Origin: Sideroxydans sp. CL21
GTDB lineage: Bacteria > Pseudomonadota > Gammaproteobacteria > Burkholderiales > Gallionellaceae
Reading direction: 5' to 3'
Length of the DNA stretch: 64,000 bases
Assembly: GCF_902459525.1 (NCBI RefSeq)
Contig: NZ_LR699166.1
Span: 535,501-599,500, forward strand
Notes under the pieces: generated by a model
What the model was told of the DNA's origin: nothing
The model's input: the letters and a program-made list of their open reading frames with translations, nothing else
Databases searched by the model: none
Shown here: positions 1-64,000 of the stretch, piece by piece
Layout of the letters: each line of letters starts with the position of its first letter
How positions within the stretch are numbered: position 1 is the first letter of the stretch
Position numbers and translations under genes: made by a program

Positions 1-1721
1 ATGGTGCCTTCCGCCATCTCTGCAGCGAAGCACAGGGTTTCGGACAGCGTCGGGTGCGGGTGGATGGTGAGGCCGATGTCTTCCATGTCGGCACCCATTT
101 CCAGTGCCAGCACGCCTTCGGCGATCAGTTCGCCTGCATTCACGCCGACGATGCCCATGCCGAGGATGCGGCGCGAGGTCGGATCCAGCAGCACTTTGGT
201 TATCCCCTCGGGGCGGCCCACTGAACCTGCACGGCCGGAGGCCATCCACGGGAAGGAAGCTTTTTCGTAGGTGACGCCTTTGGCCTGCGCTTGCGTTTCG
301 GTCAGTCCCATCCATGCCACTTCGGGATCGGTGTAGGCCACGGAAGGAATCGTCATCGGTTCGAAGAAGGCCTTGTGTCCGGCGATGTTCTCCGCCGCGA
401 CCTTGCCTTCATGCACCGCCTTGTGTGCCAGCATCGGGTCGCCGACGATGTCGCCGATGGCGAAGATGTGCGGCACGTTGGTGCGCATCTGTTTGTCCAC
501 GGGGATGAAGCCGCGCTCGTTCACGGTCAGGCCTGCCGCTTCGGCGTTGATCTCGCGCCCGTTCGGGCGGCGGCCCACGGCCATCAGCACCTTGTCGTAC
601 ACCTGCGCTTCGGCAGGTGCCTGTTCGCCTTCGAAAGTGACCTTCAGTCCAGCTTTGGTCGCCTCGATCTTCGTGACCTTGGTTTTCAGCATGATGGCTT
701 CGTAGCGCTTGGCGATGCGGGTGTGCAGCGGCTTGACCAAGTCCTTGTCCGCGCCGGGCATCAATTGGTCCATCAACTCGACCACCGTGATCTTGGAACC
801 GAGTGCGTCATACACCGTCGCCATTTCCAGGCCGATGATGCCGCCGCCGATGACCAGCATGCGCTTCGGGATATCCTTCAGTGCCAAGGCGCCGGTGGAA
901 TCGATCATACGCGGATCGTCGTAGGGGAAGCCCGGGATGCGCGCCACGCTGGAACCGGCGGCCACGATCGCATTGTCGAACGTGACGGTCTTCACGCCGT
1001 CGGCGGTTTGCACAGACAGGCTGTTGGGCGAGGAGAATTGTGCCTTGCCGCTCAATACCTGCACCTTGCGTTGCTTGGCGAGTCCGGCCAGGCCGCCGGT
1101 GGATTTGGAGATCACGCTCTCCTTCCACGCGCGGATGCCGTCGATGTCGATCTTGGGCTTGCCGAAAGTCACGCCGTGATGGCCGACCTCTTCCGCTTCC
1201 GTGATGACCTTGGCCACATGCAACAGCGCTTTGGACGGGATACAACCGACATTGAGGCACACGCCGCCAAGTGCGGATTCCTTCTCGATCAATACGACCT
1301 GCTTGCCGAGGTCGGCGGCACGGAATGCCGCGGTATAGCCGCCGGGGCCGGCGCCGAGAACGACGACTTCGGCATGTAGATCCGAGGATACGGGATTCGG
1401 GATTCGGGACTCAGGGGTGGGGGCTGCGGGTGCGGACGCGACGGCGGGTTTTACTGAATCCTGTTTCCCGTCTCCTGTATCCTGACTTTCAAGCAGCAGA
1501 ATCACCGAACCTTCACTGACCTTGTCGCCCACCTTGATCTTGATCTGTTTCACCACGCCTGCAACGGGAGACGGCACGTCCACTGTGGCTTTGTCTGTTT
1601 CCAGCGAAACGAGGGCTTGCTCCTTTGCGATTCGATCGCCGGGTTTTACCGAGATCTCGATGACGGCGACATTTTTGAAGCTCCCGATGTCAGGGACTTT
1701 GATTTCAATGGTTTGGCTCAT
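1..1721 (-). CDS. lpdA: Dihydrolipoamide dehydrogenase with N-terminal lipoyl domain (3' end cut)
   Basis: E3 component of 2-oxoacid dehydrogenase complexes: a cytoplasmic FAD enzyme that reoxidises dihydrolipoyl groups with NAD+. About 573 residues are visible. Residues 1-78 form a lipoyl domain with the lipoylated lysine in ETDKATV (about K44). A Pro/Ala/Ser linker follows (about 79-115), then the Rossmann FAD site GAGPGG, the redox disulfide in GGVCLNVGC, a second Rossmann motif (GGGIIGLE) and the C-terminal dimer domain with the catalytic HPHPT. The frame runs off the window after AAEMAEGT, so only a few residues are missing. The ATG lies 18 bases after the proA stop, so the two are probably cotranscribed. 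The linker contains short degenerate repeats (see findings). The family call is secure. Confidence 0.96.
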   Translation of the reverse strand, partial: MSQTIEIKVPDIGSFKNVAVIEISVKPGDRIAKEQALVSLETDKATVDVPSPVAGVVKQIKIKVGDKVSEGSVILLLESQDTGDGKQDSVKPAVASAPAAPTPESRIPNPVSSDLHAEVVVLGAGPGGYTAAFRAADLGKQVVLIEKESALGGVCLNVGCIPSKALLHVAKVITEAEEVGHHGVTFGKPKIDIDGIRAWKESVISKSTGGLAGLAKQRKVQVLSGKAQFSSPNSLSVQTADGVKTVTFDNAIVAAGSSVARIPGFPYDDPRMIDSTGALALKDIPKRMLVIGGGIIGLEMATVYDALGSKITVVELMDQLMPGADKDLVKPLHTRIAKRYEAIMLKTKVTKIEATKAGLKVTFEGEQAPAEAQVYDKVLMAVGRRPNGREINAEAAGLTVNERGFIPVDKQMRTNVPHIFAIGDIVGDPMLAHKAVHEGKVAAENIAGHKAFFEPMTIPSVAYTDPEVAWMGLTETQAQAKGVTYEKASFPWMASGRAGSVGRPEGITKVLLDPTSRRILGMGIVGVNAGELIAEGVLALEMGADMEDIGLTIHPHPTLSETLCFAAEMAEGT

Positions 1722-1739
1722 GTTTTTCTCTCTTATTAT

Positions 1740-2999
1740 TTAGACTCTGATTTGCCCGTTGCCGAGCACAATGTACTTCTGCGAAGTCAATCCTTCCAAT
1801 CCTACCGGCCCGCGTGCATGAATTTTGTCGGTGGAAATGCCGATTTCAGCGCCCAGGCCGTACTCGAAACCGTCTGCAAAGCGTGTCGAAGCATTGACCA
1901 TGACGCTGCTGGAATCCACTTCTCTCAGGAAACGCATCGCTTTGGTGTAGTTCTCCGTCACGATACTGTCGGTATGTTGTGAGCCGTAGGTGTCGATATG
2001 TGCGATTGCCGCATCCAGATCGGCGACCACACGGATGCTGAGGATGGGCGCGAGGTATTCCGTGTGCCAATCCTCTTCGGTCGCGACCTTCATCTGCGAG
2101 ACCAGTTTGCGCGATGCGTCGTCGCCGCGCAGTTCCACACCTTTGTCCAGATAGATTTTGCATAACTCGGGCAGCACTTTCGCCGCAATGTTCGTATTCA
2201 CCAGCAGGGTCTCCATCGCGTTGCACACGCCGTAGCGGTGAGTCTTGGCGTTGTCGGCGATGCGGATGGCTTTGCCGATATCCGCTTCGTCATCGATGTA
2301 GACGTGGCACACCCCGTGCAGGTGCTTGATCACCGGGATGCGCGCCTCGTTCGATATACGTTCGATCAATTCCTTGCCGCCGCGCGGCACGATCACATCC
2401 ACATAAGCGGTCAGGGTGATGAGTTCGCCCACGGCAGCGCGGTCGGTCGTATTGACGACCTGCACTGCGGTCTCCGGCAAACCGGCGGCTTTCAGGCCGG
2501 CGTGCACGCAGGCGGCGATGGCCTGGTTGGAATGGAGTGCCTCGGAGCCGCCGCGCAGGATGCAGGCGTTGCCGGATTTCAGGCACAGTCCTGCGGCATC
2601 CGCCGTCACATTCGGACGTGATTCGTAAATGATGCCGATGACACCGAGCGGCACGCGCATCTTGCCGACCTGGATGCCGGACGGGCGGAATTTCATGTCG
2701 CTGATTTCGCCGATGGGATCGGCCAGTTGTGCGATTTGCTGCAGGCCTTCGGCCATGCCTTTGATCGTTTTTTCGGTGAGGGTGAGGCGGTCTACCGAAG
2801 CGGCATCCAGGCCGTTGGTTTTGGCTGCCGCGACGTCTTTGCTGTTGGCGGCGATGAGTGCAGCGCTGCTGTGCAGAATGGCATCGGCGATGGCAAGCAG
2901 CGCACGGTTTTTTGTGTTGGTATCAGCCTGAGCCATCAGGCGCGACGCGGCGCGCGCCTGCTTGCCGACGGACTGCATGTATTGCTTGACGTCTTCCAT
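1740..2999 (-). CDS. proA: Glutamate-5-semialdehyde dehydrogenase (gamma-glutamyl phosphate reductase)
   Basis: Second step of proline synthesis: NADPH-dependent reduction of gamma-glutamyl phosphate to glutamate semialdehyde in the cytoplasm. The 419-residue product matches the family length. It has the aldehyde-dehydrogenase fold with [13 protein letters not shown], the cofactor-binding segment [10 protein letters not shown] and the catalytic cysteine in [12 protein letters not shown] chose the ATG at 2999 because GGAAG lies six bases upstream. An in-frame ATG at 3032 would add 11 residues that the family lacks. The gene is divergent from trpC with about 86 bases between them, and is followed at 18 bases by lpdA, an unusual partner with no biochemical link to proline. 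Confidence 0.96.
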
Positions 3000-3085
3000 G
3001 AAGGCTTCCAAATGTTGCACTGTGCCCTGCATTTTAGCATTCCGCTTGCGATAGAATGCAGACTCTATAAAAAGAGAACCACAGC

Positions 3086-3895
3086 ATGTCCGACATCCTC
3101 AACAAGATTCTCGCGGTCAAGAACCAGGAAATTGCCGCCGCATTGTTTGCCAAGCCCCTGCCTGTGATGCGTGCGGAAGCCGAACAGGCAGCGCCTGCAC
3201 GGGACTTTGCAGGCGCCATTCGCGGCAAGATCGCTGCCGGACAGTCGGCGATCATTGCCGAGATCAAGAAAGCCAGTCCCAGCAAAGGGGTTATTCGGGC
3301 TGATTTTCGTCCGGCCGAGATCGCCGCCAGTTACGAGCGGCATGGCGCAGCCTGTTTGTCGGTGCTCACCGATGAGCAGTTCTTTCAGGGCAGTGCGGCG
3401 TACCTGAAGCAAGCGCGCGAGGCTTGCAGCCTGCCGGTATTGCGCAAGGATTTCATCGTGAGCGAATACCAGGTCTACCAATCGCGTGCGATGGGGGCGG
3501 ATGCCATCCTGCTGATCGCTTCGGCACTGACGCTGAACCAGATGAAGTCGCTCGAGAAGCTGGCGCACAAGCTGGGCATGGATGTGCTGGTGGAAGTGCA
3601 TGACGGCAAGGAGCTGGAAGTCGCGCTGCAGCTCTCGACGCACCTGATCGGCATCAACAATCGCAACCTGCGCACCTTTGAGGTCAGCCTGCAAACCACG
3701 CTCGATCTGCTGTCGCGTGTCTACGCATCCGAAAAAGGGCACGATTGCATCGTTGTCACCGAAAGCGGCATCTTCACGGCTGACGACGTCAGGCTGATGC
3801 GCAATCACCAGGTCAATACCTTCCTGGTCGGCGAGGCGTTCATGCGCGCGCCCGAGCCGGGAGCGGAATTGGCCAGGGTTTTCGGGAATGTATGA
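3086..3895 (+). CDS. trpC: Indole-3-glycerol phosphate synthase
   Basis: Converts carboxyphenylamino-deoxyribulose phosphate to indole-3-glycerol phosphate in tryptophan synthesis. The 269-residue protein is a monofunctional TrpC-type TIM barrel. [12 protein letters not shown] holds the catalytic Glu/Lys pair at about residues 53-64. Other family motifs are LRKDFIV, GINNRNL (phosphate/Asn site) and VTESGI. No trpD or trpG is adjacent in the window. The shared proA-trpC intergenic region contains GATAGAAT at about 3050, a possible -10 element for trpC. Confidence 0.96.
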
Positions 3896-3931
3896 CCCTG
3901 GTCGTCGGTATTTAAATCAAAAGGTGACACC

Positions 3932-5833
3932 TTGAGCGCTATTCATCCTTCAGAAATTTCATTCATTACCCGGCACGCGCCGTTCGATCACATGGAGCTC
4001 CCCCATGTTTTATGGATGCTGCAGCGCATGCGGCTGGGATATTACCCCGAAGGCGAGGTGATCGTGTCGCCGGAGCAAGGGCCGGTGGACCGGTTCCTGG
4101 TCATCAAACAAGGCATGGTGCACGGCGAGCAGAGCGTGGCGCACGCTTCCGAGGCAGATACCTGGCTGGAGTTGTCGGAAGGGGAATGCTTTCCGTTGGG
4201 CGCGTTGCTGGCCAACCGCCGTGTCGCGAGTGTTTATCGGGCGGGCAACGATGTCTTCTGCTACGAACTGTCCGCGACCGACTTTCGGGAACTGATCGGC
4301 TTGAGTGCCGCGTTCCGCGATTTCTGCACGCGGCGCATCGCCAATCTGCTGGAACACTCCAAGCAGGTCATCCAGGCTCAATACAGCAATTCGAGCGTCG
4401 AGCAACAATCGCTTGCCAGCCCCTTGTCGACGATTATCCGGCGCACGCCGATAACATGCCCGCCGGATATGACGGTGCGGCAGGTGCTGAAGATCATGCA
4501 TGAACAGCAAGTCGGTTCCATGATCGCGGTGGATGAGGATGGGCGTCCGCTGGGCATCCTGACCTTGCCCGACGTGCTTGAGCGCATTGCTTTGCCGCAG
4601 ATCGATCTGGATCAACCGGTGATCAATGTGATGTCGACATATCTGGAGACACTGACGCCGCAAGCACTGGCGCATGAAGCAGCGCTGACCATGGCCAAGC
4701 ACGGCTTCCGCCATGTGCTGGTGGTCGAGAATGAAAAGCTGGTCGGACTGGTGTCGGAAAAGGACCTGTTCGCCTTGCAGCGAGTCGGTCTGCGCCAGAT
4801 CGGTTCTGCCATACGCCATGCCGATTCGATCGAAGTGTTGCAACAGGGAGCAATGGACATTCGCAATATGGCGCGCAACATGATGGCGCAGGGAGTTGCG
4901 GCCGAACAGTTGACCCAGTTCATTTCCACTTTCAATGACCTGCTTACGGTTCGGGTTGTCGAGCTCGAGTTTGCAGCCAGCGATCTTGCGGGCACGCCGC
5001 TGCTTAACGGAGTGTGCTGGATGGCTTTGGGTTCAGAAGGCCGTTTCGAGCAGACCTTGAATACCGATCAGGACAACGCGATCATTTTCGACACGCCGCA
5101 AGGCATGACCGCGGATCAGGCTCGGGAAAAACTTTTGCCTGTTGCGAAGCGCATCAACGAAAAACTCGCAATGTGCGGATTCCCGTTATGCAAGGGTGAA
5201 ATCATGGCAAGCAATCCCCAATGGTGCCTGTCGCTGGAAGAGTGGAAGCAGACTTTCTCGGGCTGGATTCGGGGCGGGACGCCGGAATCACTGTTGTATG
5301 CAACCATCTTCTTCGATTTTCGCGCGCTCCACGGGGCACAGCATCTGGCCGAAGACTTGCGTTTGTGGCTGGCACGGGTCGCCAGCGACAATAGCCGTTT
5401 CCTGTACATGATGGCCGAGAATGCCCTGCGCAACCGTCCGCCGCTGGGCGTGATACGGGATTTTGTCCTGAACGATTCGGACCGGATCGATCTCAAGCTC
5501 AACGGCATCACCCCGTTCGTGGATGCGGCGCGCATCTTCAGTCTGGCGACCGGGGTGACGCACACAAACACCGTCCAGCGTTTGCGCCTGAGTGCGGCGA
5601 AGATGAACCTGCCAACGTCTGAAATCGAAGCATGGATCGATGCGCTGCTGTTCATACAGGTGCTGCGCCTGCGCCACCACGATGAATCGAGCGCAAAGGG
5701 CCTGAGTGAGGACGCACTGGACAACCTGATTGATCCGGCATCATTGAACGAGCTGGATCGCCGCATTCTCAAGGAGGCATTCCGTCAGGCGCGCAAAGCG
5801 CAGGCCAAATTGAGGCTGGATTACCAACTTTGA
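3932..5833 (+). CDS. cNMP-binding / dual CBS / DUF294 nucleotidyltransferase-like protein
   Basis: A 633-residue cytoplasmic signalling protein. Domains in order: a cyclic-nucleotide-binding-like domain (about 20-140), a tandem CBS pair that usually binds adenine nucleotides (about 165-285), and the DUF294 putative nucleotidyltransferase (about 340-625). In the last, GSEGR followed by an Asp-x-Asp pair (NTDQDN, about residues 365-380) resembles the active site of GlnD-type enzymes. No substrate has been established for this architecture. Translation starts at TTG 3932, supported by AAGGTGA a few bases upstream. The gene overlaps the following exonuclease by four bases and heads the DUF485-ActP region. 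Such proteins often sit beside acetate/solute symporters, so control of uptake is a reasonable inference. Confidence 0.85.
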   Translation: MSAIHPSEISFITRHAPFDHMELPHVLWMLQRMRLGYYPEGEVIVSPEQGPVDRFLVIKQGMVHGEQSVAHASEADTWLELSEGECFPLGALLANRRVASVYRAGNDVFCYELSATDFRELIGLSAAFRDFCTRRIANLLEHSKQVIQAQYSNSSVEQQSLASPLSTIIRRTPITCPPDMTVRQVLKIMHEQQVGSMIAVDEDGRPLGILTLPDVLERIALPQIDLDQPVINVMSTYLETLTPQALAHEAALTMAKHGFRHVLVVENEKLVGLVSEKDLFALQRVGLRQIGSAIRHADSIEVLQQGAMDIRNMARNMMAQGVAAEQLTQFISTFNDLLTVRVVELEFAASDLAGTPLLNGVCWMALGSEGRFEQTLNTDQDNAIIFDTPQGMTADQAREKLLPVAKRINEKLAMCGFPLCKGEIMASNPQWCLSLEEWKQTFSGWIRGGTPESLLYATIFFDFRALHGAQHLAEDLRLWLARVASDNSRFLYMMAENALRNRPPLGVIRDFVLNDSDRIDLKLNGITPFVDAARIFSLATGVTHTNTVQRLRLSAAKMNLPTSEIEAWIDALLFIQVLRLRHHDESSAKGLSEDALDNLIDPASLNELDRRILKEAFRQARKAQAKLRLDYQL

Positions 5834-6537
5834 AAAAATTGCTGCAACGCTGGTTCGCTCCCGCGCCGAATCTGACTCCGCAGCAAAGGGCACGTCTGAA
5901 TGCGTGGCGTGCACTACCCGCGGGCGAGAGGAAGAGCGCGTTCGACCATTCGCGGTATGTAGTGGTCGATGTCGAAACGACGGGCTTGAACCTGATTACC
6001 GACACGCTGATCTCCATCGGTGCAGTGGCAATGGTCAATGGCCGTATTGTGCTCGAAGACAGCTTTTCGGTCGTGCTGCAACAGCAGGAGAGCAGCGGCA
6101 AGGAAAACATACTGGTGCATGGCATTTCCAGTACTGCGCAACGCGAAGGCGACGATCCTGTGGAGGCCTTGCTGGCCTTTCTCGAATATCTGGGCAAATC
6201 CCGACTGGTCGCTTTTCACGTTGCTTTCGACGAAACCATGATCCGGCGTGCCATGCGCCAATACCTGGGATTGTCATTCAAGCATGCCTGGCTGGATCTG
6301 GCCTATGTGATGCCTGCCCTGAATCGTTCGCTGATGGGCACTCATCGTGTGCTGGATGACTGGATCGGGCGTTTCAACATCCGCATCGAGGCCAGGCATA
6401 ACGCATTGGCGGATGCACTGGCTACCGCGCAACTGTTCCAGATCGCCATTGCACAAGCACACAAGAGAAACATTAATGACTTCGAGGGCTTGTATGACCT
6501 CGAGAGGACACACCACTGGCTGCGTGATGTAAGCTAA
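5830..6537 (+). CDS. DEDDh 3'-5' exonuclease (DnaQ/PolIII epsilon-like)
   Basis: A 235-residue stand-alone exonuclease of the RNase T/DnaQ superfamily. ExoI is in VVVDVETTGLN (about residues 41-51), ExoII in AFHVAFDE and ExoIII in HNALADALATA, which gives the full DEDDh metal-binding set, so an active nuclease is expected. The N-terminal 35 residues are basic and family-specific. The start is TTG 5830, whose last bases overlap the stop of the preceding gene, implying translational coupling. The pairing of this exonuclease with a DUF294/CBS protein is common in proteobacteria, but what it digests is not known. It is unlikely to be the replicative epsilon subunit. Confidence 0.85.
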   Translation: MKKLLQRWFAPAPNLTPQQRARLNAWRALPAGERKSAFDHSRYVVVDVETTGLNLITDTLISIGAVAMVNGRIVLEDSFSVVLQQQESSGKENILVHGISSTAQREGDDPVEALLAFLEYLGKSRLVAFHVAFDETMIRRAMRQYLGLSFKHAWLDLAYVMPALNRSLMGTHRVLDDWIGRFNIRIEARHNALADALATAQLFQIAIAQAHKRNINDFEGLYDLERTHHWLRDVS

Positions 6538-6776
6538 CCGTAAGATTCCTGACGTAACCTTGTGTTCGGTAGCACGAATGGGTCGGGAGACTAATCCTTG
6601 AAACGACTGTTTCGCAGTGGCAACAATGCGGAATCCGCCGCTTCAAGCCGGGCACACGGTATTCAACTGTAAAGTACAATTTTTTTGCACCGTCAACTTT
6701 TCAAGACCATCGATGAGTCGTCACCTGTTGTTGAGCTATTTTCATTTCTGTAAATAAATAACTGAGGGAGGAAGTC

Positions 6777-7088
6777 ATGTCGTTATTGATTGCAAGCAAG
6801 ATACAAAGCAATCCGAAATACCTTCAATTGGTCAGCCGTCGCGATACGCTTTCCTGGACGTTGTCGGCGATTGTTTGTGTGATGTATTTCGGTTTCATTC
6901 TGTTGATTGCGTTTGCCCCGGATGTTCTTACCCAGCCCATCGCTGCCGACAGCGTGATTCCGGTAGGCATGCTCGCAGGAGTAGGCGTGATCCTGGCGTC
7001 TTGTGTGCTGACGGGCATTTATGTGTACAAGGCAAACACAGTCTTCGATCCCATCGTCAACGAAATCGTTCGCGAGGCCTCCAAATGA
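6777..7088 (+). CDS. DUF485 membrane protein (YjcH-like partner of ActP)
   Basis: A 103-residue inner-membrane protein with two predicted transmembrane helices (about residues 30-53 and 62-86). It matches the DUF485 family found just upstream of the cation/acetate symporter ActP. A strong GAGGGAGG ribosome-binding site precedes the ATG, and the stop overlaps the actP start in an ATGA junction, so the two are coupled. Its molecular role is not established; co-occurrence suggests a transporter accessory protein. The 239 bases upstream (6538-6776) hold no gene and probably carry the promoter for this pair. Confidence 0.88.
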
Positions 7089-8866
7089 ATATATTCAAAT
7101 CTGCATGCTTCGCATTATTGGGTTTTGCTTCGCTGCTTACTGCTGATCTGTCCTTCGCCGCAGACGCCGCCATGTCTGCCCCAGCGCCAGCTACTGCAAC
7201 CGCATCTGCTGCCGCACCTGCGTCTGCCGTAGCGCCTGTAGCCGCTGCCGCAGCAGCCGTTGCTCCGGCGGAAGTGCCGCTTAACTGGCATGCCATCATC
7301 ATGTTCGTTCTGTTCGTTGCGGTCACGCTGGTCATTACTTACTGGGCCGCTACCCGTACCAAGACGGCAAGCGACTTCTACGCCGCCGGACGCGGTATCA
7401 CGGGCTTTCAAAACGGCATGGCCATCGCGGGCGACTACATGTCGGCAGCCTCGTTTCTGGGTATTGCCGCGCTGGTCTATTTCAACGGTTTCTATGGCCT
7501 GTTGTTTTCAGTGGGCTGGCTCGTCGGTTGGCCGATCATCCTGTTCCTGATCGCAGAACGCTTGCGCAATCTCGGTAAATTCACCTATGCCGACGTTGTA
7601 TCGTTCCGTCTCAAGCAGGGACCGGTCCGCACCATGGCCGCGATCAGCTCGCTGATTGTCGTCATCTGGTATCTGATCGGACAGGCAGTCGGTGCAGGGC
7701 AGTTGCTGCATACCTTGGTACCGCAGATCTCCTACCGCGAATCGATTGTCGTCGTCGGCGTGCTGATCATCACCTACGTTACCTTCGGCGGCATGAAAGC
7801 CACGACCTGGGTGCAGATCATCAAGGCCGGTCTGCTGCTGGGCGGTGCAACCATGATGGCGTTCGGTGTGATGGCCCACGAAGGGTTCAGCTTTGCGAAG
7901 CTGTTCACCGACGCTGTTGCCGCCCACCCGAAACATATGGAAATCATGAAATCCGTGGTGCCGATCGGGGCGAAGGCCAATCCTATCGAGTCTATTTCCC
8001 TGGGATTGACACTGATGTTCGGCACGGCCGGATTGCCGCACATCCTGATGCGCTTCTTCACGGTTACCGACTCCAAGGCGGCACGCAAGTCGGTGCTCTA
8101 TGGAACATGCTTCATCGGCTTCTTCTACATCCTGACCTTCATCATCGGTTTTGGCGCGATCGTTCTCGTGGCCAACAATCCAGAGTATGTGGCCGACATC
8201 AGCAAGAGCGTACTGAACCTGAAGGGTGGGGGCAGCATGCCGGCGGTTTACCTGTCGCACGCGCTGGGTGGTGACTTCTTCCTCGGCTTCATTGCAGCGG
8301 TCGCCTTTGCCACCATTCTCGCGGTTGTATCGGGTCTGACGCTGGCGGGTGCATCTGCTTTGTCGCACGATATCTATGCGAACGTGATCATGAAGGGCAC
8401 CGCATCCGAGAAGCAGGAAGTGTGGGTTTCAAAGATGATGGTGATCGGATTGGGCATACTCGCCGTGATCCTCGGTATCGCCTTCGAGAAACAGAACGTT
8501 GCCTACATCGTGGCGTTGACCTTCTCGATCGCCGCCTGCACCAACTTCCCCGTTCTGGTCATGTCCATTTTCTGGCGCGGCCTGACGACACGCGGTGCAG
8601 TACTCGGTGGCTATACCGGCATCTTCGGTTCTATCGGCCTGCTGATCATTGGCCCGACGGTATGGACCAAAGTGCTTGCAATGGGACCGGCAATCTTCCC
8701 GTACGACTTCCCGACCTTCGTGGTTCTGCCGGCAGTGCTGATCGTCGCCTATATTGCGTCGATCACCGATAGCAGTGAAAGCGGCAAGAAAGAACGGGCT
8801 GCCTATGACGCGCAGATGATTCGTGCCGAAACCGGCTTGGGCGCTGAGGTGGGTGCTTCTCACTAA
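7085..8866 (+). CDS. actP: Cation/acetate symporter, SSS family
   Basis: Sodium:solute symporter of the ActP branch, expected to import acetate and related short carboxylates. I start it at ATG 7085, inside the stop of the DUF485 gene; a longer in-frame reading back to 6875 is an out-of-frame shadow of that gene. The 593-residue product begins with a signal-like segment and an unusually long Ala/Pro-rich stretch (about 25-65). About 13 membrane helices follow, with family motifs [18 protein letters not shown] and [16 protein letters not shown] strong terminator follows. Confidence 0.92.
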
Positions 8867-8891
8867 GACGTAACTGTTTTTCATCAAGAAG

Positions 8892-8922
8892 GGCCACCGG
8901 CTGTTTTCCCGGTGGCCTTTTT
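8892..8922 (+). terminator. Rho-independent terminator after actP
   Basis: Nine-base GC-rich arms (ggccaccgg / ccggtggcc) around an 8-base loop are followed by a T run. It lies between convergent actP and the NarL-type regulator gene. A-rich sequence on the other side means it may also stop transcription from the opposite strand. Confidence 0.9.
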
Positions 8923-8948
8923 CTTGTGCGCTGGAAAGCAGCCCGGAT

Positions 8949-9599
8949 TTACTGCCCGGTTCCGGAAACTCCGTGTTGCATGGCGATCAGGGCGGCTTCT
9001 GTGCGCGAGCGTACATGCAACTTTTGCAAAATGCTTGTCATGTAATGTTTGACGGTCTTTTCCGCCAGGAAAGTGCGCTCGCCGATCTCGCGGTTGGTGA
9101 GTCCCTGGCTCAGGAGCTGGAGGATGGTGGTCTCGCGCGGTGTCAGTTCGGAAAAAGCATCAATGGGGTGCGGGTTGGAGAACTCGGTCAGCATATCCGC
9201 TGCCAGGGCAGGGGTGACATAGGCTTCGCCGCTTGCCACGCGACGGGTGATGGATCGCAACTCGCTTGCGGAAACCCCCTTCAGTACATAGCCGTGCGCG
9301 CCTGCCTTGAGTGCAGCCATCAGGTTTTCCCGATTTTCGGAGACGGTGAGCATCATGATGCGCACGACGGGTGCGCTGGCGGCGATCTTTGCTGCGGCAG
9401 CGATCCCTCCCATGCCGGTCATCGAGACATCCAGCAACACGATGTCGGGGTGCAGGTTTTGCACCATTTCAACTGCTTCTTCGCCGCTCCCAGCCTGGGC
9501 GATCACTTCGAAATCGGGTTCAGCGCTGAGCGAGTGGGCGACGCCCTCGCGGAACAGGGGATGGTCATCGGCAAGCAGGATGCGGATCGGATTAGACAT
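8949..9599 (-). CDS. NarL/FixJ-family response regulator
   Basis: A 216-residue DNA-binding response regulator. The receiver domain (about 1-125) has the acidic pair DDH, the phosphoacceptor Asp in VLLDVSM and the conserved Lys in VLKG. The LuxR-type helix-turn-helix (about 150-210) has LTPRE and GLTNREI. It overlaps the sensor kinase gene by eight bases, so they form one transcription unit. The pair lies between actP (convergent) and the mto operon (divergent), so its targets may be either or both. No target can be shown from sequence. Confidence 0.94.
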   Translation of the reverse strand: MSNPIRILLADDHPLFREGVAHSLSAEPDFEVIAQAGSGEEAVEMVQNLHPDIVLLDVSMTGMGGIAAAAKIAASAPVVRIMMLTVSENRENLMAALKAGAHGYVLKGVSASELRSITRRVASGEAYVTPALAADMLTEFSNPHPIDAFSELTPRETTILQLLSQGLTNREIGERTFLAEKTVKHYMTSILQKLHVRSRTEAALIAMQHGVSGTGQ

Positions 9600-11004
9600 G
9601 GATCATCTCGTCGGTTGATAGAGGAAGCCGGGCGCGGATGCTGGTGCCGCGACCGGGTGCAGAATCGATTTCAAAAACACCCCCGAGCAGGCGGACGCGT
9701 TCGCGCATGAAGGCCAGCCCCAATCTTCCGCCGACAGCGGCCGCCTGGGGATCGAAACCGGCGCCATGATCGGTGATCGTCAACAACACCTGCCCGTCGA
9801 TCTTTTTCACCTGTACCTGGGGTGAACCTCCGGGCGCGTGCCGCCTGCAGTTGGTCAACGATTCCTGCAACAGCCGGTACACCGTGATCTTGATTGCCAG
9901 CGGTGCTTTGCCCAGGGTATCGTCGATTTCGGCTTTGATGGTTTGCCCGGACAAGCGTTCGAAATCGCGCACGGCACGTCGGGCGGTGTCGGCGAGCGTC
10001 ATTTCGGCCATGCCCGGGATCGCCAGGCCGGAAGAAATCTTGCGCACATCGCGCAGAGAGCTTTGCAGTGCATTTTGTATGCTGTCCAGCTCATGCGGGG
10101 CTTCCCCCTGCGAAGATACGCAGCCATGACAGGTTGCGGCAAACTCGTCGAAACGCATCAGGGCAAAAGCGATGGTTTGCGCCGGTCCATCGTGCAGGTC
10201 GGCCGCGATCCTGAGCAGGAATTCCTCGTTGAGCGAAGTCGTACTCACGCCAGCCTCGTGCAATTGCTCGCGCATGCGGTCGTTCTCGTTGAGTACGCTG
10301 TGCAGTTGCCGAAGCTGATTGCGCAGGTCAAGTTGCTGCGCATTGATGGTGTTGTTGGCGCGTCGTACCAGACCGTACAACAAAAGATAGACTGCGAGAG
10401 TCGAGAGTGCGACTAGCCCCCAGCTGCGTTGCTGGGCGGCGAGGATGTCGCGTTTCAGTTTGTCCACCGAAAGATAGAACTCGGCAACCGCATACACCTT
10501 GCTATCGGCGGAGCGTATCGGCACATAGATCTCGAGCAGTTGATTCCAGTTTACCAACTCTGGCAGGTTATCAGTCTCTTTGAGATCGCTGATCTGGGCT
10601 TGCACCGTGCCGGCGAAAGCGGCAGCAAGACGGCCTTGCACCGGGAAGATGTGGCCGATCTGTGCATGGTCGTTGCTGTAAACGATGCGACCGCTGGTGT
10701 CCCAAAGCTTGAAGCGAAGCACTTCCCGATGCAAAGGACCGTCGATGAAAATCCGGTCCAGATCTTCGTGCGTTTCGCTGTCTACTGTCCCGGCACGCGA
10801 CCAATCCGTAAGTTGTGCCGCGGACATGCTCTCCAGGTAAACCGCCGAGATTGCAGCGGTGCGGTTCACCGCATTCCTTTCGATCAGATGCCCTATCCAC
10901 GTACCGATGATCAGCATGCCGACAGTGAGCACGGCGATGATCGCCAGCATGAACTGGCGCGAAAAACTCAAACGGTCGAAAACCTGCTTGAAGGCTGTGA
11001 ACAT
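9592..11004 (-). CDS. NarX-type sensor histidine kinase (HisKA_3)
   Basis: A 470-residue inner-membrane kinase. A first membrane helix (about 16-38), a periplasmic sensor region of about 140 residues and a second helix (about 190-212) are followed by a coiled segment. The DHp domain has the phosphoacceptor His in DLHDGPAQ (about 270), and a GHKL ATPase domain has the N-box QESLTNCRRHA and a glycine-rich box. Between the His helix and its partner helix is an unusual CHGC segment (about 290-293). It shares an operon with the regulator at 8949 and is transcribed away from mtoD. The signal sensed is unknown; proximity to the Fe(II)-oxidation genes suggests redox or iron. Confidence 0.92.
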   Translation of the reverse strand: MFTAFKQVFDRLSFSRQFMLAIIAVLTVGMLIIGTWIGHLIERNAVNRTAAISAVYLESMSAAQLTDWSRAGTVDSETHEDLDRIFIDGPLHREVLRFKLWDTSGRIVYSNDHAQIGHIFPVQGRLAAAFAGTVQAQISDLKETDNLPELVNWNQLLEIYVPIRSADSKVYAVAEFYLSVDKLKRDILAAQQRSWGLVALSTLAVYLLLYGLVRRANNTINAQQLDLRNQLRQLHSVLNENDRMREQLHEAGVSTTSLNEEFLLRIAADLHDGPAQTIAFALMRFDEFAATCHGCVSSQGEAPHELDSIQNALQSSLRDVRKISSGLAIPGMAEMTLADTARRAVRDFERLSGQTIKAEIDDTLGKAPLAIKITVYRLLQESLTNCRRHAPGGSPQVQVKKIDGQVLLTITDHGAGFDPQAAAVGGRLGLAFMRERVRLLGGVFEIDSAPGRGTSIRARLPLSTDEMIHV

Positions 11005-11086
11005 CGAGATGCCTTGGGTCTGTGATTGCGAAAGCTTGCTAAACGGTCATTGTGCGATTAATGGTATCACGCGATGGTTGTTCCGG

Positions 11087-11125
11087 ACTAAGACCATGGT
11101 CTGAAAAATTGGAACCATAGTCTTA
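11087..11125. promoter_or_regulatory. Putative operator: inverted repeats in the kinase/mtoD intergenic region
   Basis: TAAGACCATGGT (11089-11100) and ACCATAGTCTTA (11114-11125) are a 12-base inverted repeat with one mismatch and a 13-base spacer. The left arm is itself part of the perfect 12-base palindrome AGACCATGGTCT (11091-11102). No T run follows, so it is not a terminator. It lies about 85 bases before the sensor kinase start on one side and 112 before mtoD on the other, where a regulator of either promoter would bind. Confidence 0.5.
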
Positions 11126-11236
11126 CGCAATTTGAGCTTATAGGCCGTAGTGGCGGAATCGGGGTTTGAAGACAATGCTGACACGAAAAGATTTTGTACA
11201 TGTTGTGAAAATAATTTTGATATCCAGGAGATGCAA

Positions 11237-11593
11237 ATGACACATTCAGCTCGTAAGTCAATGTTACTCAGTATCACCGCCGCTGCCCTTACCCTTTCTT
11301 TTTCCCTTAATGCATCCGCCGCCGTCGATGTCGATGCTGCAAAAGCATTGGCGCGCGAAAACAACTGCTTCAAGTGCCACGGCGTGGACAAGGAAAAAGA
11401 CGGCCCTTCCTATAAAAAGGTAGCCGAAAAATACCGTGGCAAGCCCGGTGCCGAAGAAAAGCTGATCCACCATGTCACCTCCGGCGAAAAAGCCAAATTC
11501 CCCGATGGCCATGAAGAAGAGCACAAAAATATCAGCGGCAAAGCTTCGCCGGAAAGCATCAAGAATCTCGTGGACTGGATACTTTCGCTCTAG
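11237..11593 (+). CDS. mtoD: Periplasmic monoheme cytochrome c (MtoD)
   Basis: A 118-residue c-type cytochrome with a signal peptide (cleavage after about residue 28, ...ASA) and one heme site, CFKCH, at about 44-48. The C-terminal half resembles c551/c552-class folds (GPSYKKVAEKY, IKNLVDWILSL). It should shuttle electrons in the periplasm between MtoA and inner-membrane or oxidase partners. AGGAG six bases upstream selects the ATG at 11237 over one at 11231. The mature protein contains no methionine, so the usual distal Met ligand is absent; histidines in HHVTSG or GHEEEHK are candidates. It is the first gene of mtoDAB-cymA. The symbol rests on gene order and composition. Confidence 0.88.
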   Translation: MTHSARKSMLLSITAAALTLSFSLNASAAVDVDAAKALARENNCFKCHGVDKEKDGPSYKKVAEKYRGKPGAEEKLIHHVTSGEKAKFPDGHEEEHKNISGKASPESIKNLVDWILSL

Positions 11594-11641
11594 CCAATCG
11601 AAAGAAAACGAAAGAATTTCAAGTTTAAAAAGGGAAGAGCC

Positions 11642-12706
11642 ATGAAATTATTTAGAAAAACAATGATGTTGTGCGCATTCATCACCAGCATGGGCACCGC
11701 AACCAGCCTGTTAGCGGCGGAAGGCCAACCGGCGACAGACACACAGGCAGCTGCGCAAAATCAGCCTGCGGCAGAAAACAAACTTCCGGATCTCAGCATG
11801 GAAGCGGCTACCTCCAGGTCAGCTCAGGAGTCCCTGAAAAAAGATGCCGTCTGTACACGCTGCCACGATGAAAGCGAGACAACGCCGATCCTGGCCATCT
11901 ATCAGACCAAACATGGTGTCAGAGGTGATTCCAGGACGCCGAATTGCCAGACTTGCCACGGTGAAAGCGCGAACCACCTGAAGGGTAACTTGGATGGAAA
12001 AGGTCGCCCGGCACCCGATGTCGTGTTCAAGAAACACACATTCCCCGCATCCGACGTGAAGGTACGTGCAGATCAGTGTCTGGCCTGCCACAAGGGAACA
12101 AACCGTACCAACTGGGCAGGTAGTCAGCATGAAAACAACCAGATTGCCTGTAACGACTGCCACAAGGTGCATGCGCCGGTCGACAAGGTGCGCGACAGAA
12201 AGACGCAAACCGAGGTCTGCTTTACCTGTCACCAGGATCAGCGCGCCGATACCCACAAGATATCGACCCATCCGATCGATGCGGGCAAGGTTGTCTGTTC
12301 CGATTGCCACAACCCGCACGGCTCCACCGGTCCCAAGATGCTCAAGAAGGCCACGGTGACGGAGACTTGCTACGTTTGTCATGCCGAGAAGCGCGGCCCC
12401 TTCCTGTGGGAACACCAGCCTGCGACCGAGGACTGCACCAATTGCCATACGCCGCACGGCTCCAACATCACGCCACTGCTGAAATCGCGTCCGCCGTTCC
12501 TGTGTGACGAGTGCCACGACGGCCCTCACAACAGCCAGGCTTCATATGGCGCAAACGTTGCAGGGATTCAGGGTGGAAATGGACTGATCGCCAACGCCAC
12601 CAACCCGGCGTCCCCGAATACAAATGCTGTTGGTCGCGCGTGCATGAACTGCCACGTCATGGTTCACGGCTCGAATAGCCCGGCCGGCGCGTTCTTGCAT
12701 CGCTAA
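11642..12706 (+). CDS. mtoA: Decaheme cytochrome c, MtrA/PioA/DmsE family (MtoA)
   Basis: A periplasmic decaheme cytochrome that would sit inside or under the MtoB barrel and take electrons from Fe(II) outside the cell. The 354 residues start with a signal peptide (about 1-26), then a Gln/Ala-rich linker. Ten CxxCH sites follow between about residues 71 and 338 (CTRCH, CQTCH, CLACH, CNDCH, CFTCH, CSDCH, CYVCH, CTNCH, CDECH, CMNCH). This number and the size match MtrA/MtoA. The reading frame is followed 24 bases later by mtoB. PioA-type proteins carry a longer N-terminal extension, so the MtoA type fits better. Confidence 0.94.
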   Translation: MKLFRKTMMLCAFITSMGTATSLLAAEGQPATDTQAAAQNQPAAENKLPDLSMEAATSRSAQESLKKDAVCTRCHDESETTPILAIYQTKHGVRGDSRTPNCQTCHGESANHLKGNLDGKGRPAPDVVFKKHTFPASDVKVRADQCLACHKGTNRTNWAGSQHENNQIACNDCHKVHAPVDKVRDRKTQTEVCFTCHQDQRADTHKISTHPIDAGKVVCSDCHNPHGSTGPKMLKKATVTETCYVCHAEKRGPFLWEHQPATEDCTNCHTPHGSNITPLLKSRPPFLCDECHDGPHNSQASYGANVAGIQGGNGLIANATNPASPNTNAVGRACMNCHVMVHGSNSPAGAFLHR

Positions 12707-12730
12707 TTTCAGGAAAAAAGGGAAATTATC

Positions 12731-15157
12731 ATGAAAACCAAAAAAGAGCTTTTCGAAGTCAGCAAGTTGACCTTGGCGGTGCAAGGCGCGTTGCTGGTAA
12801 TGCTGGCCATGCCCTTGGTGGCCAAAGCTGAAGACGCGGATGTTGCGGCTTTGACGCACCCCACCGACTCGGTTGATGTCGGCGTAGAGACTGTGTCCAA
12901 GGATTCTGCCAAGTTCGGCGAATATAACGGCTTGAACAAAAAAGGTGCTTACCTGATCGGCAACTTCAAGGCACAAGGCGGCGATGCTTTTAACTCATAC
13001 GATGGAGGTGACGGACTTAATCGCTGGGAATTCAAAGGCAACGATCTCGGCACGACATCGCGCGAAATCGGCGCCAACATGAGCAAACAGGGAAAGTGGA
13101 GTTTCGGCGTCGGTTACGATGAGTTGCGCCACAACATTACCGACACCTATCAAACGCCCCTGCAAGGAAGCATGGGGGGGAACAGCTTCATACTGCCCAG
13201 CGCCTTTGGTGTCATTGATTCGAGAACCAAACCCGCTGCAGTAGGCGGGGTGATACCTCCTTATGGAGCACAGGCGCTGACGCCGAATCAACTGGCGAAT
13301 TTCCATAACGAGGACGTCCATTCGGATCGCAAGAATGCAAAATTCAATGCTGGCTATCATATCGATCAGCAATGGAGCGTGCAGTTCGACTATAACCGTC
13401 TCACCCAGGATGGCGCGAAGCTGATCTCCGCAGCATCCGATGCTAATCTTGCCAATGCATCGATCGGTGCCGTCCGCGGCGAAAATATCCTGATGCTCAT
13501 GAACCCCACCAACTATCAGACCGATACCATGAACCTTGCCCTGAATTGGATGGGAGACAAGTCGCATTTCACCGGCAGCTACTACTTTTCAAAGTTTAGC
13601 GACACTTACAACGGCGTGAATTTCTCGAATCCGTTCTTTCAGGTGGCTGCGCCCAACACGACTGGTTGGAATCCCGGAGTTGCCTTCCCGGTGGATACAT
13701 TGAGCACCGCTCCGGACAATTATTTCCAACAGTTGAACCTGAATGGAGGCTATGACATTTCGCAAGCCACGAAACTGGTGGGGGGGGTGTCTTACGGGCG
13801 CACCACCCAGAATGCGTCTTTCAATAACCAGGATCAGATGCAGGCCGGCGGGTTGCCGCAGTCTTCCCTTAACGGGCTGGTGGTTACAAAGCACGTCGAT
13901 CTGAAATTGACCAACCAGACAACCAAAGACTTGTCGTTGTCTGCCGGCATGAAGTTCAATGATCACGACAACCAGACGGCATCGAATGTTTATAAATTTA
14001 ACGACCTTGGGGCTGGAGCTGAAACCTCCATTAGCACTCCAATGAGTAACAAAAAGACCCAGTTCGAACTGGCTGCTGATTATCGGGTTAGCCAGCACCA
14101 AAAACTCAATATCGGGTTCGAGCATGAACAGATTCAACGCTGGTGCGACAGTTCGCTTACTGTAGCTCAAATCGTCGCTGCAAGTGGAGGGCCTGGAGGC
14201 GCAATTAATTCAGCAACGTCAGCAGCTTATTACGCCAATGGCGCATCCTGTGTTCAGGTCCCAAATAGCACAGAAAACAAACTGGCAGCCAACTACCGTT
14301 TGCAGGCAAGCGATGATGTGAAACTCAATGCCGGCTATTCCTATGCTCGCCGCAGAGCAGATGTGAATTCTTCTTTTTATAACCCGATGCAAGCAAAGCT
14401 TGAGGGCTATGAACTGCCTGGCTACGTTGCCTTTTTCGACGCTTCAAGGAATGAGCAAATGCTGAAGGCCGGGGTTAACTGGCAAGCTTCAGAAAAACTG
14501 AATGTGGGTTTGAACGGCCGGTATGTAAATGACAACTACAGCGCAGTTCTTGGCGTGCAAAATGGTACCGCGTGGAGTGCAAACTTGGATGTTGGGTATA
14601 ACTTTGCGGAAAATACTAGCGCTACTGCATATGTGACTTTACAGAACCGGAAACGTGATCTTGCTAACGATCAGTGGGGCCATACTACGGCAACATATGG
14701 AACAGCCATTGCTGGAGGTTCGCTCACTCAGCCGTGGACTAATACTCTTTCGCAGGACGATAGCACCGTTGGGATTAACGCTAAACATGGTGGGTTAATG
14801 CAAGGTAAACTCGATCTGGCTGCAGACTTGACGTATTCATTTGGAAAGACAAGCTACCGGACAACCGATAACTGGGTCAATACCAGTTGTACTGGGACTA
14901 GCAATGGTGGATATGCCTGTGGCTCTACACCGGACATCAAGAACGAAATGTTGCAGCTCAGACTTGCTGGCGATTACAAGCTGGACAAGGCAAGCAAAGT
15001 CCGGTTGGCATATATCTACCAGAACCTGAGGTCAAACGACTATTACTACAATGCTTACCAGACCGGATATACGGCGACCAGCATGCTGCCGACCAACCAA
15101 CAATCGCCGAGCTACGCTGTCAGCGTGGTGAGCGCGAGCTATTTCTATATGTTTTAA
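12731..15157 (+). CDS. mtoB: MtrB/PioB-family outer-membrane beta-barrel (MtoB)
   Basis: An 808-residue barrel with a signal peptide (cleaved near AKAEDA, about residue 34), long alternating beta-strand segments and a terminal aromatic (SYFYMF), as in outer-membrane barrels. MtrB-type barrels are large (about 26 strands in the known MtrCAB structure) and sheath the decaheme cytochrome encoded next door. The N-terminal CxxC reported in Shewanella MtrB is absent here. The only cysteines are two pairs in the C-terminal half (about residues 472/508 and 719/729), probably in loops. The stretch from about 13,960 to 14,930 is visibly poorer in G+C than the first half. No outer-surface MtrC-like cytochrome gene is present. 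Confidence 0.92.
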   Translation: MKTKKELFEVSKLTLAVQGALLVMLAMPLVAKAEDADVAALTHPTDSVDVGVETVSKDSAKFGEYNGLNKKGAYLIGNFKAQGGDAFNSYDGGDGLNRWEFKGNDLGTTSREIGANMSKQGKWSFGVGYDELRHNITDTYQTPLQGSMGGNSFILPSAFGVIDSRTKPAAVGGVIPPYGAQALTPNQLANFHNEDVHSDRKNAKFNAGYHIDQQWSVQFDYNRLTQDGAKLISAASDANLANASIGAVRGENILMLMNPTNYQTDTMNLALNWMGDKSHFTGSYYFSKFSDTYNGVNFSNPFFQVAAPNTTGWNPGVAFPVDTLSTAPDNYFQQLNLNGGYDISQATKLVGGVSYGRTTQNASFNNQDQMQAGGLPQSSLNGLVVTKHVDLKLTNQTTKDLSLSAGMKFNDHDNQTASNVYKFNDLGAGAETSISTPMSNKKTQFELAADYRVSQHQKLNIGFEHEQIQRWCDSSLTVAQIVAASGGPGGAINSATSAAYYANGASCVQVPNSTENKLAANYRLQASDDVKLNAGYSYARRRADVNSSFYNPMQAKLEGYELPGYVAFFDASRNEQMLKAGVNWQASEKLNVGLNGRYVNDNYSAVLGVQNGTAWSANLDVGYNFAENTSATAYVTLQNRKRDLANDQWGHTTATYGTAIAGGSLTQPWTNTLSQDDSTVGINAKHGGLMQGKLDLAADLTYSFGKTSYRTTDNWVNTSCTGTSNGGYACGSTPDIKNEMLQLRLAGDYKLDKASKVRLAYIYQNLRSNDYYYNAYQTGYTATSMLPTNQQSPSYAVSVVSASYFYMF

Positions 15158-15185
15158 CAATGCATTCTGAATTAAATCGAGCGAG

Positions 15186-15218
15186 CGGTGCACGGCAATT
15201 TAGTGCACCGTCTTTTTT
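15186..15218 (+). terminator. Hairpin with T run between mtoB and cymA
   Basis: An eight-base perfect stem (cggtgcac / gtgcaccg) with a 9-base loop is followed at once by tctttttt. It is a typical intrinsic terminator inside the otherwise collinear mto cluster. cymA must therefore rely on read-through or its own promoter in 15219-15265. Confidence 0.85.
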
Positions 15219-15275
15219 CTTATTGCTCGAAACACATTTGCTCAATAGATTCGATATTTGAAAGCGGAGAAAAAC

Positions 15276-15872
15276 ATGAATAACAAACCGGGTATCCTGA
15301 AACGCACCTGGAGCATTTTGAAACAGCCAAGTGCAAAATATTCATTGCTTGCACTGCTTGTGGTGGGTTTCTTCTCCGGCATCATCTTCTGGGGCGGTTT
15401 CAATACCGCGATGGAAGCGACGAACCGGCTGGAATTCTGTATCGGTTGCCATGAAATGCGCGATAACGTGTACCAGGAATACAAAAAGACCATCCACTTC
15501 GCCAACCGCACCGGCGTGCGTGCAATCTGTTCCGATTGTCATGTGCCCAAGGATTGGGGACACAAGATGCTGCGCAAGATGCAGGCGAGCAATGAAGTCT
15601 GGGGGGCACTCACCGGCTTCGTCGATACGCCGGAAAAATTCGAAGCTCACCGGATGGAACTGGCAACCCATGAATGGGAACGCATGAAGGCATCGGACTC
15701 GCGCGAATGCCGCAACTGCCACAACTTTGATGCCATGAGCGGCGACATTCAAAAGCAGACGATCTACAACAAGCACATGAAGGCGAAGGCCGAAGGCGGA
15801 ACCTGCATCGACTGCCACAAGGGCATCGCACACCATCTGCCCAAGGAATACAAGGATCCGGACGAGGAGTGA
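15276..15872 (+). CDS. cymA: NapC/NirT tetraheme cytochrome c (CymA-like)
   Basis: An inner-membrane quinol-linked cytochrome of 198 residues. One N-terminal membrane anchor (about 23-44) precedes a periplasmic domain with four heme sites: CIGCH, CSDCH, CRNCH and CIDCH. In Fe(II) oxidisers the homologue (also called ImoA) is proposed to pass electrons from the periplasmic cytochromes to the quinone pool, the reverse of CymA in iron reducers. CGGAG at 15265-15269 supports ATG 15276; a TTG at 15258 would add six residues without a good ribosome site. It follows mtoB after a terminator and ends at another one. Confidence 0.93.
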   Translation: MNNKPGILKRTWSILKQPSAKYSLLALLVVGFFSGIIFWGGFNTAMEATNRLEFCIGCHEMRDNVYQEYKKTIHFANRTGVRAICSDCHVPKDWGHKMLRKMQASNEVWGALTGFVDTPEKFEAHRMELATHEWERMKASDSRECRNCHNFDAMSGDIQKQTIYNKHMKAKAEGGTCIDCHKGIAHHLPKEYKDPDEE

Positions 15873-15901
15873 TTTCCTGCTGACATGTACTTGCAACATC
15901 C

Positions 15902-15930
15902 AAACCCTGTCCTGTTCGGCAGGGTTTTTT
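15902..15930 (+). terminator. Terminator after cymA
   Basis: Stem aaaccctg / cagggttt with a 10-base loop, continuing into a run of T. It closes the mto cluster 29 bases past the cymA stop. Confidence 0.85.
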
Positions 15931-16251
15931 ATCGGGTGTGTTGTGTGTGTATTACACTTCAAGCCCGTTACACATTTCAATGCGCGGTGGCGAGCAAACG
16001 ATCAGGGCAGAGGCGGGGCCATTAACAGCAGTGTGAAAAACGGTTGGGAATTTTTACATTCTCCAGGTGTGATGCTGAATTTGAATTGACGCAGGAAGAT
16101 CAATGCTTCGCTTTGTATTTCGGCATGCCGGGATGCTAACGGCAACCAGCTAATGCAACAGTAGATGGCGACACAGGTATTGCCTTGATGTTCTGAACTT
16201 CCCGTGGGAAACGTAATTTTTTGCTGACGCGCCCTTCATACGGAAACAGGA
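15931..16251. other. Gene-free stretch between cymA and the outer-membrane protein gene
   Basis: About 320 bases between the cymA terminator and the stop of the minus-strand barrel gene. I find no credible reading frame, RNA gene or strong repeat. A small inverted repeat (ttcccgtgggaa, about 16199-16210) with a T run about five bases later is the only structure noted. Confidence 0.5.
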
Positions 16252-17061
16252 TCAGAATGCGAGCCCTAATCCAACTTTAGCTATTGTATAAGTTGTCTTG
16301 CTATCCGGTTCCCATGCGACGAAGCCTCCGCCAACTGGATATGTTCCGCTGATGCTATAGTTGAAACGCATATAATCAACGCCTACGTTTCCGTGAAAGC
16401 CTTTCGCAAACGCATAATCAGCGCTGATCCCTGCCTTGTACAAACTGGAGTTGCCCAAGGCGCCTGAGAATGCACCAACAACATCAATGTTTGATTTAAA
16501 CGTACTGCCGATCATGGCATTGGCTGAAAGCACCAGCTTGTGTATGGGGGAAAACTGACACAGTGCACCGATACCATAATAATCGTGGTTATAGGTTTCA
16601 CCTTGATTGACCCCCCTGTCCCATTCGTGACTGCCGAGTTCAACGTAGGGTGTCAGCATGAGCTTGCTATTGACAATGAAGCCTTTGCCGTAGCGGGTGC
16701 TGAAGTCGACAAGTGCTGCAGTGGAAGTTGAAACTACTGAGCCAAACACGCCGCCCTGAAGGGAGCCAACGTAATTCGTGTTGCCGCTGGCACGAGCATA
16801 TTCGGCAAAGATATAGTCGTTCCCGAGCCACAAATTCTGCATGGCGGATATGGACAGGGCATAACCGGATACACGGCCCGTCTCGGTATCCAGTGTACCT
16901 GTTGCGGTGTTTAGTTGCCCATTGCCGGTTTCTGTGTAATCGACGTTTGTCGATCTGATTTGGATGCCGAACTGATTATTGGAGGCCTTGATGTCTGACA
17001 CGTCCGCGAATGCGCTGACAGAAATTGCAGATAGCAATAAAACGGCAGTAATTTTTTTCAT
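16252..17061 (-). CDS. Small outer-membrane beta-barrel protein
   Basis: A 269-residue exported protein with a clear signal peptide (MKKITAVLLLSAISVSAFA, cut at about residue 19). Amphipathic strand pattern and the aromatic C-terminal end GLAF are typical of 8- to 10-stranded outer-membrane barrels. I cannot assign a function. It has no cysteines in the mature barrel apart from one near ALCQFSP. It stands alone: the mto cluster converges on it and a gene-free 431-base stretch lies upstream. An OmpW/opacity-type porin is possible but not demonstrated. Confidence 0.75.
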   Translation of the reverse strand: MKKITAVLLLSAISVSAFADVSDIKASNNQFGIQIRSTNVDYTETGNGQLNTATGTLDTETGRVSGYALSISAMQNLWLGNDYIFAEYARASGNTNYVGSLQGGVFGSVVSTSTAALVDFSTRYGKGFIVNSKLMLTPYVELGSHEWDRGVNQGETYNHDYYGIGALCQFSPIHKLVLSANAMIGSTFKSNIDVVGAFSGALGNSSLYKAGISADYAFAKGFHGNVGVDYMRFNYSISGTYPVGGGFVAWEPDSKTTYTIAKVGLGLAF

Positions 17062-17492
17062 GTACGATTATCTCAAAATGCTACTAATGTCCGTTTAAAT
17101 TGGAACGTGCCGACATTTTTTCATATCGTTGTGATGCACGTGCCGCAGGGAAAAACCATTTTAATAATGCATGTAATTTAACAATTGAGCAATAAAAAAT
17201 AAGATCTATATCTTTTCTGCTTTTTGCTATGAATATTCAGTAAAGCAGCGCGGAATAAGGCGAGAGAACATCTTCGAGCAGGGCGGTACCAAATGAATAT
17301 CCAATAGTAGGCGGGTATTTATAATTCACGGTTCATACAATTCTTGCCGGATAGTTGCCGGCAATTTTTATTTCAATTACGAAATCGTAATTTCCTTGAT
17401 CAATTGTTGAAGCATTTAATGTAGCCAACTGAAACGAGAAGAGGGGCCCATCGTAATGCAGCCCAGTGCTACGGATATCATTCGATCATCGG
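17062..17492. other. Gene-free stretch with an orphan terminator-like hairpin and a palindrome
   Basis: This A+T-rich region upstream of the barrel gene contains no credible protein gene. Two structures stand out. A plus-strand hairpin at 17344-17364 (ttgccgg / ccggcaa, 7-base loop) is followed by T-rich sequence. A perfect palindrome at 17375-17392 has arms aattacga / tcgtaatt and a 2-base centre. No plus-strand gene precedes the hairpin, so a small RNA or the barrel gene's own upstream control region are possible. Confidence 0.45.
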
Positions 17493-18893
17493 TCAGTAAG
17501 CTTCAATATCCGATGAATGCTTCAGCGGGAATCGCATGGTGATCCTGGTTCCCCGGCCATTGCTGCCCGTGTCCAGTGTCAGCTCGGCGCCGTGGCGTTT
17601 GGCGACCTCGGCGACGATGGAAAGCCCGAGCCCGCTGCCGCTTTGCCCGCTGCCCAATATGCGGTAGAACCGTTCGAACACTCGCTCGCGGTGTTGCGGT
17701 TCGATGCCGGGGCCGTTGTCTTCGACGCTCAATTCCGCACCCTCCGGCGCCGCTTTCACGCCGACGGTAATGTGACCGCCCACCGGTGTATAGCGGATCG
17801 CGTTGTCGATCAGATTGTTGAGCATCTCCATCAGGCTGTTCGCATCTCCTTGCACGGTTATCGGTGAGGACGCCCCTTCGTAGCCAAGGTCGATGTTCTT
17901 TTCCAAAGCCATTTGTACCCAGTTGACAGTGCATTCCTGCGCAAGTTGGTTGAGGTTAAGGGATGAGAAATTGCCTGTGTCTTGCCCGCCCGGCTCGTTG
18001 CGTGCCAGCGCCAGAAGCTGATTGACCAGACGGATACCGTGTTCGGTGCTGGTGTGGATGTGTTCGAGCGCATGCTGTTTGCGTCCGGGGTCGTCCGTGC
18101 GCAGCGCCAGTTCGGATTGCGTCTTCAGGCCGGCGAAAGGTGTGCGCAATTGGTGTGCGGCGTCGGCGACGAAACGCTGTTGCGCCGCGATCACCTGTTT
18201 CAATCGTTCCAGCAGATCGTTGACCGCATCGATCAATGGTCGCACTTCTGCGGGGGCTTTGCTGCCATCGAGTTGTCGCAGGTCGTCGCGCCGCCGGTTC
18301 AGCACTTCGTTGCGCAAGCGATCCAACGGACGCAAACCTTGTTTCAAACCGTACCAGACAACTGCAAGCGCGATCAGGGTCAGCAATAACTGGGGGATAA
18401 CGATGTTGGCCAGAATGCCGCGGATGAGCGCTTGGCGCTGTTGCGTGGTTTCGGAAACATGCAGTTGCAGGATGTTGCCATTGGAATTGAAAGTCAGGCT
18501 GACCATGCGCGTCTTTTGTCCCTCGCGTTCGCCGTTGCTGAAGAGCGGACCGGGCCTGTCGCGCCGGTATGAGAGCGGGCGCAATGTGTTGCCGTTACCG
18601 GCGAGTTTTCTGCCTTCGCTATCTGTTACGGTATACAGCACCCGGTCCGGCATGCCCAGTTCGGAGCCGTCGGGGAGGATGGGTATCACGTCCAGCTGTT
18701 CATGGCCGCTGCCCAGCTTGAGCTGTTCGGCCACCGCATTGGCGCGTTGCAGCAGGACCAGGTCGTAGGGCTGGTTGGCGTAGTTGATGGTGGCGAAATA
18801 ACCGACGACGGTACTGACGATCCACAGCAGATAGAGCGAGATCAGCAGCCTCTGCATGAGGTAGCTGCGCAGGGAACGAATGTTGTTACCCAT
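17493..18893 (-). CDS. Sensor histidine kinase, TctE/QseC-like
   Basis: A 466-residue inner-membrane kinase. Domains: membrane helix (about 16-36), a periplasmic 2CSK-type sensor domain (about 37-165), second helix (about 170-190), HAMP, a HisKA domain with the phosphoacceptor His in DAAHQLRTPF (about 247), and an ATPase domain with N-box NNLIDNAIRYTP and GSGLGLSIV. It partners the regulator just upstream (5-base gap). Together they are divergent from the DUF4212/SSS symporter genes, the arrangement of TctDE-type systems that control carboxylate uptake, so control of that symporter is likely. Confidence 0.92.
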   Translation of the reverse strand: MGNNIRSLRSYLMQRLLISLYLLWIVSTVVGYFATINYANQPYDLVLLQRANAVAEQLKLGSGHEQLDVIPILPDGSELGMPDRVLYTVTDSEGRKLAGNGNTLRPLSYRRDRPGPLFSNGEREGQKTRMVSLTFNSNGNILQLHVSETTQQRQALIRGILANIVIPQLLLTLIALAVVWYGLKQGLRPLDRLRNEVLNRRRDDLRQLDGSKAPAEVRPLIDAVNDLLERLKQVIAAQQRFVADAAHQLRTPFAGLKTQSELALRTDDPGRKQHALEHIHTSTEHGIRLVNQLLALARNEPGGQDTGNFSSLNLNQLAQECTVNWVQMALEKNIDLGYEGASSPITVQGDANSLMEMLNNLIDNAIRYTPVGGHITVGVKAAPEGAELSVEDNGPGIEPQHRERVFERFYRILGSGQSGSGLGLSIVAEVAKRHGAELTLDTGSNGRGTRITMRFPLKHSSDIEAY

Positions 18894-18898
18894 GAAAC

Positions 18899-19573
18899 TC
18901 AGGATGGCAGGTTGTCGATGACGTATCCCAAGCCGCGGATGGTGCGGATGGTCACTCCCGCAGGCTCGATCTTTTTGCGCAACCGATGTATGTAGACTTC
19001 GATGGCGTTGTTGCTGGCTTCTTCCGCGTAACTGTAAAGCCGCTCCAGTAACTGTTCCTTGCTGACGACCCAGCCGGTGCGCAGCATCAGTGCCTCAAGA
19101 ACGCTCAACTCGCGGGTGGTGAGTTCCAATGTGGAACCATTGATCGTTGCGCGGCGACCGACGCTGTCGAATGTCAGCGTGCCGCAGCTGTAGACCGGGT
19201 TTACCCCGCATTGACCGCGTCGTATCAGCGCACGGACCCGTGCCTCGAGCTCGGGCAGGCTGAACGGTTTGATCATGTAGTCGTCGGCGCCGAGATCGAG
19301 TCCCTTGACCCGGTCGCCTTCGGCATCGCGCGCGGTGAGAATGATCACGGGTACCTGCTTGTTCTTTTCGCGCAAACAGCGCAATACATTGAAGCCATCC
19401 ACTTTGGGCAGGCCCAAGTCCAGGATCACCAGATCGAAAGGTTGTTCTCCGCTGAGGATGAGGGTGGCTGCCAGTCCGTCCTTCACGCAGTCGACGGCGT
19501 AACCGGAATGGCGCATGGAATTGCATAAACCGTCTGCCAGTACGTCATCGTCTTCGGCGATCAGGATTCGCAT
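18899..19573 (-). CDS. OmpR/TctD-family response regulator
   Basis: A 224-residue regulator: a receiver domain with EDD near the start, phosphoacceptor Asp in VILDLGLP and Lys in MIKPFS, then a winged-helix DNA-binding domain (about 130-220) with TTRELSVLEAL and the C-terminal RGLGYVI. I place the start at ATG 19573 so the protein begins MRILIAEDD like the family; no clear ribosome site is visible and a 23-residue longer form is possible. It is divergent from the DUF4212 gene with about 170 bases between, which probably hold both promoters. Confidence 0.92.
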   Translation of the reverse strand: MRILIAEDDDVLADGLCNSMRHSGYAVDCVKDGLAATLILSGEQPFDLVILDLGLPKVDGFNVLRCLREKNKQVPVIILTARDAEGDRVKGLDLGADDYMIKPFSLPELEARVRALIRRGQCGVNPVYSCGTLTFDSVGRRATINGSTLELTTRELSVLEALMLRTGWVVSKEQLLERLYSYAEEASNNAIEVYIHRLRKKIEPAGVTIRTIRGLGYVIDNLPS

Positions 19574-19740
19574 AGGAATGTAAGTGCCGTGTAAGAATTG
19601 AGGGTTAAGTTCCCGACAAGGACAGATGAATATTGTCACCACATCCGCCCTGCATGCAGCTATTCTAAGTGGAAGAGGTTAATTGTCCAAGCCGCGGGCT
19701 GGCAGGGTCATGAATTCATTGTTTTTTAAGCGGGAAAAAC

Positions 19741-20004
19741 ATGCAGCTGAAGGATAAACACAAACAATACTGGCAGCAGAATCTCCGCCTGACCGGTGTA
19801 CTGCTGGCCATCTGGTTTGTGGTTACCTTTGTGGTGGGCTGGTTTGCGCGGGATCTACAGTCCATCACTTTTCTGGGTTTTCCGCTTTCGTTTTACATGA
19901 GTGCCCAGGGAGCTTTGCTGGTCTACGTGATACTGATTGGTTATTACGCTTACCGCATGGACAAGCTGGATCGAGAGTACGGCGTGCAGGAAAAGGATCT
20001 GTGA
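19741..20004 (+). CDS. DUF4212 small membrane subunit of an SSS symporter
   Basis: An 87-residue protein with two membrane helices (about 18-38 and 50-75), matching DUF4212. This family is encoded immediately before VC2705-type sodium:solute symporters and is thought to be a transporter subunit, analogous to DUF485 with ActP. The stop overlaps the next gene's start region, implying coupling. Its exact role is unknown. Confidence 0.88.
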   Translation: MQLKDKHKQYWQQNLRLTGVLLAIWFVVTFVVGWFARDLQSITFLGFPLSFYMSAQGALLVYVILIGYYAYRMDKLDREYGVQEKDL

Positions 20005-22091
20005 TGGCGGGACCGGCTCAATCGCGATTCGTCTCGCAACTCAAACGTTACTATGCGCTGTACACGGGCGGCTTCATCGGCTTTGTCGTTTTGTTGTCCA
20101 TCCTTGAACAAATGGGCGTGCCCAACAAGATGCTGGGCTACATCTTTCTCGGGGTGACGGTATTGCTGTATGCCGGGATCGGCATTCTGTCGAGAACCTC
20201 GGATGTTGCGGAATATTATGTGGCGGGGCGGCGTGTACCTGCTTTTTTCAACGGCATGGCGGTGGGTGCCGACTGGATGTCGGCTGCCAGCTTCATCGGT
20301 CTGGCTGGCACGCTGTATCTGTCCGGCTACGACGGCCTGGCCTTCGTGCTGGGATGGACCGGAGGGTTCGTGCTGGTGGCCTTGCTGCTGGCTCCGTACC
20401 TGCGCAAGTTCGGCCAGTACACCATCCCTGATTTTCTCGGCGCACGCTACGGCGGCAATATCCCGCGCACCATTGGCGTGTTCGCGGCGATATTGTGCTC
20501 GTTCACTTATGTGATCGCCCAAATATACGGTGTGGGACTGATCACCAGCCGTTTTACCGGACTCGATTTCGGGGTAGGCGTTTTCGTCGGCCTGGGCAGC
20601 ATACTGGTGTGTTCATTCCTGGGTGGGATGCGCGCCGTGACCTGGACTCAGGTGGCGCAATACGTCATCCTGATTCTGGCCTACATGATCCCGGTGGTCT
20701 GGTTGTCCGTGAAGCACACTGGCAATCCGATTCCACAGGTTGCTTACGGCTATGTGCTGGAAAAAGTGACGGCTCGGGAACAGGTCCTGAATGACCCCTC
20801 CACGCCGGACGGCGCGCGCGAGGCTGAAGTGCGCTCCATCTTCAGGCAGCGCGAGAAAACGGTTCGGGATGAGTTGGCTGCGTTGGACACAGCAGGGGCG
20901 GGCTATCTGGCCGGAGAAAAAGCCAAGCTGATCAAAATTGTTGCCGATCTGCAGGCCAAACACGATACGGACCCAAAGGTGCTTGAAGCGGCCAATCGGG
21001 CTGCGGCCGATTTCCCGGCGGATGTCACTACTGCACGCAGCAAATGGCGACGCGAGGCGGAGATGGACAAAGAAAAGTCCGGCCCGATCATGGCGCATGC
21101 CGAACCGTTTGCGGGGCCGGATGAAGCGACGCGCGATAACAAGCGCAAGAATTTCATGGCGCTGGTGTTGTGTCTGATGGTTGGAACCGCGGCACTGCCG
21201 CATATCCTGATGCGTTTCTATACCACCACCTCGGTGAAGGAAGCGCGCCACTCGGTGTTCTGGTCCCTGTTTTTCATCTCTTTGCTCTATATCACCGCTC
21301 CCGCATTGGCGGTGCTGGCCAAGTACGATGTGTATACCCTGCTGGTGGGATCCAGTTTTTCCGAATTGCCGAGTTGGGTCTCTGCCTGGGCTTCGGTGGA
21401 CAAGACGCTGATGAGCGTGACCGACATCAATCATGACGGCATTGTTCAGTTGGCCGAGATCACCATTGGTGGTGACCTGATCGTGCTGGCGACGCCGGAG
21501 ATCGCAGGCCTGCCTTATGTGATCACGGCTCTGGTGGCGGCGGGCGGACTGGCCGCTGCACTGTCCACAGCCGATGGATTGATGCTGACCATTTCCAATT
21601 CGCTGTCGCATGACGTGTACTACAAGATGATCGATCCCAAGGCGCCGACCGGCCGCCGCTTGTTCATCGCCAAGGCATTGCTGCTTGGCGTGGCGGTGTT
21701 CGCGGCCTATATCACTTCGCTCAAGCCCGGCCACATCCTGTTCCTGGTTGGCGCGGCATTCTCGCTGGCCGCATCCGCGTTCTTCCCGGCCCTGGCGCTG
21801 GGCATATTCTGGAAGCGCGCCAACAAAACGGGGGCCGTCCTCGGCATGCTGGGCGGATTGTTTACCTGCATGTTCTACATGTACATCACCTATCCGTTCT
21901 TCGGAGTGAATGCCCCGCTGTGGTGGGATATCAATCCGATCTCGGCCGGGATATTCGGCATACTGGTCGGATTCATCGGCGTAATAGTCGGCAGCTTGCT
22001 GACTGCTCCGCCAGACAAGGACATACAGAATCTGGTTGACCACGTACGCTATCCAAATCTGGATAGCGATTTCAAGCCCAAGGGCTATTAA
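20004..22091 (+). CDS. Sodium:solute symporter, VC2705 subfamily (acetate/carboxylate type)
   Basis: A 695-residue SSS-family permease with about 13 membrane helices, including [30 protein letters not shown] and STADGLMLTISNSLSHD. A hydrophilic, partly helical insert of about 130 residues (about 255-385) separates membrane segments. AAGGA six bases before ATG 20004 favours that start over GTG 20001. It is coupled to the DUF4212 gene and faces a TctDE-like two-component system. Substrate is inferred: this subfamily is usually linked to acetate or similar short acids, and this is the second such system in the window. Confidence 0.9.
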   Translation: MAGPAQSRFVSQLKRYYALYTGGFIGFVVLLSILEQMGVPNKMLGYIFLGVTVLLYAGIGILSRTSDVAEYYVAGRRVPAFFNGMAVGADWMSAASFIGLAGTLYLSGYDGLAFVLGWTGGFVLVALLLAPYLRKFGQYTIPDFLGARYGGNIPRTIGVFAAILCSFTYVIAQIYGVGLITSRFTGLDFGVGVFVGLGSILVCSFLGGMRAVTWTQVAQYVILILAYMIPVVWLSVKHTGNPIPQVAYGYVLEKVTAREQVLNDPSTPDGAREAEVRSIFRQREKTVRDELAALDTAGAGYLAGEKAKLIKIVADLQAKHDTDPKVLEAANRAAADFPADVTTARSKWRREAEMDKEKSGPIMAHAEPFAGPDEATRDNKRKNFMALVLCLMVGTAALPHILMRFYTTTSVKEARHSVFWSLFFISLLYITAPALAVLAKYDVYTLLVGSSFSELPSWVSAWASVDKTLMSVTDINHDGIVQLAEITIGGDLIVLATPEIAGLPYVITALVAAGGLAAALSTADGLMLTISNSLSHDVYYKMIDPKAPTGRRLFIAKALLLGVAVFAAYITSLKPGHILFLVGAAFSLAASAFFPALALGIFWKRANKTGAVLGMLGGLFTCMFYMYITYPFFGVNAPLWWDINPISAGIFGILVGFIGVIVGSLLTAPPDKDIQNLVDHVRYPNLDSDFKPKGY

Positions 22092-22172
22092 CGGACTTCT
22101 GCGGAAGCAGGGTTAAAAGCCGCCGGCGTATACTGCGGCGACTTGGTCAAAATCATTCAGGATTGTGGAGCT

Positions 22173-22988
22173 ATGGCGACTCAGAAACGTACCGTCATCT
22201 ATGTGTCGGACGGCACCGGTATCACCGCAGAAACACTTGGGCACGGTTTGCTTTCGCAATTCGAAGGGATCGAATACCGGCCTTTGCGTTTTCCTTTCAT
22301 CGATAGCGAAGACAAAGCCAATGAATGTCTGGCACGCATCAATGATGTGAATCGGCGGGAAGGTGTGCACCCCATTGTCATCCTGACACAGACGAATCAG
22401 GAGCTCAGCGCGATCCTGCATCGGGCCGATGCATTCTTCATCGACATGTTCGATTCCTTTATCGCCCCGCTGGAGCAGGAACTGGGTTGTCGCTACTCCC
22501 GTGCAATGGGGCGTTCGCACGGGCAGGCCAATCCTGAATACAACGCGCGTATTGCAGCCATGAATTTTGCACTGGCCCATGACGACGGCGTTTCAGATAC
22601 CGATCTGAAGAGCGCCGACATCATTCTGGTGGGGGTGTCGCGCAGTGGCAAGACACCGACCAGCCTGTATTTATCCTTGCAGTTCTCACTGAAGGCGGCC
22701 AACTATCCGCTGATCCCTGAAGACTTTGAACGCGATGTCTTGCCGTCGAGGTTGCAGCCTTACCGCGACAAACTGTACGGTTTGACCATCGCTCCCGATC
22801 AGTTGCAACGCATACGCTACGAACGCCGTCCGAACAGCAAATATTCATCGCTGGAGAACTGCCGCTATGAAGTTGCGGCGGCAGAACGGATGATGCGGCG
22901 CGAAGGCATCAAATGGTTCGACACCACTTCACGTTCGATTGAAGAGTTGGCCGTGCAATTGATGCAGGCGCTCAATCTCGAACGCTAA
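22173..22988 (+). CDS. ppsR: PEP synthase regulatory protein (bifunctional kinase/pyrophosphorylase)
   Basis: DUF299-family enzyme that switches PEP synthase off by ADP-dependent phosphorylation of a Thr next to its catalytic His, and on again by Pi-dependent dephosphorylation. The 271-residue protein has the N-terminal signature VIYVSDGTGITAETLGHG and the P-loop GVSRSGKTPTSLYL (about 155). ATG 22173 gives the family-typical start, though GGAG is only two bases away; an upstream TTG at 22143 is possible. Its target PpsA is encoded 11.6 kb downstream in the same window, with the Rnf/PFOR genes between. Its last 17 bases overlap the convergent LysR gene. Confidence 0.93.
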   Translation: MATQKRTVIYVSDGTGITAETLGHGLLSQFEGIEYRPLRFPFIDSEDKANECLARINDVNRREGVHPIVILTQTNQELSAILHRADAFFIDMFDSFIAPLEQELGCRYSRAMGRSHGQANPEYNARIAAMNFALAHDDGVSDTDLKSADIILVGVSRSGKTPTSLYLSLQFSLKAANYPLIPEDFERDVLPSRLQPYRDKLYGLTIAPDQLQRIRYERRPNSKYSSLENCRYEVAAAERMMRREGIKWFDTTSRSIEELAVQLMQALNLER

Positions 22989-23919
22989 GCTGGGTCGGTG
23001 TCGCTTCCAGACCGTAAACTTCCTGCAGTATCTCGACGAAGCGCCTGGCCTGCGGCGACAGGAACCGACCTTTGCGCAACACAAGTCCATAACCGCGCTG
23101 CGGGAAGTATTGATTGAGCGGGATGCTCACCAGCTTTTCGGTGCCGGTCAGGCAGATGTCGGTCACGATGGAAATGCCCATGCCCAATTCCACGTATTTC
23201 TTGATGACTTCCCATCCGCCCGCTTCCAGCGTCACGGTAAAGGTCAGGTTGTGCTGCTGGAACACGTACTTGACCATGCGCCAGGTCGAGAGATGGCGGG
23301 GCGGGAGGATCAGTCCATATTGGCTGATCTCCTCCAGTGTGACCGAGGGGTGGTCGGCCAGCGGGTGATTGAGCGGGACGATCAGGGCCGGGTCGAACGT
23401 CGCCACGGGTTGATAGGTGATGTCGTCGGGCACATCCAGCATGGAACCGACGGCAAAATCAATCTCGTCTGCACGCAGCATCTTCAGCCCGTCGCGTCCG
23501 GTGACATTGTCTATTTTGAGCTGGATGCGCGGGTGTGCGTTGACGAAACGGCTGACCGCTTCCGGCAGTATGTAGAGGATGGTGGATTCACCGGCACCGA
23601 TGTTCAGTACGCCCGAATCCAGCTTGCCATGCTGTGCCGCGAAATTTTCCTGCAGGCTGTCTATACCAAGAACTAGAGGCTTTGCAAGTGAGTGTAGCGC
23701 CTCGCCATCCGGTGTCAGCTTGAGTACTGGACCACGGCGCTCAAATACTGTCACGCCCATTTCCCGTTCCATTGCCTGGATCTGCAAGGTCACTGAGGGT
23801 TGGCTCAGGAATAGTCTTTGTGCGGCTAAAGTAACGCTTCCGGTTCGAACGACCTCGCAAAACGCACGCATCTGCTTAAGGCGATTGTTCTTGTAATAAC
23901 TCTTTTTATCGGTGTCCAT
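22972..23919 (-). CDS. LysR-family transcriptional regulator, CysB-like
   Basis: A 315-residue regulator: N-terminal winged helix-turn-helix (about 10-70, SVTLAAQRLFLSQPSVTLQI) and a CysB-type effector-binding domain (about 95-300). The start at ATG 23919 is supported by GGAGGCGGAG immediately upstream. It is divergent from rnfB with about 230 bases between, the classic LysR position for controlling the neighbouring operon, here rnfB-PFOR-rnfCDGEA. In that gap TTCAA and TTGAA arms flank an A+T-rich centre at about 23952-23977. CysB relatives usually answer to sulfur metabolites, but effector specificity cannot be read here. Confidence 0.9.
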   Translation of the reverse strand: MDTDKKSYYKNNRLKQMRAFCEVVRTGSVTLAAQRLFLSQPSVTLQIQAMEREMGVTVFERRGPVLKLTPDGEALHSLAKPLVLGIDSLQENFAAQHGKLDSGVLNIGAGESTILYILPEAVSRFVNAHPRIQLKIDNVTGRDGLKMLRADEIDFAVGSMLDVPDDITYQPVATFDPALIVPLNHPLADHPSVTLEEISQYGLILPPRHLSTWRMVKYVFQQHNLTFTVTLEAGGWEVIKKYVELGMGISIVTDICLTGTEKLVSIPLNQYFPQRGYGLVLRKGRFLSPQARRFVEILQEVYGLEATPTQLSVRD

Positions 23920-24149
23920 CTCCGCCTCCCCTGGCCGATCACACAATAATTCAAATTTTTATAATTATGATTGAAAGAATTGATTCGCGGAATGATTGTA
24001 GCTTGGATTAATCTTCCCTTAACAATAAAAAAAGTAGGGATTTGAAGTTTTTTAAGTTCACCAGAGACGCTTTGTGGGGCGTTGATAAGTATAGCTGAAG
24101 AGAGCAGAGTGCAAGCTCTAACAGCAGATTTATTGAAGCGGGGAGAGAC

Positions 24150-25031
24150 ATGGAAATTCTAAACAGCGTGCTTGTCACGGGAGCATTTATGGCCGTCTTG
24201 GGCGGCCTGTTGGCATTTTTCCTGGCCATAGCCGACAAGCGACTCTATGTATATGAAGACCCCCGCATCAGTCTGGTCGAAGAATTGCTCCCTCATTCCA
24301 ATTGTGGCGCCTGTGGTACTGCAGGTTGTCGCAACTTTGCCGAGCGCGTGGTCGAAGGCCTGATCGAACCCGCCTCCTGCTCCGTCAATACTCCGGATCA
24401 AAACAAAAAGATTGCTGCCATGCTGGGCGTTGCCATGGGCAATGTCGAAAAACGCGTGGCGCGATTGGCCTGCGCCGGCGGCAAGCATGTCGCCAAGATG
24501 CGCGCCCATTACGCGGGGTTGTCTTCCTGCCGCGCCGCCGCCGTTGCGGGCGGCGGCGGCAAGAGTTGTGCCTGGGGATGTCTGGGTTTGGGCGATTGCG
24601 CCGACGTGTGCGAGTTCGATGCCATACATATGGATAGCCAGGGCCTGCCGGTGGTCGACTTGGCCAAATGCACCGCTTGTGGCGACTGCGTCGATATTTG
24701 CCCCAAGAACCTGTTCTCGATTCATGGCGTGTCCCACAAATTATGGATGGCGTGCCGCAACGAGGATGATGGTGATGCGGCAGAAGCTGCTTGCGAAGTG
24801 GCGTGCACCGCCTGCGGCCGTTGCGTGGTCGATGCGTCTCCGGGCCTGATTCATCTGGAACGCAACCTGGCCGTGATCGACTATGCCAGGAACGACAGTG
24901 CAAGCCGTCAGGCAATTGAGCGTTGCCCCACGGGCGCCATAGTTTGGCTCGAAGGCGACCGTATCGGCAAAGGCAAGTCCGCCAAAAAAATTATCCGTAT
25001 CGAACCATTACCTGTCATCGCAGAAGCATAG
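24150..25031 (+). CDS. rnfB: Rnf complex subunit RnfB, long multi-cluster form
   Basis: Iron-sulfur subunit where ferredoxin is thought to meet the Rnf complex. The 293 residues comprise an N-terminal membrane helix (about 5-28), an Fes domain (NCGACGTAGC, then a fourth Cys) at about 50-80, and a ferredoxin-like domain (CLGLGDCADVC and CTACGDCVDIC, about 148-190). A third Cys-rich segment (CTACGRC ... CPTGAI, about 220-270) is absent from the short RnfB of E. coli (about 190 residues). This long form resembles RnfB of acetogens and Bacteroidetes. It is the first gene of the operon, preceded by GGGGAGAG, and the PFOR gene starts eight bases after its stop. Confidence 0.92.
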   Translation: MEILNSVLVTGAFMAVLGGLLAFFLAIADKRLYVYEDPRISLVEELLPHSNCGACGTAGCRNFAERVVEGLIEPASCSVNTPDQNKKIAAMLGVAMGNVEKRVARLACAGGKHVAKMRAHYAGLSSCRAAAVAGGGGKSCAWGCLGLGDCADVCEFDAIHMDSQGLPVVDLAKCTACGDCVDICPKNLFSIHGVSHKLWMACRNEDDGDAAEAACEVACTACGRCVVDASPGLIHLERNLAVIDYARNDSASRQAIERCPTGAIVWLEGDRIGKGKSAKKIIRIEPLPVIAEA

Positions 25032-25039
25032 GGGAAATC

Positions 25040-28000
25040 ATGTTAAGCAAACTCAAGCAAAAATTGATGGGCGCCGATTCCGGTAGCCATACACAATACA
25101 AGTATCCCGGTACGCGCGATGCCATCGACGGCAACACGGCCGTGATCATGGTCGAGCGCGAAGCCTCGCAGGCCGCGGGTGCTTACCCCATCACCCCGTC
25201 CACGCAAATGGGCGAATACTGGGCGGAAGAAGTCGCCAAAGGCCATTTGAATACGGGCGGTCATCCGTTGATCTTCGTTGAGCCGGAATCCGAACACGCC
25301 GCTGCCGGTGTCACCGCCGGTATGTCCATGACCGGCCTGCGCGCCGTGAACTTCACTTCGTCGCAAGGCCTGGCCTTCATGCATGAGTCGCTGTATGCCG
25401 CCGTTGGCAAGCGCCTGCCTTATGTGCTGAACCTTGGCTGCCGCGCCATTACCAAGACAACGCTGAATGTGCACTGTGCGCATGACGATTATCACTGTGC
25501 GGATGACACAGGATTTATCCAGGTGATGGCCAAGAACGCGCAGGAAGCCGCCGACCTCAACATGATCGGTCGCAAGACTGCAGAGCTGGCACTGACCCCC
25601 GCCATCGTGGCGCAGGACGGCTTCCTCACGACCCACCTCATCGAGCCGATGATGGTGCCGGAGCGTGAACTGATCGCCGAATACCTGGGCAATGCCGACG
25701 ACCTGATTGATACACCGACGCCCGCGCAGCAGATGTTGTACGGACCCAAGCGCCGTCGTGTGCCATCCAACTGGGATGTGGACAATCCCATGCAAACCGG
25801 CGTGGTGCAGAATCAGGATGCCTACATGCAGGCCGTGGCTGCACAACGTCCATATTTCTTCGACCATATCCCCGCGCTGTTCGACAAGAATGCCGCAGAG
25901 TTCCATGCGCTGACCGGCCGCCAATATGGCCGTATTGACAACTACCGTTGCGACGATGCCGATTACATCATCTTGGGCCAGGGCAGCATGACCGTGCAGG
26001 CTGCAGCTGTTGCCGACTGGCTGCGCGAGACGCGCAAGATCAAGGTGGGCGTAGTCAATCTGACCATGTACCGGCCGTTCCCCGGCGATTTACTGGGCCA
26101 AGTGCTGAAAGGCAAGAAGGGCGTGGCTGTGCTGGAACGCACAGACCAGCCATTGTCTGAAGACTTGCCGTTGATGCGCGAAGTGCGCTCCACCGTGACT
26201 AAATGTCTGGAAAACGGGCGCGACAAGACTTACCCCGAGTACGCCACCTACGACAGCGCCAAGGATATGCCGTCGCTGTATTCCGGTTGCTACGGCCTGG
26301 GTTCGCGCGACCTGCAACCCGAAGGCTTGATCGCGGCAGTGGAAAACATGCTGCCCGGCGCGGCACACCGCAAGTTCTATTACCTGTCCGTGGATTTTGT
26401 ACGCGACGAATCGGCCAATCCGAAGCAGGAGATCCGCCAGCAGGAATTGCAGACCGCCTATCCCGGTATCAAGAATCTGGCACTGCGCGGTTCCGAAAAC
26501 CCCAACCTGTTGCCCAAGAATGCTATCGCCGTGCGTATGCACTCCATCGGCGGCTGGGGTGCGGTGACCACCGGCAAGAACCTGGCGATGACCCTGTTCG
26601 AATTGCTGGGCTGGGACATCAAGGCCAATCCGAAATACGGCTCCGAGAAGAAAGGCCAGCCGACGACTTATTATCTGTCCGCCGCGCCGGAACCCATCCG
26701 CATCAACTGCGAATACACCAACGTTGATGTGGTGATGTCGCCGGACCCGCAGGTGTTCGGCCATACCAACGCGCTGGAAGGCATGCGCGAGGGCGGCGTG
26801 TTCATCATCCAGAGCAATCTGGGCACCGCAGAAGCGCTGTGGGAAACCCTCCCCATGCAGACACAGAAATATATCGTGGACAAGAAGATCCGCGTGTTTT
26901 TCCTGGATGCATTCAAGATCGCCCGCGAAGAATCCAGCAACACCGACCTGCAATTGCGTATGCAGGGCAATGCCTTCCAGGGCGCGTTCTTCCGCGCTTC
27001 CGATGTGAAGGAGCGTGCCGGTCTCTCCGAAGAGACCCTGTTTACCGCCATTGAGAACCAGCTCGAATCCAAGTTTGGCAAGAAGGGCAAACGCATCGTC
27101 GAGGACAACCTGCGCGTGGTGCGTCGCGGCTACGAAGAAATGCACGAGATCAAGCCGGAGCAGATGATCGTGGGCAAGCGTGCCAAGGTTGTGGGCAAGG
27201 CCGCACCCGCACTACCGGTGATGCTGCAGCAACTGCCGGAAGGCGACGGCGGCATTTCCGATATCCACCGCTTCTGGGAACAGACCGGCAGCTTCTATAT
27301 GAAGGGCCAGGGCTCCGACAATTTGGTCGACCCATTCATGGGCTTGTCCGTGATTCCCGCCGTGACAGGCGTGTATCGCGACATGACCGGTGTGCGTTTT
27401 GAGCATCCGGAATGGATGGCCGAGAACTGCACCGCTTGCGGCAATTGCTTCACGCAATGTCCGGATAGCGCCATTCCCGGCCTGGTTACGACCACGACAG
27501 ACGTGCTCAATACCGCTATCCAGAAGATCGAGACCGGCGGGCGTCCGACGCGTTTCCTGCGCAAATTCAGCCGCGTCATCGACAAAAAACTGCGCAGCGC
27601 GCTGGACAAGGATGGCTTGGATGTTCGTGCGCTGTTGGCCAATGCCATCACCGAAGCGTTCGCGGAAGACCCGACGCAAGGCGAAGACCGTGGCCGTCTG
27701 GAAGCCGAATTGAACCTGTTGCGTGCCGAGGTCGGCGGCTTCAAGTTCGCCACCACCAAGCCGTACTGGACGCAAAAAGAGAAGAAGGAAAAAGGCGCTG
27801 GCGGACTGTTCTCGATCACCATCAATCCCTACACGTGCAAGGGCTGCGCGATCTGCGTGGCGGAGTGCGGCGACAATGCGCTGAAAATGGTCACGCAGAC
27901 TGCAGAATCCATTGAGACGATGCGCGATGACTGGAACTTCTGGCTAGACCTGCCGACCACGCCGCCGCAATTCAGCCGCATCGACGATCTGGACGAAAAA

Positions 28001-29950
28001 GTTGGCGCACTGGAAACGCTGTTGCTGGACAAGCACAACTACCAGTCCATGGCCAGCGGCGACGGCGCCTGCCTGGGTTGCGGCGAGAAGTCGACCATTC
28101 ACTTGTTTACCAGCACGGTCACTGCGCTGCAGCAACCGCGCGTGAAGAAATTCCTGGGCAAGCTGGATAACTTGATCTCCAGTTTGGAAAACCACGTACG
28201 CATGAAGCTCAGCAGCTCGGTCGATCTGACTGACACGCAAGCGCTGATGCAGGCGGTACAGGCCAACAAGGGGCACGACCTGACCTTGGCCAACCTGTCG
28301 GAAAGCCTGCTGGCAAAACATCCCGGCCAGCCTATCGACCCGCAATGGTTGCGTCGCGTGAGCCAGATGCTGGAAAAACTCAAGGACCTGCGTTGGCGCT
28401 ACATGGAAGGGCCGAGCAAGAAAGGCCGGGCCGAAATGGGTATCGTCAACTCCACCGGCTGCACCTCGGTGTGGGCGTCCACTTTCCCGTTCAATCCGTA
28501 TCCGTTCCCGTGGACTTCGCACCTGTTCCAGGATTCGCCATCGGTAGCGATGGGCGTGTTTGAAGGACACATGGCCAAGATGGTGGAAGGTTTCAAGACT
28601 GTGCGCCAGGTCGAGATGGAGCTTGCAGGTGGTTATGATCCGGTCGAGAAAGACGACTTCTTCGCACGCTTCAACTGGGAACAACTCAGCGACGAAGAAT
28701 GGCATCTGTGTCCGCCGGTGCTGGCAATGGGCGGCGACGGTGCGATGTTCGATATCGGTTTCCAGAATTTGTCGCGTGCCCTGATGGCGGGCAAGCCGAT
28801 CAAGATCCTGATCGTGGATACGCAGGTGTATTCCAACACCGGTGGACAGGCCTGTACCTCCGGCTTCATCAGCCAAGTGGCCGACATGTCGCCGTACGGC
28901 GCAAGCAAGCACGGCAAGACCGAGAAGCGCAAAGAGATCAGCATCATCGGCATGGCGCACCGCACTTCTTTTGTAACGCAGGGTTCACTGGCCAACACCA
29001 CGCACTTGCTGGAAAGCTTCATCGACGGTTTGAACAGCCGCCGCCCTGCATTGTTCAACGTGTACGCAGTGTGCCCGCCTGAACACGGCGTGGGCGACAA
29101 CAGCGCCGTGGAGCAAAGCAAGATGGCCGTGGAAGGGCGTGCTTTCCCGTTGTTTCGCTACAACCCGGATCTGGGCGTGACCTTCTCCGAGTGTGTCACG
29201 CTGGAAGGCAATCCGGCGCTGGACGCCGACTGGCCGGTTTACAACCTCGACTATGTGGATGAGAAGGGCGTCAAGAAATCGATGAACGTGCCCATGACGT
29301 TCGCCGATTTCGCATTGACCGAAGGCCGTTTCGCCAAGCAGTTCAAGAAGGCACCGCCGGAAACCTGGAATGACAACATGGTGTCGCTGGGTGATTTCCT
29401 CAAACTGTCCGAGGATGAACGCGACGGCAAATTCCCGTTCATCTGGTCGGTGGACAAGAAGAATCGCCTGATGCGAGTGCTGACGTCGGTGGAGATGGTG
29501 CGTGCTTGTGAAGAACGATTGCAGTTTTGGCACCAGCTCAAGGACGTGGCCGGCATCAACCGTCCGCAGGTCAACGAAGAAGCCATTGCCAGCCGCGTGC
29601 GGCAGGAGTTGATACAGAAACTGTCTTCCGGTCTCGGCCTCAGCTCCAGCGACGCGCCGCGAGCGGTCGTTGCGACAGCACCCGCCGCTAATGCGGACGG
29701 CTATGAGCAGGCCTGGGTCGACACGCCGGAATGCACGGCGTGCGACGAATGCATCAACATCAATTCAAAGGTATTTGGCTACAATGATGCGAAAAAAGTC
29801 GTCGTCCTCAACCCGAAGGCGGGCACTTATCTGGACCTGGTTAAAGCGGCAGAAAAATGCACCGCAGGCGTCATCCACCCCGGTACGCCGTGGAACATGA
29901 ATGAGCCGAACCTGGACAAGCTTAAACAACGCGCAGCGAAGTTTAATTGA
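25040..29950 (+). CDS. Very large pyruvate:ferredoxin/flavodoxin oxidoreductase
   Basis: Thiamine-diphosphate enzyme interconverting pyruvate + CoA and acetyl-CoA + CO2 with low-potential electrons. ATG 25040 follows GGGG; the 1636-residue product exceeds the usual 1170-1230. Order: pyruvate domain (about 30-260, YPITPSTQM), transketolase-like domain II, gamma-type domain (about 510-700, GGWGAVTTGKNLA), a first 4Fe-4S motif CTACGNCFTQC (about 797) and a second CKGCAICVAEC (about 933), CLGCGE (about 1011), STGCTSVW (about 1138), the TPP motif GDGAMFDIG (about 1232) with NTGGQ, and a C-terminal ferredoxin-like tail (CTACDEC, about 1565). Insertions of about 80 and 100 residues separate motifs that are close in NifJ. 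It lies inside the rnf operon. Related 2-oxoacid specificity cannot be excluded. Confidence 0.9.
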   Translation: MLSKLKQKLMGADSGSHTQYKYPGTRDAIDGNTAVIMVEREASQAAGAYPITPSTQMGEYWAEEVAKGHLNTGGHPLIFVEPESEHAAAGVTAGMSMTGLRAVNFTSSQGLAFMHESLYAAVGKRLPYVLNLGCRAITKTTLNVHCAHDDYHCADDTGFIQVMAKNAQEAADLNMIGRKTAELALTPAIVAQDGFLTTHLIEPMMVPERELIAEYLGNADDLIDTPTPAQQMLYGPKRRRVPSNWDVDNPMQTGVVQNQDAYMQAVAAQRPYFFDHIPALFDKNAAEFHALTGRQYGRIDNYRCDDADYIILGQGSMTVQAAAVADWLRETRKIKVGVVNLTMYRPFPGDLLGQVLKGKKGVAVLERTDQPLSEDLPLMREVRSTVTKCLENGRDKTYPEYATYDSAKDMPSLYSGCYGLGSRDLQPEGLIAAVENMLPGAAHRKFYYLSVDFVRDESANPKQEIRQQELQTAYPGIKNLALRGSENPNLLPKNAIAVRMHSIGGWGAVTTGKNLAMTLFELLGWDIKANPKYGSEKKGQPTTYYLSAAPEPIRINCEYTNVDVVMSPDPQVFGHTNALEGMREGGVFIIQSNLGTAEALWETLPMQTQKYIVDKKIRVFFLDAFKIAREESSNTDLQLRMQGNAFQGAFFRASDVKERAGLSEETLFTAIENQLESKFGKKGKRIVEDNLRVVRRGYEEMHEIKPEQMIVGKRAKVVGKAAPALPVMLQQLPEGDGGISDIHRFWEQTGSFYMKGQGSDNLVDPFMGLSVIPAVTGVYRDMTGVRFEHPEWMAENCTACGNCFTQCPDSAIPGLVTTTTDVLNTAIQKIETGGRPTRFLRKFSRVIDKKLRSALDKDGLDVRALLANAITEAFAEDPTQGEDRGRLEAELNLLRAEVGGFKFATTKPYWTQKEKKEKGAGGLFSITINPYTCKGCAICVAECGDNALKMVTQTAESIETMRDDWNFWLDLPTTPPQFSRIDDLDEKVGALETLLLDKHNYQSMASGDGACLGCGEKSTIHLFTSTVTALQQPRVKKFLGKLDNLISSLENHVRMKLSSSVDLTDTQALMQAVQANKGHDLTLANLSESLLAKHPGQPIDPQWLRRVSQMLEKLKDLRWRYMEGPSKKGRAEMGIVNSTGCTSVWASTFPFNPYPFPWTSHLFQDSPSVAMGVFEGHMAKMVEGFKTVRQVEMELAGGYDPVEKDDFFARFNWEQLSDEEWHLCPPVLAMGGDGAMFDIGFQNLSRALMAGKPIKILIVDTQVYSNTGGQACTSGFISQVADMSPYGASKHGKTEKRKEISIIGMAHRTSFVTQGSLANTTHLLESFIDGLNSRRPALFNVYAVCPPEHGVGDNSAVEQSKMAVEGRAFPLFRYNPDLGVTFSECVTLEGNPALDADWPVYNLDYVDEKGVKKSMNVPMTFADFALTEGRFAKQFKKAPPETWNDNMVSLGDFLKLSEDERDGKFPFIWSVDKKNRLMRVLTSVEMVRACEERLQFWHQLKDVAGINRPQVNEEAIASRVRQELIQKLSSGLGLSSSDAPRAVVATAPAANADGYEQAWVDTPECTACDECININSKVFGYNDAKKVVVLNPKAGTYLDLVKAAEKCTAGVIHPGTPWNMNEPNLDKLKQRAAKFN

Positions 29951-29960
29951 GGGTGTGATT

Positions 29961-31412
29961 GTGAAAAATGACGCGATTGTAATGAAGAGTAAAGGGGGAA
30001 AGGAGAAGGGGGATGCCCACCCCGCGCCTATGGCGCGACCCTCCCTGCCGGGAAGGTTCTTTCCCTTTTCCCTTCTCTCTTCCCTCTTCTCTCGTAACGC
30101 GACCTTCGAGCACGGCATCCATCCGGACTATCACAAAGAGACCGGCAGCTTGCCGATACGCCGAATGGCGTTCGCACCGCGCCTGATCGTGCCGCTGTCG
30201 CAGCACATCGGAAAAGCGGCGGTGTGCTGCGTTAACGTCGGTCAGGAAGTATTGCGCGGCCAGGTCATTGCGACGGCGGACGGATTCGTTTCCCTGCCTG
30301 TACATGCACCGGCCACCGGCGTGGTCGAAGCGATAGGGGTGATGCCCGCTGCCAACGGCAAGATGGTGGATTCCATCACCATTCGCGTGTATGAAGCCGA
30401 CGGCCAGGAAGTACAGGTGCGTGCGCCGCTTGATGTCGATGCATTGGACAAGAATGAATTGATGGCCGCGATTCAGAGTACCGGAATTTCCGGTCTGGGC
30501 GGCGCCACTTTCCCCGCGCATGTGAAGCTCAGCGTGCCGCCGGAAACCGTCATCGACACCATGGTGGTGAACGGTGCCGAATGCGAACCTTTTCTCACTT
30601 GCGACCATCGCGTCATGGTCGAACGCACACAGGATCTGCTGCGCGGCATCCGCATCGCCATGAAAGCCAGCGGTGCGCCGCGCACTGTCATCGGCGTCGA
30701 GAACAACAAGCCGGATGCCATTGCGGCGATTCAGGCCGCGCTGCCTGCCGACGGCAGCATTACGGTAAAGGCGCTGGAAACCAAATATCCGCAGGGCGCG
30801 GAAGACACCATTATCTACGCGCTGCTCGGGCGCGAGATTCCTGCCGGACAGCGCCCAGCTTCCATAGGCGTGCTGGTGAACAACGTGATGACGCTGGCTT
30901 ATCTCGGGCGTCTGTTGCCTGCCGGGGAAGGCATCGTCGAGCGCGTGATCACTGTGGCCGGCCCGGCGGTGGAACGTCCCGGCAACTACATCGTGCCGAT
31001 AGGAACCCCGTTGCGTTTCCTGCTGGAGCAGGTCGGTGCGCGCAGCAGTGCGAAAGAAATCATACTCGGCGGGCCGATGATGGGCATGACCATCTCTTCG
31101 CTGGATGTGCCCGTCACCAAAGGCACTTCGGGTGTGCTCGCGTTCGGCAAAGGCCAGCTGCCGGTGGAAACCCAGCGCACCTATTCCTGCATCAAGTGCG
31201 GCGAATGTCTCAAGGTATGTCCCAAGTTCCTCAACCCGTCGCAAATGGGATTGCTCGCGGCCAAGAGCGAATACGAGCTGATGGCAGAACGCTACAACCT
31301 GGAGCGTTGCTTCGAGTGCGGCTGCTGCAGCTACGTCTGTCCTTCGCATATTCCATTGGTGCAGCAGTTCCGCATCGCCAAGGCACTCAACCGTAAAAAG
31401 GCCACAGCATGA
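29961..31412 (+). CDS. rnfC: Rnf complex subunit RnfC
   Basis: Peripheral NADH/FMN- and FeS-binding subunit. The 483-residue protein has the RnfC N-terminal barrel-sandwich (FEHGIHPDYHKETGSL), an NADH/FMN Rossmann-like region (GGATFPAHVKL, NGAECEPFLTCD) and two C-terminal 4Fe-4S motifs (CIKCGECLKVC and CFECGCCSYVC). GTG 29961 is my choice because GAGGGTG lies just upstream; ATG 29982 and ATG 30030 are alternatives. About 40 residues before FEHGIHP are low complexity (Lys/Gly-rich, then Phe/Ser/Leu) and are encoded by a GA/CT-rich hairpin repeat, so the family-like part begins near residue 50. It starts 10 bases after the PFOR stop and overlaps rnfD by four bases. Confidence 0.92.
   Translation: MKNDAIVMKSKGGKEKGDAHPAPMARPSLPGRFFPFSLLSSLFSRNATFEHGIHPDYHKETGSLPIRRMAFAPRLIVPLSQHIGKAAVCCVNVGQEVLRGQVIATADGFVSLPVHAPATGVVEAIGVMPAANGKMVDSITIRVYEADGQEVQVRAPLDVDALDKNELMAAIQSTGISGLGGATFPAHVKLSVPPETVIDTMVVNGAECEPFLTCDHRVMVERTQDLLRGIRIAMKASGAPRTVIGVENNKPDAIAAIQAALPADGSITVKALETKYPQGAEDTIIYALLGREIPAGQRPASIGVLVNNVMTLAYLGRLLPAGEGIVERVITVAGPAVERPGNYIVPIGTPLRFLLEQVGARSSAKEIILGGPMMGMTISSLDVPVTKGTSGVLAFGKGQLPVETQRTYSCIKCGECLKVCPKFLNPSQMGLLAAKSEYELMAERYNLERCFECGCCSYVCPSHIPLVQQFRIAKALNRKKATA
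29985..30100. repeat. GA/CT-rich imperfect hairpin repeat translated in rnfC
   Basis: A purine-rich left arm (aaagggggaaaggagaaggg) faces a pyrimidine-rich right arm (ccttttcccttctctcttcc) around a centre containing gcgcctatggcgc and cctgccggg. It looks like a REP/MITE-like palindromic element inserted at the 5' end of rnfC without breaking the frame. Confidence 0.55.
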
Positions 31413-32443
31413 GCATAGAGTTACGTACCTCGCCCCACCAGCACAGCGGGCGTGATGTCCCTGTCATCATGCGCAACGTGGTATTTGCACTGTTGCCGAT
31501 CTGCGTTTTTTCCATATGGCAATACGGACTGTCGGCTGCCGCGTTGATACTGGTCGTTACGCTGGCCTGTCTGGCCGCGGAGCGTGTCAATAACCTGATC
31601 AGGGACAACGGCAATTCTTTGTCCGACTGGAGTGCTGTCATCACCGGGGTGCTGCTGGCGCTCACGCTGCCACCTTCCTTTCCGCTGTGGATGGGCGCGG
31701 TTGCGGGCTTTGCGGCGATCTGGCTGGGCAAGTCGCTGTTCGGCGGTCTGGGCCAGAACCCGTTCAACCCGGCGCTGATCGGACGCGCATTTGTGCAGGC
31801 CGCGTTCCCGACGGCGATTAGCACCTGGGTGCCCGCCTATATGCCGCATCGCTTTGGCGAATTTATCCCGTCGTCGCTGACTGCGCCGTTCATGGTGCCG
31901 CCGGACATCGCGCTCTGGGTCAAACAGCAGGGCATGGACGCCTTTACCGGCGCAACGCCGCTGGCGCGCTGGAAGTTCGAGAACATCACCGCCTCTTCCA
32001 TGGATTTCCTGAACGGGAATATCACGGCCAGCGCGGGCGAAACTTCGGCCATCCTGATCCTGCTGTGCGGCCTGTATTTGGCATACAGAAAATTTCTCGA
32101 TTGGCGTATTCCGGTTGCAATATTGGGTAGCGCCGCGCTATTGGCCTGGGCGTTTCATTTCGCGCAACCGGCACGTTATCCCACGCCGACCTTCGTGCTG
32201 CTTTCCGGCGGTTTGATGCTGGGAGCGTGGTTCATGGCAACCGACATGGCGACTTCGCCCGTCACTCCGCGCGGCATCTGGCTTTACGGCGCGCTGATCG
32301 GCATCCTGACCGTCGTGATCCGTTATTTCGGCGGTCTGACCGAAGGAGTGATGTACGCCATCCTGATCGCCAATGCGACAGGATCCCTGCTGGACCAGTT
32401 CAATCAGCCCCGCATACTCGGCGGTAAAAAAGGTAAATCATGA
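31409..32443 (+). CDS. rnfD: Rnf complex subunit RnfD
   Basis: Integral membrane subunit of the ion-translocating ferredoxin:NAD+ oxidoreductase, homologous to NqrB. The 344 residues contain about nine membrane helices. The segment DAFTGATPLA (about 185) carries the Thr expected to hold covalently bound FMN. GQNPFNPALIGRAF is a family signature. Its ATG overlaps the rnfC stop (ATGA), and its own end overlaps rnfG in the same way, so translation is coupled along the operon. Confidence 0.95.
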   Translation: MSIELRTSPHQHSGRDVPVIMRNVVFALLPICVFSIWQYGLSAAALILVVTLACLAAERVNNLIRDNGNSLSDWSAVITGVLLALTLPPSFPLWMGAVAGFAAIWLGKSLFGGLGQNPFNPALIGRAFVQAAFPTAISTWVPAYMPHRFGEFIPSSLTAPFMVPPDIALWVKQQGMDAFTGATPLARWKFENITASSMDFLNGNITASAGETSAILILLCGLYLAYRKFLDWRIPVAILGSAALLAWAFHFAQPARYPTPTFVLLSGGLMLGAWFMATDMATSPVTPRGIWLYGALIGILTVVIRYFGGLTEGVMYAILIANATGSLLDQFNQPRILGGKKGKS

Positions 32444-33120
32444 GCGACACTCCGGAAATCAATACGCCAAGTTTTGCGATGGTGCGCACGCTGGGGTTGG
32501 TGTCTGTCATCTGCGGCATCATCATCGTCGGCATCTACCAGATCACGCTGCCGGCAGTGAACGCGAACAAGAAACTCGCGCTGGACAGGCAAGTGTTCAA
32601 GGTCTTCCCGAATGCGAAAAGCGTCGTGCCTTATTTTGCCGATCAAAGCGGAATTACAAATGCCGAAGGCCAGGACAAGGTGCCCGCCGGATCGGTGATG
32701 TTCTACGCGGTTTACGACGCTGCCAAAAAATTGACGGGCATCGCGGCGGAAGCTTCCTCCTCCGGCTATGCCGATCAGGTGCGCATACTTTATGCCTATG
32801 ACATGGACAAGCACGCCATCACCGGCATCGGTGTGATCTCGATGCGCGAAACACCCGGCATCGGGGACAAGATACTCACCGACCAGGCGTTCCTGAAAAA
32901 CTTCGAGGCGCTGGATGTGAGCTTGTCGTCCGATCTGCAAAGCCTTGCCAACGCGGTCAAGACGGTCAAGCACGGCACCAAGACAAATCCCTGGCAGATC
33001 GATGCCATCGCCGGTGCGACGGTGACCTCCAAGGCAGTGGGCCGCGGCATCAACGAATCCGCGCAGGCTTTGTTACCCCGACTTTTGCCGCATCTGGACA
33101 AATTAAGGAACCCATCATGA
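32440..33120 (+). CDS. rnfG: Rnf complex subunit RnfG
   Basis: Membrane-anchored flavoprotein subunit, homologous to NqrC. The 226 residues have one N-terminal helix (about 15-37) and a periplasmic FMN-binding domain with the covalent attachment motif AGATVTSKAV near residue 190 and TPGIGDKI upstream. It overlaps rnfD and rnfE by four bases each. Flavinylation would need an ApbE transferase, which is not encoded in this window. Confidence 0.95.
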   Translation: MSDTPEINTPSFAMVRTLGLVSVICGIIIVGIYQITLPAVNANKKLALDRQVFKVFPNAKSVVPYFADQSGITNAEGQDKVPAGSVMFYAVYDAAKKLTGIAAEASSSGYADQVRILYAYDMDKHAITGIGVISMRETPGIGDKILTDQAFLKNFEALDVSLSSDLQSLANAVKTVKHGTKTNPWQIDAIAGATVTSKAVGRGINESAQALLPRLLPHLDKLRNPS

Positions 33121-33752
33121 ATACACCTACCAGTTTCGATGAATTCTTGAACGGCTTGTGGAAGCAGAATCCGATCTTCGTCATGGTGCTGGGCATGTGC
33201 CCGACCCTTGCGGTGACCGTGTCGGCGGTGAATGCGATTTCCATGGGGCTGGCTACCACTTTTGTGCTGGGGACCTCGTGTCTGCTGGTGTCGCTGTTGC
33301 GCAATGCCATTCCCAAGCAAGTGCGCATTGCCAGTTACATCGTCATCATCGCCACCTTCGTCACCGTGGTGGACTACGCGATCCAGGCCATCAGTCTTGA
33401 TTTGTATGAGGCGCTCGGTGCTTACATCAAACTGATCGTGGCCAACTGCGTGCTGCTGGGCCGCGCCGAAGCGCATGCCGCGAAGAACCCGCCGCTGCCT
33501 GCCACCACCAACGCGCTCGGTATGGGACTGGGATTCACACTGGGCCTGTTCATGATTGGTTGCGTGCGCGAGATTCTCGGTGCCGGCAAACTGTTCGGCG
33601 TGGCGTTGTTCGGCGATCACTTCCAGCCGTGGGTGGTGATGGTGTTGCCGCCCGGCGGCTTCCTGGTGCTGGCGTTCTGGCTCATCACGATTGCCACTTT
33701 CCGTCACCTCAGCAAGAAACGCAACGTGCAATTGGAAGGAGCGCAATCATGA
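33117..33752 (+). CDS. rnfE: Rnf complex subunit RnfE
   Basis: Six-helix membrane subunit homologous to NqrD. The 211 residues include the half-helix cysteine motifs LGMCPTLAV (about 25) and VANCVLLGR (about 110). With the equivalent pair in RnfA these hold the intramembrane iron centre known from Nqr/Rnf structures. It is coupled to rnfG and overlaps the start of rnfA by four bases. Confidence 0.95.
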   Translation: MNTPTSFDEFLNGLWKQNPIFVMVLGMCPTLAVTVSAVNAISMGLATTFVLGTSCLLVSLLRNAIPKQVRIASYIVIIATFVTVVDYAIQAISLDLYEALGAYIKLIVANCVLLGRAEAHAAKNPPLPATTNALGMGLGFTLGLFMIGCVREILGAGKLFGVALFGDHFQPWVVMVLPPGGFLVLAFWLITIATFRHLSKKRNVQLEGAQS

Positions 33753-34336
33753 ACAACGCCTCCGTTGCCAATATCCTGCTGACCACCATCCTGCCCGGCA
33801 ATTTCGTGCTGGCGATGTTCCTCGGCATGTGCCCTTTCCTCGGCGTGTCGCAGAAGCTCAGCACTGCGGTGCCCATGGGTATTGCCACTGCCTTCGTGAT
33901 TCTGGTGGCCTCGGTTTCGGCCTATTTCCTGAACCAGGTGCTGGTGTACTTCCATCTGGAATTCCTCAGCGTGATCACCTTCATCACGGTCATCGCCTGT
34001 GCAGTGCAACTGGTGGAAATGTTCGTGAAAAAAACTTTCCCAGAGTTGTTCCGGCAACTGGGTATCTATCTGCCGCTGATCACCACCAACTGTGCTGTGC
34101 TCGGCGTGGCGCTGTTCCAGACTGCCCGCCAGTACAACTTTGCTCAGTCGCTGGCGTATAGCATCGGCGGCGGCATCGGCTTTACGCTGGCGCTGATACT
34201 CATGGCCGGTGTGCGCGAACGCATGCAGTTGTCCAACGTGCCGACGCTGGTGCAGGGCGCCGCGCTGAGCGTGGTGATCGGCGGTTTATTGTCCCTGTCG
34301 TTCATGGGCTTTTCCGGAATAGGAGGTGGAGAATGA
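33749..34336 (+). CDS. rnfA: Rnf complex subunit RnfA
   Basis: Six-helix membrane subunit homologous to NqrE, forming an inverted pair with RnfE. ATG 33749, preceded by GGAAGGA, gives 195 residues beginning MNNASVANILL; a longer in-frame reading from 33560 is a shadow of rnfE. The cysteine motifs are LGMCPFLGV and TNCAVLGVAL. In most proteobacteria rnfA comes first in the operon; here it is the last recognised rnf gene, and it overlaps the next small gene by four bases. Confidence 0.95.
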   Translation: MNNASVANILLTTILPGNFVLAMFLGMCPFLGVSQKLSTAVPMGIATAFVILVASVSAYFLNQVLVYFHLEFLSVITFITVIACAVQLVEMFVKKTFPELFRQLGIYLPLITTNCAVLGVALFQTARQYNFAQSLAYSIGGGIGFTLALILMAGVRERMQLSNVPTLVQGAALSVVIGGLLSLSFMGFSGIGGGE

Positions 34337-34512
34337 TTTATCTGTACACGGTGGGGTTATTGCTGTTTGTCATGGTGGCGTGGGTTGTCGTGCAGGCGGC
34401 AGCCAACCGCTTTGCCCACCATCATCCGGAATTCGGCACGGCACGCAGGATGGGCGAGGGGTGCTGCGGCAAATGTACGGGCGACACATGCGAGAACGAG
34501 CACAAACACTAA
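34333..34512 (+). CDS. 59-residue membrane protein with Cys-rich tail, last gene of the rnf operon
   Basis: The ATG lies in the rnfA stop (ATGA) with AGGAGGTGGAGA upstream, an excellent ribosome site, so it is very likely translated. One N-terminal membrane helix (about residues 4-23) is followed by a His/Arg-containing linker and a tail with four cysteines in the arrangement GCCGKCTGDTC, ending in a charged HKH. I do not recognise a named family. The size, single helix and Cys-rich tail recall NqrM, the factor needed to install iron between NqrD and NqrE, the homologues of RnfE and RnfA. A role in building the RnfA/RnfE iron centre is an inference. Confidence 0.75.
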   Translation: MIYLYTVGLLLFVMVAWVVVQAAANRFAHHHPEFGTARRMGEGCCGKCTGDTCENEHKH

Positions 34513-34595
34513 CATATTAGCAGTTGCCGTCATATAATTCCGGCCGGGGAATCCGGCAGTCCATAGCAACCAAATCAGAAAAACAGGAGAAGTGC

Positions 34596-36971
<2,376 letters not shown>

Positions 36972-37024
36972 ATTTGGCTCTAAGGCAATCGGATTCAGGT
37001 GAGTCCGGCTACCGCATCGACTAA

Positions 37025-37045
37025 CCGGACATGCTGCATGTCCGG
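37025..37045. repeat. Perfect inverted repeat downstream of ppsA
   Basis: Arms ccggacatg and catgtccgg are separated by ctg. It has no T run, lies between the ppsA stop and the terminator at 37087, and may help stabilise the 3' end of the mRNA. Confidence 0.55.
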
Positions 37046-37086
37046 GATCACCGGCAAGTGATTTCCCTTCCCCTCCCCATCCCACT

Positions 37087-37114
37087 CTCCCCTTTGGGGG
37101 AGGGGCTCTTTTTT
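37087..37114 (+). terminator. Terminator-like hairpin after ppsA
   Basis: Stem ctcccc / ggggag with a short T-rich loop, then ggggc and a run of six T. The surrounding C-rich sequence resembles the family of CCCTCTCCC-type palindromic repeats. Confidence 0.65.
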
Positions 37115-37162
37115 AACTTCACCTTGTCTTTTTTATAATTCCAGCGTCACGCAAATAGTTTT

Positions 37163-37203
37163 CTTACAACAATCTTACATTGCAAACTTACTACAACCTT
37201 ACA
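37163..37203. promoter_or_regulatory. Four CTTAC(A) half-sites in two 11-base-spaced pairs
   Basis: CTTACA, CTTACA, CTTACT and CTTACA begin at 37163, 37174, 37187 and 37198. The 11-base spacing within each pair is one helical turn, typical of tandem OmpR/PhoB-family binding sites. They lie about 265-300 bases upstream of the porin gene. The remaining gene-free sequence from 37115 to 37463 is A+T-rich and holds nothing else I can name. Confidence 0.45.
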
Positions 37204-37463
37204 ATCATAGGGAGATAACTGACACCCTCAATAGGCCCGCCAAATATAGGGCTTAAGGCTTTTATCTAATCCGGTTTTATTGCAGTTTTATGAAAATGGA
37301 AAAGCTGTTGCGCAATAGAGACGGTTATATGAAAAAAATATGACAAGTCGCACTTTGCTTTTCAATTTGGGCATAATGCGCCTCGAATTCTCACTCAGGA
37401 GAATTTAAAAGAATGCATCGGCGAGCGTGCTTGCCGATTGGGCCAATAAAACTTTAGGAGTTT

Positions 37464-38783
37464 ATGAATATGCAAAAGAAAATGATCGCATTGGCAGTTG
37501 CTGCGGCATTGGCAGCACCTGCACTGGCTTTCGCCGACACCGGCGCAAGCAGTGTTACTCTGTACGGCGTGTTGGACTTGGGCGTTGCCCAGTTGACCAA
37601 TGCCGGTGACTTTAGCCCGACCTTTGTGACTGGCGCAGTGCCCATCGGCGCTCAACCCAATACCGCAAAAATCGGTACGGTGCGCGGCATGATGAACGGC
37701 GGCGAGTCGCAATCTCGCTGGGGTATCAAGGGCAACGAAGACCTCGGTGACGGCAGCAGCGCATTCTTCCAACTGGAATCGGCATTCAGCCTGGGTACCG
37801 GCCAACTCGCAACTTCCGGCTTGGCTGGTGGTACCAATGTAGCGTCTGGCGGCATCAATAACGGCATGATGATCGCCGACACGGCACTGAACGGCCAGTT
37901 GTTCAACCGCATGGCTTTGATCGGTCTTTCCAATGCTGACCTGGGCACTGTGACTTTCGGTCGTCAGTACAGCCTGCAACTGGACATCATCGGCTCCGTC
38001 GGTGGTGGCTATGATCCGGTGAACGCGCAAATGTTCTCGCCGATCAACTTCTCCGGTTCTTACGGTGGTGGTGGCGCAACCGACAACTCTCGCGTTGACA
38101 ATGCGGTCAAGTACGCCAAGAAGATCGGCAACTTCAACGTGAATGCCATGTACGGCATGGGCGGCATGGCCGGTGCTACATCGGCACGCAGCAACTTCCA
38201 GGCTAACGCTGGTTACGAAGCCGACACCTTTGGTGTGCAGGCAGCCGTGCAATACGCCAACGACACTACCGGCATTGGAGCTAATGCACTTGCAAATACC
38301 GTCAACGTAACGTACGAAAATCTGACCTCCTACATGCTGGCTGGCCGCTGGCAAGTGGCCGAGCCTTTGACTCTGAAGGCAGGTTACGAGCGCATGCAAA
38401 TCTCCGCTCCTAGCAATTTCGGCGCGGACCGTAACATCGGTCAGATCTATGGCTATAACGTTGGTACAGCGGCTGCATTTACCGGCCCGCAAAAGAACAT
38501 CAACGTGTACTGGCTGGGTGCGAATTACCAGGTCGCTCCTTCGACCAAGTTGTCGCTGGGTTTCTATGACGCGAAGATACCTGCTTACAACACATCAGGT
38601 CTCACTGGCGATGACAAGTACTACTCTGCCATGGTTGAATACAATCTGAGCAAGAAGACGAATTTGTACGCTGCTGTGATGCATGATGCGAAATCAGGTG
38701 GACTGAACGTGGTTGGCACTACCGGTCCTGGCAGTATCTCGGCCTTCAACACCTACGGTGCTGGTCTGCGCGTCAAGTTCTAA
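37464..38783 (+). CDS. Outer-membrane porin, betaproteobacterial general-porin type
   Basis: A 439-residue trimeric-porin-family protein with signal peptide (about 1-25, cut after AFA), first strand SSVTLYGVLDLGV, a QSRWGIKGNEDLG loop-strand motif and a C-terminal strand ending RVKF, required for outer-membrane insertion. TAGGAG precedes ATG 37464 by three bases and ATG 37470 by nine; either may be used. It has its own promoter region and terminator. Selectivity cannot be predicted. Confidence 0.92.
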   Translation: MNMQKKMIALAVAAALAAPALAFADTGASSVTLYGVLDLGVAQLTNAGDFSPTFVTGAVPIGAQPNTAKIGTVRGMMNGGESQSRWGIKGNEDLGDGSSAFFQLESAFSLGTGQLATSGLAGGTNVASGGINNGMMIADTALNGQLFNRMALIGLSNADLGTVTFGRQYSLQLDIIGSVGGGYDPVNAQMFSPINFSGSYGGGGATDNSRVDNAVKYAKKIGNFNVNAMYGMGGMAGATSARSNFQANAGYEADTFGVQAAVQYANDTTGIGANALANTVNVTYENLTSYMLAGRWQVAEPLTLKAGYERMQISAPSNFGADRNIGQIYGYNVGTAAAFTGPQKNINVYWLGANYQVAPSTKLSLGFYDAKIPAYNTSGLTGDDKYYSAMVEYNLSKKTNLYAAVMHDAKSGGLNVVGTTGPGSISAFNTYGAGLRVKF

Positions 38784-38823
38784 TCCCTTGCTGGCTTAGC
38801 CAGTTGGAGTTTGGAAACCTTAA

Positions 38824-38859
38824 AACCCACTGTGGCAACACAGTGGGTTTTTTCTTTTT
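38824..38859 (+). terminator. Strong terminator after the porin
   Basis: An 11-base perfect stem (aacccactgtg / cacagtgggtt) with loop gcaa, followed by a ten-base T-rich run. Confidence 0.95.
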
Positions 38860-39049
38860 TCGGAGTGGCAAGAAAGTGATGGGAAATGAAAAGAGATGGA
38901 TTGGATACACGCTCAACACACCGATGAGTGCCCTAATCTGCGATACATGAGCTGCCGAACATAAAATCTTGTTCATCTTGAGTCTTGTCCGTATGTGTTA
39001 TTTTGATATTACAGATGGCTGCTAATAAGCCGGGGAAATGCAGATTAAG

Positions 39050-39072
39050 TCCCTCTCCCTGCGGAAGAGGGA
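39050..39072. repeat. Short palindromic repeat of the TCCCTCT...AGAGGGA type
   Basis: Seven-base arms tccctct / agaggga lie in the gene-free stretch 38860-39132 upstream of the response-regulator gene. It resembles the C-rich hairpin after ppsA. Nothing else is seen in that stretch. Confidence 0.45.
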
Positions 39073-39132
39073 GTAAAACAGACTAAATCGGCACTTCCAT
39101 ATGGATACGGACGGGTAATGGAGGTAACGCGG

Positions 39133-39813
39133 ATGACAAGAATTCTGGCAATAGAAGACGACGAGACCACGGCCAGGGAAATCATGGACGAGCTCGGCAA
39201 TCACGGATTTGAAGTGGACTGGGCAGGTAACGGCCAGGAAGGGCTGGACCGCGCGCTGAGCGGACAATATGACCTCATTACCCTGGATCGCATGCTGCCC
39301 TTTGTTGACGGCCTGACCATCGTGACTGCCATGCGCGAACAAAACATTGATACGCCCGTGCTGATGATCAGCGCGCTGAGCGATGTGGATGAGCGGGTGG
39401 ACGGCCTGCGTGCGGGCGGCGACGATTATCTGGTGAAGCCGTTCGCCTCAGAGGAAATGGCAGCGCGAGTAGAAGTCTTGCTGCGCAGGCAAGGCCGGAC
39501 AGAACGCCAGACCAGGCTGCGCGTTGTAGATCTTGAGCTCGATCTGGTGACGCGACAGGCGCGCCGCGCAGAAAAAGAGCTGGATCTGCTGCCGACCGAA
39601 TATCGCTTGCTGGAATATCTCATGCGCAATTCCGGCCAGACCCTGACACGCAACATGCTGTTCGAGTCGGTTTGGGGCTATCATTTCGATCCGGGCACCA
39701 ATATCATCGATGTGCACATCGGCCGTCTGCGGCGCAAGGTCGATGTTCCGTCGCTACCGCCGCTCATCCACACGGTGCGCGGTGTGGGGTACATGCTGAG
39801 TGAGCATATCTGA
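39133..39813 (+). CDS. OmpR-family response regulator
   Basis: A 226-residue regulator with a receiver domain (EDDETTAREI near the start, phosphoacceptor Asp in LITLDRMLP, Lys in LVKPFA) and a winged-helix domain ending HTVRGVGYML. The Asp-containing loop reads LDRMLP where LDxxLP is usual. GGAGG eight bases upstream supports ATG 39133 over ATG 39118. It overlaps the kinase gene by 14 bases. With the RND genes 1.5 kb downstream on the same strand, control of efflux is plausible but not shown. Confidence 0.92.
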   Translation: MTRILAIEDDETTAREIMDELGNHGFEVDWAGNGQEGLDRALSGQYDLITLDRMLPFVDGLTIVTAMREQNIDTPVLMISALSDVDERVDGLRAGGDDYLVKPFASEEMAARVEVLLRRQGRTERQTRLRVVDLELDLVTRQARRAEKELDLLPTEYRLLEYLMRNSGQTLTRNMLFESVWGYHFDPGTNIIDVHIGRLRRKVDVPSLPPLIHTVRGVGYMLSEHI

Positions 39814-41164
39814 ACTATCGCGAACGGTCGCCTTCCGGCTGACCCTGTTATACAGCCTGTTTTTCTCGGCGTGCGTGGTCATGCTGCTGGGCTTCATCTA
39901 TTGGCAGACGGCAACGGAAATGACCCGTCGCGTCGATCTGATCCTGACGCTCGAAGAAACGCGCTTCAACCAGGTGGGACTCGGCAACCTGTCCGATGAA
40001 ATCAACAAAAGCATACAGCTAGACCAGCGGCATGTATTTTTTTACGGGTTGTTTTCGTCCGACGGGCGCCTGATTGCCGGGAATATTCCCCGGCTGCCGT
40101 CCGGTATGCCGGTGGACGGTCACATTCACGGAACCACGCTGTCCGCGACCAATCTGGCATCGCAATCGCTTCCCGCACGTGCGCTGGCCATCCGCGTAAA
40201 TTCGGGAAACATCCTGTTGATAGGGCACGATGTGCAGCAATTCACCGAGTTCGGCGAAGTCATGCGAGGTGCTTTTTTCTGGGGCGGGTCGCTGACCATT
40301 CTGCTTGGCCTGGCAGTCGGTTTGCTCCTCAGTTTTGGGCCGTTGCGACGTGTCGAACAGATTCAGCAGGTGTGCGAACTGATCATGCGCGGCAACATGA
40401 AGCAGAGGTTGCCGGTCAGCGGTCGGCATGACGAACTCGACATGCTGGCCGTCATCGTGAACAAAGTACTCGATGAAGTCGACAGGCTGATGTCGGAGGT
40501 CAAAAGCGTCGGCGACAATATTGCGCACGATCTGCGCACTCCGTTGACCCGGCTGCGTGCCGTGCTGTACCGCATGCAGCAGCAATTTGCCGATGCACCG
40601 GCCCAGCATGCCATGATGGGGCAGGTTATTGCCGAAGTGGATTCTCTGTTGCTGCGCTTCCGCGCCTTGTTGCGCATTTCCGAAATCGAAAACAAGCAGA
40701 GGCGGGCCGGTTTCAAGTTGATACAGTTGCCGGATATCCTGGCGCAGGCGGTCAATTTTCTGGAACCGCTGGCGGAAAACAAATCGATCAGGCTGTCGAT
40801 GGTGGCGGAGCCGGTCGATCCCATCAATGGCGATGGCGAGCTGTTATTCGAGGTTTTCGTCAATGTGCTCGACAATGCAATCAAATTCACCCCGGAGGGC
40901 GGGCGGGTCGAAGTGCATCTTTCGCGCGGCTCCAAGGGCACGCAGGTCGACATTGTCGATAGCGGAGCCGGAATCCGGGAAAACGAAAAATCGGCTGTGC
41001 TCAATCGCTTTTACCGCGGCGAGAACGATTTGCAAGCGCCAGGGTTTGGGCTGGGGCTGAGCATAGTCATGGCGATCATCAGATTGCACGATTTTGGTTT
41101 TGAACTGGTGGACGCCGATCCTGGTACTCGTGTGACCATATTTTGCTGGCCCCAAGGTGTATAA
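39800..41164 (+). CDS. Sensor histidine kinase of the RND-linked two-component system
   Basis: A 454-residue inner-membrane kinase starting at GTG inside the regulator gene. Membrane helices at about 14-34 and 158-180 enclose a periplasmic domain of about 120 residues. HAMP, a HisKA domain with His in NIAHDLRTPLTRL (about 237) and an ATPase domain with NVLDNAIKFTPEGG and GFGLGLSIV follow. It ends 178 bases before the first RND permease; no terminator is evident between them. Confidence 0.92.
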   Translation: MSISELSRTVAFRLTLLYSLFFSACVVMLLGFIYWQTATEMTRRVDLILTLEETRFNQVGLGNLSDEINKSIQLDQRHVFFYGLFSSDGRLIAGNIPRLPSGMPVDGHIHGTTLSATNLASQSLPARALAIRVNSGNILLIGHDVQQFTEFGEVMRGAFFWGGSLTILLGLAVGLLLSFGPLRRVEQIQQVCELIMRGNMKQRLPVSGRHDELDMLAVIVNKVLDEVDRLMSEVKSVGDNIAHDLRTPLTRLRAVLYRMQQQFADAPAQHAMMGQVIAEVDSLLLRFRALLRISEIENKQRRAGFKLIQLPDILAQAVNFLEPLAENKSIRLSMVAEPVDPINGDGELLFEVFVNVLDNAIKFTPEGGRVEVHLSRGSKGTQVDIVDSGAGIRENEKSAVLNRFYRGENDLQAPGFGLGLSIVMAIIRLHDFGFELVDADPGTRVTIFCWPQGV

Positions 41165-41342
41165 CCCATTGCGGGTATGTCTTTTACAGGCCAAACAATA
41201 TCTAATTAAATTATTTTCATGATGAGGCCGGTTGTTGTCCTTTCGATACAATCGCGCAGTTTTGAAATCGGCCTATGCGCATAGCTGCAATAACCCAGTG
41301 TGCAGGTTTGAATTCAATGTTCCCTTCTGACGGAGTATACGA

Positions 41343-44300
41343 ATGATTTGGTTTGTTCGAGTTGCACTGAGCCGCCCCTACACTTTTGTCGTGCTGGCTC
41401 TGCTGATCCTGATTATCGGTCCTTTGGCAGCACTGAAATCGCCGACGGATATCTTCCCCGACATCAAGATCCCGGTTATCAGTGCAGTCTGGACATATAC
41501 GGGCCTTTCTCCGGAGGATATGTCCGGCCGTGTTGTTTACTATTACGAGCGGGCATTGAGTTCCACCGTCAACGATATCGACCATATCGAGTCGCAGTCT
41601 TTGATGGGCTTTGGCGTCGTCAAGATATTCTTCCAACCGACTGTTGACATCCGCACGGCGACTGCGCAGGTCACTTCGATTTCGCAGACGGTGCTCAAGC
41701 AGATGCCGCCCGGCATCACGCCGCCGCTGATCATGAACTACAATGCTTCTACCGTTCCTATCCTGCAATTGGCGCTGTCGAGCATCAAGGATTCGGAGCA
41801 AAAGCTGTTCGACTACGGGCAAAACTTCATACGTCCGCAACTCGCAACCGTTCCGGGTACTACTGCTCCGTCGCCATACGGCGGAAAGGTCCGGCAGATC
41901 CAGATCGACGTGAATCCGGTGGCGCTTCAGGCCAAGCATCTCTCGGCCCAGGATGTCGAGAACGCGCTTGCCGCGCAAAACCAGATCATCCCGGTTGGAA
42001 CGCAGAAGATCGGCCGTTTCGAATACAGCGTGAAATTGAACAACAGCCCGGACGCGTTCCAGGAAATCAACAACATGCCGGTAAAGTATGTCAACGGCAC
42101 GATCGTTTATATGCGTGATGTCGCCAGTGTGCGCGATGGCAATCCGCCGCAAACCAATATTGTGCGCGTCAACGGCAGTCGCGCCGTCCTGATGACCATC
42201 CTGAAGAGCGGGTCCGCATCAACACTGGATATCGTCAGCAACGTCAAGAAGCTGCTCCCCATCATTTCCGAAACCCTGCCGTCGTCAGTACACATCGATG
42301 CGATTGGCGACCAGTCCATATTTGTGAAGGCCGCGGTTTCGGGTGTGGCGAAAGAAGCCGTCATCGCAGCCTTGCTCACCAGCCTGATGATCCTCCTGTT
42401 TCTGGGAAGCTGGCGCTCGACCATCATCATCACTGTTTCCATACCGCTCGCGATCCTGTCTTCCATCACCGGGCTGTACGCGGTCGGCGAGACGCTGAAT
42501 ATCATGACGCTGGGCGGCTTGGCGCTGGCCGTGGGTATTCTGGTGGATGACGCCACGGTGACCATTGAAAATATCAACTGGCATCTGGAACAAGGCAAGG
42601 AAGTTCGCACCGCCATCATGGATGGTGCGCACCAGATTGTCACTCCGGCTTTCGTTTCGCTGCTGTGTATCTGTATCGTGTTTATCCCGATGTTTTTCCT
42701 GAACGGCGTTGCCCACTACCTGTTTGTTCCGATGGCGGAAGCCGTGGTGTTTGCGATGATCGCCTCGTTCTGTCTGTCGCGTACCCTGGTTCCGACGATG
42801 GCTGCATACCTGTTGCGTCCGCATAGCATCGGCGGCCATGCTTCCGGAGAGATGTTGCAGATCATGCAGCCGGATCACCACACCCCGTCGGTGTCACGCA
42901 ATCCACTGGTGCGGTTTCAGCAGGGGTTCGAACACCGGTTCTCGCGTATACGCGATGTGTATTACTCGCTGCTGGTGCTCGCAATCGAAAACCGCCGCAA
43001 GTTCGTGATCGGTTTCCTGACGATCGTACTGCTATCTTTTGCCCTGATTCCATTTTTGGGCAGGGATTTCTTCCCAGCCGTCGATGCCGGGCAAATCAAG
43101 ATGCATGTGCGCGTTCAAGTAGGTACGCGTATCGAGGAAACGGCAAAGCTGTTCGACCAGATCGAACAGAGTATCCGCAGCACGATTCCCCGGGATCAAC
43201 TGGGCAGCATCGTCGACAATATCGGCCTGACGGTTAGCGGTATCAACCAGCCCTACAACAATACCGGCACCATCGGCCCGCAGGATGGCGATATCCTGAT
43301 CTCTCTCAACGAGGGACACCGTCCGACCGACGAGTATGTCACCGAGTTGCGAGCGAATCTCGCGCGCCAATTCCCGGGCACCACCTTCTCGTTCCTGCCC
43401 GCGGATATCATCAGCCAGATCCTGAACTTCGGCGCACCGGCCCCTATCGATGTGCAAGTCATGGGGCCGAACGGCGACGAGAACATGGCGTACGCGCTAA
43501 AACTGCTGCGCGAGATCAACAAGGTCATCGGGGTTGCGGATGCCCGCATCCAGCAGGCCAACAACTATCCCTTGTTGAGGGTCGATGTCGACCGCACACG
43601 CGCGAAACAACTGGGAGTGACCGAACGCGATGTCACCAACAGTCTGGTCGTGACGATGGCCGGCAGCGGACAGGTCGCTCCCGCTTTCTGGTTGAACAAA
43701 CGCAATGGCGTCTCCTATCCGATCGTTGCGCAGACGCCGGAATACCGTAACCAGACTTTGTCGGATCTTGAAAATATCCCGATTGCCGGAGACGCTGTCC
43801 ATGGCGCGCTCATACTCGGCGGAGTGGCAAATATCACGCGCAACAGCACTCCCGCTGTCATCTCGCACTATGCAGTACAGCCGGTGATCGATATCTTTGC
43901 CACGCCGCAACATCGCGATCTCGGCGCGGTGGCGACCGACATCGAGCGCATACTCCAGGCAAACGAGAAGGATCGCCCCAAAGGTTCCACCATCAGCTTG
44001 CGCGGACAAGTGCAGACCATGAATTCCGCCTTCAGCGGATTGCTGTTCGGCCTGCTTGCCGCTGTGGTGCTGATTTATTTGCTGATCGTCGTCAACTTCC
44101 AGTCGTGGAGTGACCCGTTTGTTATCATCACTGCGCTGCCCGCGGCCCTTGCCGGTATAGTGTGGATGCTGTTTGCCACCCATACGACCTTGTCGGTGCC
44201 GGCCTTGACCGGGGCCATCATGTGTATGGGGGTCGCCACCGCAAACAGTATTCTGGTGATCAGTTTCGCGCGGGAACGTTTGCTGCACAGCGGCGACGCC

Positions 44301-44558
44301 ATCCGGGCCGCACTGGAGGCCGGATTTACGCGATTCAGGCCGGTTTTGATGACGGCGCTGGCGATGATCATCGGCATGGCGCCCATGGCGCTGGGCCTGG
44401 GAGAAGGCGGCGAACAGAACGCCCCGCTTGGTCGCGCCGTGATCGGCGGTTTGCTTGCCGCCACCGTAGCCACCTTGTTTTTCGTACCTATCGTATTCAG
44501 TATCATACATAGACACCACCAACACATTACAACCGATGGAGAAAAGAGTGAGCTCTAA
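41343..44558 (+). CDS. RND efflux permease, first cassette
   Basis: A 1071-residue inner-membrane proton-driven transporter of the hydrophobe/amphiphile (AcrB-like) type. The pattern is one helix, a large periplasmic loop, six helices, a second periplasmic loop and five more helices. The proton-relay Asp pair is in GILVDDATVTIEN (about residue 402), and GLGEGGEQNAPLGRAV marks the C-terminal half. GGAG eight bases upstream supports the ATG. The permease is followed by its adaptor (overlapping) and outer-membrane channel: a complete tripartite set in the unusual order permease-adaptor-channel. Substrates are unknown; it does not have CusA-type metal methionine signatures that I could recognise. 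Confidence 0.93.
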   Translation: MIWFVRVALSRPYTFVVLALLILIIGPLAALKSPTDIFPDIKIPVISAVWTYTGLSPEDMSGRVVYYYERALSSTVNDIDHIESQSLMGFGVVKIFFQPTVDIRTATAQVTSISQTVLKQMPPGITPPLIMNYNASTVPILQLALSSIKDSEQKLFDYGQNFIRPQLATVPGTTAPSPYGGKVRQIQIDVNPVALQAKHLSAQDVENALAAQNQIIPVGTQKIGRFEYSVKLNNSPDAFQEINNMPVKYVNGTIVYMRDVASVRDGNPPQTNIVRVNGSRAVLMTILKSGSASTLDIVSNVKKLLPIISETLPSSVHIDAIGDQSIFVKAAVSGVAKEAVIAALLTSLMILLFLGSWRSTIIITVSIPLAILSSITGLYAVGETLNIMTLGGLALAVGILVDDATVTIENINWHLEQGKEVRTAIMDGAHQIVTPAFVSLLCICIVFIPMFFLNGVAHYLFVPMAEAVVFAMIASFCLSRTLVPTMAAYLLRPHSIGGHASGEMLQIMQPDHHTPSVSRNPLVRFQQGFEHRFSRIRDVYYSLLVLAIENRRKFVIGFLTIVLLSFALIPFLGRDFFPAVDAGQIKMHVRVQVGTRIEETAKLFDQIEQSIRSTIPRDQLGSIVDNIGLTVSGINQPYNNTGTIGPQDGDILISLNEGHRPTDEYVTELRANLARQFPGTTFSFLPADIISQILNFGAPAPIDVQVMGPNGDENMAYALKLLREINKVIGVADARIQQANNYPLLRVDVDRTRAKQLGVTERDVTNSLVVTMAGSGQVAPAFWLNKRNGVSYPIVAQTPEYRNQTLSDLENIPIAGDAVHGALILGGVANITRNSTPAVISHYAVQPVIDIFATPQHRDLGAVATDIERILQANEKDRPKGSTISLRGQVQTMNSAFSGLLFGLLAAVVLIYLLIVVNFQSWSDPFVIITALPAALAGIVWMLFATHTTLSVPALTGAIMCMGVATANSILVISFARERLLHSGDAIRAALEAGFTRFRPVLMTALAMIIGMAPMALGLGEGGEQNAPLGRAVIGGLLAATVATLFFVPIVFSIIHRHHQHITTDGEKSEL

Positions 44559-45738
44559 CGATATACAGACGCCGCTGCGCAAAAGTCCACCCGCCAATCT
44601 CAAATTCAAGGCGATGGTCGCTCTGGCGATCGCCATCGGCATAGTCGCGTGGGGAATGAGCAGCAGGATGAAGGATAAAACAGCACTGGAGAACGTGAAA
44701 CAGGAGCAGGCGATCCCGACCGTCAGCATCGTGCAACCCGCCCTCAGGCAGGATGCGCAGGTACTCACGCTGCCCGGAAATTTACAGGCTTTTTATTCCG
44801 CCACGGTCTATGCGCGAGTCAACGGATATTTGAAACACTGGCTGGTCGATATCGGTGACAAGGTCAAGGCCGGGCAGCTGATGGCTGACATCGAAACGCC
44901 CGAACTGGACCAGCAACTGAAGCAGTCGGAAGCGAATCTCGATACCGCCATCGCCAACGTGAAGCTCACGGAAATTACCAGTGCCCGTTGGCAAAATCTG
45001 CTGACAAGCGATTCCGTTTCGCAACAGGAAGCGGATGAAAAGAAGGGCGATTTCGAAGCGAAGCAGGCGCTGGTTGCAGCTGCCAAGGCAGATGTCGAAC
45101 GTTTGCGCGCGCTCGAATCGTTCAAGCGCATCACCGCTCCCTTCGATGGCGTGGTGACGGATCGCAAGACGGATATCGGTGCGTTGATCAACGCCGGCCA
45201 TGATGCCGGGCATGAGCTGTTTACCGTTGCCGATGTGCACAAGCTCCGGCTTTACGTCGATGTCCCGCAAAATTATGCCAACCAGATCTACATGGGCATG
45301 AAAGCGCAATTCGATGTGCCCGAGCATCCGGGACAAACTTTCACCGCGGTACTCTCCAACAATTCGCGTTCAGTCAATGAAAGTTCAGGCACTGTGCTGA
45401 TCCAGCTGGACGTCGACAACAAGGATCGCAAGCTCATGCCGGGAGGATATGGATCCGTACATTTTGACTTGCCGCGCGATACGCAGTCGGTCCAGATACC
45501 CGCCAGTGCGCTGAAGTTCCAGAAGAACGGTCTCACCGTGGCCACCCTGACACCCGACAACCGTGTGGCATATCGCTCGATACAAATCAGTCGCGACCTG
45601 GGCGCCGTGGTTGAAGTCGCTACCGGCCTGTCTGTCAGCGACAGGATCATTGATAACCCACCGGACTTCATGGAAGAAGGGGATAAGGTCAACGTGGGAG
45701 GACAACCCGAAGCTCGTTCGACCGGGGAAAGCAAATGA
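44548..45738 (+). CDS. RND periplasmic adaptor (membrane-fusion protein), first cassette
   Basis: A 396-residue adaptor with an N-terminal membrane anchor (about 25-43), lipoyl/barrel-sandwich halves (about 75-115 and 205-240), an alpha-hairpin and a beta-barrel domain. No lipobox is present. GGAGA six bases upstream points to GTG 44548; ATG 44536 is in frame and possible. The gene overlaps the end of the permease and ends over the start of the channel gene, so the three are coupled. It is clearly paralogous to the adaptor at 51932 (shared VNGYLKHW/VSGYLKNW and APFDGVVT). Confidence 0.92.
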   Translation: MSSNDIQTPLRKSPPANLKFKAMVALAIAIGIVAWGMSSRMKDKTALENVKQEQAIPTVSIVQPALRQDAQVLTLPGNLQAFYSATVYARVNGYLKHWLVDIGDKVKAGQLMADIETPELDQQLKQSEANLDTAIANVKLTEITSARWQNLLTSDSVSQQEADEKKGDFEAKQALVAAAKADVERLRALESFKRITAPFDGVVTDRKTDIGALINAGHDAGHELFTVADVHKLRLYVDVPQNYANQIYMGMKAQFDVPEHPGQTFTAVLSNNSRSVNESSGTVLIQLDVDNKDRKLMPGGYGSVHFDLPRDTQSVQIPASALKFQKNGLTVATLTPDNRVAYRSIQISRDLGAVVEVATGLSVSDRIIDNPPDFMEEGDKVNVGGQPEARSTGESK

Positions 45739-47165
45739 TGATTTACAAGCGGTATTGGATGGTTGTCACGATAGGAGCCGGTCTTCTGGGTGGCTGTTCG
45801 TTTGCACCTGTGTATCACGTGCCCGTCACCACTATTCAGGCCGATGCATGGAAAGACAGTCCGTGGCAGGTTGCCAAGCCGGCCGACGAATTACCGCACG
45901 GCAACTGGTGGACAATTTACGGCGACCCGGTGCTGGATGAACTTGAATCAAAGATAGAAGAATCGAATCCGAATCTTGCCGTAGCTTTGGCCCGTTATGA
46001 TCGGGCAACTGCCTACACCAGTCAGGTGCGTTCGGAACTATTTCCCACGGTGGATGCGGCAGGTTTGCTGACGCATAACCGGCAATCCGCCAACCGCCCG
46101 CTACGGGGAGCGAATCTACCTAACGTCTACTCTGCGAATACGGTAGGAATCGGCATAAATTACGAGCTGGACGTGTGGGGGCGAGTCCGCAACCTGGTTG
46201 CCGCGGGCGAGGCATCGGCGCAGGCAAGTGCAGCCGACGTCGAGAACGTCCGCCTTAGCCTGCATGCGCAATTGGCCGACAACTACATCAAATTGCGCGG
46301 GGTCGAAGCGCAGGCAAAATTGCTTAGCGATGCGGTGACTGCATATGGCCGTGCCCTGGAACTGACACAGAACCGCCATGCGGGCGGGATTGCTTCGGGT
46401 CTTGATGTTGCGCGTGCTCAGACGCAACTCAGCTCGGTCCGTGCGCAGGCTGCAGAAATCGCCGCTGACCGGGCACTTTATGAACATGCGATCGCCAGCC
46501 TGATCGGCCAGCCCGCAATGAATTTTTCCCTGCCCGTTGCCGAAAAAATCCTGGATGTTCCCGAGGTTCCAACAGGCCTGCCGTCGACGCTGGTGCAGCG
46601 CCGTCCTGATATTGCAGCTGCCGAACGCCGGATAGCTTCGGCAAACGCGATGATCGGCGTCGCGCGGTCGGCATATTTCCCGGATTTCACTCTCGGGGCC
46701 GTAGGCGGATTCCAAAATACCGGGCAAGGCGATTTGCTGAAAGCCCCCAACAGCTTTTGGACACTTGGGCCGGGCGTTGTTTTCAATCTGTTCGATGCGG
46801 GCCTGCGTAATGCCCAGGTTGCCGAAGCACGTGCAATACAGGAACAGGCGGGAGCCGAATATCGCGCCGCGGTACTGGCGGCTTTTCAGCAGGTGGAAGA
46901 CGATCTTGCGCGCTTGAAATACGACCATGAAGGAGAGTTGGAAGAGGATGACGCAGTCAAAGCGGCGACCAAAACGCTGACCCTCGCTTTCAATCGCTAT
47001 CGCGAAGGAGCGGTCAACTATCTGGAAGTCGTCACGGCGCAGGCAGCAGCCCTGTCGGCACAGCGCGACGCACTGGATTTGCGCACCCGGCAATTGCGAA
47101 CCAGCGTGGATCTCATACGCTCAGTTGGGGGCGGCTGGAATGTGACACAGATATCGGCCCGGTGA
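45735..47165 (+). CDS. Outer-membrane efflux channel lipoprotein (NodT/TolC type), first cassette
   Basis: A 476-residue channel subunit with a lipoprotein signal peptide and lipobox LLGGC (Cys about 21). The typical two-fold repeat of coiled-coil and barrel segments follows, with family motifs YELDVWGRVRN and QRRPDIAAAERR. Its start overlaps the adaptor stop. It closes the first tripartite cassette. The next 220 bases hold no gene. Confidence 0.93.
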   Translation: MMIYKRYWMVVTIGAGLLGGCSFAPVYHVPVTTIQADAWKDSPWQVAKPADELPHGNWWTIYGDPVLDELESKIEESNPNLAVALARYDRATAYTSQVRSELFPTVDAAGLLTHNRQSANRPLRGANLPNVYSANTVGIGINYELDVWGRVRNLVAAGEASAQASAADVENVRLSLHAQLADNYIKLRGVEAQAKLLSDAVTAYGRALELTQNRHAGGIASGLDVARAQTQLSSVRAQAAEIAADRALYEHAIASLIGQPAMNFSLPVAEKILDVPEVPTGLPSTLVQRRPDIAAAERRIASANAMIGVARSAYFPDFTLGAVGGFQNTGQGDLLKAPNSFWTLGPGVVFNLFDAGLRNAQVAEARAIQEQAGAEYRAAVLAAFQQVEDDLARLKYDHEGELEEDDAVKAATKTLTLAFNRYREGAVNYLEVVTAQAAALSAQRDALDLRTRQLRTSVDLIRSVGGGWNVTQISAR

Positions 47166-47385
47166 TGAGGGTATTTGGCTGACGATTGATTTTGCTTCCG
47201 GGAAGTTTGCCGCGGTTGTGGGACAGCACAAGACATACACAGCCGCGCTAATTCTGAATTTTGCTGTCCATATCCAGTGATCGGTACCTGACAATTCAGG
47301 AAAAATCAGGCTGCAGATACTCCGATTGGACTCCGGCAGGCTTGCCGGGCGTTGTGCATCTTTGGCCAGGTTGGAAAGGGCAGCT

Positions 47386-48645
47386 ATGCGCATTCAGAGT
47401 ATTCACAAAAAGGTCTTCAAGCGCCTGTTCTTCGGATGGGTTTTGCTGTCCATTGCAATCGGCGGGGCCGTCTACTACCTTGAGTCCAAAAAGGTGGATC
47501 AACTGGTGTTGGGGCTTGCCCTTACGGAATCGCGTTTTTTCACGGGAGAACTCGACCGGCACAGTGCCGAACGGATGGAAATCCTGAAGCAGAAAGCCGA
47601 TGTATTCCTCAAAAGGCATTTCATCGTCGTCGAACTGTACGATGAAAACAAAAACCGGATTTTGCGCGAAATCAGCCCGGGCAAGGAAGAGATCGAGAAA
47701 GAGATCGAACAGCGTGCCCGCGCATTCCCTCTGGAAAACGCAACCCGTTTCCATCAATTTCTGATGCACAGAAATTCGTTCCTGCGTGTGATGTTTCCGC
47801 TTCAGGACAAGAACGGCGATTTGATCGGCTATTTTGAAGGCGTCTATGAGGTCGATGCCGAAACCCTGCGCAACATCGAAATCGACATCTTCGGGACCCT
47901 GTTGCTGGTGGTTGTTGTGATCCTCATCACGGCCATCATGCTTTACCCCATCATCATTTCCCTCAACAAAGGACTGATCAAACTTTCCTCCGACCTGCTC
48001 AAAGGGAATATCGAACTGATGGATGTGCTGGGCAGTGCCATTGCGAAGCGGGATTCGGATACCAACAGCCATAATTACCGCGTTACCATCTATTCGATTC
48101 GCTTCGCCGAAATGCTGGGACTTTCCAGTGCCCAAATCCGCAAGCTGATCGCGGGTGCATTTCTGCACGACGTGGGAAAGATAGGCATCAGGGACAATAT
48201 CCTGCTCAAGCCAGCGGGGTTGACCGACGAGGAATTTGCCGTCATGCGCACCCATGTGTTGCTGGGCGTCGACATCATCAGCAGATCAAAATGGCTTGCA
48301 GGTGCGAGAGAAGTGGTGGAGTTCCACCATGAGAAATTCGACGGTAGTGGGTATATGCAAGGGTTGCGCGGGAACGAAATTCCGTTGAATGCCCGAATTT
48401 TCACGATCGTCGATGTGTTCGATGCTCTCACGTCGAGGCGTCCTTACAAGGATCCCTTCAGTTTCGCGGAAGCCATGAAAATGATGGAACCGGACAGCGG
48501 CAAGCGTTTCGACCCGGAATTGTTCCGCATCTTCAGCGAGCGGGCCTATACTCTCCATCAGGAAATCGTACATGCTCCCGATGCGCTCCTGGAAGTAATG
48601 CTGGGCAGTTTGGTCAAAAAGCATTTTTTTAACGGACAATCCTGA
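47386..48645 (+). CDS. Membrane-bound HD-GYP-type protein with GYM in place of GYP
   Basis: A 419-residue protein: helix at about 14-32, a periplasmic sensor-like domain (about 33-165), second helix (about 168-192) and a C-terminal HD-GYP domain (about 215-400). HDVGKIGIRDN and HHEKFDGSGY are intact metal-binding and catalytic motifs for cyclic-di-GMP hydrolysis, but the signature Pro is Met (GYMQGL). Activity is likely yet uncertain. AAAGGG supports ATG 47386. The gene sits on the same strand between two RND cassettes, suggesting the efflux genes and this enzyme answer to a common signal. Confidence 0.88.
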   Translation: MRIQSIHKKVFKRLFFGWVLLSIAIGGAVYYLESKKVDQLVLGLALTESRFFTGELDRHSAERMEILKQKADVFLKRHFIVVELYDENKNRILREISPGKEEIEKEIEQRARAFPLENATRFHQFLMHRNSFLRVMFPLQDKNGDLIGYFEGVYEVDAETLRNIEIDIFGTLLLVVVVILITAIMLYPIIISLNKGLIKLSSDLLKGNIELMDVLGSAIAKRDSDTNSHNYRVTIYSIRFAEMLGLSSAQIRKLIAGAFLHDVGKIGIRDNILLKPAGLTDEEFAVMRTHVLLGVDIISRSKWLAGAREVVEFHHEKFDGSGYMQGLRGNEIPLNARIFTIVDVFDALTSRRPYKDPFSFAEAMKMMEPDSGKRFDPELFRIFSERAYTLHQEIVHAPDALLEVMLGSLVKKHFFNGQS

Positions 48646-48716
48646 TCTATCATTCGGCAGGAAGTTTTTGCCGCATTTGTCTGAGGCAATAATTCTTGGA
48701 CCGGGAGTGGCTTTAC

Positions 48717-51700
48717 ATGTTATGGATAGTCCGGATCGCATTGAGTCGCCCCTATACTTTCATAGTACTGGCGCTACTGATTTTGATACTCGGCCCGCTG
48801 GTCTATGTGAACATGCGCACAGATATTTTCCCCGACATCAAGGTGCCGGTGGTCAGTGCAGTGTGGGCCTACAACGGCCTGCCGCCGGAAGACATGTCGG
48901 ATCGCATCGTCACTTATTATGAAAGGCAGCTGTCGACTGCGGTCAACGATATCGAACATATCGAGTCCCAATCGCTTCCCGGCGTGGCTGTCGTCAAAAT
49001 ATTTTTTCAGCCGGATGTCAACATCAATGCCGCCGTCAGTCAGGTCACGGCGCTTTCGCAGACGGTGCTTAAGCGGCTGCCTCCCGGCATTACACCGCCG
49101 CTGATCCTGAGTTATAACGCATCGAGTGTGCCTGTTCTGCAATTGGCGCTTTCCAGCGATACGCTGCTCGACAATCAGTTGTTCGATCTCGCCAACAATT
49201 TCATTCGTCCCATCTTGGCGCAAGTGCGCGCCGCCATTCCCTCGCCCTACGGCGGCAAGAACAGACAAGTGCAGGTCGACTTGGATATGCAGGCGTTGCG
49301 TTCCAAAGGCCTGACACCGCAGGATGTGACCAATGCGATCCTGAGCCAGAACCTGATCCTCCCGGCCGGTACCGAAAAAATGGGGGAGTTCGAGTACAAC
49401 GTCAAGCTCAATGCGAGCCCGGATGTGCTGGATGACCTGAACGATCTGCCGATCAAATCGCTTAACGGCGCGACGATCCTGTTGCGCGATGTGGCGCATG
49501 TGCGCGATGGATATTCGCCGCAACAAAACATTGTCAGGGTAAACGGCCAACATTCAGTGCTGACTACTATCCAGAAAAATGGCAGCGCCTCTACGCTGGA
49601 TATCATCGATAACGTAAAAGCACTTTTGCCGCGCGTGGAGGCAGGTGCTCCTCCCGGGCTTGTTCTCAAGGTGGTCGGAGATCAATCAGTGTTCGTCAAA
49701 TCGGCGGTGAGCGGCGTCATTCGCGAGGGGGTGATTGCCGCCGCACTCACTGGTCTGATGATATTGCTGTTTCTCGGCAGCTGGCGTTCCACGCTGATCA
49801 TCACGATATCCATTCCACTGGCGATATTGTCGGCGATCATTGCGCTGGCCGCTTTCGGCCAGACATTGAACGTCATGACGCTGGGAGGGCTGGCGCTGGC
49901 TGTGGGGATATTGGTTGACGATGCCACAGTGACCATCGAAAACATGAACTGGCATCTGGATCAAGGCAAGAATGTGGAAGCCGCCATCATGGATGGAGCG
50001 CATCAGATAGTGGGGCCCGCCTTTGTGTCCTTGTTGTGTATCTGCATCGTATTCATCCCGATGTTCTTTCTTGAGGGAGTGGCGAAATATCTTTTCGTTC
50101 CGTTGGCCGAGGCCGTAATGTTCTCGATGATCGCCTCATTCATTCTGTCGCGTACCCTGGTGCCGACGCTGGCGAAATACCTGCTGCGTCCCCATGTGCA
50201 GGCAAGTCAGGAAGAAGCGCAGGTCAGCCCGCAGTTACGGCCCCCGTCGAAAAATCCGTTGATCCGGTTTCAGCATGCATTTGAAACGGTCTTCAGCCGG
50301 ATACGCGAGAAATACAGGGGCGTATTGACGGATGCGTTGTCCAACCGCGTTCCGTTCATCATCGGCTTTCTCGGGTTTGTGCTTGTCTCGTTCGCGCTTG
50401 TGCCATGGCTTGGCCGGAATTTTTTTCCTGCGGTGGATGCCGGGGAGATCAAGCTGCACATCCGGGCGCAAACCGGCACAAGAATCGAGGAAACGGCGCG
50501 CCTGTGCGACGAGATCGAACGCCAGATCAAGAATGAGATTCCCGCTGGTGAAATCAAGAATATTCTGGATAACATCGGTTTGCCGGTGAGCGGAATCAAT
50601 CTGACTTACAGCAATTCATCGCCCATCGGACCGGGCGACGCGGATATCCTGATTTCCCTGAACGCAGGGCACCGGCCCACGGCGGAATACGTCAAGGCAT
50701 TGCGCGTGCACCTGCAGGACGATTTCCCGGGCGTGTCCTTTGCGTTTCTGCCCGCCGATATCGTGAGCCAGATATTGAATTTCGGCATGCCCGCACCGAT
50801 CAACGTTCAGGTGATCGGCTTTAATCGCAAGGCCAATGAGGAATATGCCGCGTCCATCATGAACCGGATGAAGAGAATTCCGGGCCTGGCCGACTTGCGT
50901 ATCCAGCAGGCATTCAACCAGCCCGAACTGTATGTGGATGTGAATCGCACACGGGCACGCGAAATGGGGCTGACCCAACATGAGGTCGCCACCAACATGC
51001 TGGTCTCGTTATCCGGCAGTTTTCAAACGGCACCCAACTTCTGGGTCAATCCGGACAACAAGGTATCTTATCCGGTGGTCGTGCAAGTGCCGCAGCCCCG
51101 CCTCGACACACTCAGCGATCTGCAGAACATTCCGGTCTCCTCCAGCCAGGATCCGGTATCGCAATCGCAGTTGCTTGGCACAGTGGCTACCATCACCAGG
51201 GGGCAGGGTGAGGCTGTGGTGTCGCATTACGATGTGGAGCCGACCATTGATATTTTCGGCTCCACACAGGAACGGGATTTGGGCAATGTGGCGTACGACA
51301 TGGAACAGGTGTTGAAGGATACCGCCAAGGATGTTCCCAAGGGTTCGTACGTGGTCATGCGCGGTCAGGTGAAGGCCATGAACGATTCCTACAGCGGACT
51401 GCTGTTCGGATTGCTGGGAGCGATCGTGTTGATCTACCTGTTGATCGTGGTCAATTTTCAGTCCTGGCTGGATCCATTCGTCATTATCACGGCCTTGCCT
51501 GCAGCCTTGGCGGGGATAGTCTGGATGCTGTTTGTGACCGACACCACTTTATCGGTGCCTGCACTGATCGGCTCCATCATGTGCATGGGGGTGGCTACTG
51601 CCAACAGTATCCTGGTGGTGAGCTTCGCCAGGGAGAGAATGAGTGAGGGAGATAACGGTATAACTGCCGCGCTGGAAGCGGGCTTTATCCGCTTCCGGCC

Positions 51701-51914
51701 GGTCCTGATGACGGCGCTTGCGATGATGATAGGCATGGCACCCATGGCGCTGGGGCTCGGCGAGGGTGGGGAACAAAATGCGCCGCTGGGCCGGGCGGTG
51801 ATCGGCGGACTCGCTTTCGCGACACTCGCAACTTTGCTTTTTGTGCCTGTGGTGTTCAGCCTTGTGCACAAAACTAACGAACACTTGAAACAAGATGAAC
51901 ACAATGCTGTTTAA
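48717..51914 (+). CDS. RND efflux permease, second cassette
   Basis: A 1065-residue AcrB-type proton-driven permease, strongly similar along its length to the one at 41343 (shared LSRPYTF, TDIFPDIK, GILVDDATVTIEN, GLGEGGEQNAPLGRAV). GGGAG upstream supports ATG 48717; a TTG at 48696 would add seven residues. It is followed at 17 bases by its adaptor, and then by the channel gene. The paralogy and identical gene order indicate duplication of a whole cassette. Substrate unknown. Confidence 0.93.
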   Translation: MLWIVRIALSRPYTFIVLALLILILGPLVYVNMRTDIFPDIKVPVVSAVWAYNGLPPEDMSDRIVTYYERQLSTAVNDIEHIESQSLPGVAVVKIFFQPDVNINAAVSQVTALSQTVLKRLPPGITPPLILSYNASSVPVLQLALSSDTLLDNQLFDLANNFIRPILAQVRAAIPSPYGGKNRQVQVDLDMQALRSKGLTPQDVTNAILSQNLILPAGTEKMGEFEYNVKLNASPDVLDDLNDLPIKSLNGATILLRDVAHVRDGYSPQQNIVRVNGQHSVLTTIQKNGSASTLDIIDNVKALLPRVEAGAPPGLVLKVVGDQSVFVKSAVSGVIREGVIAAALTGLMILLFLGSWRSTLIITISIPLAILSAIIALAAFGQTLNVMTLGGLALAVGILVDDATVTIENMNWHLDQGKNVEAAIMDGAHQIVGPAFVSLLCICIVFIPMFFLEGVAKYLFVPLAEAVMFSMIASFILSRTLVPTLAKYLLRPHVQASQEEAQVSPQLRPPSKNPLIRFQHAFETVFSRIREKYRGVLTDALSNRVPFIIGFLGFVLVSFALVPWLGRNFFPAVDAGEIKLHIRAQTGTRIEETARLCDEIERQIKNEIPAGEIKNILDNIGLPVSGINLTYSNSSPIGPGDADILISLNAGHRPTAEYVKALRVHLQDDFPGVSFAFLPADIVSQILNFGMPAPINVQVIGFNRKANEEYAASIMNRMKRIPGLADLRIQQAFNQPELYVDVNRTRAREMGLTQHEVATNMLVSLSGSFQTAPNFWVNPDNKVSYPVVVQVPQPRLDTLSDLQNIPVSSSQDPVSQSQLLGTVATITRGQGEAVVSHYDVEPTIDIFGSTQERDLGNVAYDMEQVLKDTAKDVPKGSYVVMRGQVKAMNDSYSGLLFGLLGAIVLIYLLIVVNFQSWLDPFVIITALPAALAGIVWMLFVTDTTLSVPALIGSIMCMGVATANSILVVSFARERMSEGDNGITAALEAGFIRFRPVLMTALAMMIGMAPMALGLGEGGEQNAPLGRAVIGGLAFATLATLLFVPVVFSLVHKTNEHLKQDEHNAV

Positions 51915-51931
51915 CTTCTGGAGCAAGCAAA

Positions 51932-53107
51932 ATGCCCGACTCTGGCCATCGTGATCCTGCAGTTGCGCGCCTTCGCTTTGCCGGATTGATTATTGCGGCA
52001 GTAGCGGTTGTTGTGGCGGCAGCCGGTATCTGGGTTCGCCTCAGTCACGCACACGATTTGGAACAAGAGGTCGAAGCCAGGCATGTGACGGTTAAAGTGG
52101 TATTGCCCCAACTTGGCCCCGGCGTACAGACGCTGATTTTGCCGGGAAACGTGCGCGCCGACCTCGATGCGCCGATTTATGCCAGGGTGAGCGGCTATCT
52201 CAAGAACTGGTATACCGACATTGGTGCGAGAGTTAAAAAAGGACAATTGCTGGGAGAAATAGAAACACCGGAGCTTGACCAGCAAATACTGCGGGCGCGG
52301 GCCGATGTGTCGACCGCCGAGTCGAATCTGGAAATTGCCGACATCACCGCAAAGCGCTGGCAGAATCTCGTGTTCTCTAATTCGGTTTCCCGTCAGGAAT
52401 CCGATGAAAAGACAGCGGATGCCAAATCCAAGCGTGACATTCTGAATGCCGCGAAAGCCAACCTGGAAAGCCTGCTGGCAAGTCAATCGTTCCAGCGTAT
52501 CGTCGCGCCTTTCGACGGTGTGGTCACCGAGCGCAATACCGATATCGGCAAGTTGATCAATCCGGGAAGCAACAACGGGCAAGCCTTGTTCCGGGTTGTC
52601 GACAACCGGAGATTGCGGATATACACGGAGGTGCCTCAGAATTTCATCTACCTGATCAAGCCGAACATGAAGGTGAAAATTTATTTTCCGGAGCTTCCAA
52701 CGCAGGGTTTTGCGGCGATTGTTCTGAGTACCTCGAATGCTATCCGCGAGTCTTCCCGCACCTCGACGGTCGAACTGTTGATGGAAAACAAGGGAGGCAA
52801 GCTGTTCTCCGGAAGTTATGCGGAAGTGCACTTCGACCTGCCTTCCAGTACAACGGTATTCCGTTTGCCGGTGAGTGCTTTGTTGTTTCGCAAAGAGGGG
52901 CTGCAGGTGGCAACCGTGGGTGCCGACGATCGGGTCGTTCTTAAATCCATCGCGATCGTGCGCGATTTGGGGCGGGTGGTGGAAGTGGATAGAGGAATCG
53001 ACAGCAATGACCGGGTGATTGACAGCCCGTCGGATTCCATCGTGCAGGGCGATATTGTGCGCATCAAGAATGCAGACGCCGAACCGAAACCCGGGGCCGC
53101 GCCATGA
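51932..53107 (+). CDS. RND periplasmic adaptor, second cassette
   Basis: A 391-residue membrane-fusion protein with an N-terminal anchor (about 15-37) and the lipoyl (SGYLKNWYTDIGARV), hairpin and beta-barrel domains of the family. It is paralogous to the adaptor at 44548. GGAG precedes the ATG. Its last bases overlap the start of the channel gene (ATGA). No lipobox or metal-binding His-rich segment is seen. Confidence 0.92.
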   Translation: MPDSGHRDPAVARLRFAGLIIAAVAVVVAAAGIWVRLSHAHDLEQEVEARHVTVKVVLPQLGPGVQTLILPGNVRADLDAPIYARVSGYLKNWYTDIGARVKKGQLLGEIETPELDQQILRARADVSTAESNLEIADITAKRWQNLVFSNSVSRQESDEKTADAKSKRDILNAAKANLESLLASQSFQRIVAPFDGVVTERNTDIGKLINPGSNNGQALFRVVDNRRLRIYTEVPQNFIYLIKPNMKVKIYFPELPTQGFAAIVLSTSNAIRESSRTSTVELLMENKGGKLFSGSYAEVHFDLPSSTTVFRLPVSALLFRKEGLQVATVGADDRVVLKSIAIVRDLGRVVEVDRGIDSNDRVIDSPSDSIVQGDIVRIKNADAEPKPGAAP

Positions 53108-54531
53108 GCGCAATCCGGCTGGCACCGTCGATACTCTGCGCATTGCTGCTCGCAGGCTGTTCCGAAGCGCCTGCTTACAAAATACCCGAGGTTGCGGCGC
53201 CCGCGGCCTATCAGGGGCCAACCTCGATCTGGCAGCCCGCGCAGCCTGCGGACACTCTGCCGCGCGGGGATTGGTGGAAAGCGTACAACGATCCCACGCT
53301 CGACGACCTGATCAAACGCCTGGACGCTGCCAATGCAGATCTTGCCGTGGCAATGGGGCATTTCGACCAGGCGACCGCCTATGCCGCACAGGCGCGCGCA
53401 AGTTATTTCCCGACCGTCTCGGCAGGGGCATATGCGACACGCAACAGGCAGTCGCAAAACCGCGCGCTACGCTCCCCTTCGCAGCCCAATGTGTACGGAG
53501 ACAACGCGCTCGGTTTGATGGCCTCGTATGAGGTCGACTTGTGGGGGCATGTGCGCAATCAGGTTGCAGCCGGCGAAGCCGGTGCGCAGGCGGCAGCGGC
53601 GGAACTGGAGTCGATTCATCTGAGTTTGAGGGCGGAACTTGCCAACGACTATCTGACCTTGCGCATGCTGGATGGGCAATCCAAATTGCTGTTCGACGAA
53701 GTCGATGCGTATGCCCAAGCGTTAACTTTCACGCAAAATCGTTTTCAAGGCGGCATCGATTCGGCACTGGACGTCTCCCGTGCGAAAGTGCAGCTTGAGA
53801 CAGCACAAGCCGAGATCTCGGATATCGCCGCGAGCAGGGCGCTTTACCAGCACGCGATTGCCACCCTGGTCGGCGAATCCGCCTCCGGTTTCTCCATTGC
53901 GCCTGCCGTGGTGAACATCCAGTTGCCTGCCATCCCGGTGGGTGTCCCGGCCACGCTGTTGCAACGCAGGCCGGATATCTCCGCGGCGGAGCGCCATTTG
54001 GCAGAAGCCAACGCCCGTATCGGTGTGGCAAAATCGGCATTTTTCCCGACGATCGACCTCGGCGGCGCCGCCGGATATGAAAGCACCTACCAGACGGGAT
54101 TGATGAATGCTCCCAATTTGTTCTGGTTAATCGGGCCGAATGCCCTGATGACCATTTTCGACGCAGGCCGCCGCCAGGCGGTAGTCGATCAGGAAGAGGC
54201 CGCATTCAAGGTGGCCGGTGCCAGATACCGTTCCACCGTGCTGCAGGCCTTTCAGGAAGTCGAGGACAATCTTTCGCTCTTGAGTGATCTGACGGAAGAA
54301 TCCAAGGCGCTGGATGCTGCTGTCACGGATACCCAAAACACGCTGGATATTGCCATGAACCGTTATCGCGAAGGTGTTGCAAGTTATCTGGAAGTAGTGA
54401 CAGCACAAGCCACTGCCCAGCAGATTCAGCTCGACGCATTGAATCTGCGCCGGAGAAGATTGCAGGCTAGCGTCAACCTTATTCGGGCGCTGGGTGGAGG
54501 GTGGGAGGCAGCCCAAATCGCCTCCCGTTGA
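53104..54531 (+). CDS. Outer-membrane efflux channel lipoprotein, second cassette
   Basis: A 475-residue NodT/TolC-type channel with lipobox LLAGC (Cys about 19) and the same motifs as its paralogue at 45735 (YEVDLWGHVRN, QRRPDISAAERH, YREGVASYLEVVTAQA). It completes the second permease-adaptor-channel set. The next gene (54585) converges on it after about 50 bases. Confidence 0.93.
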   Translation: MSAIRLAPSILCALLLAGCSEAPAYKIPEVAAPAAYQGPTSIWQPAQPADTLPRGDWWKAYNDPTLDDLIKRLDAANADLAVAMGHFDQATAYAAQARASYFPTVSAGAYATRNRQSQNRALRSPSQPNVYGDNALGLMASYEVDLWGHVRNQVAAGEAGAQAAAAELESIHLSLRAELANDYLTLRMLDGQSKLLFDEVDAYAQALTFTQNRFQGGIDSALDVSRAKVQLETAQAEISDIAASRALYQHAIATLVGESASGFSIAPAVVNIQLPAIPVGVPATLLQRRPDISAAERHLAEANARIGVAKSAFFPTIDLGGAAGYESTYQTGLMNAPNLFWLIGPNALMTIFDAGRRQAVVDQEEAAFKVAGARYRSTVLQAFQEVEDNLSLLSDLTEESKALDAAVTDTQNTLDIAMNRYREGVASYLEVVTAQATAQQIQLDALNLRRRRLQASVNLIRALGGGWEAAQIASR

Positions 54532-54584
54532 AACCCGTTCACATGGCAATCTACCGGGTCACTCAGCTTTCCGCAAAACCCAAG

Positions 54585-55451
54585 TTAGAAAGTAATACGC
54601 ATCGTGGCCAGCGTGGCGTGGTTCAGGTTGACAACCTGCGTTCCATGTACGATCTGATATCCAATCCCAACTATTGCCTTGACGCGGCCCTTGATCACGA
54701 ATCGACCGATAGTAGTCCCATAGGTGATCATCATTTGACTTTTACCGGCAAGCGCCCCGTCATACCAGTGTATATAGTTGGTTTCAATCTCCGGCCAGAA
54801 CTTGCCCACATGTCCTTGCAATGCCATATTCCAGGTAAGAGGCCTTCCTAGAGTGCTCAACCCGCCCGATGGAACAGCCATTCCCAATGTGCTCTGAATA
54901 TCTACCCCCGACTGTCGATCGCCCCACCCCTTACCGGCAGCGATGGTGGGCGTGACAAGCGTGTGATTGGTGGTAAACGCATTGCCCCCGGTTTGCAGGC
55001 TCGTTCCGAGGAAAGCGGTGACGATGTAATTGCCATGCTCTTCGTTTGCCGAAAGCATCCGATATTTCAGCAGCAAATTCTCATCAGCAACTCCGGTGAC
55101 ACTAGGTTTGTTTGGAACGTCTTTTACTTGATAGGCCGGCACACCGACAATGATCTCGGTATTCCTGCTTGGGATAATTTCAATCCCTTTGCCGCCCCCG
55201 TAACTGTCAATGGTTGTGCCAGCTTTAGGTTTGGGCACATCTGAATGGCTATAGTCGAATCTGTACTCCTGCTCCAGACGCGGGGTTACTGTCACCAGGG
55301 GTGTCATCCAGTGCGGTTGTTCTTCCTGGGTGCTGCTGACATTGGCCAACCAGTTTGAAAAAAATGATTCATCTTCGGCAAACGCAGGCAATGAAATCAA
55401 ACTGGTGGCCATGACTATCACCGCGGAATGTATTTTCTTGGGTTTGATCAT
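54585..55451 (-). CDS. Outer-membrane protein of unknown function behind a ModE-like operator
   Basis: A 288-residue exported protein: a signal peptide ending at ALPAFA-type sequence (about residue 24), strand-rich sequence and an aromatic C-terminus (ATMRITF) as in outer-membrane barrels. It resembles proteins annotated as transporter/MetA-like barrels, but I cannot name the function. AAGGAG nine bases upstream supports ATG 55451; a longer frame from 55526 is unlikely. A strong inverted repeat about 110 bases upstream suggests tight regulation. It is convergent with the second efflux cassette and not part of it. Confidence 0.75.
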   Translation of the reverse strand: MIKPKKIHSAVIVMATSLISLPAFAEDESFFSNWLANVSSTQEEQPHWMTPLVTVTPRLEQEYRFDYSHSDVPKPKAGTTIDSYGGGKGIEIIPSRNTEIIVGVPAYQVKDVPNKPSVTGVADENLLLKYRMLSANEEHGNYIVTAFLGTSLQTGGNAFTTNHTLVTPTIAAGKGWGDRQSGVDIQSTLGMAVPSGGLSTLGRPLTWNMALQGHVGKFWPEIETNYIHWYDGALAGKSQMMITYGTTIGRFVIKGRVKAIVGIGYQIVHGTQVVNLNHATLATMRITF

Positions 55452-55558
55452 CTCGATTATCTCCTTAAATTTAAACGCCAATTCATGACTGGGCGATTGC
55501 TTTTGATCATTGAATGAGTAAAGCAAAATTTCGCTCTGAAAATTTTCAGTTCATCAAC

Positions 55559-55590
55559 GCTTCGTTATGTATATAACGACATAACGAAGC
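55559..55590. promoter_or_regulatory. Perfect 12-base inverted repeat, ModE-like operator
   Basis: Arms gcttcgttatgt / acataacgaagc flank atataacg. CGTTAT and ATAACG are separated by exactly 12 bases, the arrangement I recall for the E. coli modABC operator bound by ModE. It lies about 110 bases upstream of the outer-membrane protein gene on the minus strand. No T run follows, so a terminator is unlikely. Confidence 0.55.
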
Positions 55591-56066
55591 GAGTCTCTGC
55601 AAGAGGCGTGCCGAAAAAGATATTGCTTTTATAATTAATGAGTTACATCAAAAACTAGGCAGGTGGGCGCAATTAATGCAGCCTTTTATGTAGGATTTAC
55701 AACGCGGTTTGGAGCAAAGTTCACGATACTGAATCGCTTCAATAACTGGGTTGCACGCAGGGAAATTGGTCATTGCGCTCTGATTGACTGCGTTTCCGTT
55801 TGAGTGGCAATGAAGAACCCCAGTCAAACGAAAATGCCGCTTAAGTGGGGGTAGTTGCAGGAATGATACAGTCGAAATCGCCACCTGGAAGTTCGTATTC
55901 ATCTCTGGAAGCCGGTATCAGGAGACCACCAAATCCATCGAAAGAACCGAAAAAACTGCAACGCTATCCAGCTTTTATAGAATGTTCAATCTGGCAGCAT
56001 TGTTAAATTTGCGTTAAATTTTCAAGAGTAGCGAATTTAGCGATTAGGGGGTAAGCCACATATTTA
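55591..56066. other. Gene-free stretch between outer-membrane protein and porin genes
   Basis: About 475 bases with no gene I can support. An 84-codon minus-strand frame (55648-55902) lacks a ribosome-binding site and recognisable protein features. The region is A+T-rich towards the porin promoter. Confidence 0.5.
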
Positions 56067-56080
56067 TTGACCTATATCAA
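56067..56080. promoter_or_regulatory. FNR/ANR-like box upstream of the second porin
   Basis: TTGAC-CTAT-ATCAA differs by one base from the FNR consensus TTGAT-N4-ATCAA. It is about 175 bases upstream of the porin ATG, placed to act at the porin promoter. Confidence 0.55.
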
Positions 56081-56253
56081 TATGTTGCAGGAAAACTACG
56101 TATCCCTACTTATTGCAATGAAATATTTGAAGTGGTAGACGTTGAAGTGTAATTTGCGCCTCGGACTAGGCGGGATACCCCACCGATCCAATTATTTCGC
56201 TAGGGATTGGCCCGATCGAATTATTGAATATCAAATCTGAGGAGATCATTCAA

Positions 56254-57417
56254 ATGCAAAAGAAACTCATCGCACTGGCTGTCGCTGCAGCATTCTCTGC
56301 CCCGGCATTTGCAGATGTGACTATGTACGGTAACGTTGACGCAGCTGTTGCCCACGCTTCCGCCGACGGCCAAAAGAGCGATACGATTGCTGTTTCGGGC
56401 GGCCTGTCTGCATCCCGCCTTGGCGTGAAAGGTGCTGAAGACCTGAGCAACGGCATGAAAGCTGTTGTTGTCCTGGAATATGGTCTGGATCCGCAAACCA
56501 ACTCGACCGTTGGTACAGGCGGTGTGGGTAATTCAAGCGTTGTTGCGCGTCAACAAATGCTGGCTTTGGCAGGCGACTTCGGAACTGTTGCAACAGGCTA
56601 CCTGCAAACAACCGCCTATGACTGGGCTGTCAAGTTCGACCCAACAGCCGATTCGCTAGTGTCTCCGCTGCAAAACGTCACCGCAGGCAGCACTTTCCTG
56701 ATCGGTTCCGCAACAGGTGCAGCCCGTGCCCAACGCGCGCTGGCCTATATCTCTCCGAATATGGGGGGGGTGACAGTTGCAGTGAACTACTCAACTGCTC
56801 TGGCTGGTGTGGGTAACTTGACTGCACTTTCTACTACAGCTGTCGATCCTAAAACTTCCGCATTCTTGCTGTCGGCAAATTACGACAATGGCCCTTTGTC
56901 AGTCGGCGCTGTGTATACGGGCGCAACTGCTGGTACGACCTACCTGCCTGCGCTTGCCACAGAAACCTCTACATTATCGGCTACGGACATTGCGTTGGGT
57001 GCGTCGTATGACTTCACCGTGGTCAAGCTGTTTGCAACCTATCAGACATCCAAGACCGGCACGAACAACGTAGTTGTTACGTCGGGAACTAACAAGGCTA
57101 TGTCCGTTAGTGCTGTAGCTCCAGTCGGCCCAGGCGCTATTGCGCTCAGCTATGCGAAGAACACTATAGATGCGAGCAGTACTCTGTCGAGCTTGTCTAA
57201 GGTCGGCACTGGAACTGATATGGGTGCTTCTGGCGTTACTTTGGCTTGGCTGCAAGGTCTGTCCAAGACAACAACGTTCTATGCTGCGTATACCAAAACG
57301 AGTCAAGGTACAAACACTCGTTCTTATAGCGTGATTAATGATGCGCTGGCAGGCACCAGCATGACCGCTGGCGGAAGCTCTTCCATGCTGGCAGTGGGTC
57401 TGAACAAGAAGTTCTAA
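56254..57417 (+). CDS. Outer-membrane porin, betaproteobacterial type
   Basis: A 387-residue general porin with signal peptide (about 1-20, cut after AFA), first strand DVTMYGNVDAAVAH, the motif SRLGVKGAEDLSNG and a terminal LNKKF strand. TGAGGAGA eight bases upstream supports ATG 56254; an in-frame TTG at 56224 would add ten residues. It is a distant paralogue of the porin at 37464 (near-identical signal peptides). The upstream FNR-like box suggests oxygen control. A hairpin follows. Confidence 0.92.
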   Translation: MQKKLIALAVAAAFSAPAFADVTMYGNVDAAVAHASADGQKSDTIAVSGGLSASRLGVKGAEDLSNGMKAVVVLEYGLDPQTNSTVGTGGVGNSSVVARQQMLALAGDFGTVATGYLQTTAYDWAVKFDPTADSLVSPLQNVTAGSTFLIGSATGAARAQRALAYISPNMGGVTVAVNYSTALAGVGNLTALSTTAVDPKTSAFLLSANYDNGPLSVGAVYTGATAGTTYLPALATETSTLSATDIALGASYDFTVVKLFATYQTSKTGTNNVVVTSGTNKAMSVSAVAPVGPGAIALSYAKNTIDASSTLSSLSKVGTGTDMGASGVTLAWLQGLSKTTTFYAAYTKTSQGTNTRSYSVINDALAGTSMTAGGSSSMLAVGLNKKF

Positions 57418-57456
57418 GCACAAAAGCTTTAATCGGATTTTCCGGTGCAATACTGA

Positions 57457-57485
57457 ACGGCCACCTTCGGGTGGCCGTATTATTT
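57457..57485 (+). terminator. Hairpin after the second porin
   Basis: A nine-base perfect stem (acggccacc / ggtggccgt) with a TTCG tetraloop is followed by attattt. The T tract is weak, but placement 40 bases past the stop fits a terminator. Confidence 0.8.
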
Positions 57486-57537
57486 GACACTGTCTTGCCA
57501 ATTGCTTAAATTGCCTAGGTTGCCACAGGAGGATGAC

Positions 57538-58164
57538 ATGTTGAATCTGGATAATCTGATTATTGAATTTGATAAAGGTCTGCGCACCTTGTTCGCCAAA
57601 GCGCCGACCGCGCGCCCCTATCCGGATGCTGATATCGCCGACTCGTCCCTGAGCGATTCGGAAAAGAAGCATGCAGCCGCGCTGATGCGCATCAATCACA
57701 CCGGCGAAATATGCGCGCAGGCCTTGTACCAGGGCCAGGCGCTGACGGCGCGCGATCCGGGGGTGCAGGAGAAGCTGGAGCATGCGGCGTGGGAAGAAAC
57801 CGAACATCTGGCCTGGACCTCGCACCGGGTGCACGAACTGGGTGGACGCTTGAGCCTGCTCAATCCGTTCTGGTACACCAGTTCGCTCGCACTAGGCGCA
57901 TTGGCGGGTGCGCTGGGCGACAAATGGAATCTGGGTTTCCTGGCCGAAACCGAACGTCAGGTCGGTGCGCACCTGCAAAGCCATCTGGACAGTTTGCCGA
58001 AGCAGGACGCCAAGAGTCGCGCCGTGGCACAGCAAATGTACACGGATGAAGTCGGCCATGCCGATATGGCAGTGGAGCTGGGCGCGGCGGAATTGCCGTT
58101 GCCGGTGAAACTGGCGATGCGGGGTATGTCGAAGGTAATGACGAAGACGGTTTATTGGGTTTGA
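57538..58164 (+). CDS. coq7: Demethoxyubiquinone hydroxylase
   Basis: Di-iron monooxygenase adding the last hydroxyl in ubiquinone synthesis at the inner membrane face. The 208-residue bacterial Coq7 has the metal ligands in RINHTGEICAQ, WEETEHLAW and YTDEVGHADMA. AGGAGG five bases upstream fixes ATG 57538. It indicates an oxygen-dependent ubiquinone pathway, consistent with a microaerobic respirer. It converges on the OsmC gene, with an inverted repeat between them. Confidence 0.95.
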   Translation: MLNLDNLIIEFDKGLRTLFAKAPTARPYPDADIADSSLSDSEKKHAAALMRINHTGEICAQALYQGQALTARDPGVQEKLEHAAWEETEHLAWTSHRVHELGGRLSLLNPFWYTSSLALGALAGALGDKWNLGFLAETERQVGAHLQSHLDSLPKQDAKSRAVAQQMYTDEVGHADMAVELGAAELPLPVKLAMRGMSKVMTKTVYWV

Positions 58165-58165
58165 C

Positions 58166-58226
58166 CGTCATTCCGGCCCTTCGATAAACTCAGGACAGGC
58201 TGACCTACGGTCAGGCCGGAATGACG
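58166..58226. repeat. Inverted repeat CGTCATTCCGGCC between convergent genes
   Basis: Perfect 13-base arms at 58166-58178 and 58214-58226 enclose 35 bases, which themselves contain cctacggtcagg. This GTCATTCCGG palindrome is typical of dispersed intergenic repeats in betaproteobacteria and may serve as a two-way terminator. Confidence 0.7.
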
Positions 58227-58232
58227 AAAAGC

Positions 58233-58649
58233 TTATCCCTCCACGATCTCGAAATCGTGCGTCACCTTCGCCGTTTTCCCCAGCATGATGGAAGCAGAGC
58301 AGTATTTGTCGGCGGATAGCTTGATGGCGCGTTCGACTTGCTCGCGCTTGAGGTCTTTGCCCGTTACCACAAAGTGCAGGTGAATCTTCGTGAACACTTT
58401 GGGGTCGGTCTCGGCGCGGTCGGACTGGATGTCCACCACGCAATCGGAGATTTGCTGCCGCCCTTTTTTCAGGATGGTCACCACATCGTAAGCGGTGCAA
58501 GCGCCGGTGCCGATCAGCAACATCTCCATCGGTCGCGGTCCCAGGTTGCGACCGCCGCCGGCGGGCGGGCCGTCCATCACAACCGAGTGACCGCTCTCGG
58601 TCTCACCGATGAAGGAAACTTCTTCTACCCATTTGATGCGTGCTCTCAT
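58233..58649 (-). CDS. OsmC-family protein (YhfA-like)
   Basis: A 138-residue OsmC-fold protein. The two cysteines expected for thiol peroxidase chemistry are in IGTGACTAYDV (about 51) and DKYCSASIML (about 118). GPRPMEMLL is a family motif. It most resembles the YhfA branch, whose role is unclear; a part in detoxifying organic peroxides or reactive sulfur is inference. It stands alone. Confidence 0.9.
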   Translation of the reverse strand: MRARIKWVEEVSFIGETESGHSVVMDGPPAGGGRNLGPRPMEMLLIGTGACTAYDVVTILKKGRQQISDCVVDIQSDRAETDPKVFTKIHLHFVVTGKDLKREQVERAIKLSADKYCSASIMLGKTAKVTHDFEIVEG

Positions 58650-58722
58650 GTGACACTCCGTTGGTTGGTTTTGATGGAAGGCTGACGAGGACGTCGGCGC
58701 TCCAATGGCGGCTTCTGCTATG

Positions 58723-59472
58723 TCAGGATTTTAACTGATACCACAACATTCCAATTAATTCATGCAGGAATATCCGGCTGTCGCGTAAAGCATAGGCGTT
58801 CGGCACAAAAGCGAGCAAATCTGTCCGGTAGCGCGTGGTGTATCCGGTCGGGGCGGGAACGACCTGAAACCCGGCAGCCTGAAACGCCTGCACAGCACGT
58901 GGCATGTGCGAGGCGTGCGTGACAAGGTAGATGCGAGTGATGCCGACCCGTTGGAGCACCTGACGACACAGGCGCGCATTTTCCAGCGTGTTGTCCGAAG
59001 CCCCTTCAGACCACTGTACCGGAACATTGAATTCGTGTTCCAGCACCTGTTTCATCTGTTCCGCTTCGGAGGTGCTGTTGCCCAGCGGCGCGCCGCCAGT
59101 CACCAGGATGGGTTTCAATGTCTCACGGTACAGCTTGGCGGCATAGCGCAAGCGCTCCAGCGTATCCTTGTTTGTCGTATCGCCGCCGTATTCCGGCGCG
59201 TGAAAATAAGTGCCGCCACCCAGCACCACGATGGCATCTGCCTGCGGTCTTCTCGTGTCATTGACGAAGGGTTTGCCTTCCAATCCATGCAGCAAGGTTT
59301 CCGCAAAATAGGGTGTGGAGAGCAGCCACAGCAAGCCGAATGCCGTGGTCATCAGAATGCGGGCGATCAGCGGGCGTGAATGCCAGAGCCAAAGGCCGAG
59401 TGCCGCGATGAGCAGCAGATTGAGTGGCGGCAGCAGAAACGTGCCGATGAGGTTGGTGAAGAACCAGGACAT
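58723..59472 (-). CDS. YdcF/ElyC-family membrane protein (DUF218)
   Basis: A 249-residue protein with two N-terminal membrane helices (about 7-28 and 35-55) followed by a periplasmic DUF218 domain with AIVVLGGGTYF, GGAPLGNSTSEA and THASHMPRA. ElyC members act in envelope/peptidoglycan precursor metabolism; the reaction is not defined for this one. It stands alone on the minus strand between osmC-like and phospholipase-like genes. Confidence 0.9.
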   Translation of the reverse strand: MSWFFTNLIGTFLLPPLNLLLIAALGLWLWHSRPLIARILMTTAFGLLWLLSTPYFAETLLHGLEGKPFVNDTRRPQADAIVVLGGGTYFHAPEYGGDTTNKDTLERLRYAAKLYRETLKPILVTGGAPLGNSTSEAEQMKQVLEHEFNVPVQWSEGASDNTLENARLCRQVLQRVGITRIYLVTHASHMPRAVQAFQAAGFQVVPAPTGYTTRYRTDLLAFVPNAYALRDSRIFLHELIGMLWYQLKS

Positions 59473-59594
59473 TGCATATCTCGATCAGTTGAAAGCATGC
59501 GCATTATGGCAGAGCGTGCACGAGTACCCGAACGTCACAATAAAATCATCTGAACGTCATTAAAGTTTCGCATATCGCGGCGAAACTGCGAGGC

Positions 59595-60443
59595 ATGAAA
59601 ATTCTGCTCAAATACTGGCGCTGGTTGATTCCGCTGCTGTTGTGGAGTGCAGATGCCAATGCCTGGGGGCTATATACCCACGTCTATTTCGCCCAGATGC
59701 TGCTGTGGGCGGTCCCGCTCACCGACCCGCGCTATCGCCGCGCGATCAAATCGTTTCCCAAACTGGTGCTGGCCGGCGCCTGCCTGCCGGATCTCGCGTT
59801 GCTGAGCGAGCATTCCTGGGGCGAACCGTTTTCTACCACGCACCAATGGCAGCGGGCGCGAAAACTGTTGGACGATGCCAAGAGCGATGAGGAATATGCC
59901 CTCTCTCTGGGCTTCGTCAGTCACTTGCTGGTGGACGTGATCGCCCACAACCACTTTGTCCCCGCACACGAGAAGATGTGGGGAAATATCCCGATGCTGA
60001 CACATGCGGCATGCGAGTGGGCAATGGACATGCACATTCGTGCACAACTCTTTGCGGAGCCCAGCGAGCTGATGCATGCGCATCGCGCAGAACTGGCGCA
60101 ATACGTGGCACAGCATTTTTCCTGCTCGCACAATTTGGCCAAACGCGGTGTGAACATACTGGCGGGTGCAGAGAGTCTGCTGCGCACCAGCCGCTTGTCG
60201 CATCTGTGTTACCACGGGGCAAGCTTGCTCGACTCCGGGATGCAGCGCCGGTTCAACTATTATCTGAGCGAGACCGGTGCGAGATTGACGCACATCGACC
60301 GCATCCTGCTGGGCGAAGAACCGATATGGGACGCCAATCCGCATGCCGATGATCCCATACTGCGACAACGCATCGAGCTCGTCACGCCGCAGCAATTGCG
60401 CCATCGCATCCCGCTACCGCAGGACGTATTCAGCAAGGTTTAA
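59595..60443 (+). CDS. Zinc-dependent phospholipase C-like protein
   Basis: A 282-residue exported protein with a signal peptide (cut after about residue 23, ADANA). The mature N-terminus begins with Trp-Gly (WGLYTH), followed by conserved His/Asp residues ([23 protein letters not shown]). This is the pattern of the zinc-dependent phospholipase C / S1-P1 nuclease fold, where the N-terminal Trp helps bind zinc. The substrate is unknown. Its stop overlaps by four bases the convergent chemoreceptor gene. Confidence 0.8.
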
Positions 60444-62062
60444 GCTGCATTCCTCGCCAGTTTGAACTGGCCGATCGCCTCGAATAGTGCTCTGGAGGAA
60501 TTGGCGAGGGTCTGCATTTCGTTGCCGGCCTGCTCGATATCGGTCGCGGTATTGGCGCTGATTGTTGCGACCGAGTTGATATTGAGCCAGATGTCTTCGC
60601 CCGCTGCCGACTGATCCTCGGTGGACGAGGCGATCTGGCGCATCATGTCGGTGACGATGAGCACGGAACTCTCGATCTGGCGCAGTAGTTGTCCCATGCC
60701 TTCCCCGTGCCGCACGCCTTGCGCTACTTCCTGCTTGGCCAGGGCCATGGCACGGGTCGCCTCGTCGGTTTCGCTTTCGATCAGCTGGACGATCTTGGTG
60801 ATGTCTGCGGTGGCACTGGTGGTCCGTTCGGCCAATTTGCGCACCTCGCTGGCAACCACCGCAAAACCGCGCCCCTGTTCTCCCGCGCGCGCCGCCTCGA
60901 TGGCCGCATTGAGCGCGAGCAGGTTGGTCTGTTCCGCGATCTCTTTGATCATGCTGCTGACGCTGCCAATGCGTTGGATGGCAATATTCAGTTCGTTCAT
61001 GGTTTTTACGGAAGAGCCGACTGTTTGGTCGATCTGGCTCAGCGCAAGTATCGTGGACTGCCCGGTTTCGCTTCCGGACTGCACCAAAGCCAGGGTCTGC
61101 CTTGCTGCAGCGGAAGCCTGTGCCGCATTCGCGGCGATCGTCTTGATCGTGTTGCCCATGCCTTCGATGGCACCGCTCACCTGGAATACCTTGGCAGACT
61201 GTTCCTTGGCATTCGCGGTGACCGAGTGCGCCATCTGGCTGACCCCGTGAGCTGTCTTGTGGGTCTGGTTGGCCGAGACATGCACCTCGTGCAGGATGGT
61301 TTCGAAACGCGCAATGAAAGTGTTGATCGTGCCGGACAGATGGCTGATCTCGTCATTATTGTGCGATGTCAGCCGGCGGCTCAGGTCGCCGTTGTGCAGG
61401 TGATTGATTTCGTCGACGATGTGCTCCAGCCGTTTGCGCAGGTTGCGGCCGAACAGGGTTTCAGTGACCACGGTAATGATCCCCAGCGCCATCATCGGCA
61501 GCAAGACAATCCACAGTACCCGGCTCATGACACTATCTATCCTGTGTTCGGAAGCGAGTTCGATATCCTTGTTAGCGTCGACCAGCTTGTCCAGTTCCTG
61601 CACCATCGGGGAGAGGTACATACCGTAAAGCGAATCCGGAATTTGCAGCGCATCGGCGGGGCTGGTCGCGGCGATCTTGATCGCACCCTTGAATCCCTGG
61701 GCATATGCGCCCCATTGCGCGGACATCTTTTTAAGGGAATCGTGCAAGGCGGGCAGATCCGAGGAGTCGGAAACGCGCTTCAGCAATTCGCGCATGTGTG
61801 CGTCGGCTTGTTCAAGCTGTGCCGAAGTCTCGGCCGGAATCGGATCGCTGCGGCTGATAGCCAGGGCCGTCGCCTTGACCTCGATCAGGCTTTTGTCCAT
61901 CGTCTGCATCGACTGATAGATGCGGAATTCCTGGCGCAATTGGTTCAGATTGATCATGACAAAAACGATCACGGTCAGCATGCCCAGCAGCGAGATACCC
62001 ATCATCAGGCGCAACTGTTGTTGCAGGGTAAGAGATTTAAGCAATGCAGAAAGTCGCATCAT
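60440..62062 (-). CDS. Methyl-accepting chemotaxis protein
   Basis: A 540-residue transmembrane chemoreceptor. Helices at about 16-37 and 192-213 enclose a periplasmic four-helix-type domain. HAMP and a long signalling coiled coil follow, with the conserved tip [20 protein letters not shown]. There is no C-terminal CheR/CheB docking pentapeptide. No other chemotaxis gene is present, so the ligand and pathway are unknown. The start could be either of two adjacent ATGs. Confidence 0.94.
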
Positions 62063-62096
62063 GCGGAACCTCCGGAATGTGGAATGAAACGAAAAA

Positions 62097-62627
62097 TCAG
62101 ATCAGGAACGACAGACCCGCGATCATGCCGCCAAGTGCGGCGCCTGCCAGCACGTCGCTGGGATAGTGCAGGCCGAGTATCGGGCGCGACAGTCCGACCA
62201 TCACGCTGAACGGCAGCACCAGCCAGATCAGCGCCGGGAAGTAGGCGATGGCGACGATGCTGAATGCCACTGCATGCATGGTGTGGCCAGAAGGGAAGCT
62301 GAACTGGTCCAGCGTCTTGCCGGCGCAGACGATGGCCGGATAGACATTGAACGGACGCGGGCGCAGGGTTTTACCCTTGATGAATTTGTAGCATGCCGTG
62401 CCGATCAATCCGACGACGATCATGTGAAATACGGCAGGAATTGCTGCACTTTGATATTGCAGCAGCAACACGATCATCAGCACATACCAGAACATTCCGT
62501 CGCCCAGGCGGCTGAACAGGCGAAACAGATTGCGCACCGTGAAGTTGCGGCTGCGCCTGTTGCAGAAGGCGCAGAGCTCCATATCCCAGGTTTTAATCTG
62601 TTGCAGCGGAAAGTTCAGGTTGGACAT
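62097..62627 (-). CDS. PAP2-family membrane phosphatase
   Basis: A 176-residue integral membrane protein with the three PAP2 motifs: [14 protein letters not shown] and [16 protein letters not shown]. It would dephosphorylate lipid phosphates such as phosphatidate or undecaprenyl pyrophosphate at the membrane surface. AGGGAG supports ATG 62627. It overlaps the upstream glycosyltransferase gene by 35 bases, so the two are cotranscribed and may share a lipid or glycolipid pathway. Confidence 0.92.
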
Positions 62628-63816
62628 TTTGTACTCCCTGTTTGCGGACGGTATCGAGCAGTACCGCTTCCATCTCGCTCATGATGTGTTCCCAGGTCAG
62701 TGCTTCCACGGTCTGACGCGCGGCGATACGCAAGCGTTGCACTCGCTCCATGTCGGAGATCAGCCCCGTCGAGAGTTTGACGAAGGCATCGGTGTCGGCG
62801 AACGGCACCAGCAAACCGTTCTCGTCGTGGCGCATGTGCTGGCGTGCGGCGGCATAGTCGTATGCGACCGTGGCCAGGCCGCTGGCCATCGCCTCGACGG
62901 TCACGTTGCCGTAAGTCTCGGTCAGGCTGGGATAAAGAAAGATATCGCCGGAAGCGTAGTGCTGTGCCAGCGGTTCTCCGGTCAGCATCCCGGCGAAGAT
63001 CACATGCGGGTGCTGTTTCTCCAGATCGGCGCGGGCCGGGCCATCGCCCACCATCACCAGACGTGCCAGCGGATTGACCTTGCGCATTTGCTCGAATGCC
63101 TGGATGACGACATGCAGGTTCTTTTCCGGGGCGATACGGCTAACCAGCATCACCACCGGAGTGCTTTCGTCGGCGTTCCATGAGGCGCGCAACTCGGCAC
63201 TGCGCTTGGCGGGGTGGAACAGTTGCGCATCCACGCCGCGCGAAACCACGAATACGTTCTTGTACCCCTCGAATTCCAGCTGTTGCTGCAGCGAAACCGT
63301 GGGTACCAGCGTGCATGCTGCCTTGTTGTGGAAGTGGCGCAGATAGGCGGCAATGGGTTTCTTCAGCAGGCCGACGCCGTAGTGTTGCGAGTAGCTGTGG
63401 AAGTTGGTGTGGAAATCCGTGCTCACCGGGATGTTCAACTTGCGCGCGGCAGACAGGGCAGACCAGCCCAGCGGACCTTCGGTGGCAATATGCACGATAT
63501 CGGGGCGCTGCAGCTTCCACAGGCGCATCAGCAAGCCCTTGGCGGGCAGCCCGGATTTCAGTTCGGGGTAACCGGGTATGGGCATGCCGGTCACCAGCGT
63601 TTCCGTGTAGCCATCCTCATTTGCTGCCACATCCTGCTTGAACTGGCGCGGGCGGATCATGTGGATGAGGTGCTGGCGTTTGCGCAAGCCCTGCACCATG
63701 CGGCCGATGGTGATGGCGACGCCGTTTACTTCGGGCAGGTAGGTTTCAGTGACCAGTGCGATATTCAGCGGCACCGGCGTATTGAGGTTCTGGTCTGGTG
63801 TATTCATGATGCGCAT
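62593..63816 (-). CDS. GT4-type glycosyltransferase (GT-B fold)
   Basis: A 407-residue retaining glycosyltransferase with the N-terminal acceptor half (ALVTETYLPEVNGVAIT, HIATEGPLGW, STDFHTNFH) and a C-terminal nucleotide-sugar half (LVSRIAPEKNL, FLYPSLTETYGNVTVEAMASG with the Glu-x7-Glu motif). It resembles enzymes that mannosylate or glucosylate lipids such as diacylglycerol (MgtA/SQD2-like). With the PAP2 and dgkA genes around it, a glycolipid role is likely. The start may be 63816 or 63807; no clear ribosome site decides. Confidence 0.9.
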   Translation of the reverse strand: MRIMNTPDQNLNTPVPLNIALVTETYLPEVNGVAITIGRMVQGLRKRQHLIHMIRPRQFKQDVAANEDGYTETLVTGMPIPGYPELKSGLPAKGLLMRLWKLQRPDIVHIATEGPLGWSALSAARKLNIPVSTDFHTNFHSYSQHYGVGLLKKPIAAYLRHFHNKAACTLVPTVSLQQQLEFEGYKNVFVVSRGVDAQLFHPAKRSAELRASWNADESTPVVMLVSRIAPEKNLHVVIQAFEQMRKVNPLARLVMVGDGPARADLEKQHPHVIFAGMLTGEPLAQHYASGDIFLYPSLTETYGNVTVEAMASGLATVAYDYAAARQHMRHDENGLLVPFADTDAFVKLSTGLISDMERVQRLRIAARQTVEALTWEHIMSEMEAVLLDTVRKQGVQNVQPELSAATD

Positions 63817-63875
63817 GCTGCCGCTCGCGCATGAATATTTGATTAAACCAATTTGAAAGTTTTATGACGGCACTT

Positions 63876-64000
63876 CTAGTGCAGCAGCACCAATCCCCAT
63901 ACCGCCAGCACATTGATCAGGCTTACCAGCACTGCCGAACTCCCGATGTCCTTTGCGCGCTTCGCGAGGTCGTGGTTCTCCAGCGAGATGCGATCGACGG
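63876..64000 (-). CDS. dgkA: Diacylglycerol kinase, C-terminal end (5' part outside window)
   Basis: The last 41 codons of a small membrane kinase that phosphorylates diacylglycerol. The visible end has VDRISLE followed by AKDIGSSAVL and a final hydrophobic helix, matching the last catalytic segment and third helix of DgkA. The frame ends at a TAG (63876-63878). The gene runs in the same direction as the glycosyltransferase and PAP2 genes, about 60 bases ahead of them. Confidence 0.88.
   Translation of the reverse strand, partial: VDRISLENHDLAKRAKDIGSSAVLVSLINVLAVWGLVLLH

Follow-up and report, generated by a model that had tools for sequence, protein, structure and literature searches.

The window analysed here (the whole stretch of 64,000 nucleotides) contains an rnf operon in the order rnfB-nifJ-rnfC-D-G-E-A, closed by a short reading frame for a 59-residue peptide (Table 1). 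Between positions 24150 and 36971, rnfB and the gene for a one-chain pyruvate:ferredoxin oxidoreductase lead the row, rnfCDGEA follows, and a phosphoenolpyruvate (PEP) synthase gene comes next. Neither rnfB nor the oxidoreductase gene had been named in the first-pass annotation of this DNA, and both are added here. The layout of the row would fit an Rnf-driven reduction of ferredoxin that feeds the synthesis of pyruvate and PEP out of acetyl-CoA and CO2. The short frame had been described as the last gene of the rnf operon, and rnfA indeed lies directly before it, with 83 bases between its end and the PEP synthase gene. A promoter-like site is found between the two, so ppsA may be transcribed separately. 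The Cys motifs ascribed to the RnfA and RnfE of the window are also present, each protein carrying one MCP and one NC[AV] cysteine.

Table 1. Features of the rnf operon and the adjoining gene in the window.
Feature	Position	Strand	Basis
rnfB of a divergent type (293 aa), leading the rnf genes	24150..25031	+	NF005503 186.9 bits, TIGR01944 57.3 bits, both below cut-off
One-chain pyruvate:ferredoxin oxidoreductase (nifJ), between rnfB and rnfC	25040..29950	+	TIGR02176 416.6 bits (cut-off 911, not reached)
rnfC, start picked within a longer frame	29943..31412	+	TIGR01945 above cut-off
rnfD	31409..32443	+	TIGR01946 above cut-off
rnfG	32440..33120	+	TIGR01947 89 bits (cut-off 102)
rnfE	33117..33752	+	TIGR01948 226 bits, above cut-off
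rnfA, overlaps the peptide start by ATGA	33749..34336	+	TIGR01943 226.3 bits (cut-off 229.3)
Ribosome-binding site aggaggtggaga in the last rnfA codons	34321..34332	+	Sequence
59-aa single-helix peptide with four-Cys tail	34333..34512	+	Translation, conservation, dN/dS, AlphaFold2
Promoter-like site (10/12) at the 3′ end of the peptide gene	34509..34538	+	Consensus match only
Phosphoenolpyruvate synthase (ppsA), next gene	34596..36971	+	TIGR01418 above cut-off

The frame is uninterrupted and translates to MIYLYTVGLLLFVMVAWVVVQAAANRFAHHHPEFGTARRMGEGCCGKCTGDTCENEHKH. The gene features described in the first-pass annotation are all found in the sequence: the start shares an ATGA with the rnfA stop, a GGAGG-type ribosome site (aggaggtggagaATGA) lies upstream within the 3′ end of rnfA, and the tail of the product holds four cysteines (C44, C45, C48, and C53). 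The single membrane helix is likewise borne out by AlphaFold2, which predicted one helix at residues 2-30 from a shallow input alignment of four sequences, with block means of pLDDT of 88, 94, and 76 and a low-confidence tail. A positively charged juxtamembrane stretch marks the cytoplasmic side of a membrane protein (the positive-inside rule). With a net charge of +0.9, a modest bias, residues 22-42 form a mildly positive segment behind the helix, which suggests a cytoplasmic tail. The window peptide matched no Pfam family up to E 10 and no NCBIfam model, and a PDB search with it returned no chain at E <1, while the RnfA query listed Rnf structures (whatever their clade). Weak matches to SCIFF, DUF6234, a Cxxx radical-SAM target, PP0621, and GspB were judged to reflect Cys or helix composition; 10 of the 30 close members were scanned again, and the matches whose bits were read there were far below cut-off. 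A plasmid search gave 16 records, all aligned to query bases 206-564 alone, within rnfA.

The peptide was found in 39 of 150 genomes of the family (the window's own included) at E <1e-9, the next match being at E 0.017, and 30 of these 39 loci were read (L032-L034 share their contigs with L006, L004, and L005, and each contig was counted once). The rnfA gene is directly 5′ of the peptide gene at 30/30 loci (a contig end cuts it in L026), and a PEP synthase gene is 3′ of it at 27/30. All 30 close members start at an ATGA and have four tail cysteines, in four invariant columns, and 29 of them share the motif HPE[FL]G. The earlier proposal had been made to depend on conservation of the frame and its cysteines in relatives, and both are present at every one of the 30 loci. 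Among five close homologues, all 10 pairs gave a dN/dS of 0.04-0.24, compared with at most 0.07 for RnfA, so that the peptide is the faster-evolving of the two; for two alternative frames (3 pairs each), pS was below pN. The peptide gene is under purifying selection. A chance ORF could be suspected from the shortness of the frame and from the fact that no family model names the peptide, but the dN/dS values and the conservation of position and cysteines leave next to no likelihood for this explanation, which we excluded.

A profile built from the 30 close members gave 12 matches at E 1e-3 in 369 genomes of the class: one in the window's own genome, 10 directly after rnfA, and one, the weakest (L067), directly after feoB, where Pfam confirmed the upstream FeoB. 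In this search and in that of 299 genomes of the phylum (see below), at most 17 or 20 candidates were scored per genome, so that absences in them are provisional. A match in L035 (Bacteroidia) was due to chance, lying within a 685-aa frame. RnfA was matched in 225 of the same 369 class genomes. The 70 RnfA places that we read had the best E-values in a longer list, and RnfA types near that of the window are therefore over-represented among them; the block ends in rnfG-E-A at 30 of these places (rnfA-terminal), and rnfB follows rnfA at the other 40 (rnfA-rnfB). The check proposed in the first-pass annotation, a survey of short frames after rnfA and rnfE, gave different results in the two groups. 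A one-helix Cys-tailed ORF is present at 25/30 rnfA-terminal loci, where it starts between 20 bases before and 52 bases after the rnfA stop, and the peptide follows rnfA at 0/40 rnfA-rnfB loci. When both strands were scanned with a strict filter, 24 of the 25 positives were flagged, together with one of the 40 rnfA-rnfB loci (L172), whose Cys-rich ORF was judged a chance occurrence. A loose filter picked up 4/40 rnfA-rnfB loci (L151, L168, L173, and L174), all dropped since each ORF lies across rnfB. The five rnfA-terminal loci with no peptide in the 3.6-kb stretches scanned (L106, L112, L113, L119, and L155) would represent either losses or genes located elsewhere. In the genome of L112 (G201), an NqrM (L175) is found near an RnfA/NqrE-like gene.

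The RnfA tree splits the rnfA-terminal and rnfA-rnfB groups with 100/100 support; it has long branches, that of the window RnfA included, and its bootstrap had not settled. We also viewed 20 rnfABCDGE loci, one of them without rnfE in the stretch. No peptide follows rnfE within 350 bases in the 19 readable loci, two of which belong to the host, and the gene at this place often resembles endonuclease III, as Pfam confirmed for the single case checked. We located three rnf operons in the host genome, with the peptide only in that of the window. The other two are of the rnfABCDGE type (G000:C1:865977-873477, read as L227 and L038, and G000:C1:2744000-2757000, read as L228) and have no Cys peptide after rnfE; the gene that follows is presumably endonuclease III-like in one and an RnfH-like ORF in the other. 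Among the loci read, the peptide goes with one Rnf lineage. The window peptide, with a single helix and at least three tail cysteines after the rnfA of an rnfA-terminal operon, belongs to what we term the Rnf-terminal peptide family, and the claim of an Rnf-dedicated gene stands in the sense of a real, conserved gene linked to one Rnf clade (25/30 vs 0/40).

Two subfamilies can be distinguished. That of the window (A2) has RxxAxRHPEFG and four tail cysteines, and the more distant one (A4) is marked by WVxFQxWLxxxDP, with three or more tail cysteines in 14/14 members. In A4, CX2CX2-5C is found in 13/14 members, four tail cysteines in 5/14, and an exact CX2CX5C in 6/14, the last being found in 0/30 members of A2. 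The A2 and A4 profiles match as one family, at 98% by default and 97.8% after trimming (range 97.8-98.3%), with 0/60 shuffles as good. An A4-profile match in L207 was an ORF that runs out of frame over the junction of rnfD and rnfG, and was set aside as chance. A small one-helix ORF without Cys also lies after rnfE in a genome of another class (L207:47-289, minus strand), and is a different kind of operon peptide.

The first-pass annotation had proposed an NqrM-like maturation factor for RnfA and RnfE. NqrM (PF04400, formerly DUF539) resembles the peptide in being small, with one N-terminal helix and a Cys tail, and its gene lies 3′ of the subunit genes of NQR, a complex that is homologous to Rnf and has a similar [2Fe-2S] cluster (PMC12174285, PMC6209661). 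Insertion of the [2Fe-2S] cluster of NQR seems to depend on NqrM, likewise a small membrane protein, according to a 2025 review (PMC12174285), and the core order rnfCDGEA parallels nqrABCDE (PMC4014512). The peptide could thus be a true, diverged NqrM, descended from the NQR maturation factor. Against such a descent, PF04400 gave no match in the window peptide (Pfam to E 10) and is not among the families matched by the 30 close members. The block G[ST]CG[GR], present in 22/22 aligned NqrM sequences, is found in its exact form in 0/30 close members; the near form ESCGG occurs in 6/30, and GSCGG in 1/14 distant members. For the profile comparison that had also been called for, the 22 NqrM sequences were aligned, gappy columns were trimmed, and column shuffles served as the control. 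The match of A2 drops from 64% by default to 12% once trimmed (5/60 shuffles as good), and that of A4 goes from 26% to 20% (1/60 as good by score). With A2 and A4 merged, 38.8% was obtained, a value reached by 2/200 shuffles, and the profile similarity to NqrM is borderline. NqrM was not found above cut-off in the host genome, and among 20 searched genomes carrying the peptide it was found in one, as a marginal match. Since the feoB-linked peptides described below also score better, we hold descent from NqrM to be very doubtful; of the original proposal, the real and conserved Rnf-linked gene is supported, and membership in the NqrM family is not.

When L067 was used to search 100 genomes of another family, 13 matches were found (one being the query's own), with feoB upstream in 13/13. 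The feoB match ends within ~55 bases of the peptide, except in L239, where it ends ~200 bases before it and which was omitted from the profile for its length. These peptides (L067 and L229-L241) are ~60-120 aa long and combine a helix with a Cys tail and, often, HP. They resemble the Rnf peptide in their N-terminal helix, in an arginine-rich juxtamembrane stretch that often includes HP, in the short Cys tail, and in the location of the gene 3′ of a membrane protein gene; the Rnf peptide differs in being linked to rnfA. Their profile is matched at 78% by A2 and at 92% by A4, with 0/60 shuffles as good in both cases, and at 94.4% (score 37.5) by the merged profile, with 0/200 shuffles as good; the best shuffle reached 34.4 (92.6%), a thin margin. 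NqrM itself matched them at 50% (1/60 shuffles). Of the families compared, the feoB-linked Cys-rich peptides match best, and are nearer than NqrM, a ranking drawn from short profiles. This better match keeps the iron idea alive by a route other than NqrM. The search of 299 phylum genomes gave one further feoB-linked peptide and one chance match.

The FeoB_associated family (PF12669) was not matched by the window peptide, and rnf-linked members stayed below its cut-off of 27 bits. Two of the 30 close members (best E 0.12) and four of the 14 distant ones (best E 0.00083) matched it too weakly for that cut-off. Over 94 class genomes, PF12669 gave seven weak matches, none above cut-off, three of them after feoB. 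The rnf-linked members follow rnfA, not feoB, and the feoB-linked L067 and L208 are separate sequences. L067, with 21.3 bits against the 27 required by PF12669, also falls short and may represent a further unnamed branch. A betaproteobacterial Feo system is described with a small Cys-rich peptide as a FeoC-like element, and FeoB-associated peptides have a motif commonly tied to iron binding; their function is called unproven and their translation itself questioned (PMC8749426).

RseC (RnfF), which has two helices preceded by a Cys domain (PF04246), is another Rnf-linked, membrane-bound protein to which the peptide can be compared. In the manner of RseC or FeoC, the peptide might sense redox state or iron, or might stabilise Rnf. 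The conserved CX2CX5C of RseC, a spacing shared exactly by the six distant members noted above, forms an oxygen-sensitive Fe-S cluster, and RseC interacts with the complex that reduces SoxR (PMC11729352); in C. ljungdahlii under autotrophy, the rnf genes are repressed when rseC is deleted (PMC9124969). The NCBIfam RseC model was matched by 1/14 distant members, at E 0.0025. Against this stand the weak Pfam RseC_MucC matches (3/14 distant members, best E 0.3), the missing CX2CX5C in the window subfamily (0/30), and the layout, the peptide having one helix with its cysteines after it. In addition, RseC was found in 32/35 genomes searched; G231 and G492 carry the peptide and gave no RseC match. 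Because RseC coexists with the peptide in most genomes searched, we rejected the replacement of RseC as a general reading, and a sensor or stability role appears rather unlikely. Rnf is reported to assemble without RseC in some bacteria (PMC11729352), so that RseC is no sure alternative factor for the rnfABC clade either. A helix followed by a Cys cluster also recalls RnfB, and the peptide could be a minimal stand-in for the helix and first-cluster part of that subunit. This is scarcely credible and was rejected, since rnfB is present in the operon and the profile test failed, the RnfB N-terminal profile giving 0.6% (25/60 shuffles as good) and 1.7% with the merged profile (18/60).

RnfA and RnfE share a membrane [2Fe-2S] cluster (PMC12174285), and we propose, with not quite an even chance of being right, that the peptide is a tethered donor of iron or Fe-S for this cluster, which may work like NqrM. 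The proposal is made because Cys motifs of neighbouring systems bind iron or Fe-S and because of the apparent need for NqrM in NQR. The peptide would be dedicated to the rnfA-terminal Rnf lineage, with its helix as the membrane anchor. The tail, with four cysteines in A2 and at least three in A4, would lie in the cytoplasm, bind iron as Fe(II) or in a labile Fe-S cluster, and pass it to the RnfA/RnfE pair, where the membrane [2Fe-2S] is built. Metal binding by the tail and delivery to RnfA/RnfE are both putative steps. Purifying selection, the conserved tail cysteines, adjacency to rnfA (30/30 family loci and 10/11 other class matches), linkage to one clade (25/30 vs 0/40), the 94.4% match to the feoB-linked peptides, and the presence of NqrM in just 1/20 searched genomes with the peptide all argue for a donor. 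The points against it are the absence of the peptide in rnfABCDGE operons after rnfA (0/40) and after rnfE (0/19, the host's two other rnf operons included), the 5/30 loci of the right clade with no peptide in the stretch read, a dN/dS of up to 0.24 vs at most 0.07 for RnfA, the varying Cys spacing, the thin margin of the feoB-linked match, the 50% at which NqrM itself matches those peptides, the unproven function of FeoB-associated peptides, and the modest charge bias. As the RnfA/RnfE site encoded by rnfABCDGE operons is the same, with no peptide in the stretches read, a dedicated donor is then not a general need of Rnf. In the rnfABC clade either another factor serves, or the role of the peptide is specific to the rnfA-terminal clade, for example as an accessory subunit.

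A permanent accessory subunit, with its helix packed on RnfA or RnfE and its Cys tail binding either a metal for stability or an additional redox cluster close to the [2Fe-2S], would agree with the linkage to one clade, with the ATGA start directly after rnfA, and with the four invariant Cys columns of the window subfamily. RnfH provides a precedent for a lineage-specific extra subunit, although it differs in being cytoplasmic and without redox cofactor (PMC12174285). RnfY (MA0665) of Methanosarcina acetivorans is likewise an extra gene at the end of an rnf cluster with no function assigned in the available text (PMC2838876), but it is archaeal and follows rnfB, and it is set beside the peptide by description, not by sequence. 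The pattern in A4, where CX2CX2-5C is kept in 13/14 members and four cysteines in only 5/14, suits a fixed redox cluster less well. Prediction of the tail is also of low confidence, the best profile match is beside feoB and not beside redox complexes, and the PDB, which holds Rnf structures for RnfA of whatever clade, gave no peptide-like chain at E <1. We consider an accessory subunit unlikely, while giving it appreciable weight. The donor reading can be extended to a wider one-helix, Cys-tailed family that would serve Fe(II) import (beside feoB) and Rnf biogenesis (beside rnfA); NqrM might form a third branch at some distance. The dedicated donor of iron or Fe-S would have been an early inheritance of the rnfA-terminal clade, and the rnfABC clade would do without. 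This extension is possible, though less likely than not.

A literature search covering NqrM, DUF539, RseC, FeoB-associated proteins, and small Cys proteins of rnf operons yielded, in the texts available, no description of the peptide, and no Rnf-linked donor is so named there. Rnf subunits are among the genes distinctive for iron oxidisers in a pangenome of the Gallionellaceae, whose available sections list no such peptide (PMC10734462). The 2025 review, in its accessible part, does not explain assembly of the RnfA/RnfE [2Fe-2S] and names NqrM for NQR only (PMC12174285). The clade-restricted Cys peptide offers a candidate gene for how this unusual cluster is built. It may link ferrous-iron import accessories with the biogenesis of an ion-pumping electron-transfer complex, and it may matter for the heterologous production of Rnf of the rnfA-terminal type.
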